From Oryzias latipes (lineage: Eukaryota; Chordata; Actinopteri; Beloniformes; Adrianichthyidae): 64,000 bases of DNA. The notes beneath the pieces were generated by a model, which did no database searches, had not been told where the DNA came from, and worked only from the letters and a program-made list of their open reading frames with translations. The DNA lies in NCBI RefSeq assembly GCF_002234675.1, contig NC_019872.2, positions 12,583,950 through 12,647,949 on the forward strand. The letters are read 5' to 3'. Below are positions 1 to 64,000 of the stretch, piece by piece. Both the position numbers and the translations under genes were made by a program. The stretch's first letter is position 1, and each line of letters begins with the position of its first letter.

Positions 1-254
1 TACTATTGACTTGATGTTTTAAAGTGTAGCAGAATTATGAGCTTAAGGCATGAAAACTTCTAGTTAGAGTAAACAATTTTCTTGTCACCTTAAGAAAAAA
101 TTATTTCTTTGGTCTTTCAGAGTATAGATAAGAAGGTATTTGTTCCTTTTTTTAATCTGCAATAAATCTTGCTCATCTGTAAAAATGTTTAAAAACAAAC
201 AGAAAATTTGACTTATTTCTACATCTGTATTTATTCTTTAATTCACAAACCAAC

Positions 255-3200
255 CGATTCTGTGAATATATTCCACAGCGCTGGTGGGGAAGTCGTAGTT
301 CACTACGAGGTTCACTCCTTTGAAATCGATTCCTCTGGCAAGCAGAGCTGTGCAGATCAACACCCAAATCTTCCCGGATCGAAAACTGTTCACCACATTG
401 TCTCTCTGAAACCCAGCAAGTGGAAAAGTCATAAATAATCGTTTAAAATAAATAAATAAAAAGGAAACACTAGTTTGTTTGTGGATCTAGGAGTACCTGC
501 TGCTGTGTGCGCTCCGCATGGATCACGTCTACGTTGATGCCCTCATAAACCAACTCGTGAAACAGTTCCCGCGCTCTTTCTATTGACTGCACAAACACCA
601 GCATGGGGGGTAGGAATCCCTGAAAGGTCGAAGTAAAACATCACCTCATCAATAGGAAAACTCTCCGATGATTCAATACAATGTTGTGTGTTTTGTTTGT
701 ACTTTTTTGACGATGTCTCTCATGGCTACAAGCTTGCCGCTCTCTGAGCCAACAAACAGCAGCTCCTGTTCCACCGTGTCCACCGCAGTGTTCCTGAGCA
801 CATATATGTCCCACTCAAATGACACTCAAAATCCTCCGCTAGTTAAAGTAGTGCCATTTCAAAAGAACATTACCTATGTCCAATGTTTACAGAGACCAGG
901 TTGTCGAGGTTCAGGCGGCACCACTGTTCGACTTCTGTAGTGCATGTGGCGCTGAAGAAAGCCCTGCGCACCTTTGCACCACAACAGCTGAGAAAAATGG
1001 TGGCAAGCTGCTCCCTGAAGCCCCTCTTCCCGTCTTCAAAAAGCTTATCAGACTCGTCCACAATGAGCCACTCCACACTGAGACACAGCAGGAAAGAAAA
1101 GGTCAATCTGACAGCAGATTGATAAGGTTCTACATAAGAACAAAGAATAAAGAACTGTTACCAGCTGAGGTCAATAGCAGGAGGATCCTGTTTAAGAAGG
1201 AAAACCAGCCTGTTGGGGGTGCTGACGAGAATATCTACAAACACAAAATTTGCACTGTGAGGACAGTTAATCATACTTCGTCTTTTAACCCCATTCTACA
1301 CATGGACACATTTGTGGCTCTTACCATATTTCTTGTTCGAATGGGGTCCATACTTCTTAGCAGCCAAGGAAGCTTTGTCGATAATGTGAACTCGAAACCC
1401 GACTCCCTCTGATAGGCGGAGCAACTCTCTGTAAGTCTGAACACAAAAACCTATTGAAAATGAAGTGTGATTACCTTTGACGGGACATGGCTGTGAGGAA
1501 GCGGGGAGTTGACTGTTCTGAGTGAGTACAATGGCTTCTCATGAGGTGAGAGTTAACTGAACATTTGATTGAAAACTGTAGCTTCAACTCTGAGTTTAGC
1601 CTAAAACACCCCATTTTGTTCTAAAGAAGACCAGAAAAGCGTGTTTGTGTACCTGACTGGCCAGTTCTCTGGTTGGAGAAATGATCACGGCTCTGAAACC
1701 CAGGTTGGCTGGATGCTGCAGGTGGGTGAGCAGCGGGAGACAAAAGGCCAGAGTCTTTCCAGATCCTGTGGGAGCACAAGCCAAAAGCTCCCGACCCTTG
1801 AGCCAGAAACCACAGCATTAGAAATCGAAGAGAGCCATCTTTGAAGAGTAACAAATTCACAAACTGTGTCAACGCATACATACGTGCATCATGAGTGGAA
1901 TTGCCTGCATCTGTATGGGAGTTGGAGAGTTGAGCCCTGCATCTTTGAGGTTCTGGAGAACACGGGGGTTCAGACGATACTCAGACTGTAGCTCCTCAAA
2001 AGTACACACAGGATCGGGGACGTCAGAACCGTGAACATTTATTCGGTGCTGAGAGCGAACGCGGTTGATCTAGAAACCAAAAAAATAAATAAATAAATCA
2101 CAAAATACTGTATTACTGTGGGACATCAGAAACCTTCACTTCCCTGAGAAAAATAACTATTTGAGTTGATTTATTTTCACCTTTTCCTGATGAAGTCGTT
2201 TCAGCTTCTTCAGCGAGGATTTCTCTTCATCACACTGCAGGCTTTGAATCTTTCTGCCAGAAGACGACGTCAACTTGATGCCGTTTCCCTCAGACTCGTT
2301 CCACGTTTTTCCAACATCTGGAGTCAAAACAACACAGGCAGAAAAGTGCAGAAATTTACTTAGTCTTAATAAATTCTTTATTACATTCCATTCATCCATC
2401 TTCTTATCCAGGACTGGGTCAAGGGGCAGCAGTCTAAGCAAAGATGCTCAAACCTCCCGGCCACTTCCTTCCGGCTCCTCTGGGGGGACCCCTGCGGCGT
2501 TCACACACCAGCCGAGAGACATAGACTCTTTAGCGTGTCCTGGGTCTTCCCTGGGGTCTCATGCCTGGAAAACCTCACCAAAGAGGCTTATAGGAGGCAT
2601 CGGAACCCGATGCCTGGGCTACCTCAACTGTCAGTGTTTTACCTCCTCTTGATATGAAGGAACAGCGGCTCTACTTCAATCTCTCCAAATGACCAGGCTT
2701 CTCACCCCATCTCTGAGGGAGCGCCCAGCCACCCTACAGAGGAACCTTGTTCTGTCTGTCACGACCAATACAAAGACCCAAAGCTTTGTATTGGAACAAA
2801 GATCGGCTGATAAAGTGATAGTTTTGCTTTCTGACTTAGCTATCGCTTCACCGTAACCGATCGGCACAATAAGTACATAACAGCAGACGCTTCCTTCACT
2901 CGTGAACAAGCCTTAAACTCCTCCACTTGGAGCAACAGCCCTTCGCCCACCCAGAGAGGACAGACTACATCAGTTGTGTCAGGTCAGTGTCAGCCTGAAC
3001 ATTTTGGCTGCTCCCTTAGAATTTACAATCGCACTCCAATAAAAAAAATTGTTTTTGACATGTTCTTGCTGCATTTTCTTACGATGAGGGAAATATATAA
3101 AAGAAATTTAAGCTAAGAATTGTATTTCTAAATATTTCTTTATTCAAACTGTTGTGACTCAGGAGCAGATGAAAAAATGCAGTTGCAAAAAGCGTGTAGC

Positions 3201-4512
3201 AGTGAAATAGGTGCTACAATCAGCAGGCTACAAGCTTCAAGCTCTGCTCCATTCTCATGCATCCACTTGTAGACAAATAGATCCACGTACGTCTTTGTTT
3301 TCCTCGTCTGAGCTGGACTGACTAAAAACTGTACGGCTGGATAACTCCATTATTGCTCGTCATGTTCGGTTGTGGGTGTGAGGGGCTGTAAGCTAGCGGG
3401 AGAGTGTAAACAGACGGATGGCGGGAAGTAGATGTGGACCAATGGTCCAGCCCACAACTTAGAGGTGAATTTTTTATGAACTACTGTTGCTCTGCAGAAA
3501 CTGTCCAAGAAAACGATAGTTTTTTGTTTAGTTTTGGACTAGAACCGGCATAATCATTATTAAAAGACAACTGGGAATACATAGATCAAAAACTGATCAG
3601 AGTGGGACTTTAAAATATTACATCACAACAGAGAGCTGAGACAGAAGACAAATCTCTCAATCTATTGTTCCATTTTGGTTTCTACTCCCTCCTAAGGCCA
3701 TAAAATGTGGGCTATGAAGGAACTATTAAAAATACTAATTGAGATGGCATAAATGTAGATTCTTCTGCAGGGAGTAATTTGGATCCCTGAAGCAATTCTG
3801 CCATTCAGAGGGAATTCAGAGGAAAGCCACTGGTCCTCAACACTGAGAGAAAACACATTTGTGGCGGTTTAGACATCTGGCAAAAATGCCGGCAGGAAAC
3901 CTTTAGGACATGTTTCTATTAGCGACTCCACAACCCAAACCCCAGGTGAGCAAGATACCATGTGGAAAAAAGAAAAAGTTTGTGAATCAAACTGTGAAAC
4001 AAAACAAAAAACGTGTACTTAGCAATACTACCTTTAGCTGACACTTGCTTGTTTTTTGTTTTCTTCTTTTTGGACTTTGTATAATCATCCTCAATGCGCT
4101 GTCTTTTGCCTCCAGCTTCGGATTCTCCGCTTTCTCCGTCCTCATCCTCCTGCCCTGTCTGGAAGCTGATCTGTGGGCCGCTGGTCGGGTCTGTCCGGAA
4201 ATAATCGATTGTAGATAGAGCGTGCGATAATGTTTCCCCTTCCCGAGACCTGGTAACCTAAAAGATATGATAAAATACAAAAACATGCTCATATCTGTTA
4301 TACTTTTGTGATGTGACTCGCGAAACTACGGTAACTGTACGACAGAATTGTATTCACCAGTGCTTGGTGCATTTACCGTAAGTAAAAATGTACAAACATC
4401 CAGTATTTGGGGGGATTAACAATACCTTAAATCTGGCAGCGTCTTGACCAAATCTTTTAAGGTCGAATTTAGCGCCTGCTCCAAGTTTCCGAAATAAGTC
4501 ATAAGCGTCCAT
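255..4512 (-). CDS. ddx52: DDX52, DEAD-box RNA helicase (Rok1 orthologue), 3' end beyond the window
   Basis: This is an ATP-dependent RNA helicase. The family (yeast Rok1) acts in the nucleolus in early 40S pre-rRNA processing. Coding exons read on the minus strand are 4426-4512, 4032-4257, 2181-2317, 1884-2069, 1653-1796, 1325-1436, 1162-1234, 874-1077, 703-793, 497-619 and 255-405. They join in phase to about 511 codons (human about 600). Visible motifs in order are a Q motif ([11 protein letters not shown]), motif I APTGSGKT, Ia [15 protein letters not shown], motif II DESD, SAT (motif III), VFVQS and ARGIDFKG, then HRIG at the last splice donor. DESD instead of DEAD is normal for DDX52. 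The rest of motif VI and the C-terminal tail must lie left of base 1. The start chosen is [17 protein letters not shown], which matches the family N-terminus. An upstream in-frame ATG near 4570 would add about 20 unconserved residues. The intron 2318-4031 holds a LINE fragment and a TTAA-type repeat. Confidence 0.95.
2395..2960 (-). mobile_element. LINE (non-LTR retrotransposon) 3' fragment, decayed
   Basis: Minus-strand translation gives broken pieces typical of the C-terminal end of a common fish LINE reverse-transcriptase ORF. These are [20 protein letters not shown] (about 2760-2700), then a piece like WLGHL..MPP...GEVF, and [15 protein letters not shown] (about 2440-2395). Several stops and frameshifts interrupt it. 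It lies in a ddx52 intron in the same orientation as the gene. The family was recognised from memory of related fish ORFs; the exact clade is not assigned. Confidence 0.75.
3026..3613 (+). repeat. TTAA-bounded inverted-repeat element, copy 1 (long form)
   Basis: The right end reads GATCAGAGTGGGACTTTAA. The left end is degenerate (CACTCCAATAAAA then GTTTTTGACATGTTCTTG). The interior shares a stretch about GCTCTGCTCCATTCTCATGC and one about CTGCAGAAACTGTCCAAGAA with copies at 7905-8475 (inverted) and 28001-28490. No ORF of note, so it is probably a non-autonomous DNA transposon. Confidence 0.7.
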
Positions 4513-4651
4513 TCTCCAGCCGACCGCGTGGTCCTTCAGTTTCCGGGTTACGCTGATCAACATCCGGTTCATCAATATCCGGTCTTTGTCTGTCCCCTGC
4601 TGGCTGTGAGATCACACCAACTTTCATTGACGTTTGTTTAAAATCTATCTT

Positions 4652-5134
4652 AGAAGAGGGGTTTGCAGACTTTGGATAAGAGATGTCTCTTACAAACTTC
4701 AGTATTTAATTTGTTCTTCTAATCAATAGATGTTCAGATAAAATAAAACAATTCATTTCAAAGAACAGCCAGAAAGAATTAGTCTTCTATTGTGGGGCTG
4801 CAAAAGAATACATTTCATAAATTGCAATGTTGACTCAAAAATCTGGATAAAATTTGAACATTTCATATTTGGTTTTCATGAAAAGAACACAAACTTGAAC
4901 ATAAAACTGGTAATCAGTCTACTTATTATACATGGTAAATGTCGTGTAAACAAGTCAACATTATCTTCACAATTTTTCTCCCATGTAATAATAAAATAAT
5001 TACAATCTTACTTATTTACAATTTCTAACAATGTAAACAAAAAAGTCGTTTATTGTAATGTATGTTTTGTATGTTTTCCAAACCAAAGAGCCACAATTGA
5101 GTGATAAAAGCGCCACATGTGGCTCAGTTTGCAG
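4652..5134. mobile_element. hAT-like non-autonomous element, old copy
   Basis: The ends are imperfect inverted repeats: left GAGGGGTTTGCAGACT, right AGTTTGCAGACCCCTG. Near the right end is the palindromic motif GCCACATGTGGCTC, which is characteristic of a widespread vertebrate hAT family. Flanking octamers TCTTAGAA and GGTTAGTA agree at five of eight positions, so they may be a decayed 8-bp target duplication. It sits just upstream of ddx52. Confidence 0.55.
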
Positions 5135-6862
5135 ACCCCTGGGTTAGTAGAGGCTCACTGTGTCCATTGGGATTTCATTGCGCTTTATTGTGATAGAATG
5201 CTCTGAACAAGAAGAACTTTGTGATATTCGTTAAACAAATTCCACATTCAACTATAGGCGATAAATGTTAAGCTGTAGAAAGCCGTTTAATTCTCTTTTA
5301 AACTTGTTAATGAATGTGCATTTTAGAATGAGCTGTGTATACCTGATCAATGCTGGTTAATGAATGGAATGCCATTCCACAGCAGTGTGCGAGCAGACTG
5401 GTGATCACAATGAAAACAAATTGTCACGCTGTTGTGGGTGTTTTGGTTCTTCCGCACATTAATGGATCCCCGTCTTTTATTAATAAATTGATGCCTAAAT
5501 AAATCAAAATGTCACTTTGTTTTTTGACCACAAAAAAATTGTGAAAGACCCAAATGTCAGGTTTTTGTACATAAAGCTGTTATCTCATCATAAAATTAAA
5601 GTGCGAGTAAGAAAAAAGGTCAGGAGATGCATTAAGGCATTTTTGTTTATGGTTTTAATTCCCAAATAAATATTATATACAACCTTATTGTATCCATTCA
5701 GGTGAAAGAACTGGAATGTATCGAATCATCACAAAGTTAGTTGAATCTTTTATGTATTAAGTCATGGACCATGTATAAAGATGCGCATCGAATCATATTA
5801 GAGGGAAAAGATACACACCCATAGTTCTTATAGATATCAAATGTACTGCCAAATATTACTGTTGCATTTAAAGGCACTTTTCTTCTGTTTCTTTCTCATT
5901 ATAATATGTTTTCAAATATCTTACTGCAGTTTTCAGCACACTTTAAAGCTGATGTGACATACCAATTTGGAATGGGAAAAAAAGTTTTTTTATGTAGTTT
6001 TGAAAATTTAATTAAAATAAACAGAAACAGACCAATTTTTAGGTGTTTTGCAACTCTAAGTAAATACAAACCTGGGGGTTAAGGTTTTTTTTTCAGGGGG
6101 TACAATCTGGTGTTTTCTTGATCAGGTAACAAATCTGGGTAAATGCAGAAGGTTGTGTTCAAAGATCAGATAGAAAGAGAGCTTTAATGGAAGTTAAAGT
6201 ACAAAGCATTTACAATATTTACCCCCTATTACAGGTACTTTGGAAAAAAAAATAGTATATATTCCTACAATTCAATGAGATTGATCTGTCAGAGGCAAGT
6301 TAGTAATCAAATAGATCTATACCATAACAAAAGTGTTTCAAAATGAGAAGATTTTATTATATAGATATTGGAAAATACTATTTGGATTAAGGCACGGTAG
6401 GTTTATTTGGCTTTAACGGAAAAAAGTGCATCACAGCGGACAACACACGTGATGCAGTAAAAAAGTGATCAGTCCATCATTACAGTCTAATGTGTGGAAA
6501 CACTTTGAATTTAGCAAAGAAGTGACCATACAGTGTGTGCTAGAATGTTCTGGTTTGATTCTTTGGATGTAGAAAAACAACAAACTGAACTTTATGAAAC
6601 TAAACTGTAAATGAATTTGCCTTTAAATCTTGATTACTTTGTTTGTTTGTACACATATTTTATTTGGCTAAAGATGTCCTGGATTAACTATAGGTCAGTG
6701 AATCAGATCAATTAAAATGAACCAATATAGATTATAAATCAGAAACTCCAAATTATGATACGAATCGTTAAAATGAACCGTTACACCCCTACAAAATTGG
6801 CAATATTAAAAACTTTTAATTCATTTTTGTTTGGTTTTGTTGAAGACCGCAGATGTGATTCT
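5135..6862. other. ddx52-heatr6 spacer and heatr6 3' UTR
   Basis: AT-rich sequence with no coding exon recognised on either strand. The part next to heatr6 should be its 3' UTR. Minus-strand AATAAA signals occur, for example at 6658-6663. CCGTTACACCCCTA (about 6778-6791) resembles the terminal repeat of a fish hAT MITE, and a similar end GATACACACCCATA lies near 5810-5823. No complete element was delimited. Confidence 0.5.
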
Positions 6863-15502
<8,640 letters not shown>

Positions 15503-16756
15503 TACCGCCCCTAGCGCTGAAATCGTTTTATTTTTTTTATTTTTTAAATCAGAACTTCAAAATATCCCAAAGATTTCCATATGAGAAGAACAGAAGGAAA
15601 TAAAGATGGATAGGCATGAAACAAAATAAAATACTAGAGAATGTCATACAGCATATTATCTTCAATGAAAGTGGACAGTATTCTTGCATTTTTGGTTTTC
15701 ATAAACTTTAGTGATTTAAAAAATGAACCTCTTTATGAAATGCACTAAATATTGTTTTGATTTTCGAGAATCTGCTCATGTGAATGAAACCTTTCCCAGA
15801 TATTAAAAAAATATTAAATTTCAAATCAAATAATTTATCACAAGAAACCACTCTAAATATAACTGTGTTTTTGTTATTGAATAAGAATAAGGAACTTTGA
15901 GCAAAAAAAAAAAACCTTCCCAAAAACTATTAACATACACACGTTCAAAAAACAAATGATCAATTGTTTCTATATGGGTCTCACAAAAGATTGTTTTCTT
16001 GAAAACCAAAATGTTAACATTTCCTTGTATGGATAAACAGGATTAATGATTTTAAAATGGTTTTTAAAATGGTTTATCGGACTGAGTGACCACTCCCCCC
16101 TCGCCTTCCAAATAGGAAGTGACAAAATGTCCTAAAAAGGTGAACTCCCAGACTTCTATTGTGAAATAAACAGCTACAATGCAGCTGTTCCATTTGTCAG
16201 AATAACTAGTCTTGCTCAACCTTTTTTTTTTTTTTTTTTTTTACACGGGCTCAAGTGCAAGTTATTCCAGTTATGAACTGGGTAATCAAATGCACCAGTA
16301 AAGGTGTGTGGTCTCACCTTGAACATTTGATCAACAGTTTCTCACGAGCCCGTGTTTAGTGGAAGAGGTGTGGCATTCTAACATGCCAACTCCTGATTGG
16401 AGAGTTATTGCTATAGAAACGTAGTATCAGACCAACTTGAACCAATCCTAACTGATGACATCTGGTTCCAAGATGAAAAATGGCGACTGAATTGACTTAA
16501 TTTTGTTGAAACCGGAACAAAGTAATTTTCTATGGGTGACATCACACTCGCCCTGGGACTCTGTTTGCAGATGACAATCTATGGTGAGAACAGGAAGCAG
16601 GTGGGGGAATATCTAGAGAGGGGGAGGTTTGGTCTGGAAAGGAGAGGAATGAAGATCAGCAACAGTAAGTATCTGAGTAAATCAGAAAGACAAAAGGGGA
16701 ACGGTGAGGCAGACCCATAGCCTATTGTTGCCATGGTGAGTCCTGAAGCAGGTAGG
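15503..16756. other. heatr6-dynll2 spacer, left part
   Basis: The first bases are the heatr6 promoter side. The remainder is AT-rich with a T tract at about 16221-16242. No coding exon was recognised. Any promoter elements would be upstream of 15502 on the minus strand, but no clear TATA box is seen. Confidence 0.45.
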
Positions 16757-16959
16757 TTAACCCTTGTGCTATCCTAGGCACTTTAACATTGGGAGTTGGG
16801 TCATCTAGACCCACTAGACAGTGCTCTGAACCTTTTTTCTTCAATGATTTGTGATCTTCACTGGTGTCCATGAATTACATGAAATCTTTCCACCTTTATC
16901 ATGGTAGGGAGAACACGCCAATGTAAGGGTGGGGTCATCCAAGATAGCACAAGGGTTAA
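16757..16959. mobile_element. piggyBac-type MITE with TTAA duplication, intact-looking ends
   Basis: TTAA at 16757-16760 and TTAA at 16956-16959 flank a 195-bp core. The core begins CCCTTGTGCTATC and ends with its exact inverse GATAGCACAAGGG, a perfect 13-bp inverted repeat. CCC termini with TTAA target duplication are the hallmark of piggyBac-superfamily elements. There is no ORF, so it is non-autonomous. The perfect ends suggest a fairly young insertion. Confidence 0.85.
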
Positions 16960-17099
16960 AGTAAGTACTGTTGGAAGTCTGAATCAAAATGGACAATAAA
17001 ATGCACATGAGCTCATAATGGCTGGAAGTAAGATCAAAATTCAAGTCTTTCCACACCTGAAACAAACCTTTAGGAGCACTTCAAAAACATTTGATTATT

Positions 17100-17781
17100 T
17101 ACATTTTGTGCTATAATTGCTATTTTAGTGCCCTTTGAATGCACCACTTTTACAATCAGATGTAAAATTCCTGCTCTGCAGAATAACCCCAGAGGGAAAT
17201 AAAGTCAGGAACGCCGTTTTAGCAATTTCATCAATTTTAATGTCTCCAAGTTGTGCTTCAGATTTGAGCTGTAGATTGAAAATATTCCAAAACAAGACAG
17301 CAGCTACATTCCATAATAAGCAGCAGTAACACATAACATATTTACCAATAATCATTGTACACAGGAATGTTAACGCATTCTCCCATCAATGTTTTCTGTA
17401 GCATAACCTTTATTAAGGGACCACACAACAGTTTTTGGCATCTAGTTTGGTTGCTACTGGGAAATTAAAGGCATTTTAACATAAACTCTGTTGCTCATCC
17501 TAATGCAATTAAAATAACTCATCACTAGATGTAAATGAACTAGATGGCTCGGTGCATCAGCACACGGCAAACATTCAGACATACGAGTCATAAATAAATC
17601 CAGTGGGAGTTTAGCCACCAGAGAGCTCCACATCTTCCAAATGATAGATCACCAGTCCAGACTATTTTACCCCCTAAGTGCAACACTACCATCATGAAAT
17701 AACAGAGTTGGCAGGGAAACACTACATAGTATGTCTGCAGAAAGGCGGAGGCTGGCGTACAGTGTGCTGCTGGTTTACATC
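17100..17781 (-). other. dynll2: dynll2 3' UTR region
   Basis: Non-coding sequence directly after the stop codon. A minus-strand AATAAA lies at 17409-17414 and is a candidate poly(A) signal, giving a 3' UTR of roughly 390 bases. Sequence further left is spacer. Confidence 0.4.
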
Positions 17782-18146
<365 letters not shown>

Positions 18147-18538
18147 GATGAGCTTTTGACTGCAAATAGAAAAAGTAAAATGTATAGGAGCTTGAAATGG
18201 AAACTACGGCCACGACCAAGCCTCCCTGCTTAGAACCGACACACACATTACAGGTCAGCATGTTCTATTCTAATGTACAAATGTAACTCTTATCTAGGAG
18301 AACAGGTCACTGAACTGACGGTGTAGCGACGTGAGCACTAGAAAAAAAGTCTGAATTTTACTGCAGGCATTCATGTTCCTGTGTTCCCGTTTGTGCCAGC
18401 AGAACAAAGTATTGTTGCGGCGATGCAGCGTTAGGTTTCATGGAGCATTTTTAGCAAAATCGCCGCGAGGAACTCAAGCGCACGCGCGCAAAAGCCACAA
18501 TCAATAACAACAAAAATAAACCGCTTCATAGCTCTTAC

Positions 18539-18575
18539 CTAAATCTCTACGAGCCTGCAGTAATTTCAGATGAAC
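18539..18575 (-). other. dynll2: dynll2 5' UTR first exon (right edge approximate)
   Basis: On the minus strand a strong donor (GATTTAG|GTAAGAGC) ends an exon at 18539. A matching acceptor TATTTGCAG lies just above 18159, 13 bases before the start codon. The intervening sequence is locally CpG-rich (GCGCACGCGCGC near 18479-18487). The transcription start was not fixed. Confidence 0.6.
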
Positions 18576-18599
18576 GTTTCGGGACGCCGCACTGATTTT

Positions 18600-19915
18600 C
18601 TTTCATTTATGGAAGGACGCATGGTGTGTTGGCTCCTCCCTCCATCTTGGTCCTGCTCTGTGATTGGCTGCGCTGAAGCTTCCACGCAGGTGGTCATGTT
18701 TTTTCACTCGTGGACAGAAGCCTGCAATTTATTTCCACCCAGAATGCACTGGTTTCCAGTATGGCCGTAAAAATAGAAATTTATGCTCAACGATGTAAGA
18801 TTTGGAGGATTTAATACTTTCTGCAGTCTATTAAAATCATATTTTTAAACCAATATAAGGGGGTCGGCTAACTTTTAATTGACTTTAATGTAAGAAATGG
18901 GATAGTAAACCTAAAACTAAATGAGTCATCATGAATAGTATAATTGTTTATATTATAAACAAACGAATGGTTATTTTAATTAAATAACCTTTTAAATTGT
19001 CATTGTCATAACCTTCTTTCACAAAAAAAATCGAATTTAAACATCATAGCTTACACGCTGCGGGACAATAAAAAGTAAATAAAATACACAAAAAAAACGG
19101 GTCTAACTAGTCCTTTGCTGTTCCTAAGAAAGAAGTGGTACACTTGAAATTTATTTTACTTAGTTTATTTGAGTAGATGTATAGCAAGTATGTTAGTATA
19201 TATAGATGTAGTGCAAGAAGTATACTGAGGATTAGAGCCACGGAGAAAGAAAAAAGGAATATAGAAAATTCTTTTTTCAGGTTAAAGTCAGAATTCTGAG
19301 ATTAAAGTCAGAATTTTCTATGCCCCTTTTTCCCCTCCATGGGCTTAATAGTCTTCTATAGAAAACAGACATTTCAATAGTAGAAAAAAAAACTGACCTT
19401 GCAGGCTCCCATACTCCTGAAGGTTCTGTAAGGACAGACCACCTCTAGTAGATGTATCTTACTCAGTTGGAACGCTTTTTTCTTTAGATCCTTCAGCTTT
19501 TAATTCTTTAATTAAATTCACTTTATTATTTCTGTTTTTATCCTTTTCTATTCAATTTTTGAATCCCTACATCTTTTGGACTTAATGTACAGCACTTTGG
19601 GTAATCAAAAGGTTAGTTTAAAATGTGCCATTTAAAAAAAACTATTGTAATAAGTGAAGACTTTGAGAAACTGTACATCTACATCCAACCTTCAGTTTAC
19701 TAGAATGTAAACTGCAAAATTGTTTGCAATTTATGACCAAAAATGTCTCATTCGTTTTTCATGCCTCAACACATCTATACTCCCACTAAATTTTTTTTTA
19801 CATTCCATTACATAGTTCCTGTCCCATAATTTTTAACTCAATGTCTACATAATTTATTATTTCATGTAAGGCTGTGTCTCATATGTGAAGTTAGAAAAAG
19901 TGAACAGACACCCGT
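18600..19915. other. dynll2-srsf1 spacer
   Basis: AT-rich intergenic DNA of about 1.3 kb. No exon, RNA gene or delimited mobile element was recognised. Confidence 0.45.
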
Positions 19916-21272
19916 AGTGTTACTCAATGTTTTATTAAAAGAGAATAAAGCTTTGAAATACTGGAGACAAGAGTCAAGGGGAAAAAAATGTTTCATCTAT
20001 TTAAAATAAAAAAAACAACCTGACTGGGGGAAAAAAACAAAATAAACAACACACATTAAATGTCACATTCCTTAGACATTTTTCATGCCCCCCGCCCCCT
20101 CCCTCTACTGCTGTCAAAGGTTTCCCACTATTTACCGCTCTCCTTACGCGTGGAGATCCATCCTGTCACTTCCAGACCTCCTCCTGGATCTGATCCAAGC
20201 TTTGCTCCTTTTTATCAAATTACCAATCTTCCGAATATAATTCCTCCTCCTCAGTAATCGCACCTTTGTGGTTTCAAAGATATAGATGGAATCATTTGTC
20301 TTAAATAGGTTGCCAAATTTCATTTGATTGGGCTACAAAAAACGATTCCGGAATGCCAGGGTTATGTGGACAGGGCCAGGGTCGTGCTCCATGTATCCAT
20401 CCTGAAGCCTAATCCTAATCTGATCCTGAATCCTGATCCAGCTCCGGAATGGGGAGACAATGAGCCCAGTCCAAACCTTCAGAATACCAGCAGCAAAGAG
20501 AAGGAGGTGAGTTAGAATCACACCTTCAAAATAAAATTCACTGTTATTAATAAATGCAGCTACCAGGGAGTTTACTTTAGGGGGATAAAACAAAGGGCAT
20601 CAACTAAATTTAAGCCCAAAGATGCTTTGAAAACAGAAAGATGGAAAAAAAAAAGTAAAACAAAAAAACTAACAACCTTAGAGTCTTCCGAACACAACAT
20701 GGTTTACTGTAACATTCAACAGCAATCTACTGGAAAGTGGGTGTTTGCTTTTTTTAAAAAAAAATAAAAAGTCACAATAGCCTTATAATGCAGATTTCAC
20801 AGTTTACAAGGCACAGCCATCATACCATTGGTGCCATATTTGACTCCTCCTCCTCCTGTTTATCTTAACATGAACTGTTTCCTCTCTTCCCATCCTATCC
20901 TGTTCCTCTGAACTCTACAGAGAAACACACAAGAAGGTCAAAAGACAATTGTGTTTGCTAAGGAGAGGCAAAAAAAGCAAAAGAAAATATAATTTCAGAT
21001 GGACAGCCAGGAGAAGTGTACTGCAGAATGAAAGAGAGATGGACAACAGAAATCATGTGTTTGTGAGAGGACTCTAGGGAAAATGGGTCACGCAAACAGA
21101 CCATAAAGTTGCCAAATTAAAAGAAAATAAAGAAAACTGACAAAAAAGTGTGAGGAAAAAGAAAACAGACAACACGATGGAACACGGGTGTCATGAGATG
21201 AACCTCCAGGAGATCACAAAATTTGTTGGGTGAGCGCTTTCATCTCTGCCTCACGCTGCTGCATCCAAACGT
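19915..21272 (-). other. srsf1: srsf1 3' UTR
   Basis: Sequence between the srsf1 stop codon and a minus-strand AATAAA at 19931-19936, about 1.35 kb. Vertebrate SRSF1 is known for a long, conserved, autoregulatory 3' UTR, and the length here fits that. Conservation itself cannot be judged from one sequence. The stretch around 20390-20460 has repeated GATCCTGA/CCTAATC-like units. Confidence 0.55.
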
Positions 21273-24200
21273 TTAGGTACGAGAGCGAGAACGTGAGCGG
21301 GAGCGAGAACGGGAACGCGAGCGGGAGTTGGAGCGCCGAGGCGAGTAACGGGGAGAGGCTCGGTTGCGCCGTGGGGAGTAGCTGCGAGATCGGCTCTTGC
21401 TCCGGCTTCGACTGCGGCTACGAGAGCGAGAGCGACCGTAGCTGGGGCTGCGAGGGCCGTCCGTCTTCACACGAATGTAGGCCGTCTCTCCCTATACACA
21501 AACATGCAAACACAACAATGTTCACCTTGTATAGACGACAACAAGACTCACCAGAAAGCGTTTGTGCCTGTTAGGGTCAAAGGTCCTCACGCTTCTGCCC
21601 TTTCCTTCAGACTCAACACATCATACACACAAAAACATGTTTGTACAGCTATTACAATAAAGACATTGTGTTGACTTATTATTATTACACTGACTTCACA
21701 AGACATCCATGGACTTCAAGACCAGTGCAAATGCAAATCAACAGTAGCATTCCTTTCTAGATTCTTTGGAAATAAATAAAAACAAAGTAGAAAGGTAAAG
21801 GTTACGTTTACATCAAGCCCGAAATTAAGAAATGTCACAATTTAACACAGATGTGCCTCAAAATCTTTTCCAGTAGAGGATAAAACGAATTCTAATGGAA
21901 TTTTAACTGGCATAACCTGGGTGTGTATACAGTGCAGCTTCCATCTTTTACGTCCAAGTGATGTATGTGCACAATAAAAAGTGTAAATGTCCTTATTTGC
22001 AAATGTTGGATATTTGTGAAAACTGGAGATTTACAGGTGCTTAGAGAATTTTCTACTTTTCAGTAAGAAAGTTCTACCAGAATTTACATTTTTTGCTTAG
22101 AAGATACAAAAAACTGCATAAAATGACTTCCACATGTCACCAAAAGTGACAAGATCTGTAAAGGTCCGATACTTCCAAGGTAAATCGGTCTGATTACTTT
22201 ATGATTTATGCAACAACTGTAGAAATTTGTGACAGTATAGTTGCCTTCTCCAAAGATTACGATTACACTCATGAACTGATATGAACCCTCACATTTTTCT
22301 TACATTATGCGACCCCCAAAAAGGCTCAAGCAAACAAGAGGTTGGTAGGTGAACATCACAAGTGCCAAAATCACCATTGAGAGGTATTGTATTTGCATCA
22401 CCTTGCTGTCCCATTTCAGTGGCATAAATATACATTTAGAATTCTGTGCAGTTTGTAAGAATCTGGTCATACAAATCTTTGTAGAATTTGTAAGGGAAAG
22501 GGGTTGTAGATTTTTGTCAAGAGCTTACACACCCGCATACAAATATAAACACACGAGCTAAATGTAGCTTAATTTCCACCCTCCCTTTCTTTCTTTTCCT
22601 TCGCTCAATTTCATAACACGACCCTAAAGCCATTTTGAAGTTAGTGTTAGACTTTCCTTTGTTACGTACCTCGTGGGAGCGGAACTTTGTGTTATCCAAT
22701 TTACGCACAGCGTACGTCATATCTTCCTTGCGCACAAACTCCACCACTCCAGTGCCATCACGGAACACATCAGCATAACATACATCACCTGCCTCCCGCA
22801 TGTGATCCTTCAGGTCCTGCCAGCTTCCACTGGGGGGAAGACCTGGTGGGAAAGAAGGGGATGAGATTTTTTGCAAAACAATTTCAGACGAGTTGGACAG
22901 AAAACAAACCCACCTGACACAATCACCCTGTTCTCGGAGCGCCGGGACGGGGGACCGTACCTCCCCCTTGGCGGTCCCATTCCTCCACCTCCCCCACCAC
23001 CGCCGCCACCACCTCCTCTCCCACTTCTCGGAAACTCCACGCGTAGACGGTAACCATCGTAATCATAACCGTCTCTGCCGTACACAGCATCCTCAGCGTC
23101 CCTGTTTAACAAAATCATGATAAAACATCCATTGAACAATAATAAATATATATATATAAATATATATATTGTTGACAATTATTTCTTAAATTTCTTCTAT
23201 GCTCAAATGTAAATGTAGATTTTAAAAGTCGAAATATTTAGTCAAATAGATGAAAAAAGTTAAGAAAAACAAATGGAATAAAGGCATTCTCATAAATGCA
23301 TTTCTATACATCTCATTCAGACGATTCCCTTAAGAAATTGTTAAGAACACCATAACATTTCTTTCGGAGGGTAAACATACACTACTGTACAACACATTAA
23401 ATCCTTTAAACATGAAGTTTGTCTAAAATTGTTAAAGAATTCTACTTAAGTTGTTTTGGGTGGTCTTTGTGTTCATTTCTGGGTCTTTTCCTTCTTCTTG
23501 AGCAAATAATGTACAAAGCTAACAACTCGTACATTTATCTTTTGGCTGGCCAGAACAAAAACAGTGATGGAAATTCATGTTAGCCACTCATAACACGTGC
23601 AGCAAAGATGCACATTGCTGCATTGCCCCCACGTATTTTGGCGTAAAGTTCGATTCATTTCTCGGTGTGTTCGCCACATCTGATCCATCCCCTGGTCAGC
23701 AGCAGGAACAGTCGCACTCATGGAGCTTTTGGTGGTTTTACTCTAACCACATCCATAATCCTAACATTCACCCTTCCTCTGAGTCCGTGCAGCCAAGAAG
23801 AAAATGCAGCACGTACTTCGAAAATTACGTGCGAGAGGTCAAACCTTATCTCTTTTGAAATATTGAATTGAATCGCATCTTTAAATGTTACAATTATACC
23901 TAATATCAGCATTTAATTTAAAAGAAAGCAATCTGTTTTTTTACGCGGCACTTTCAAAAATTATTCAGGAAGAAGATCAGGTGGTGATCATCGAGCAACC
24001 AGCATCACACGTGGACTTCCAATACAAATTCAGCAGAAATCAACTTTTAAGACCCACTCGCAGTGTTTTTAGATTAGGTATTGCAAAAAACTTTAACCTG
24101 CTCTTGCTATTTGCATTTGGTGAAGTTGAAACACTACTAGCAAGTATGAGTTTCCGTATCATGCAGGCCTCAACAAAAATTGTCAAGAAACTCACCCCTC

Positions 24201-24578
24201 TTTAAAATTATTTTACAAATAGCCACGCGGAAGCAACAATAATACAAGTTTACACAAAACCCAACCCATAAACCTTTAAAAAGGGGCCAAAGTTTTTGAC
24301 TGAAACTGGTATTTTTTTGAAAAACTAGCTTTAGATGTAGCTAGCTAGCTAACTAAGGCGCTAAAACGTGGCGGGGCAGCCGCTCACCTCGGATCCTCGA
24401 ACTGCACAAAGGCAAACGGCGGTCCTCCCCGTCGGTTTTTCAGATCAATGTCACGAATAGATCCATATTTGTAAAACAAATCTTCCACATCTTTGGAGCG
24501 AATGTCGGGGGGAAGGTTCCCCACGTATATGCGACAATCATTACTTCCCGCGGGTCCCCGAACGAGTCCTCCGGACAT
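21273..24578 (-). CDS. srsf1: Serine/arginine-rich splicing factor 1 (SF2/ASF)
   Basis: A nuclear splicing factor that binds purine-rich exonic enhancers and recruits U1 snRNP and U2AF. Four coding exons (24388-24578, 22914-23101, 22670-22842, 21273-21491) join to 256 aa (human 248). Order of parts: RRM1 (residues about 16-91, [20 protein letters not shown] with the RNP motif [10 protein letters not shown]), a Gly-rich linker with a run of 12 Gly before [19 protein letters not shown], the pseudo-RRM2 with its signature [13 protein letters not shown], then an RS domain of alternating Arg-Ser split by [17 protein letters not shown]. This order is that of SRSF1 and not of other SR proteins. The Gly run is slightly longer than in human. 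dynll2 lies downstream of it, as in human. Which teleost paralogue (a or b) this is cannot be decided here. Confidence 0.97.
23102..24387. other. srsf1 first intron
   Basis: A 1.3-kb intron. It contains an AT dinucleotide stretch at about 23138-23172. No alternative exon could be supported by eye. Confidence 0.45.
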
Positions 24579-25310
24579 GATAACGCAAACAAAGCTAGCG
24601 CTATGCTAACCGAGATAAAGGTTTGACGCTACCGGAGATTCTTCAGTAGATATTTACGCTGAATTATTTTCTCTGATATTTACTGAACGCTGGGTCTACA
24701 CGAATAATATATAATTCGCAACAAACGGGATCAACAGCCCTCAAGTAGATGCAGGAAATGCGAAGGAGGTTTTAAACGTTACGAGATTTGGCTAATCGAA
24801 ACCTCTGCAAACATCCGCGCTTCTGTTTCTTCTTTGTCTATGGAACAAGAGAAGCGTCTTAAAGGGGAGCTTAGCGCCATCTATTGGACGGAGATGGTTG
24901 TTACAGTTGCACCTCGATGCCTCCACCCGGAAGTGCCTACCTCTCCTCCCCTTCCTGTGTGCCTGCTGCCCCCTGCTGGAAAAAGGACTAATGTGACTCT
25001 TTTAGCAATAAACTCTTGTCTCATGAACTGTGAGAACTGTGCTTTTTCGGATCTGTTTCTCTCATCATGTCAGGTTAATTTTAATGCGCAGTCTGCGAAA
25101 ATTTGTAGCACCAAAGAACATGACCCCAGCAAACTTTTCTGGGTATTTATTAATGAAAAAGGTTTAAAACTGTCATTTTTTGGATAGGTTGCTAGAATAC
25201 AAATTCCACCAGATGTAGCTAAATCTTTTTCAGCACAAGTTTCAAGAAAGCCTCAGTGTCTCAGCTCCTCATCACTATCAGTAGAATAAAAACATCTTTA
25301 CCAAATCTGC

Positions 25311-25613
25311 TCAAATGTATTTTCTTAACCCCACTGTATCTCTTTTGGGGTCACAGGGCTGCTGAAGGATGACTTGGGCACTGTTGGGTACACCCTGGAG
25401 AGACTGAGCCACACAACCACACTCACACTTATAGGGGCAATTTAGATTAATCAAATAACCTATGAAGCATGTTTTTAGACAGGAGTTGCTGGAGAAAACC
25501 CATGCATGCACAGAAAGAATACGCAATCTCAACACAGAAGGGTGCCAAATGGGTTGAACCAGGTCCTTCTTATTTTGAGGCAAGAGGGTTAACCACTATA
25601 CCACAGTGCAGCC
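25311..25613. repeat. Dispersed teleost repeat (unclassified), decayed
   Basis: The order of phrases is that of a very common fish repeat: GGGGTCACAGGGCTGCTG, GGGTACACCCTGGAGAG, ACACTCACACTTATAGGGGC, GGAGAAAACCCATGCATGCA, then GGGTTGAACCAGGTCCTTCT and AACCACTATACCACAGTGC at the end. Its superfamily is not assigned. A second, shorter piece of the same family is at 51780-51897. Confidence 0.65.
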
Positions 25614-26559
25614 CCTACTCAAACATCTACACATAAACAATGTTTGCCCTGAAATCGTCCTTAAAATTATCATCAACATGAAAACTGATGATAGATGAGA
25701 TTTTAGTGTTTAGTGTCAGAACATTTTCTTTCTAACCCTATCTTTAAACTAATTTGCTTGTTTTATATCATTTATTGTGGTGTACATAACTATTTTTGTC
25801 ATCAAGTATGAAGCCATGAATAAAGATTGATGATTGACTCCCTATACGGTGCTCAAACCTGGGCTTTTAAAAAAAAAAGATGCTTTCTAATCTGCGAGTT
25901 TTCGGTCAAATAAAGCAATAAATTAAATTCAACATTAACAGTAATAACATGCAACACGTGTTTGAAATGGAGGCAGGAGCTTAGCTTTTCAATGCCTACC
26001 CCTTAAATAAACTAAAATTATACTAACAAGAGGTCAATGATAGATAAATAATATAATCATTATAATTGAACAATCCTAAACGGGTTGATCATCAATAATA
26101 ATAATGGTAGCAACAACATTATATGTTTATATGTGACTAGGTAGGTTTACTACTACAATCTTTGGTTGATATTGTTAATGTTAAAAAATATCTTCATACA
26201 TGCTGCTATTTATCATATATTCTTGTACTGTTCCCAAAGCCTACATGGCTGTAACTGTTTTTTATATGTTTACATTGATTTTAGTTTAAACCAAGGACTA
26301 TTACATATTTCTTGCTGTACACACTGAGATAAAAAAATCCCCCATGGTTTGTTTGTACCGTTGGTAATTCAAAATGTCCCGTTCCTCTTAGGTTATTGTT
26401 AGGAGTGATTAGAAACAGAATAGTTAGAAACTCCCTTTTACATTTTATTACACTAACTTTTACTTTTTATTACACTGATGGTTTAAACTTGATTCACTAT
26501 ATATTATCGTCTCAAAATTATATTACAGAATACAACCAAGACTATTGTCTCGTAACATT

Positions 26560-26960
26560 CCTTCAGCATCCTCCCCATTCATCTTTGTGTGTCCTGGTGT
26601 ATGCGGTCTGGCAAATGTCTGTGATAACCTCGGAGAGATCTGACACTTTAAGCTCTCTGACCTTCGAACATCTAGCCTGCATCAACTTGGGGGTGGATTT
26701 TTGTGGTGGATTCATGATCCATCGGATGAGGTTCTGAATATGCAAATGCAAGGTATATATACCAAGCCTATTTCTGAGTTCCTTTGTTCAGACTTTGAGC
26801 TCCGTTGTTCGGACTTTGATGCAACAACCCTGTTCATCTGTCTGTAACCCTCCGTACAAATTTGTGCTCTTTGTGCGGAGTAAACCTGCAAAAGATAAGT
26901 AACTGTCTCCGAGTCATTATTCATTTATTTCTGTGTGCAAGAACCTGACGGGGTACGAAC
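26560..26960 (+). mobile_element. Possible solo LTR remnant (fossil)
   Basis: A TATA-like GGTATATATACC at about 26752-26763 is followed by a short T/C-rich stretch with a promoter-to-leader layout seen in retroviral-type LTRs. Exact ends and a flanking target duplication could not be fixed, and no internal coding part is present. The family is unassigned; it is old and degenerate. Confidence 0.25.
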
Positions 26961-27666
26961 CTAATATATTTAATACAGTGCTTTCTAGATAATTCAGTTT
27001 CTTCACAGTTATGGTAGTTTTTTTTCCTACAATAACATTTTTTGGAGTTACATGCGTTATCTCAGAACTGTTTGATAATTTACAAGATCATGTTTTAATA
27101 ATTTTGACTGTTGATTAGTAATTTAGATGTAATCTGGATTTCTACCTATTCCCCCATGTCATCACAGTAGGTAAGGATAATGTAGTCAAGGAAGTGTTTA
27201 ACTTTATTATGGAAAGATTTTTTACGATTTGTGTTTTTATGCTTCTGTTTTCCATGATAGTTTCCAGTCAATTATCCCTAAAGACGTGTTTTCTTGTACA
27301 TTTTCAACTGACCTAGTGCAAAAAGCGTAATTTTATTCCAACTGGTTGAATGAATGCGACAAATAGGGCCAGAGAAATAAGGCAAACCTTAGTGTTTACT
27401 TGTAACAAACTTAGAACAGCTCAAATATAAAACATCATGAATCAAGCATTTAATCCCAACATCAAATACAGCAGCTTTTCTTTAAAACCTCTTAGCAGAC
27501 CTTTATTAAAAAAAAAAAAAGGAGTTAACCTCAAACATCACTTTAGTGGAAAAAGAAAATCCTCCATGCTTGCATTTGTACTATCGTGTAAAAACTACAA
27601 ACAAAAATGTTTGTTTACCAGTGCTTTTTTTTTTGTTCATTCAAATTTCTGCAGCTCAAGTGTCTC

Positions 27667-30600
27667 TCAGTCCTTCTTGGCTTGTTTTTCTCTGTACCGT
27701 TGTCTGGCTTCAGATCCCATCTTAAGCAGTGACAACAAAATGGGCACACACATAGGCAGGAAAAGAGGAATATAGATGGCAAATTTCTGGTCATCGGGAA
27801 AGTAGAGGAGGTGGAGGAGGGAAGGATCAAAAAAGGCTTTCTCAGACGCCAAGATGGCCTCTTTGCTGTACTGTAGGGCAAAGCCAAGGTTCCCGGCCTC
27901 CAGCTCAGCCACAGCCAGCTGCACAGATGTGACAGCACTGGACACCTAAGAGACAAACACAAAACTCCCACTGTAAGTGCAATCCTATAATAAACATTCC
28001 TTAAAAACCCACTCAGAGGAAAATGGTGTTTTCAACATGTTTTTGTAGCATTTTTCTGATGATGGTGGTGGAATAAATCAAGCTTTAAATAGCATTTCTA
28101 AGTATTACTGTATTGATATTGGTGTGAATCAAAGGGAGACCAAAAAGGCAGTTTGAAAAATATAATGTTTGGGACCACAAGCTCCCTGCTCTGCTCCATT
28201 CTGATGCGTTCACTTGCAGAAAAACAGATCCGTGTACGTCTTCGCTGGATAGCTCCGATGTTTTTGTAGAGGGGCTGTAAGCTACTGGTAGAGTGTGTAA
28301 ACAGAGAGCTCTCAGCATTTGGGGAGGGGAAGAGAGGGTGGAGTTGATCTGCCCTAACGGTACAGATTCAGGGGTGAGTTTTAATGAAGCACTGATGCTC
28401 TGCAGAAACTGTCTTAGAATCCAACAGTTTAAAAAAAAAAAACGTGGCTAAAAATTGCACAAATCATAATTAAAAGACCACTGGGAACATTTTATTTGTT
28501 ATAGAGGTTATTTGCTCTAACATCCTAATTTTCAGCTTACATAGAAGCTGCCGTAAAACTTTCTATGGTCTGGTTTTCACTACAGTTTCTCTCACAGTTG
28601 AAATAATAAAAGCTAAAGTAATTTAGGGCTTAAAAAAAGGGCCAAGTTCACCCCCCTTCCTGCAGAAGCACATATGAATAAACAACACAGACAAAGAAAT
28701 GTTTTTACAGCTGAGGATGCCGTCTACCTGCTGGGCAATGTTGTCGTTTATGACAATGTTTCCAATCTGGTCCAAGAGCTGCGCTAGAGAAGTGATGGTT
28801 GTGGTCGCCGTAGCAATATTTTCCACACTCCGACTCCACATGAGACGGTCCAGCTCCCAGTCAGCCAGTCCTACGCTGCCGCACGGAGCCACCAAGAAGC
28901 CTGGGGGAGGAGGGGAGGACTCCATGCCCACCAACAGCCTAAAACGACACGTTAATGGGACGTTTCTAGTGTGAAGCAGAGAAAGACGATTTGCTCCAGA
29001 GGAAAAAACTTTTTTACCGAAGTTGCGTCAGGAAAACCCCCATGACTTCAGCCATGTTTATGTTGATGTTGACAGGAAACTCAGCCTCTGGTCCATAGAG
29101 ATTTTTAACATTATACACCTAAAGAAACAGTAGTAGGTGAAAGTAAGTAAGGCTCCAAAAATATGCCATTTATTGCAAGATATGTCAAGTCCCAGAGGAA
29201 TAAGATTGAACACATTTAGCAAAAAAGAGCACAGATACAAAGGTCTGATTCCATGTTGTTGGATTTGTTTCCATGTGACGAGTTGAGATGTATATTATCG
29301 ATGTAAATAGCTCTAATTAGAAGTTAAGAACCAGATTATGATAACAATGTGAAACAATACATAGTTAACTAAAGCTTAAAAGTGTTTTTTAAGCAATTAA
29401 ATTAAGTCTTTGACAAATGTTCACATTTAATGGATTACATGTGTTATATTCTGTATGTCTAAGTGCAAATATGTCTACTTATGAATAATAGTAATTATAA
29501 TGGCATAGTTTATACCCACATATACTTAAAAATATATATATACCGGTATATTGTTCCAATTTTACTCCACAAGAGAACATTTTGGCTGCATAAATTATAT
29601 AACACAAAGTAAAGTAAGAAAAAAAATGTACCATCCTGTTAAAGACCCACTTTAGAGAAATTTAAGCTTAGAATTGCATTTCTTCATTCAAATCGTTGTA
29701 AATTAGTAGCAGGCAAAAAAAAAAAAGAGCCTTTTTTGACGTAAAATATATGATGAGACAAGCTCCTTGTGTCCTCGAAAACAATCGTTTTATTTTATTT
29801 TATTTGGAGTTAAAAACACTCAATTATATTTAAAAGACCACTGGGAAGGCTTTTAAAATATCTCAAAAGATGATCAGAGTGAGTCTTTAACATCATCCAA
29901 AGATCAGTCTTCTTACCATAATCCCCCCCCAACGCGGAGAGTGAAATGCATTCGAAGGAACATCCATTTTCTTGTGGTCCTGAATGTAAAGTGGTGAATG
30001 CTGGGCGTCTGGCACATACAGAAGAAAATTCAGCACCGGGTTGGAGGAGGCAGCATTGGAACCTGGAGTTGAATGAGACTAACGTAAGAAAAAACGGCTC
30101 CCCTTTTTTCCATTGTATTCTATCGCCAGTATTTGCAAGTAACAACAGTTTTACCAAGTCTGGCCTCCACTGGGTTGATGACATGAGCAAGGCTGTCGGC
30201 GTGAAGTATGAAGGCGCCGCGGTCGTTGTTATAGCGCGGGTTGACACCCAGCATGGCGTAGTGTAGCATCTGTTAAAAGCAAATGAAGAACAAAGCTGCA
30301 GGGTGACTTTTCATGATGACTCTGAACTTTGAAACGTGTGCAGTGCTGCCTCTCGTACCTGAGAGTCTATGCTGAAGTTGGCCAAAGGAGAAAGTTTGGT
30401 AAGAAAAGGCTGGATGTAAGTCTGAACAGCACCTTCTATGTCCCAATGGAGCCTGTGTGACCTTGGGTCAGGGTTCAACAGACTGAAAGTTATCTCATAA
30501 CCTAAAAAAGGTAAGGACAAGCACAGAATATAAGCGGAAAAAGGACTGCAAAGAAATGTTACCAAACCATAGATAAAAACCAACCTGGACTGAATGTAAA

Positions 30601-32199
30601 GGCTCTCATACTATGAGTCATACTTTCTTTGCTGCCAGGGTTGAAACGGACTCGATCACTGAGGGCAGCTGTGATGTCCGTGTGACTAAAAGACATCACC
30701 TGAAGCACCTGCTTGATTTGAGGCTTCAGGACATCCAGTAGCTGCTCTACCGTCTTTCCTGCTCTCATCTCAGCATTGATGCGTAGGATGGCCGTCCGGC
30801 GTTGACCAATATACACTTTGACATTCTAAAGAGGATTTTAAAAAGTTTTCTTTACAATCAAGAGACTAAAATGACTGAAAGCTATGAGTTTAAAAAAAAA
30901 AAATCACTATTACAATAGAAGTATGAACAGCTTTTACCTCTGGTAGCAGCGAGGAGACCTCAGGAATCACATACACCACTGAAGAACCACACGGACTTTC
31001 ACTGAGCATGTGCAGAGATAGATCCGCCTCTGGAAAAGGACACAGATACAGACAGAAGTAACTATACATGAGGTTTCACTGACACAACACACTATTTGGT
31101 AGGTAGTTCACCTGCAGCGGTGGGCTTGCCCAGAGCCTCCTCTTCCATAATTGTAGCTGTTTGGTACTTTATTTCATGAGTATACCTCAAAACTGTGTTC
31201 TCTAGAAATGGGAGAAACCGTTATTCATGCTGGTATGGACTGCATGACCTCAAAATCCAGGATTCTAAAGTGCGTCACCATCCACTGCATGCTCCTCATC
31301 CTGCGTCTGGGTCAGGGGGAGCCTCTTCTGCTGCTCAGGTGTCAGGGTGCCCCGTGCAAACACAACTTCAACATCAGCACTTAAATGCAGCTGCAAGGAG
31401 AGATAAAGACTATTCCAACACACAAACGCAAAAGGAAGATACGTTAACCGGGGAGTTTGGTGATATCCCGGAACAGAGACAGACCTGCAGTTTAGAGAGG
31501 TCTTTTATCTGGCTGAAAGGTAACCAGGCGCGGTAGGTTTCAGTCGTTCGCCACCACAAGGGGACCCCAACGACGATGACCACGGCGGCGATAGACAGGG
31601 CAGCAAGCTGACCTCGTCTGCGCTCTGAGAGAAATGCCAGAAGTACATTGTTGTTGCTAATTGTTCAACATAAGACAAATGTCTTTGGTTACAAAAAACA
31701 ACTTATATTTGATTTATATTTCACTAAACAGCTTGCTTAAAAAACTGCTATTGTTCGTCATTTTGCATCTAAATAGAAGGACAGTTAAGTTCAAATAAAA
31801 TAAAAATTTATGAAACTTTCTTCCAAATTCTAAATAAATCAATCAAATATGTAACTGTTTTTAATGGTTAAATTAAACGGCCAAATAATCCTGATACCTA
31901 TATCCGGGGAGATATTAAAGTCATTGTTGACATTTCAGATGATTTAAAATGTTAGAAGACAAAGATATAAGAATAAAACTGTTTGGTTGCACTTGTCTTG
32001 AGCAGGCAGTATGTAGCTAATTAGCTGTTAGCATCAGAGCGTCATAACAAGACAAAAATGACCAACAACTACATCATCTATTATTGTCTCAACATGAACA
32101 TTTACAACATAGTACATTTAATTCCACAAACGTTCACATTAAAAACTCATAGAAAGAAACCGAGCAATGAATTCACTCACCCACTTCCGTGGTGGCCAT
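27667..32199 (-). CDS. pigs: PIG-S, subunit of the GPI transamidase complex
   Basis: An endoplasmic-reticulum membrane protein that, with PIGK, GPAA1, PIGT and PIGU, attaches preassembled GPI anchors to proteins. Twelve coding exons: 32181-32199, 31485-31624, 31279-31390, 31112-31201, 30938-31029, 30585-30825, 30359-30501, 30155-30269, 29917-30062, 29018-29118, 28728-28938 and 27667-27945. They join to 562 aa (human 555). One membrane segment lies near the N-terminus (about residues 12-32, [19 protein letters not shown]) and one near the C-terminus ([20 protein letters not shown]), with a large luminal domain between, which is the family topology. Conserved blocks include [42 protein letters not shown] and [20 protein letters not shown] minus-strand AATAAA at 27502-27507 suggests a short 3' UTR of about 160 bases. 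The C-terminus KQAKKD resembles a dilysine-type ER signal, but this is inference. Confidence 0.96.
28001..28490 (+). repeat. TTAA-bounded inverted-repeat element, copy 3 (long form)
   Basis: The left end is TTAAAAACCCACTCAGAGGA followed by TTTTCAACATGTTTTTGTAG. The interior shares CTGCTCCATTCTGATGCGTT and CTCTGCAGAAACTGTCTTAG with copy 1. The right end stops after AAAAGACCACTGGGAAC, so the terminal repeat is lost there. It lies in a pigs intron. Confidence 0.7.
29639..29890 (+). repeat. TTAA-bounded inverted-repeat element, copy 4 (short form)
   Basis: Both ends are preserved: left TTAAAGACCCACTTTAGA and right GATCAGAGTGAGTCTTTAA, inverse of one another with mismatches. The size is about 250 bp, so most of the interior of the long form is deleted. 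It lies in a pigs intron. Confidence 0.75.
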
Positions 32200-32249
32200 T
32201 TCTGTCAATGAAAGTAGTGCGCTCGTTGACACGACAGACGTAGCCACGT

Positions 32250-33060
32250 GTGTCACGTGACAGCTGAAACAAAATGCGTATAAAGCAAAAGTCTAGATAT
32301 TACTGATATGTAGCTACAGTTTCTTTAAGAGTAACACAATGTTCTAATACGCCATTGTTATAATGGTCTAATGAAAACCCTGGTAAAATTCAATTTCAGA
32401 TAAAATGACTGTCACCGCCGGCTCCCCGGGTGTTATTTTTTAACGTACTTAAAAAAAACAGTTTCTCAACAGCGCCTCCTGTGGTGATAGGCTGACCTAT
32501 CCAATTGATCCCAGAGATTTCTTCCTCTTTTGAACAAATATATTCTTGCGGGATTCTGTTTCTAGTAGAAGTATATTAAGTGTAATTTATGCTGCTATGA
32601 ATGACACGGCAAGAACAAGTCATTTTAAATCTTACATAAATTTATTTAAATTTCACTTAAACTCTTTCTGACTGAAACTGAATTTTCGTCCATTATAATC
32701 TTATGGATGATTTTTCTAAATGACAAGGCAGCTAGTAATGTGACAAAATATTGTACCAACAGAATAACCCAGACAGGGGTTTATAAATGTACAAGAGCAT
32801 ATTAATTTAAATACTGAAGGTAATAAAAGTAAAAAAACATGAACTTTAAAAACATTTACTTGCTCCAAAAAAATAAAAATAAGGCAAAAGAGGCCACAGT
32901 CAAACCAGAGGGGATCGAACACAAAAATGGAGTCTCCATCAGGTTTAATGTGTATTTTAGTTTATTATCTCCACTACATGACACAGCGTGTTTCAAGAAC
33001 AATATTAACATCACAAACAGTATTTCAACAAAGCAGTGAATGTTTCTGTGCTGCTGGTCC
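32250..33060. other. pigs-aldoc spacer
   Basis: The pigs promoter side is followed by AT-rich DNA. No exon or RNA gene was recognised. The right part probably ends near the aldoc poly(A) site (minus-strand AATAAA-type signals around 33067-33080). Confidence 0.45.
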
Positions 33061-33064
33061 CACA

Positions 33065-33922
33065 TGTTGGTCCTTTTATTCATTTATTTTTAACATACAT
33101 TTCAATAGACTTCCTCTGATCTTCCTAAGGGGCCAGCAGGGAAAAGCAGGACAGGGGGCAGAGGTGACACATGCATCACACAATATTGACACCTTCACAT
33201 AACAAAACACATCAATTACTGCGTGACTCTGAGAGCTAATGTTATACAGAAAAGACACAAATGATGGTTTTAGTTCATGTATTAAGGTCCAGAAGGAACA
33301 CAAGAAAAGAGTGGGGTGAAAGCCGGTGTGGAGCGGGTTTTTACAGTACCGTGTGATCTCTGCTGGGACCGTCTATCAGAAGGATAACCCAGTTCAGATC
33401 TTTCACCGTTCTCGTCGCCATACTGTGCTTTAACTGATGCCTACGTATTAGTTGGTCCCACTGTCAATGTGGATGTTGGTATGAGCCTATACGGTTTCAA
33501 ACGGGAAGCGCAACACTAACACTCATGCAGATTTTAGCCTGCTCGGGGGCTCGCAGGGAGAAGGCACCTGACATGGAGGCAGGCGCATTTTCAAAGCGGC
33601 AAGAAACCAATACTGACCGATGATCTTCATCACATTCTGGAGCCTCTGGCTTCCGCTTTTCAGCCTCATCAGAGACACAAGCGTAACATTTCAAATTTGC
33701 CCCAAAACTGTCACAAACTGTTCGAAGAAGGGAAAAAAACTATAAGCCTGTTCCCTTTGAAATTTTAACATCACATTCTTTTAAAATACATTTATCTAAC
33801 AATGTATATAACTCTGATATTAATAGAGAGCGCAGGCCTGTGGTCGATGTAGGAGTGAGAAGGGACAGAAGAGCAGATTTAAGACTAAGACTAGACCACG
33901 GCTGAATGTGGTCGTTCTATGT
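33065..33922 (-). other. aldoc: aldoc 3' UTR (inferred)
   Basis: Non-coding sequence directly after the aldoc stop codon. Minus-strand AATAAA-like signals at about 33066-33085 would give a 3' UTR of about 850 bases. No protein-like frame in it. Confidence 0.45.
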
Positions 33923-37210
<3,288 letters not shown>

Positions 37211-37534
37211 GGTGGCTGAAAGAAAGAGACCAGCGTTACTTTTGGTGCTGGACCTGGCGACCGCCCAGCACTGGCTTACAGTTTATGACCCTCTATTCTC
37301 TGCACTGAGGTGGACTTTTGTTAAGGCACCAAGAGGGAGGGAGGGGGGGGGTGTTGGGGCAGGAGAGGGGGCAAATAAAACAGCAGTAAAAGTACATTCA
37401 AAAATGGTGCCAAGTGCAGAAAATAACAGCAAAACTATTGAGCTACTTCACGGTTTCAATGGTCTGGAAAGAAGAAAATCACAGGATGTGGGAGGAGAAG
37501 CAGACCCATCACATGCAGCTAAGAGAGAGCCGAC

Positions 37535-38508
37535 GAGTTAGCTCTCTGAATGCCTCAGCACTGTGCTCTCTCCATTCCTGTTCACCTTGTACACCTCAGA
37601 TTTTCAGCACAACCTTAGAGTCAAGCCACTTCCAGAAATTCTCTTATGACTGTGATTGTGGGGTGTATAAGCGGTGGACGGGAGGAAGAGTCCAGAAGGC
37701 TGGTGGACGGATTTGTGGAGTGGGGCTGGAGAGAATCACCTGCTGCTCAACGTGGACAAGACCCAGGAAATGGTGATCGACTTGTGAAGGAAGGGGACAG
37801 TCTTTCAGCCTCTCTGCATCCTGGGCAGGGATGTTGAGGTGGTGGAGGAGTACAGATACCTGGGAAACTATCGACAGCAAACTGAGCTGGAGGAGCCACA
37901 GTACTGCTGTGTACAGAAAGGCCTGCGGCAGACTCTACTTCCTAAGGAAGCTGAGGTCCTTTAAAGTGTGCAGCAATATGCTGGAGATCCTTCTACCAGT
38001 CTGTGGTGGCCAGGCCTTGTTCTCCTCTGTGGTCTGCTGGGGAAGCAGCATTGCAGTCAACAGACTGAAGAAGCTGATCAGGAAGGTGGGTTCTGTCATT
38101 GGCTGCAAACTGGAATCGTTTGAAGCAGTGATGGAGAGGAGGTCACTGAACAAGATCTTATCCATCATGGACAACCCAGACCATCCTCTCCACCCTGTTC
38201 TGGACTAAACAGCAGAGCTCCTTCTCTAGGAGGCTCAGACAGCTCCGCTCCAAAACTGCCAGATACAGGAAATCCTTCCTACCCAAAACAATTCAACTCT
38301 ACAATAACTCAGTGTAGCAGATGACCTTTGCACTTTTTACACATTGTTACCCATTTGTAAATAGTCTTTAAATTATACTGCCCTATTTGTTTACATTTCT
38401 GCTACATTGTTGTTTTTCATATTATTCTATATTCTATTATGTTTACTGCTATGGCAACGCACAAATTTCCCATGTGTGGGATCATTAAAGTACTTCTGAT
38501 TCTGATGT
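37535..38508 (+). mobile_element. LINE reverse-transcriptase 3' fragment (Rex1/L2/CR1-like)
   Basis: Plus-strand translation gives consecutive pieces of a fish LINE RT C-terminal region: FLFTLYTSDF-like, GCISGGREEESRRLVDGFVE, LLNVDKTQEMVIDL, WRSHSTAVYRKACGRLYFLR, VVCWGSSIAVNRLKKLIRKV and NKILSIMDNPDHPLHPVLD. The last of these are in one frame (37831-38208). At least two frame changes separate the earlier ones. The 3' end shows a short repeated tail (CTTCTGATTCTGAT at about 38493-38506). The 5' part is absent. It is antisense to aldoc, inside its first intron. Confidence 0.85.
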
Positions 38509-40140
38509 GAGGAAAGGCTAAACAAACAAAAAAACAATGACATTCATACCATTTGGAATTTATAATTTAGGGGGAAAAAAAGGCTTTAATGATTTTTGCG
38601 CCCTCAGATACACAAACAGACTGTGATGTGTTCAGGACAACACAATCCTTCAGTTCCCTTACACCTTCCTCCCTCTGCTGCATATAAGCCGTTAAGCAAC
38701 TCCTCTCCCTCCGTCTGCATCTGAATCACAGCAGACAGAAGGGGTGGGGGTGGGGGGAGGGGTATGAAACCAGGAGTGCTTGAACAGTTAGTCTCCACCA
38801 TATCTGCAGGACTACGTACATCACAACTCACTGCCCTCTCCTCTGCAACATTCCAGCCTCCACTATTGTAAATTCTTCATGTAAATCAAAGATTTACAAA
38901 AATATTGCATTGGTTTCCACCGATTATTTAACATTGAAGTCTGCAGTTGGTGTAAAACCTCACAAACCGACCCCACAGGGTTGGTAAAATTCCACTAGAA
39001 TGTGTCCTCCCACTCACACAGAGAACACCAGGGTACAGGCTCAGGCTCGTCTTTCTGGTTGACTGCACCGATTGCTGAGCCCTCGCTGATCACAGTTTTA
39101 TTCACAGCCTCACAATTCCAATGGGATGAGCTGCTAAAAAAAAAAAAAAGGGATCAGCTCATCTGCTGAAGGGGGCAGGAAGTTAGGACTTTAGCCCCAG
39201 TCTGCTGCATCAATATTTTTTAGGAAAAAGATTTTATATTTTTTGGTTTAATCTCCCTGTGTGTGGATGATTTCTTGTAAAAAAAAAAAAAACATGGAAA
39301 AACTAGGCCAGCAAGTCAATTAAAAGCAAGCAGGAGTGCTACATAAAAATATGACAGATTTATGACTTTATAAACACTAAATTCTTCAACAAGGTCACTT
39401 GAGTGCGAGGGACCATAGCCAGATATGTTCTGTACCCAATGGTAATCCACAGATTAAAGCTATGATGCAGATCTTTGGAGCACAGAGCAAAGACACTGCA
39501 GGTGCAGCATAAGCAACAGTTATGAAACTGCTATTGATTACATAGCAGACTCAAAGAGCCTGCAGCTCGTCTCCCAGGGGGCAGAGTTAGGTCAAAATAT
39601 AACCTGCAGGAAGACATCTCTAGTGGATTTCAGGAAGTATTTACACTTAATAAAGACAAAGCCATGTTTGAAGGAATATGTGGAATTTAGCTCCATTGTG
39701 GGTGCAACTCCACCCTCCCCCTGTGAACCAAAGGGCAGTCATGCTCCGCAAATAACCACAACACTTGCATGCTTCAACAATACAGATGAATTTGGCCATT
39801 TTTGCGTCACAGCACAAGTGTAACAGAATGGGGCTCTGGATAATGTAGGATTTATTTCATCGATGCTTCTCCTCACTGATAAAAATGGACCTTGAGAGCT
39901 CAATGACACGGTTTAAGGTTACAAGCTAAACTCAACAGAGGGCACAAAGGGAAACCTTAGGAGGGTACAAGAGATGGTATTTATGGATGCCAATCCCACT
40001 GTTCTGTAACCTGAAGCACCTGGTCTATTGATCATAAACTGATGACTGGGTTGAAGTTGGTGGAGCCAAGGTGCAACACCAACTTCCTGTTTGAGGCTAG
40101 AACAAATGTGGTCAGAACAGGTCACCAAACAACCAGGAGT

Positions 40141-40160
40141 GGGGGGGGGGGGGGGGGGGG
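40141..40160. repeat. Poly-G tract, 20 bases
   Basis: A run of 20 G on the plus strand, in the presumed aldoc intron. Confidence 0.95.
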
Positions 40161-41736
40161 CATATTCTTTAGCAGGCCAGTTCCTATTCATCGCAATGTA
40201 AAATGTTCCAACTTTAAACCAAACAATTAATATCTTTCATGTTTCTTGCAAATAAATAAATAAATAAAACAAAACATAAATTCTGTGGCTACATTTATTG
40301 ATATGCCAAATATTTTCTGTTGTTTATAAATGTGGGTCTTTTAAGTGGCCAGTGGCAGATCTTCTGCTCTACAATGAATTTTACCAAAGGCCAAACCACT
40401 CCCTGCCTTTTATTGGGTCTTTTCAGAAAAGCTCAAGTTTAATGATGTTCAGTCAACATGGCGACAACAACAGAGTAAAACACACGGTTGAAATGAGAAT
40501 TCGCCTCCAAACTAAAAAAAAAAATCAGAGTAATTTAGACACAGGGCGGGTCATTTCTGGGGGGGGGTCAGGTTATACACAGGAGATTCCTCTGTGTTAT
40601 GGATTCAGAAATTTGAGTTCAATTCAAAGGTCTCCTAGAAAATCCATTGACTGCATATTAGAGCAGGACTTTCAAACAGGAAGTACCCCCGCTGGCTCCA
40701 AGAAGCCAAAATCCCACAGATGTTTATAGAGTCAAAGTGGTAGTAAATCAAATCCATTTCAGGTGCTCAAACTGTAACTTCAATAAACCCTTAAGAATAA
40801 AACAAAAAAACTAAAACTTTTGTTGTTTTTTGTTGACAACCACGTGTGTCAAGTGGAGACAGTAAAAAAATTCAAAAACAACGACCATGTAGAATAAAAC
40901 TATTCTACTTTGTAGTCATCATTGGAAATATAAGATCCTTAAAGTTTTTATGCAAAGTTAAAACAAATTATTGTAAAAGTTTTAAATTCCAAATTTAACA
41001 TACAAAACATGAGAACTTAACACTTATGAGAAGTGTTTAAATATATTTATATATAAACAAAACAAACTGCTTATTATACATTTGTGTGTTATATTAATAG
41101 ATAAAATGTAAAATGTTAATGTTAAAAATGAATGCTATGTATAATTTCTAATTTGTCTTTGCATTTTTCCTTTAAACTGAATCACTAATTAATAATACAG
41201 TTTAATTTCTGTTGCTGGCAATGATTAATATCTTCATGACTGACCCCTGCAGCACCACCAAACTAATGCAGACTGACCTACAGCATGTACTTGAGGGAAG
41301 AGTACATTTAGTTCAAAATGAACCTTTCAAACATTGATCTCTGAAAAACAAAAATAACAGACAAAAACTTAAAACTTAGGTACTTTAGCTAGGCTTATGC
41401 TGATGTGGATCTTTAAAAAACAAATCACTATCAGAAATATTTATAGAAACAATAACTCTTTACCAAATATTGGCATTAAAATGAAAAACAAGATGTATTT
41501 ATGAGAGTTTTACTTTAAGGCATTGGAATGTCTCAGACTATTGCTCCTGCCTGTTGCGCAGCAGCTTGCCTCAATAAAGCAAACATCATCCTGCATTGCG
41601 ACATCAGTGGCAGAACCTCAGCTGCGTCACAAAACAAAAAAATAAATTAAAAAAAAAAAGGTAATCACCTGTTGATATGCAAGTAAGTAAATAAGACACA
41701 CAAAATCCAGCTCACACCCCTCTGGAAAATAAATTA

Positions 41737-41753
41737 CCCCCCCCCCCCCCCCC
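41737..41753. repeat. Poly-C tract, 17 bases, followed by an A run
   Basis: A run of 17 C on the plus strand directly followed by A residues, 1.6 kb from the poly-G tract and in opposite strand sense. Confidence 0.95.
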
Positions 41754-42245
41754 AAAAAAAAAGCACATGTTAAGTACTACATTAGCCCAAAGCATTGTGG
41801 AAAGTTATGATTTTAAAGAAATCCGGGGGAGGGTTCACAAGAAGGCACATCTGATGCCAGCCTGTTCATCACTTTTCCATCTTTGACCTTCAAAAGAAGC
41901 AGTTCAGTATGCACACAAAGATCACAAAGGTGGAACAGTTACAATAACAATGAGATTTATTTGGAAGCATTGCTGCAAGCATTAAGCTACAGCACATTTA
42001 AAGCTTGCTAAACTATGACAGCTATAGCATGAATGCAGCAGAAGACTCTGTGGGGGTGAACTCAATCAATCTACTTAAAAAAAAACTATTACAATTTTGA
42101 CATTTTTTAAAGAAAGTATGGGTTTCATTACATTTTTTTGAAGCATCACGATCCGCCCCATGGACATTAATCTGGCTTGCTTTTCGCTCTACAATGCAAG
42201 TTGCAAGAGCTTCAAGATGGTGAAATGGCTCCTGCAGGGGCCTCA

Positions 42246-42392
42246 CTAGTCAAAGGTAGAAAGCCTGCTTGCTGAATTAGGTTCGTTACCAGACAGGCTG
42301 GTGGCCTTGGCGCTGACAGACGTCCCTGTATTTGGGCTGGATCTATCCTCAGACCTTGATCCGGAATCACTAGCAGGAGCACTGTTACCCAT
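42246..42392 (-). other. Small Ser-rich open frame, unidentified
   Basis: Forty-eight codons from ATG at 42392 to TAG at 42246-42248. The product begins MGNSAPASDSGSRSEDRSSP and ends EPNSASRLSTFD. About one third of the residues are Ser, with acidic and Thr/Asn residues, like the disordered C-terminus of a signalling or scaffold protein. An adjoining minus-strand frame just upstream reads MSLQYDLHIFTSVNFSLNC before the frames part. It could be a relic of a retrocopy or of a lost gene, or chance. No family is recognised. Confidence 0.25.
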
Positions 42393-42859
42393 GCGGCTCA
42401 CTGACACAAGAGGCTCTACCGGACATGTCGCAGTTCAAAGAGAAGTTGACACTTGTGAAAATGTGCAGGTCATACTGCAACGACATTTCTATCCAAGATA
42501 AAGTTCATTTTATTATGTCAAAAAAATTAAAGAAATAAAGTGCTCTGTAGATAAAAAATATTTTTAAAAAAACCTACAAAAAATACCCCCCCCAAACAAT
42601 AGGTAAATAATACATGGGTTAAATCAGACTAGCAAATATCTTTATGTCCCATAACCTCCGATGAGACGTTTAAATGTTAGAAAGCATTCTGTACACAGAC
42701 CAAAAATAATTTTCATTTTTATAGTCATTTAAAATAATTAGGCCAAAACAGCCCTAAATTATAATCTCCATTATTTTTTCTGCTTTTGTACAAATATAAA
42801 GTAGTGTCTTTGATAATAATTAAATACATTTAATTGAAAAATTTAAAAAACAACTGATG

Positions 42860-42925
42860 CTTTTTCCACGTACATTTGCGTGATCTCATTATAGCGTGTT
42901 TCCTCGCCCCGCCCCCTCTCCGTCA
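42860..42925 (-). promoter_or_regulatory. GC box plus TATA-like motif, possible promoter
   Basis: On the minus strand a GC box GGGGCGGGGC (42906-42915) precedes CTATAATGAG (TATAAT at 42888-42893) by about 12 bases, inside a CpG-rich patch running to about 43010. A start near 42862 would be the usual distance. It could serve aldoc as an alternative promoter. Confidence 0.3.
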
Positions 42926-43428
42926 CATCAGTGGCTACGTGCGCTTCAACAGATACACCCCGACAGGAAACAACCTCGTCACCGCCTTCCCCCATAAGCT
43001 ACCGCGATTACAGTCTGTAACGTGGGCTAAACCCGTTCTTAAATAACATAAATTATAAGTACTAGGGCCTGTTTGCCTTTAATGTAAACGTAAAGTCATT
43101 CCAACAGGCCGCTCTCCTTCACGTCCATCCTTGAAGGTCACCATAATTACGCCCTTCCTCCTCCTGTTGCGTATTTCGACGCTAAGACAATTTGATGTCT
43201 TTTTTGAAGTGAAAAAGTTTGTATTTATTGTATACATTTAAAATGAATGACAATATAAAAAGCCAATCAAAATTTATAATTCATTTCCAGCTAGCTAAAA
43301 AGTTAGCTTAAGATTGTGTCCAGCATCACTTTCCCATCAGCATCAATGTCGCCGTCATCTTTCATGTGATCCGTAATAAGAAGAGTGTGTGAAGGTGTAA
43401 AGCTGATCAGATTGAAGATGGTTCTCAC

Positions 43429-43560
43429 CTGTTAAGAGATGTCGGAGTGGACACAGAGCAATGTAAGCTGTAGTCGGAGGATGCGAAGTCTCCTGTTTCA
43501 GTGCTGCAACGCAACGTGACGCTTTACAAAAAGGCTTCGATCGAATCGGGCGGAGCCAGC
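43429..43560 (-). other. aldoc: Candidate non-coding first exon of aldoc
   Basis: The minus strand has a near-consensus donor TTAACAG|GTGAGAAC at 43429/43428. Upstream lies CpG-containing sequence with a CRE-like GCGTCATGTGATG at about 43565-43577. aldoc needs an upstream exon because an acceptor lies just before its ATG, and mammalian ALDOC also has a non-coding exon 1. The right edge is a guess. Confidence 0.4.
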
Positions 43561-44359
43561 GCGATTGCGTCATGTGATGTCTTTACCACGCATGCGCTCT
43601 GAGGAGCATCCCTGTGAGTGAAACCGTGAAACGCAGGATGATTTGGCAGATTTTGTCCTCAAACTTGTAAAAATAAAATAAAAAACGAGACACTCACGCT
43701 TCGCATCAAAGACTTGTATTCATATTCTGACAGGTTTCCCCCTCGAAAATAAAATAAATAATGTTAGTTATTGCTTAATGAATATAATATCCTTGTATAT
43801 TTATCAAAAACAATTTAGCTCAAACAAATAAGAGAAAGCTGCAAAAATATGAAATATTCTCGTTAATAAATATTGTGACAGCAACACTGCTCAAATAGGG
43901 CTTCTCCTCTTTCTCCTGTCCTTCTTCAAAATATATTCTTTGATGAAAAATAAATCATATGACCAGAGAGTAAAATAGTTTAAAACAAAGCAAGTAGTAA
44001 ATACATATACGGCCTTTAAACTACAAATTTATGTAATTTTGACCAACAAATTTATTTTTTTAATAACAAAAAATTTAAAAAGAAAATTTCCATGTTCCCT
44101 ATTTGTTGCATCGTATTTTCTTTAAACACACCTTTATTTATAGCTGAATCATGAAGACAGCCCTCTTGGTTCATCTCAGGTGAATGAATAATACTTAAAT
44201 GGCAAAAGAAGAAAGTCGCAGTCTGGTTCACAGAATTTAAAGCCTTTGGCAAGTTCCAACCCATGTTGTGGTTTGAATAAAATCTGCTGAATGTTAAAAG
44301 CATAATTTGGTTTATAGTTCTGGACCCGTTTTCAAAATGGTGGCTATGATGAAAGACAT

Positions 44360-44600
44360 GACTGATTAGAGGTGATTGGAGAGAGAAAAGTGGCTTTGAT
44401 AGTTGGCTTCAGGTCATCTGCTTTGTTGGGTCTGGTGTCTCTCATCTCCCTCTGGACGACAGCTCATAGATGTTCTATTGCATTCAGGTCAGGGGAGTTT
44501 GCTGTTACACCAGTCATTGAACCAGCTATGGTATCACCATCTTCAATCACCTTCTTCATAGAGCTCGTCAACAGAGAGGTGCACATTCTAAACGGTTGCA
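44360..44600 (-). mobile_element. Tc1/mariner transposase remnant
   Basis: Minus-strand translation from 44499 reads NSPDLNAIEHL, a stop, then AVVQREMRDTRPNKADDLKP. This matches the conserved block around the last catalytic Glu of Tc1 transposases (NSPDLNPIEHLW...R). An internal stop and loss of the rest show it is dead. Its terminal repeats were not found. Confidence 0.8.
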
Positions 44601-44680
44601 TTGACTGCATATTTTAGAGAACCCAGTGTGTGGGGCAAAGAATCTGTCAAAAAGAAACATTCAAAAAGACTATTTCCTAT

Positions 44681-44735
44681 TTTTTCTGCAAAGTTGTGCT
44701 CAAACTATTAATTTGTGCACAACTTTGCAGAAAAA
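44681..44735. repeat. Perfect 19-bp inverted repeat with 17-base loop
   Basis: The arm 44681-44699 (TTTTTCTGCAAAGTTGTGC) is exactly inverted at 44717-44735. It lies about 100 bases from the Tc1 remnant and could be a relic of a transposon end or a small foldback. Confidence 0.9.
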
Positions 44736-46349
44736 AATGAATGCACAATTTAGTTTTATGTTTGACATGTCTGTTGTAAACACTATTTGTCTTTGTTTAT
44801 AATATGACTTTTCTTTACCAAATTACCCCTGTTAACCAACTGTCAAAATCACGTCACGGGGTCACAGGCATACTGTATACAATCCAGTCCCGAAACATGG
44901 ATTGTTTAAATTTGCAGATGCGTAATACAATTTGTTTATTAAACTAAAATAAAATAGATCTACTCATGTAAAAAAATGTGCATGTCTGTCAAAATTGGCT
45001 GATATTAAGAGGATACCTAAACAATAACAGCTACGCTAACTCAAAGCTAAAGAAGGCTAACTGTCAGCTGACCGTTCCTGCAGTAAAAACCATCAAAATA
45101 AATAGATATTTAGATGACGTCACTAGGATCAGAATACCCAACTTTCTTTCTTCTTTTGAAATTTCTTTCTTTCTTTGTATGTTGTTCTAATTTTTGAGAC
45201 TAAAGTTTGGGGATGTATAACCTTTAAGCCACAATCATCAGAATTACAATCAATATTCAATAAATCTTTGGGATACACAAGTTTTATTCTTGAAAGTGAA
45301 TTGGCCAAAAAAGCAAATAAACATTAACATTTTTTTAGATGTACCTGTAAACACTGTTTGATTTCTTTAAAACTTAGTAGAAAATATGCAAGGGAAAATA
45401 CCCTAACCAAAAAATGAATGTAAGAAATACTTATTAGGTCCAGAATTATTCTTTCATGTATTTTTAAACATTGTCCAGTATAGGAGAAAGGGCAAACAAT
45501 GGGAGAAATTTTATTTAAAGCAGGTTTTAACTATAGGGTACATTTCTTAGATCAATCATTGTTTAAAGAGCAGAAAATATATAAGGTGACAAAAAAGCAA
45601 GGACGTAAATTTCTTTAAACAAAACGTATAACCTTCAGTATCTCCAAGAGAGACAGAGCAGCTCTAATAGCTGGATTAAAACATTTCAACTGACTTCAGT
45701 GAGCCAGAAAAACAAGTAAGAGATACAAAGAGCAAAACACCAAGTTTTCTAAAATATGTCCTTCCCGACAAAAGATTGACACATTAGAACATCTGGGGAA
45801 GTGTTTAGTGACCTGATAATTTGCTGAACTGCTCTGCTTTTCCTGGTTGAAACACAAACCCCTCTTCCTGCACACAAACATGCATTGTGGTGGTAGACTT
45901 GTTCATACAACTTCAAAGAATAAATAGGTCATCTTTAGTGTTTTCCTTCCCACACTTGCAGTATATTTGGTATATACATATAAGTACTGGCTTTCGGGAG
46001 TCTATTGGTGTCTTTCTGTTCAGTGTAAATAAGGTAATGGACAAACTTTGCCACAGAAAACATAATAAAAATACAGGGTAAAAATTAGTGGTTACTTTCA
46101 GGCACAAACAGGTTGTTATATGTAGAATAAAGTGACTTATTTGAAGGACAAGCAAAAGTAAAAAAAAATGCATATAGTCATAAAATGAAAAAAACCCTTA
46201 TGTTTTAAAATGTATTGACAAAAGACCGAGATCATGTGATAGCTAAATGAGGAAATTATGTTGGTGATGACAGAAAAGTTAAGCAACAATTGTGCTCTGT
46301 TCCTTCTGTGATAGAAAGAATGTGCTGTCTTTGAATCAAGCTGCACAGA

Positions 46350-47386
46350 CAAGTCAGAAAAAAAAAGTTTATTTTAAATATTTAACACATGGAAATTACA
46401 AAAACATATATGGACACCATACATCTAATCAAATTAGAAAAGATACAAAAAAAAGCCAACTCGGATTATCACACTGGATAAACTTCAGTATATAATAATT
46501 TAATATGAGGATTAGGGAAAGTTCAAAGAAATGAAACTATTATCTAAACGACTGCAGCTTTACCCAGTAAAAAAAAACCTTCTGTATATATAAAAATTTT
46601 AGGTGGTGGTAAACATCACTGTTTAGTACAAAGTGAACAAATTTTATGGCTAGTTTTTTTGTCATTGGGAGGACAGACAGAAAGCAAACTCAAACAGGAA
46701 AAGTGAAGAATGCCTTCCTGAGTTTGTGTTACAAATGACAACACTTGGTGCACCATGTGAAATGTTTGTTTAAACCACATAAGAACAAAATTCTGATGCT
46801 ACAAAAACTGCTGTCAGATGAATCAAAGGAGTGGATCACAACATGAGCAGAGTTGCAGATGAGATTGTACGGGAAAGCTAACCACTTCTGCAAATAAATA
46901 AAAAAAGTTACACTTTGACGCAACATGACAAATACAGGAAGGAGTTTGGAAATCTGCTCTCCTCATTGAATGGTTGGGGATCTACTTGGCTGAAAAAAAA
47001 AGATAAAGAGAACAAATGCAGAGCATGGAAAACGAAGTAGGATGGCCTTTCTGGGAGAGGTCAAATCTGATGGAATTCATCCAAAAGGTGTTCGTTAACA
47101 TGGCAGGCATGACCAGACTGAAAACCAACTTGTGTGGTTAAGTGTAATCTATCTTGCACAAGGATGGAGTAAGGAAGCATTGAGAGGTACTTGGTGTAAA
47201 AAGGCAAACAAATGAAAGAAAAAAAAGGTAAAATGTGCTAAAATATGTTTTAGTATGTGCTTTTTTTCATATAAAAACACTTGATTTGCTTCTGAACTAT
47301 TAATGCATTTAGAATTGAATAAGAATCTGCCATGGTGTACATTGGACATAAAAAAGGCCCATGTATGTTTAAATGTCCTAACACAG
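46350..47386 (-). other. rskr: rskr 3' UTR (inferred)
   Basis: Non-coding sequence after the rskr stop codon. The nearest good minus-strand AATAAA is at about 46366-46371, giving roughly 1 kb of 3' UTR. No other gene fits here. Confidence 0.35.
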
Positions 47387-50300
47387 TTACACAAACACTT
47401 CCCTGCGTGCACGTTTTTCCTGAGGTAGCTGCCGTGGCGGGCCGGGCAGTGGGGGTGCAAGTGTGCGAGAGGGAGTGCTCGTGTCCAGCTGCGGGTCCGG
47501 CGTGGGAGGAGGGCTAAGGAGGGAGTCATAGTCGAAGCCCTTCAGGGGCTGCAGGGACAAAGTGAGGCCTCTGCGAGCCTTAGCAGCTCGGTCCGGTCTT
47601 TCTCTGAGCTCCAAAATCACCTGATCATAAAGGACAAAATGAATACTTTACAGCTCACTTTCTAATCAGAAAGCTGACTCCACTCAGGAACCCCCACCCC
47701 CCAGATTACCTCCACAGGCCGACGCTGCATGAGCTCAAGGTCAAATGTTGACTGGTGAAAGAAGGTTTGTCGCTTGAAGCGGTCGAGGGTCCTCAGTCGG
47801 CGGGACGGAGTCTTGCATAAAAGCTGGGAGGAGAACCAGGTATTACGGGAATAAAAGGAGCTAAAGTCTGACAGAATCATGATTGGATTTGGTCAAATTA
47901 CCTCACTCAATAACAACGACAGTTGGGAGCTGAAGCTTAGCGGCATTTCATATGGAAAACTCCTCACTTTCCTCAACATACTGCAGTGATCTGGTTCTGG
48001 AGGCACAGGGAACTAAGAAAAGTACAATCACAGAATAAACCATCAGGAAGTTTAACTTTTGATAAAAATAAAATTAAATAGCTTATTTCAGCTACATTTA
48101 TATAAGACCAGATCATCTTATATTTCCATACAGGCCAACCAGAGAGAAGGAGTTCACCTTCCCAGTGGTCAGAGAGAAGAGCAGAATCCCCAGAGACCAC
48201 CAATCAGCTGCGTGGTTGTAGGGTCCGCCGCTCAGCACCTCCGGGGCTGCAGATCCAGCAAGAAGACAGCCTCAGTCACATTTAACACAACACAATAGCC
48301 TCAAACTGTAAAGGTTGCATTGAAAACTCCTCCTCACCCATATACTGGATGGTTCCACATATGGTGAAGGCTCTCCCTCCTCTCTCCAGGCGACGGGACA
48401 AACCAAAGTCAGCCAGGCGGAGGTGGCCTAGAAAAGACCATTTTATTATTCTGGACTTTAATTTCTACATGATATCACAATGTAAATGTTGACTTTTGAA
48501 ATAAATCAATTAAAGAAGCATACAAATCTATCGCAGATGTGCTACTTATTGCCTAAGTGCAGCACAGGAGTATCAACAAAGCAGAAGCAGGATGCTTTCT
48601 AGAAGCTTCTGTATGTCTAATGCAGGTCAGAGCTCTGCTGGGGATGAGGATTTACTCACCGTTGTCTGTCAACAAGATATTCTCCATCTTTAAAACAAAA
48701 AACAAAACAAGAAATGACCTTTGTTTCAGTGCAAATAATAAGAAAAAACTAACAAACAAAAAAAACGACCTTTGCATTATTTTTTAAGTGTTTCCTACAT
48801 GTCTGGTTTCATAATGAACTTATTTTCCTTTGCAGATATAAAAAAATATTTTTCTGACAAAAATAAAAGTTTATCAGTTTATAAAACCCTTCATTTTAGT
48901 TCATGAACTGTGACTGACATTATAAGGGATCTTGCATGCATGCGTGTTTTTGTTTTGTTTGTTTAGTAGGCCTTGATCAGAAAAATGCTCTTTGAGCATG
49001 AATGATGCAAAACAACAGTCAAGCAGTGAGTTCACGTAAAAAAATGCAAGCAGGACCCTTTTTCAGTGAAAGCTTGTGAAGCGAGAAAAAAAACACATCT
49101 TCAAACTGCTGAAAAATCTTCCTGCTTGAAGGAAATGAACGATTTTTCTTCTTATTATGGCTGCACAAATGGATAGATTTTCCCCACTATTTCAGGAAAA
49201 AACTATCATTTTCTTTCATTTGTGTTACAGTTAATGTGAAAATATCACAGTTACTTTTGAAACAATGATGTTTTCCTACCTTCACATCTCTGTGAATGAC
49301 TCCAAAATCGTGTAAAAACCCTGTGGAGAAGCAGAATGAAAAGAACCAAAATGAGCAAAACAACACAAATAATCAGTTTTAAAGCCAAGTCTTTGATAGA
49401 AGTCTATAATAAATACTGGCAGGGCTCTTTCCTGTGAGATCCTTTGAGAGTTTATCATAATCAAGCATACTTAGACCATTACTTACTCTTGCTCCTGGCA
49501 ATGAACGATTTAATTATCAAGCTTAATGTGAAACGTGTTCACAAAGACTGGTATACAGCGCACAATGTTACCTGAACAGAAATTTTGATTACTTGGAAAT
49601 CATTCAAACATTTTTTTAATATAATATTAAATATAAGGATTAAATGTTTATTAAAAAAAGTAAAATTTCTTCTATAAACTTTGTTTAAAAAGTGTAAGAT
49701 GTCTTTGAGCCATAAGGATGTCATTTTCTAAGTGAAATGACATCCACATGTGCTCATTTATGCAAAATTGTAACATTTATTCACAACAGGAAAATGATTA
49801 GTCTTACTGTATGGCTATTTATTCTAATAAGGTTATTCAAAACCTTTATAATGAGTGTACATTCACTTTTATTTAAATTAAATGCTTTGCAGCGAAAGTG
49901 AGTAGCCAGATGCAAAAGTAGAATGTTTGCAAAGGTTTGTTAGTCATGTCTAAAAACAGATTCTGCACATTTTTTTTGTGTAAACTATTTTTTTTTTGCC
50001 CACCAGATTTGTATTCAATTCAGAATTTTTTTGTTGTTGTTATTTCTAAAGGATTTCCAAAAGTTTCTGCCCAAATTCTTGCAAACAGGGATAAAAAATA
50101 AATAAAATCAAAGGTTTATGAGAGATACGCACCAAGTGCACATCCCAGCTCTGCTGCAAACACTCGCACCGTGTCCTCTGAAAACTGACCAATCATCTGC
50201 CAGTAAGTGTACAAGTCGCCTGTGCTGCAGTAGTCGCACACTGTGGGAGCAGACAGGTCATTGAAATGCAGCTCTGCAACGCAGAAATGTGGCGGGGGGC

Positions 50301-53300
50301 CGGTGAAGGGCAGCGGGAAACAAACACAGGAGGAAAGGTGAGCACTGTCCAGAACCTGAAGCTCAGCCAAGTCAGGCAGTCGCCAGGAGAACTTTCTAGC
50401 TTCCATCCTGACAAAAGATGCACTCCAGCAGCTGATTTGGAACAAACACTGAAAGTTTGGGCTTTAATTGAGTTTAAAAACATCTTTAATAGTTGTTTCA
50501 CTCTTTTTACGTTGAGTATCCACCATCTTGTTGAAACAGATTAAAGCACAGCATCTGGACCATTGTGCTCTCTTTTGTTTCAGGGTCAGGAAGCAAATAA
50601 CTGGGTCACACACTGAGTCAATGTCGCGTTTGGAAAAAAAAGGATAAATGCTCCAGAGGGGAAGGGAAAAAGGGCAACACAGCTTCACGCAGCTTCCCAC
50701 CAGACATTGTGCATCTAAATAAGCAAAAACCTCAAAGACAAGAGGCTGTATGCATGGGATGGCTCTGTTGTTGGGGATTGTAGGCAGATTTCTGATTACG
50801 CTACAAGTGCTGAGGTGACAAAGGGGAAGAGTGAGGGGTTTGGTTTGCGTCTATGGCAGCTGGCTGACTCACTAATGTAGAGGTGGCGCTGAGTCTGCCA
50901 GCAGTCCTGGAGCTCATGGACAAATGGGTGACGAACCTGACGCTGCAGGCAACAGTCAAATGGTTTTAAACCTGCAAAAGCTCAATTCTGATCAATCAAA
51001 GAGGAGGCTAGGCTTTCTGTCGCCCATCATGGGCAAAGAGATAACTATTTTTCCTAAATGAACATTTAGCTTAAATCCTACAATGGTAAAAGCTAAATAT
51101 CTTGGCACATACAAACTGTTTACAACAATAGATTTTTTTTACACTTTTAATGAAGATTGCAGACTTTTAAAGCCATAAAAATGTGTCCTCAAAACAGCAC
51201 TCACCTGGATTATAACTTCTTCCTTTGACTGCTCCAGGACTCCCAGCTTCAGAATCTCAGATTTAGGTATAACCTGTAGCCAACACAAGCATTTCAGTTA
51301 AGAAAGGCGACAAAAATATATTTACAAAACTTCATTTTACTCTGTTTTTATCTAAGAAGAGGACAATATAAGCAAAAGTATTTCCCTTAAAATGAAGAAT
51401 CTAGTCTGCACCAGTGCTAACGATATAAACATTAACATCTCAAAGTCAATTAATAAACCAACAATTAAAAATGATACGCTCTCTCTTTAAAATCTAATAT
51501 GTATGCACCATAAAAGTGAACTGCAGTCACATATTTGTACGGCAGCAAAGTTTCAAAACAGGTGATTGAGAAGAGTTTGTTCTTCTCATAAAAGTTCTTT
51601 GTTTGTCTAGACAAGAATCTCCTGATAAACACGTTCCTGCTGTAAAAGGGACAGACTCCTTCACTTCACTGAAAAGGAGGGGGGGAAAAAGTATAGATGG
51701 AGGTTCACAAAACTTTACATGGAGTAGAAAATATTGATAACATATTCCTTTTTAGATTTCTTTTTGAATATATATTCCATCTTTCCAGTTTCAGAACCCG
51801 CTGCATTCCTTTCGGGGTCACGAGGTTGCTGGAGCCAACAGGCAAAGGTGTAATACACCCTGAACAGGTCGCCAGTCTGTTGCAGGGCCATTGTATTCAT
51901 ATTTAATGTGCAATATAATAATTAAAACAAACCAAAAATCTCTAAATATCATCAATGGAAGCAATTAAAAACAGGGCCCTAAACATATTTTGCTGCTTCT
52001 GAAACTCCACAGCTCCTTATAATAGGTTGAAAACACAAATCTGAACCCTAATTTACTTTTTTTTTACCATTTACTTCCACTAACAGCACTCAAATCATTG
52101 TTCACATATACGTAAAACTGCATAATTAAAAATAACTCTTGCTGGGTTATTATAACTCAGGAAAAACAAAACCTCAGGAAAAAATCAATATGAAGCCACT
52201 ATAACATAAAAAATGAGTAGTGCTCCAAAAAGTAACTCAGAAATATATAAATAACCCAATAATTGGGTTGAAGAAATTAATGTTTCCCTGAAATGCTGTT
52301 TGGTCGTGTTTTATCTGTCTACAGTATATCTTGTTTTTTCCACCTCTTTCAATTTCAAAGAAATTCTGTGGTTGAATTCAGTTAAAAGGTGTTTTATTAC
52401 GAATCTACTACTAAAACAAAGCCTTTTTTAAGTCGACTAAACATGTGGGACTCACTTTAACGGCGTACATTTTCTGCTTGGCTTTGTCCTTTACTTTCAG
52501 AATGGGCCCAAACGAACCTTTGGCAATGTAACCCAACACCTGCCAGGACAAAAACGAGTGAGAAGTCACGGTGAAAACAGAGGAGAGAGAGCAAAAGCAT
52601 AGTGGAAGAAGAGGAAACATTTCTTTGCTTTGTACCTGAAAGTGTTCATGCCCAGGCACAGGTCTGTGGGGGAATTCAGGCAGGAACACGGACACAAACC
52701 CTGGCAGGCTCCACTCTGACCTCAGCTTACCCGGCCCGACTCCTGCCAACCTCAGCACGTGCTCTGGGACTTCGGGAATCTTGTCGTGGAGCATTCGGTG
52801 ATGGCTGAGGCGCAGGGCAGGTGGAGCCAGACGACAGAGGCTTGCTGGGATGGACAGACCCACGCTGGAGAGGAAGCTGCGCCATCCCGACGAAATGTGC
52901 TCATCTGCCTGTCCTGAAGACCTCTGGGGAAGATCATGGGACTATCACACGACGGGAAAGATGAGCACACTTAAATCATCATGGATCATGCCAGTGATTA
53001 TGAACATATAAAACATCAACGGCTTTTCTGATCGAACAGCTTGAAAAAGTAAGAACCAGTGCTGAGACCTATCAAAATAGATGTGCCAATGAAGATCATT
53101 CAATTCTGATCTTGACCTTTAAGACAAAAAAGGGAAAGTTTGTGCAGAAAGATACTTTTATAGAGTTTATTTACTCTTTCTATTCAGGCCAAGTTTCACA
53201 AGCACCATTTCTTATTTCCTGTGCTTCGAAAAAAATGTTTTTTACAACCTCTCATGTAAATCTGATTTCTTTGTCAGAATAAAAGAAAAAGGTAATTTGC

Positions 53301-54751
53301 TTAAAGCTACTGGGAGATGTTTATTATGTCCTACTATATCACATGGCTTTTCCTTTACACTGATACAAGTCACAAAGTGAGCTGTGAGTAACAACCATGA
53401 ATCTCACACTGCAAACTTAATGATTTAAAAACCTTGTTTTGGGACATTCAAGATATTTTACCAGGTTTTAAGTTGTTTTAACTTATCGTTGCTCTAAAAC
53501 TTTCTGAGCTTTTCTCAGAATCAGCAAAAATGGGAATAATTTTTGTCTAATTAAAAGCTAGGATCTAGAAATAAAGAAATTATTATTAAAATATAATCTG
53601 TTCCTAACACTTGACAATAGACACACTTGGATAAAAAAAACCCTCAAATTGCACTGCAATCTCCCTGAATTTATGACGACTGCAAGACTTATTCTAAGGA
53701 ATTAGAAGAGTCCTGACAAGCCTCAACACAAGGACTGGATTAAACTCATGACATAGATTGCTTCCTTTATAAGTCTTATTTCTAATATAAATAATGTCCA
53801 GGTTAAAAAAGACCAGTATGGAGTTGTTTTATGTCATTGATTATATCACATGACCAGGTTTTTACTGTATAATCTGAAAGTTGTCATGATAGTATTTATT
53901 TGTTTATGTATTAGGATTTTGTACTTGTGTAATTTTGTGTTCAGTGTTATTGTTAGGAAAAAAAGCATATATCCTATCAAATAAACAAAAATGTTCTTGC
54001 CAAGTTTATGCGCAAATCTGGCATAAAAGTAACAGTCTAGTCCTGCATCCACAATATTTACTCAAAATAAATAAATCGTTAGTGGATATTTCTTCTTAAA
54101 GAATGTGTTGGTGAAGACATGCATTACTTCAAATGAGGTGAATGTATGGATCCTAACTCTGTGGAGATGTTGCACTGTTTCTTCATCTGGCCTAACACAC
54201 AAACAGAACGATAATCCAGTCGGCCTTGTCTTTAGTGCAGTCTCCGAGTTGGATGATGTGAAGCAGAACTGAGGCACTGTGGTGCAATATGGGTGCCATC
54301 AGCCATGCAGGATGTCATTATCATCCGAGCCAAAACAGGACACGATTCCTGGGTGAGATCACAGCCACCAATGTCGCATTCAACTAAAAAATGCTTTACG
54401 GTGGCATAAATGGAGGATTTCTCAGTTTAAATAACAAATAATTGCAGAAAACCGGAAGCATGCAAATTCTTCAAAATAAAAGTACTAATAAAGATATCAT
54501 TCCTCCTGATGTCAGCGTGCGCTGGTGACACTTGCTATCTTAATTCATAGCGAACCTCCTGCGAAACTAAAGTCAAGATGGTCTGCAACAAAATTCGTAC
54601 ATATTTTTTTTTAAAAGTCTGCTGTAACCCCCTTTTCAATTTCACCTGAATCATTGCCATGGAAACAGAGAACCCCATATGCGCGTCACCTCTAAGCAAC
54701 CAGGGTTTTCATCCAACTCACCTTCTTGCTTTTACTACCGTCGGCCCCCAT
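47387..54751 (-). CDS. rskr: RSKR (SGK494), ribosomal-protein-S6-kinase-related protein kinase
   Basis: A Ser/Thr kinase of the AGC/RSK-like group with little known function. Thirteen coding exons: 54722-54751, 52636-52923, 52456-52539, 51205-51273, 50873-50936, 50133-50240, 49280-49320, 48660-48687, 48338-48427, 48158-48246, 47902-48012, 47710-47823 and 47387-47620. They join to 449 aa (human about 410). [10 protein letters not shown] gives a Gly-2 start, as in human MGA, fitting N-myristoylation. Kinase parts: [14 protein letters not shown] (Gly loop, about 109), AVK (Lys about 134), HRDVKMEN (about 224), DFGLS (about 244), CGTIQYMAPEV and [11 protein letters not shown]. The N-terminal [12 protein letters not shown] block matches human RSKR. 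The Pro/Ser-rich tail of about 75 residues after VEV is longer than in human and unconserved. All core catalytic residues are present. aldoc to its left is also near it in human. Confidence 0.94.
49321..50132. other. rskr intron with no further feature
   Basis: An AT-rich intron of about 800 bp with T tracts near 49970-49996. No exon or delimited repeat was recognised. Confidence 0.45.
51780..51897. repeat. Short piece of a dispersed teleost repeat
   Basis: Phrases AGAACCCGCTGCATTCCTTT, GGGGTCACGAGGTTGCTGGA and GAACAGGTCGCCAGTCTGTT follow the order of the common fish repeat also found at 25311-25613. It lies in the rskr intron between exons 51205-51273 and 52456-52539. Confidence 0.65.
52924..54721. 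other. rskr first intron
   Basis: A 1.8-kb AT-rich intron between the ten-codon first exon and exon 2. No exon, RNA gene or delimited repeat was recognised. Confidence 0.45.
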
Positions 54752-54779
54752 TATTAGCGTGACCGAGCATCAGGCTGGA

Positions 54780-55080
54780 AGGTCGGTTTGCTCCTCACCA
54801 GTGACTCCGCGCGGGACATCGCCGCCCCCTCTTCCCCTTTCATTTACACATCACACGCAGATACGAATTTTGTGTGCAATATTCATTTAGTTCAGCAGCT
54901 GAGATTCGATGCAAAACGTGGGATGGCGATAAAAACAAAACAGGATAATCCCTTTTATGGGCAACGTCAGCGTAAATCCGCACACATTTACCAGGACTCC
55001 TGGACTTCAGCTCCCCCTGCTGGACAGCAGCTGCAATATAAAGCAATTAAAAAAAACTCCCCTCTGATAACACGAGTGCC
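54780..55080. other. rskr-cct8 spacer
   Basis: Only about 300-450 bases separate the rskr start from the cct8 3' end. The left part is the rskr promoter side (CpG-containing near 54808-54822). A minus-strand AATAAA at 55082-55087 is a good cct8 poly(A) signal. Confidence 0.55.
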
Positions 55081-55225
55081 TTTTATTTTGAACTTTGAAC
55101 ATAAAAAGCAGGGCGATGTTTACTTTCGTGGTTTTACTTTGTCAACCAATGCAGTTCCTACAAAATAAAAGAAAACTGAGCTTTAAATAAACAGGTAGAA
55201 AACGTGGGTGAGTAGAGCGTTGGCT

Positions 55226-55297
55226 TTAGTCGTCGTCGTCAAAGTTCTTCTTGCCCTCTGGAGGTTTGGGGCCGCCTGCTGGTTTAGCCATGATGAT
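55226..55297 (-). other. cct8: cct8 distal last coding exon (canonical tail)
   Basis: A strong acceptor (CATTTTCTTTCAG) is followed by 23 codons IIMAKPAGGPKPPEGKKNF plus four Asp and a TAA at 55226-55228. This corresponds to the human tail MAKPAGGPKPPSGKKDWDDD. It is phase 0 with the donor at 58588. A poly(A) signal lies at 55082-55087. Confidence 0.9.
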
Positions 55298-58200
55298 CTG
55301 AAAGAAAATGAAAATAAAAATAATTCCTACCAGAAGAAATAAAAGACAAATCCATGCAACTCAAAAAATAACATGGTCAGACAACAACACCCATTAAAGT
55401 TAGAAAAGAATTCTAATGAAAAGTACTAGAAATGCATGTGACAGGGGAAAATTTGGTTCAAATGACTGCAAATTCCACCCAATAAGTCTACAAAATATAG
55501 TAAGGAAATTAAGCCTAAAATTGGCTCACTCCGAACCAAGTTCTGTCTGCAACTCAAGACGTAAATTTCTGATGAACTATGGCTGCTCTGCCAAAAATGC
55601 CCAAGAAAATGGCAGATTTTTTTTATTTTGCCAAAAAAAAGAAAAGAAAAAGGGCATAATTATACTCTAAAAGACACTGGGGACGCTTTAAAAATAGATC
55701 AAAAGATGATCTGAGTGGGACCTAAAATGTTTTCTCTAGAAAACTTTGCACCACAAGAAATGAACAAGTTGGGCAATAAAATCTGTTTTTCTAGTCTTCT
55801 TTACAAGTTTCCAAGAACAAACAAACACAATACCTCTTGAGGATGTCCACTGAAAGAAAAAGGATTACATGCATCATGCAATCACGCAACATCCAGTTTG
55901 TTTCATGCTGCATCACAGTGACACACGCCGTGTTGTTAGAAGTACTAGAAAAAGTGAATCTCAAAATTGTTTGCATCTCTGCAGAGTTTGTCGTTAGTAG
56001 TGACAGATCTGTTGTTTTGCATTTAGTGTCCTTTGAGTTCATCTGCAGTCTTTAGTTAGAAGTGCACACACGTTCCGAGACCTACTGCGGGGGCTCTGTG
56101 TGCGCGAGAGCCCGCTAATGGGTGTCAAAATGATCAGGCTCTTCGTCCCAACCATCCTTGTCCCAATGGCCTCTCTGCTTGGGAGTTTTGGGTCCCCCTG
56201 CAGGCTTAGCCATGATGATCTGGGTTGCGCACACACAAACACACACTTAATATTTGCTGGTTTTTGTTGTTTCCACTGAATGCCATGTTTTTATTATGAC
56301 CGGCTTACTGCATCTTGGATTCTAAAATGTTGATGGCCATTTTACAAAGCTTCAATTAACAGGCTGCAGTGATGCCCTGAATTTCACAATGTCCAGCATG
56401 AATTTCTGCTTTTATTCTCTGTTCTATGTTATGGCCACGTTCTCCTACACAAACATCTAGATCATCCACTACTTTACAATCATGAGTTTGTTCAAAAAAG
56501 CTACATCAAATAGCAGGAACCAATAGTGTCACATGTAGAATTCTGGATGTGACTTTATCCTTCATATCTAGTTAGTTCATCATTTCCTGTTATAGGTTTG
56601 TTTTCTCCATTGGATGAGAAGGAAATCTCACTCAAGTAAACTACTGGTCAAGTTTTAGAACATGCCATTTTCAGGTTTTTGATGAAAGGTAAAAAAAATG
56701 TTTTATGTAATGTCTTGTTGCACTCAAAAATAAAAAACTAGGGCAAACGAGGAACTTCTTTCTTTATCAGAAGTGTGATGTTCTCTTAGACTAGGGGTGT
56801 GTATCCCAAGTGTCTGGAGCTACGATACGTATACCGTTACATGTCCTATGATAAAATACATATCGCAATATAGTAGCAGAACACATTTTCTGTGTTTTTA
56901 ACATTACGACTGAAAAAAACTCTACCTAGGGCTGCACGATATGAGGAAAACTCGCGATATGCGATATTGGTAATTAATATTGTGATAACGATATAAATTG
57001 CGGTAAATAAACAAATAGCAAAAAAAAAAAAAAACATAATTTCCATTTCACTGAAACAGTTTAGAAATTATACTCCAAATGACCCTTGTCGACGTAGGAG
57101 GCAAACATCAAACATAAAAGGGCTCATCTGATTGATCAACAACGTAAACGGGTCCTTCTAATTGGTTAAATGTATAAAGGGATTTATTTCATTTGTTTAA
57201 TATTTCAAGCTGCCATGAGTTTGTTTTAGCACATTTAAGGTAAACATTTATTGCGATTTTTGACATCTTTTACGGTATGCATATTGCACAGCTTGATGTG
57301 GCGAAAATGATAAATTTGTGCAGGCCTAACTCTACCTGAATATTATTACAGCTTTTATTATAATAAAATGGTAAAAGTCGTTTTATTTAATGATCACAAT
57401 GTTAAGATCTGCAACTGTATCGCATATACAAGTTGCTTTTACCAAAGCAAATTCACCCATAGTGCTTTGATTTTGGTAACTTGAAATATATTTGTTCTTA
57501 AAGGAAACAGTCAAATATCTTTCAGTATAAGAAAAAAACAAAACAAGAACAGAATGAATTTAACCACCAATAAGGTTCTAAAAGTATGATTGAGGAAATT
57601 AAGAGCGGTTTATTTTTAACATTGCTAAATGTAGCTTCTCCAGTATCTTTAAATGGTTCAGGAACCAGAACGGTGCTTCAATAACAAACAAACACGAATT
57701 CTTTCTAGAAACTAAGTGTCATAAGGCAACATTAACAGGGTGAAGGAGACGCTTTAATGTGGCTAAGATGCTTTGTTTACATGACAGTCTGCACTGCAGC
57801 TCCGTTTTCTCACACGCAAAAGTAAACACGGATTTCACCGCTCATCGCCACGGCGTTGGCCTTTTGCAGAGCGTTGTACACATCACTCTGATCTATAAGA
57901 TCGCTAAACTAGAATCTATTGCATTGAGGTTCTGCAGAACTTTGGCTCCGTGCACGGCTGATGCTCAGTGCATGAGTCGCTGTGCAGCTGCACTGCTTCA
58001 CTCGTTCTTATCTGAGCACGCTGCAAAGCACCGCCATCCGTGTTTTTATGTTGATGGCAGCAACATGGCACAGAGTTTCAGTTTGGTACCCATCCTAAGT
58101 AAAAACTAAGTAGTGCACGTGTCCTAACAACAAAACAAGCTGCTTCTCACAGATCTTGCAGTCTTTCTTCTTCCGCCTCTGTATTACCTGCTTCTGTTTA

Positions 58201-61200
58201 GTGGAGGAACAGACGCAGCAAGTGCATGATGGAGATGTCCTTCATGGTCAAAATAAATGCAGGAGCAATTGTGTCGCTTGAGAAGTATAAACTCAGGATT
58301 TCATCACAGTTAGTATGAACTAGAGCCTGCGATTGATGCGATGGCAGGTTGCTGTAAGGTGTAAACCAGGCTTTAGTTGCAACTTTCAAAAATAAAAAGG
58401 TACCAATATAATTGGGGGGGGTTCTAAAAATCATGACTGGTAGTGTATATTTCTACTGGAAAAAACATGTTTTTGTATCAAAATAATATTAAGCGTTTCA
58501 AGATTTTGTCACTCGCAGCATAAATCCAAAAGTACAGTATTTAATTTAGTGTCCAACTGAGTTTTTGGATTAGTGTAGCTGTCATACCTGATCCACTCTC
58601 AGCACTGTGACAGCAGCATTTGTGGCCATCCTAATCCCCCAGTGTTTGACCAGGTATGGGTCCAGGATGCCAGCTTTGAGCATGTCCTTCACTGCAGGGC
58701 CCTCTCCCTGCAGACGAGTGCCATTTTTAGCTTTCATTTAAATCACAACAAGTGAAGATTCAACTTGACCCTTAATTAACACCGCAAACTGTCTATAGAA
58801 AATGTGTTTTTAAAAATCAAAAGAGCAAGTAGCTAAAAAAAGAGATGCATTTTCATCATACTGGTGACGCCTAAAGAGTCATCAAGGAGGATAAAGTTAG
58901 AATAGTTTAGGCAACTTTATCAATAATTTCAAAATAAAGCACACATTTACATACCTCAATGTCAAAGCCTGTGTTTTTGTTTCCCTCATGATGAGCAGCG
59001 TACAGTTTAGAAATGAGCTCATTACCCTTGACCCCAGAGTTCTCGGCCAGAGCGCGAGGCAGCGCCTCAAAGGCGTCTGCAAACTTTTTGATGGAATACT
59101 GCTCCAGACCAGGGCAGGACTGCAGAAAGACAGAAGCAGATGCTTGTAAAATCAAAAAGCTGGCACTGTGTGAACCTAATGTGTCTCTGATGATACACCA
59201 AAGTCGTGGTACCTCTCCATATGAGGTGATCTGCTTGGCCAGCTCAATCTCTGTGGCTCCTCCTCCAGGTACCAGTCGCTTGTCCTGCATGAGAGACACA
59301 CTGTGGCTGCTGTGTCGACCAAAAAGACCCCCTCTGATCCTCTTTTGATCCCATTGGTCTTTTAATTATGATTATGCCTTTTATTTTAACCTAAAATCAA
59401 AAGCGAGGTCGAGCTTAATTTTCTAAAAATGTCCTCAATCGTCAGAAAAATGCCACAAGAACATGTTAAAAACAAAATTTTCATCTGAGTGGGTCTTTAA
59501 AATCTGCTGGGATTCAAGATCTTCTGTCTTACATCATGAACTTACCCTGACCAGAACCTTGAAGGTGTTGACTCCGTCATCAACAGCTCTCTCAATGTCA
59601 TCCATCAGGTTGTCAGTGGAGCCTCTGATCACCACAGTTGAAATGGCCCCATCCTCTTTTTCTGCAGAGCAATAAAGATCAGGTTATTTCTACGTCTCAT
59701 TTCAAACGAGTCAAACCCCGAACAGTAAAAAACAGACACTAACCGTGTTTGAAAACCACCACCTGAGTGTCTCCCACCTCTGCCACATACACATTATCGC
59801 AGTGACCCATTTCATCTGGAGTTGGAGCAGTCTAAAATGCATAAAGAAAGTTATTGCATGTTTCGGTATTTCATCACCTGATCAAAGGAAGTCACACTCA
59901 CTATTCTCGGCAGAGCGACTGCGCCCACAGTCTTGCAGAGCCTCCTGAGGTCCCACTTGCTGTTCAGCCTAGGAGGAAACACAAAAGAGGACTGAAATGC
60001 AACATACAACATCGCTTACCACTTCAGTGACGTGGAAACACTAAAAATATGGGTTCAAATACGATGCAACAGTTTTAACAAAAGGCAGCTCTGACCTGAC
60101 AACCATTAGCTTGTACTTGTTGGCGTAGTGGAGCGCCATGTCAGCCACTTTGCCCCCAGTTACCACCACGCTGGCGCCAGCATCCTTGATGGCTTTCACC
60201 TGAGACTCCATCAGGTCCTCCTCTCCCTTACTGAAGTTCATGAGCTCTTTAGCGTTATTTATCAACACTGTTCCCTGTGGGAAAAACAAAGCAGAAAAAA
60301 GTTGTGTCCTTAAGCTGCCTTAACTTTTATTTGAACTTCAAAATAAAAAATAAAAAAATAAAATTCCTCACAAACATTTTCATGAGGTGTAATTCAAATA
60401 TTCCATAAAATAGGCTTCTATAATCAGATGTAAAGGAAATCTTTTATCAGACATAGACAAGGAAATCCAAATAGGATTGTAACAATCAGAAACCCATAAA
60501 ATTTTAAATTTCAGAATTTCAATCCATTAAAAAAATGTATTTCCTTTAAATGTGGTCTCCATGTAAACTAGTGTATCCAAATCAAGAGAAAGAACAGAAA
60601 TTCTGGTAAAACGAATCTGCTCAAGAACAAATACAGAAGTTTAAACAGCATGAAAAAATTTGGATTAATCAAAAACTAAATCCATAGTAATACAAAAAAA
60701 TTTACAATTTCCAATCCAATATTCCAATATTATATTATATATTATAATTTTGTATTCCAATATTATATTAGAAAACTATTTCCAATATCCTATAATCCAA
60801 TATTGACCCACCAAATTGATCAGTTGGTTTCATTTCAAGCAAATTCTTTTATTTTGTCCCCCCTTGATTGTTTCATTTTCTATTTATAAAAATTTATAAA
60901 ATACTTATGGAAATTTTGCAAAACTCAATGAAATCTTAAAAACTTTGAATTTGGACTAATTGAAACCCGTTACCTTTGTCTCTGTCACCATGCAGTCAAA
61001 GGGGCAGGAAAATACAGCGATCTTGGCATCTTTAACTGATGTGACGTCTCCCTCTGCCTCCTTCTTAAAGACCATTCCATGAAGCACGGATGATGCCGTC
61101 ACGCCACAACCCTGAAAACAAGACAGACTGTAAATTAGAGACAAGTAAAACGTGGTTAAACACACATACAAAAGTAAAAAAAAAAAGAATCCTTACCGGG

Positions 61201-62747
61201 ATTTTGCACACTCTGACGTTATCCACATTGAAACTGCCAGACTCTGGGAAAATGGAAACTATGGCACACAAATGAAACATGAAGGAGGAAGTGAGATGAG
61301 GGTCATCATTTTTACCACCGGCAATCTGGACAGCTCGACTCACCGCACGCTTGGGCAATAAGGTTGGCAAAAAAGTCCTCGTTGCCGTACTGTTTACTCA
61401 TGACGGCGGTGCGGATGAAGGATGCAGCCTCATTGACGTCATGGAGATTTTTGGCTGAAGAACAAACGCAGTCCGGCAGGATCTCCAGGGCCTTCTTACA
61501 CGCCTGCTCATAACCTTCAATCACCTGTCAAGGAGAATAGGAAACCCTTCCATCGCTGCTATTTTGGGTCAGATTGAAATATTTGTGTATAATCTGTAAT
61601 ATTTAATCTTAGTGGTGTCGTGCTAATGCTTTACCTCCGACACAGACAACCCCATTCTGAGGAGCTCCTCTGCCATCTCCAGAAGAGCTCCAGCAAACAC
61701 CAAGACAAAGTTGGTTCCATCTCCAACTTCCTGCTCTTGCATGTGGGATGCCATCACAATCATTTTGGCTGCTGGATGTTGCACCTGCAATATAGTTATC
61801 ATAAAAAACAAACAAAAAAAAAAAGAAAAAGTTTCAATTAAAGGTTAACTTTTGTGGTTTTGATGGCATTTTAAAGAGCTGCAACCAAACGTCTTCCCAC
61901 CTCGAGCTCTCGGAGGATCGTTGCAGCATCATTGGTGACAAACAGCTTTTCCAAGTGGTTGATTACCATTTTGTTCATACCTGGGAGAGAATCACATCAT
62001 TAGAGGGATTCTTTAACATTTCAATCAGCAAACAAAACCATTTCTGACATTCATGCAAAGTCATGAACTCACCGTTAGGTCCATAGGCGGTGCGCGTGGT
62101 TTGAGAAAGCTCCTTACATGCTCTGATGTTACGAAAGACTGCCTCTTCTAAGCCTGAAAAGTGCTGGAGGACAACAATACATTTTGGCATTCATATTATA
62201 TCATCTACAAAGCAGTGACTGACATACCTTTAAATTATAATAATTTGTAAATATGAGGGGCAATGGAGGCCAAAATTACCCACCCTATAAAAATAAAGTT
62301 GTGTATAATGAAGATCAGCAAATAAAAAAAAGCAAGTATTACATCCTTCCTCTTAACAGTTAGCTAAGCATCTTCTGGATCAGGAGCTTGACACTGACAG
62401 CAGCGTAAAACTACAACATAATCCAAATATATAAAAACGCCAAACGCTTTGAAATAAGCAAAATACTGAGATAATGAGAACAAACAAATAAAGGGGAAAA
62501 TAATAGCCCCCGTACTGCATCAGGTCTCTATTCTGCAGCTTAGTTCCAGCGGCCTGCATGGCTTCTAGAACTCTCCCACATGACTAAACGACGATGCTAA
62601 ATCATGGGCTAGCGGTAGTTAGCACGCTACTTCCCGACTACGCTATAAAATGCTTCTTTCACCTCAAAACCCGAATCAAATTCTTACCTTCGCACCGTCT
62701 TTTAACATTTGGGCAAAGCCCGGAGCCTTAGGGATGTGAAGGGCCAT
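55226..62747 (-). CDS. cct8: T-complex protein 1 subunit theta (CCT8)
   Basis: One of eight subunits of the cytosolic TRiC/CCT chaperonin that folds actin, tubulin and WD proteins with ATP. Fourteen shared exons: 62688-62747, 62073-62163, 61901-61980, 61635-61784, 61344-61524, 61197-61258, 60974-61111, 60096-60274, 59902-59968, 59744-59831, 59546-59661, 59213-59284, 58955-59119 and 58588-58707. They encode 523 residues, and the last exon 55226-55297 adds 23 for 546 aa (human 548). Nucleotide-binding motifs are AYGPNG, NDAATIL, GDGTN (about 98-102) and VPGGGATE. The N-terminus MALHIPKAPGFAQMLKDGAK is nearly identical to human. The usual tail starts IIMAKPAGGPKPPEGKK and ends in four Asp. An alternative last exon at 56115-56219 is described separately. 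All introns are GT-AG. Confidence 0.97.
55500..55735 (+). repeat. TTAA-type inverted-repeat element, copy 6 (short form)
   Basis: The right end is GATGATCTGAGTGGGACCTAA, preceded by CTAAAAGACACTGGGGAC and GCTCTGCCAAAAATGCCCAAG. The left end is degraded. It lies between the two alternative last exons of cct8 and contains the minus-strand AATAAA at 55622-55627. Confidence 0.65.
56115..56219 (-). other. cct8: cct8 proximal alternative last exon (duplicated, different tail)
   Basis: An acceptor (GCGCAACCCAG) is followed by 34 codons in the same phase 0: IIMAKPAGGPKTPKQRGHWD then KDGWDEEPDHFDTH and TAG at 56115-56117. The first 11 codons equal the distal exon in protein but differ at four silent sites (Lys, Pro, Gly, Gly). 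The acceptor's pyrimidine tract is weaker than that of the distal exon (TG-rich). Use of it would give a 557-aa protein. No strong donor follows, so it is most likely an alternative terminal exon. A poly(A) signal at 55622-55627 lies inside a repeat. Confidence 0.75.
56639..58445. mobile_element. Tc1/mariner-like element, composite
   Basis: The left end AACTACTGGTCAAGTTTTAG and right end (inverse CACTACCAGTCATGATTTTT) are imperfect inverted repeats of the type seen in fish Tc1 elements (CTACTGGTCAAAAGTTTTAGA), each next to TA (56637-56638 and 58446-58447). The span is 1807 bp. Removing the nested 402-bp hAT MITE leaves about 1.4 kb, a usual Tc1 size. No transposase block was recognised inside, and other hAT-like scraps near 56790 (TAGGGGTGTGTAT) suggest several insertions. 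It occupies the cct8 intron before the proximal last exon. Confidence 0.55.
56927..57328. mobile_element. hAT-family MITE, nested, perfect 8-bp target duplication
   Basis: The ends are TAGGGCTGCACGAT and the inverse of TAGGCCTGCACAAAT. The octamer ACTCTACC occurs at 56919-56926 and again at 57329-57336, directly flanking the element. Size 402 bp, no ORF. Eight-base duplications are characteristic of hAT transposition, and the perfect duplication suggests a recent insertion. Confidence 0.88.
59321..59500 (-). repeat. TTAA-bounded inverted-repeat element, copy 7 (short form, inverted)
   Basis: The left end is AAAAAGACCCCCTCTGATCC and the right end CATCTGAGTGGGTCTTTAA (TTAA at 59497-59500). Next to the right end is CACAAGAACATGTTAAAAAC, shared with copy 5. 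It lies in a cct8 intron. Confidence 0.75.
60275..60973. other. cct8 intron, AT-rich
   Basis: A 700-base intron with a run of related AATATTATATT units at about 60719-60805. Nothing else was recognised. Confidence 0.5.
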
Positions 62748-62759
62748 TATTTAGCAGAA

Positions 62760-64000
62760 AGCAGCCCCGGTGTTCTTGTGAAAGTAGCCGCAGCGTGGCT
62801 TCAGCCCTAGTTACAAAGCCGGAGAGGCTGAAGAGAGGCGACTTCTACGGGGCGTGAGCTAAGAACGGAAAGCAACGAGGGACAAAACGAACAGACACAC
62901 ACAGCGGGGAAAATTTAGTCTAATGCCTTTTTAGGACAATGTACACTCATGGCTCTTCCCCAAAATTTCATGTTTGTCAGAACGTTTTTAAGAACGTCAT
63001 TTTTGGAACTGTTTTGGAAAACAAAATCATGGAAATAATTTGGATGCTGTAATGGGTAAATTCTGCATACACATAGTTGATTCTTTAATAACAAACAAAT
63101 CATAATTTTTCACAAAGAACTGCTTATATTTTCATCTGCAACCTTAATAGAAAAGAAATTTGATCCAAAATACTATGTGATCTACAGCTAATCAATATCC
63201 CATAATTTGTAACTGCTTATTATTGTGTCTATATATCCCTTTTTAAATTCACCTTTCTTCTTGTGAATTCCTTAATTTCCTTTTTACCATTGCTATTTCC
63301 ATATTTCCATGTCTGTTCTGACCACTGACTGTTTAAAAGAAGTTATCTTTACAGTTAAAGGATTTAACTTTCAATAAACCTCTGCCACAAAAAAACAAAC
63401 CAACAAAAACGTAAAGCTGGGAAACTGTCCCAGACACAATTTACAATTGTTGTACTGGCACACATTTATTCAAATACTAAGATGAAAATTCCACAGTTGA
63501 ACTTTGAAACCAGTCAAGTAGGGGCAAATATTCCCTTTAGTTTAGGAAATTATGGACAGATTTGGTCAAGTTTTAATAGTCATTTTTTTCTCCATTCCTC
63601 TTTTTATTAAAATGTTTTGTTCTTTTATTTATTTATAAATAAAACTGTTGTCTTTATGAATGAAAGCCTTTGGATAAATATAGCATTACTTTACTGATTC
63701 TTTCTTCACATAGCGTAAAATAACGGGAAAAAAGGTATCAAACCATCAATTTAAAGGTTTAAGTTAATGATTCCTAAAATGGTGAAATCATTTCATCAAA
63801 TTTAGTTTAGACGATACCAAAACAATTCTCAATTACAACAAATATGTTCTAGGCTCCATAAATGCTTGCAAAAAGAAGAAACCATTCTTAAGTAAATTCT
63901 TAACACTACAAATGAAGATCTTTTGCACACATTATTCACAAGTCTTCATCATAAATTGCAATTATATTGAGAAAAAAAAATACTCCAGCATTCTCCAGTG
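62760..64000. other. cct8: cct8 promoter side and right-hand spacer
   Basis: The cct8 start lies in a CpG-containing region (about 62690-62880), which should be its promoter, without a clear TATA box. From about 62930 to the end the sequence is AT-rich and no exon, RNA gene or delimited repeat was recognised. Confidence 0.5.

Follow-up and report, generated by a model that had tools for sequence, protein, structure and literature searches.

The last coding exon of cct8 is present in two tandem copies in the medaka genome. This arrangement probably goes back to an old tandem duplication after which both copies were retained as protein-coding exons, the proximal one as an alternative last exon with its own poly(A) site. 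Judged from its sequence, the proximal exon is very probably coding and used. Joining of exon 14 to the strong distal acceptor would give the ordinary CCT-theta tail, and joining to the nearer, weaker and GT-rich acceptor would give a tail with 11 additional residues, two Trp and three His.

The window, i.e., the whole stretch of 64,000 nt that was analysed (C14:12583950-12647949), belongs to a genome of 734 Mb in 25 contigs and contains a complete cct8 coding region on its minus strand. Exons were located with a human CCT8 query sequence, and the 13 introns between the shared exons were fitted among GT/GC-AG candidates, with GT-AG as the best fit for 13 out of 13. Exon 14 ends at 58588 after 1569 nt, corresponding to 523 codons, in phase 0, so that both last exons join in frame behind this donor, as the sequence-only reading had proposed. 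The other 13 donors of the gene scored 3.0-10.5 on the splice-site matrix used. The best matches of exon 14 were solved CCT-theta chains (E ~1e-13), and the full-length theta sequence of the gene identifies it as CCT8 (TRiC subunit theta). A genome search with the joined protein found one theta locus. It reported 21 matches, with 14 assigned to exons of cct8 and 7 on other contigs at 30-46% identity, the latter being probably other CCT-like genes. Exon 1 and the distal exon did not appear as separate matches in this search, which short pieces can escape, and no retrocopy of the proximal-exon mRNA was found with it in the species' own genome.

Counted to the distal exon, the last cct8 intron (55298-58587) measures about 3.29 kb compared to 70-699 nt in the other 13. 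It contains a dispersed element, called young, at 56926-57318, which occurred with 92-96% identity over its length in at least 39 other places of the genome and as three further partial matches, with scoring limited to 40 of 5172 candidates. About 330 nt beyond the AATAAA of cct8 begins a possible first coding exon of 10 residues (54722-54751, minus strand, gtgagt donor, read by eye). Rfam matches between 50000 and 64000 of the window amounted to zero.

Table 1. Features of the cct8 last-exon region in window coordinates. Splice sites were scored with a splice-site matrix, and acceptors were ranked among 196 AG sites.
Feature	Position	Strand	Remarks
Shared coding exons, cct8 (n = 14)	58588..62747	-	523 codons, 0 internal stops
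Shared donor CAG/gtatga after 58588	58582..58590	-	score 8.0
Proximal acceptor, GT-rich tract tttgtgtgtgcgcaacccag	56220..56239	-	score 4.9, rank 21/196
Proximal candidate last coding exon	56115..56219	-	reads IIMAKPAGGPKTPKQRGHWDKDGWDEEPDHFDTH + stop
Proximal-tail peptide			DGWDEEPDHFDTH
Possible donor AAC/gtgtgt, weak	56066..56074	-	score 5.0; 43 nt past proximal stop (hand count); would permit splicing to distal exon
Dispersed repeat carrying AATAAA	55550..55727 (typical match extent)	-	at least 39 further genome places, 72-88% identity (40 candidates scored of 1439)
Sole AATAAA between the exons; candidate proximal poly(A) signal	55622..55627	-	T-rich stretch downstream
Possible donor GGA/gtgagc	55525..55533	-	score 5.6; 585 nt past proximal stop (hand count); use would predict mRNA decay
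Distal acceptor, strong pyrimidine tract	55298..55317	-	score 11.5, rank 2/196
Distal last coding exon	55226..55297	-	reads IIMAKPAGGPKPPEGKKNFDDDD + stop; ordinary CCT-theta tail
AATAAA of distal exon	55082..55087	-	

The two last exons are adjacent, homologous and coding in equal phase, as is characteristic of tandem duplicated alternative last exons. Both are intact, each with an acceptor and its own stop, and the proximal acceptor is on the weak side. Their positions, phase and minus-strand readings agree with those given by the sequence-only reading. Together with the distal exon, the shared exons encode a protein of 546 aa, and together with the proximal exon one of 557 aa whose tail is TPKQRGHWDKDGWDEEPDHFDTH, both with zero internal stops.

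The tandem duplication proposed earlier is borne out by a direct repeat of 41 nt at 88% identity (56182-56222 and 55260-55300), which consists of the acceptor CAG and 38 nt, by the single locus genome-wide and by comparisons of the flanks. Homology begins at the acceptor CAG and fades past codon 13. Over the first 13 codons, 33 of 39 nt are identical, and none of 300 shuffles were equally good. Alignments of the upstream 197 nt, the upstream 497 nt and the downstream 200 nt were matched by 254, 217 and 228 of 300 shuffles, respectively, and the coding tails of the two exons also fail to align at the DNA level (156 of 300). Flanks free of residual similarity would be expected either from an old duplication, in which introns drifted past recognition while the coding part was kept, or from one that copied little beyond the exon. 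The back-translated pattern of the shared peptide IIMAKPAGGPK matched the window twice but none of its 100 shuffled versions (expectation 0.00), and in the peptide search of the 734-Mb genome both scored candidates were the two last exons. When the human CCT8 query was compared with the window, the last segment (523-548) alone matched two separate places; other overlapping matches were neighbouring exons running on into introns.

Silent changes dominate the divergence between the copies. The 11 codons of IIMAKPAGGPK hold four differences, all of them silent, as had been noted before (4 at 8.0 silent sites, 0 at 25.0 nonsynonymous sites). Extending the comparison to all 13 alignable codons raises the count to six differences, of which five are silent and one changes an amino acid (Pro/Thr). 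The probability of so few amino-acid changes is 0.0019-0.0034 for 11 codons, a limit that was chosen after the fact, and 0.0026-0.0043 for 13 codons, over which the silent excess persists. The test pools both copies, so that part of the signal comes from constraint acting on the distal copy by itself. Divergence at silent sites (dS) between the copies is about 0.82, a value based on only 8 silent sites and too coarse for precise dating. The silent bias argues against a relaxed proximal copy, short of strict exclusion, and together with the coding-like proximal tail it favours the selection on protein that the sequence-only reading had suggested.

Composition provides evidence independent of this comparison, since the proximal tail is unalignable with the distal one and appears coding-like in itself. 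Seven acidic residues and two Trp occur among its 23 residues. In tests selected after the tail had been seen, the frequency of at least seven D/E in 23 was 0.0002 for random open frames generated with local composition and 0.0019 for those shuffled versions of the tail that stayed open. None of 702 overlapping open windows in intronic DNA of the minus strand reached this number, the highest being six. When both strands of the whole stretch were counted, real exons among them, 144 of 39262 open windows did so, at 17 distinct places. Five open windows combined it with two Trp; three of these are the proximal tail and two represent one other place (22971-23042). An open run of 23 codons is by itself unremarkable (0.24). 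The GC content of the proximal and distal exons is 0.52 and 0.53, respectively, and that of the flanks 0.36-0.39.

The distal tail is acidic and resembles the tails of solved CCT-theta chains, in line with its earlier description as ordinary. IIMAKPAGGPK is common to the solved structures, which we take to be mammalian in this comparison, and to the medaka exons. In the solved tails (KKDWDxD), the Trp of KDWD is the counterpart of the first Trp in the proximal tail, and the distal fish tail has Phe at this place. The PPxGKK part, in contrast, is kept in the distal exon, which therefore resembles a straight orthologue, with the proximal exon resembling a derived copy. Compared to the solved tails, the proximal one differs in being 11 residues longer than the distal and in ending with PDHFDTH. 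The His end described earlier is thus right for the final residue, although the end is DTH rather than a bare His. Likewise, the tail that had been called different, charged and Trp-containing does carry Trp and charge but is less alien than this implies, as its net charge past GGPK is -4 compared to -3 in the distal tail (His excluded) and its first Trp matches solved chains. Tails as short as these would be expected to lack ordered structure.

The splice signals would allow both joinings. The score of the proximal acceptor lies inside the range of cct8 acceptors (3.3-13.3), with 3 of the 13 other acceptors scoring lower. The highest-ranking acceptor of the 196 is an AG at 55326, located 29 nt upstream of the distal acceptor. 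From the shared donor, the distance is 2369 nt to the proximal acceptor, which comes first in line, and 3291 nt to the distal one. GT-rich tracts are able to bind CELF and TDP-43 proteins, so the GT-rich proximal tract would suit regulated use, and the switch between last exons may perhaps operate through it. In the predicted RNA fold of 56050-56300, the GU tract at the proximal acceptor pairs across the exon; folding across the proximal exon had a z of -1.97, with 4 of 200 shuffles equally stable.

The proximal form would most likely end at the AATAAA at 55627, 488 nt past the proximal stop. Between the exons, ATTAAA is absent, and the weaker variants ACTAAA (56056, 56027) and TTTAAA (55692) occur. 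Because the sole AATAAA between the exons sits inside a dispersed repeat, a mobile element may have supplied the proximal poly(A) site, or the site may be unused; AATAAA was present in three of seven aligned copies of this repeat (7 of 39 aligned). Also between the last exons, at 55834-55849, an acceptor-like site (8.7, rank 3/196) is followed by 16 nt and a weak donor GAG/gtattg (3.3), possibly a 3' UTR micro-exon, or chance.

The confinement of the AATAAA to a repeat also speaks for a different use of the proximal exon, in which it would be included as a cassette ahead of the distal exon and the latter would become 3' UTR. The donor-like sites past the proximal stop, at 55331 (6.6), 55530 (5.6), 56072 (5.0) and 56086 (3.9), would serve such splicing. 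The highest-scoring of them, 55331, is implausible, as the intron left in front of the distal exon would measure only 33 nt. Nonsense-mediated decay usually requires more than 50-55 nt from stop to junction. Use of 56072, with its junction 43 nt past the stop, predicts a stable mRNA and hence the same protein, and use of 55530, with its junction 585 nt past the stop, predicts decay, in which case cct8 output would be reduced, with the proximal exon acting as a poison exon. However, the candidate donors are on the weak side compared to cct8's own 14, and a poison exon requires no conserved peptide, whereas the proximal peptide is conserved and its tail coding-like. Splicing on to the distal exon is thus considered unlikely next to an alternative last exon.

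A tandem copy that is decaying and never spliced into mRNA would account for the weaker proximal acceptor, and the silent test owes part of its strength to the distal copy. A dead copy would be expected to show amino-acid losses at a dS of about 0.8. However, none of the 25 nonsynonymous sites in the 11 codons has changed, the reading frame and its stop are preserved, and the composition resembles that of coding sequence. An age estimated from 8 silent sites is highly uncertain, which leaves room for a younger dead copy, and dead copies altogether appear quite improbable. Chance similarity or an assembly artefact could be invoked since the shared stretch spans just 41 nt, and is hardly credible. 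Chance is excluded by the shuffles of the first 13 codons and by the pattern expectation, and copies that differ at 6 of 39 sites between unrelated flanks are unlike a false assembly repeat. An old duplication with two retained coding copies, the proximal one an alternative last exon, thus stays the preferred reading. Points against it are the short alignable part (13 codons, six differences), the coding tails that fail to align, the low rank of the proximal acceptor and the location of the sole AATAAA within a repeat.

The nearest mechanistic parallel to the exon pair appears to be KRAS 4A/4B. In a preprint, the use of these alternative last coding exons is described as established and 4A is dated to the jawed-vertebrate ancestor (PMC9882654). 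In both genes, two related last exons follow one shared exon, so that a single folded body may carry either of two disordered tails (for KRAS, PMC9882654). Use and age are described for KRAS there, whereas the use of the cct8 pair is predicted from DNA sequence; 4A is reported as captured from NRAS exon 4, whereas the source in cct8 would most simply be the neighbouring exon (PMC9882654). Capture from a second cct8 was considered as well and set aside, as a second locus was not found in the genome, although a lost one is conceivable. Among human tandem duplicated exon substitutions, 77 of 236 are reported to swap C-termini, and C-terminal swaps are enriched (PMC9741552). These likewise consist of homologous neighbouring coding exons in either/or use (PMC9741552); they differ in that CCT8 occurs zero times in the main text and that splicing of the cct8 pair is predicted. 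CCT8 occurs zero times in the main text of PMC4465641 as well, and "isoform" and "splice" occur zero times in the main text of PMC3988795 on Antarctic fish CCT. A partial literature search found no report of a CCT8 tail isoform, and an automatic genome-annotation entry may exist. The type of event is already known, and the CCT8 instance is provisionally new. The patterns IIMAKPAGGPK and GHWDKDxWDEEPD had zero matches in viral and prokaryote contigs, where fish are not expected, so this has no bearing on conservation.

TRiC is commonly regarded as a constant assembly of eight subunits that owes its diversity to separate paralogue genes. If spliced, polyadenylated and translated as predicted, the proximal form would place its tail between the rings of TRiC, where effects on the complex are possible; the tissue-specific TRiC raised by the sequence-only reading is speculation. 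In human TRiC, C-termini touch tubulin like a net according to a cryo-EM study (PMC10188570). Tentatively, and with more doubt than confidence, some fish may make two kinds of TRiC, distinguished solely by the CCT-theta tail in the interior of the complex, through tissue-regulated choice of the last exon, with the longer Trp/His tail altering the holding of clients such as tubulin. A natural tail swap in one TRiC subunit would be a ready-made test of the role of the C-terminal tail.
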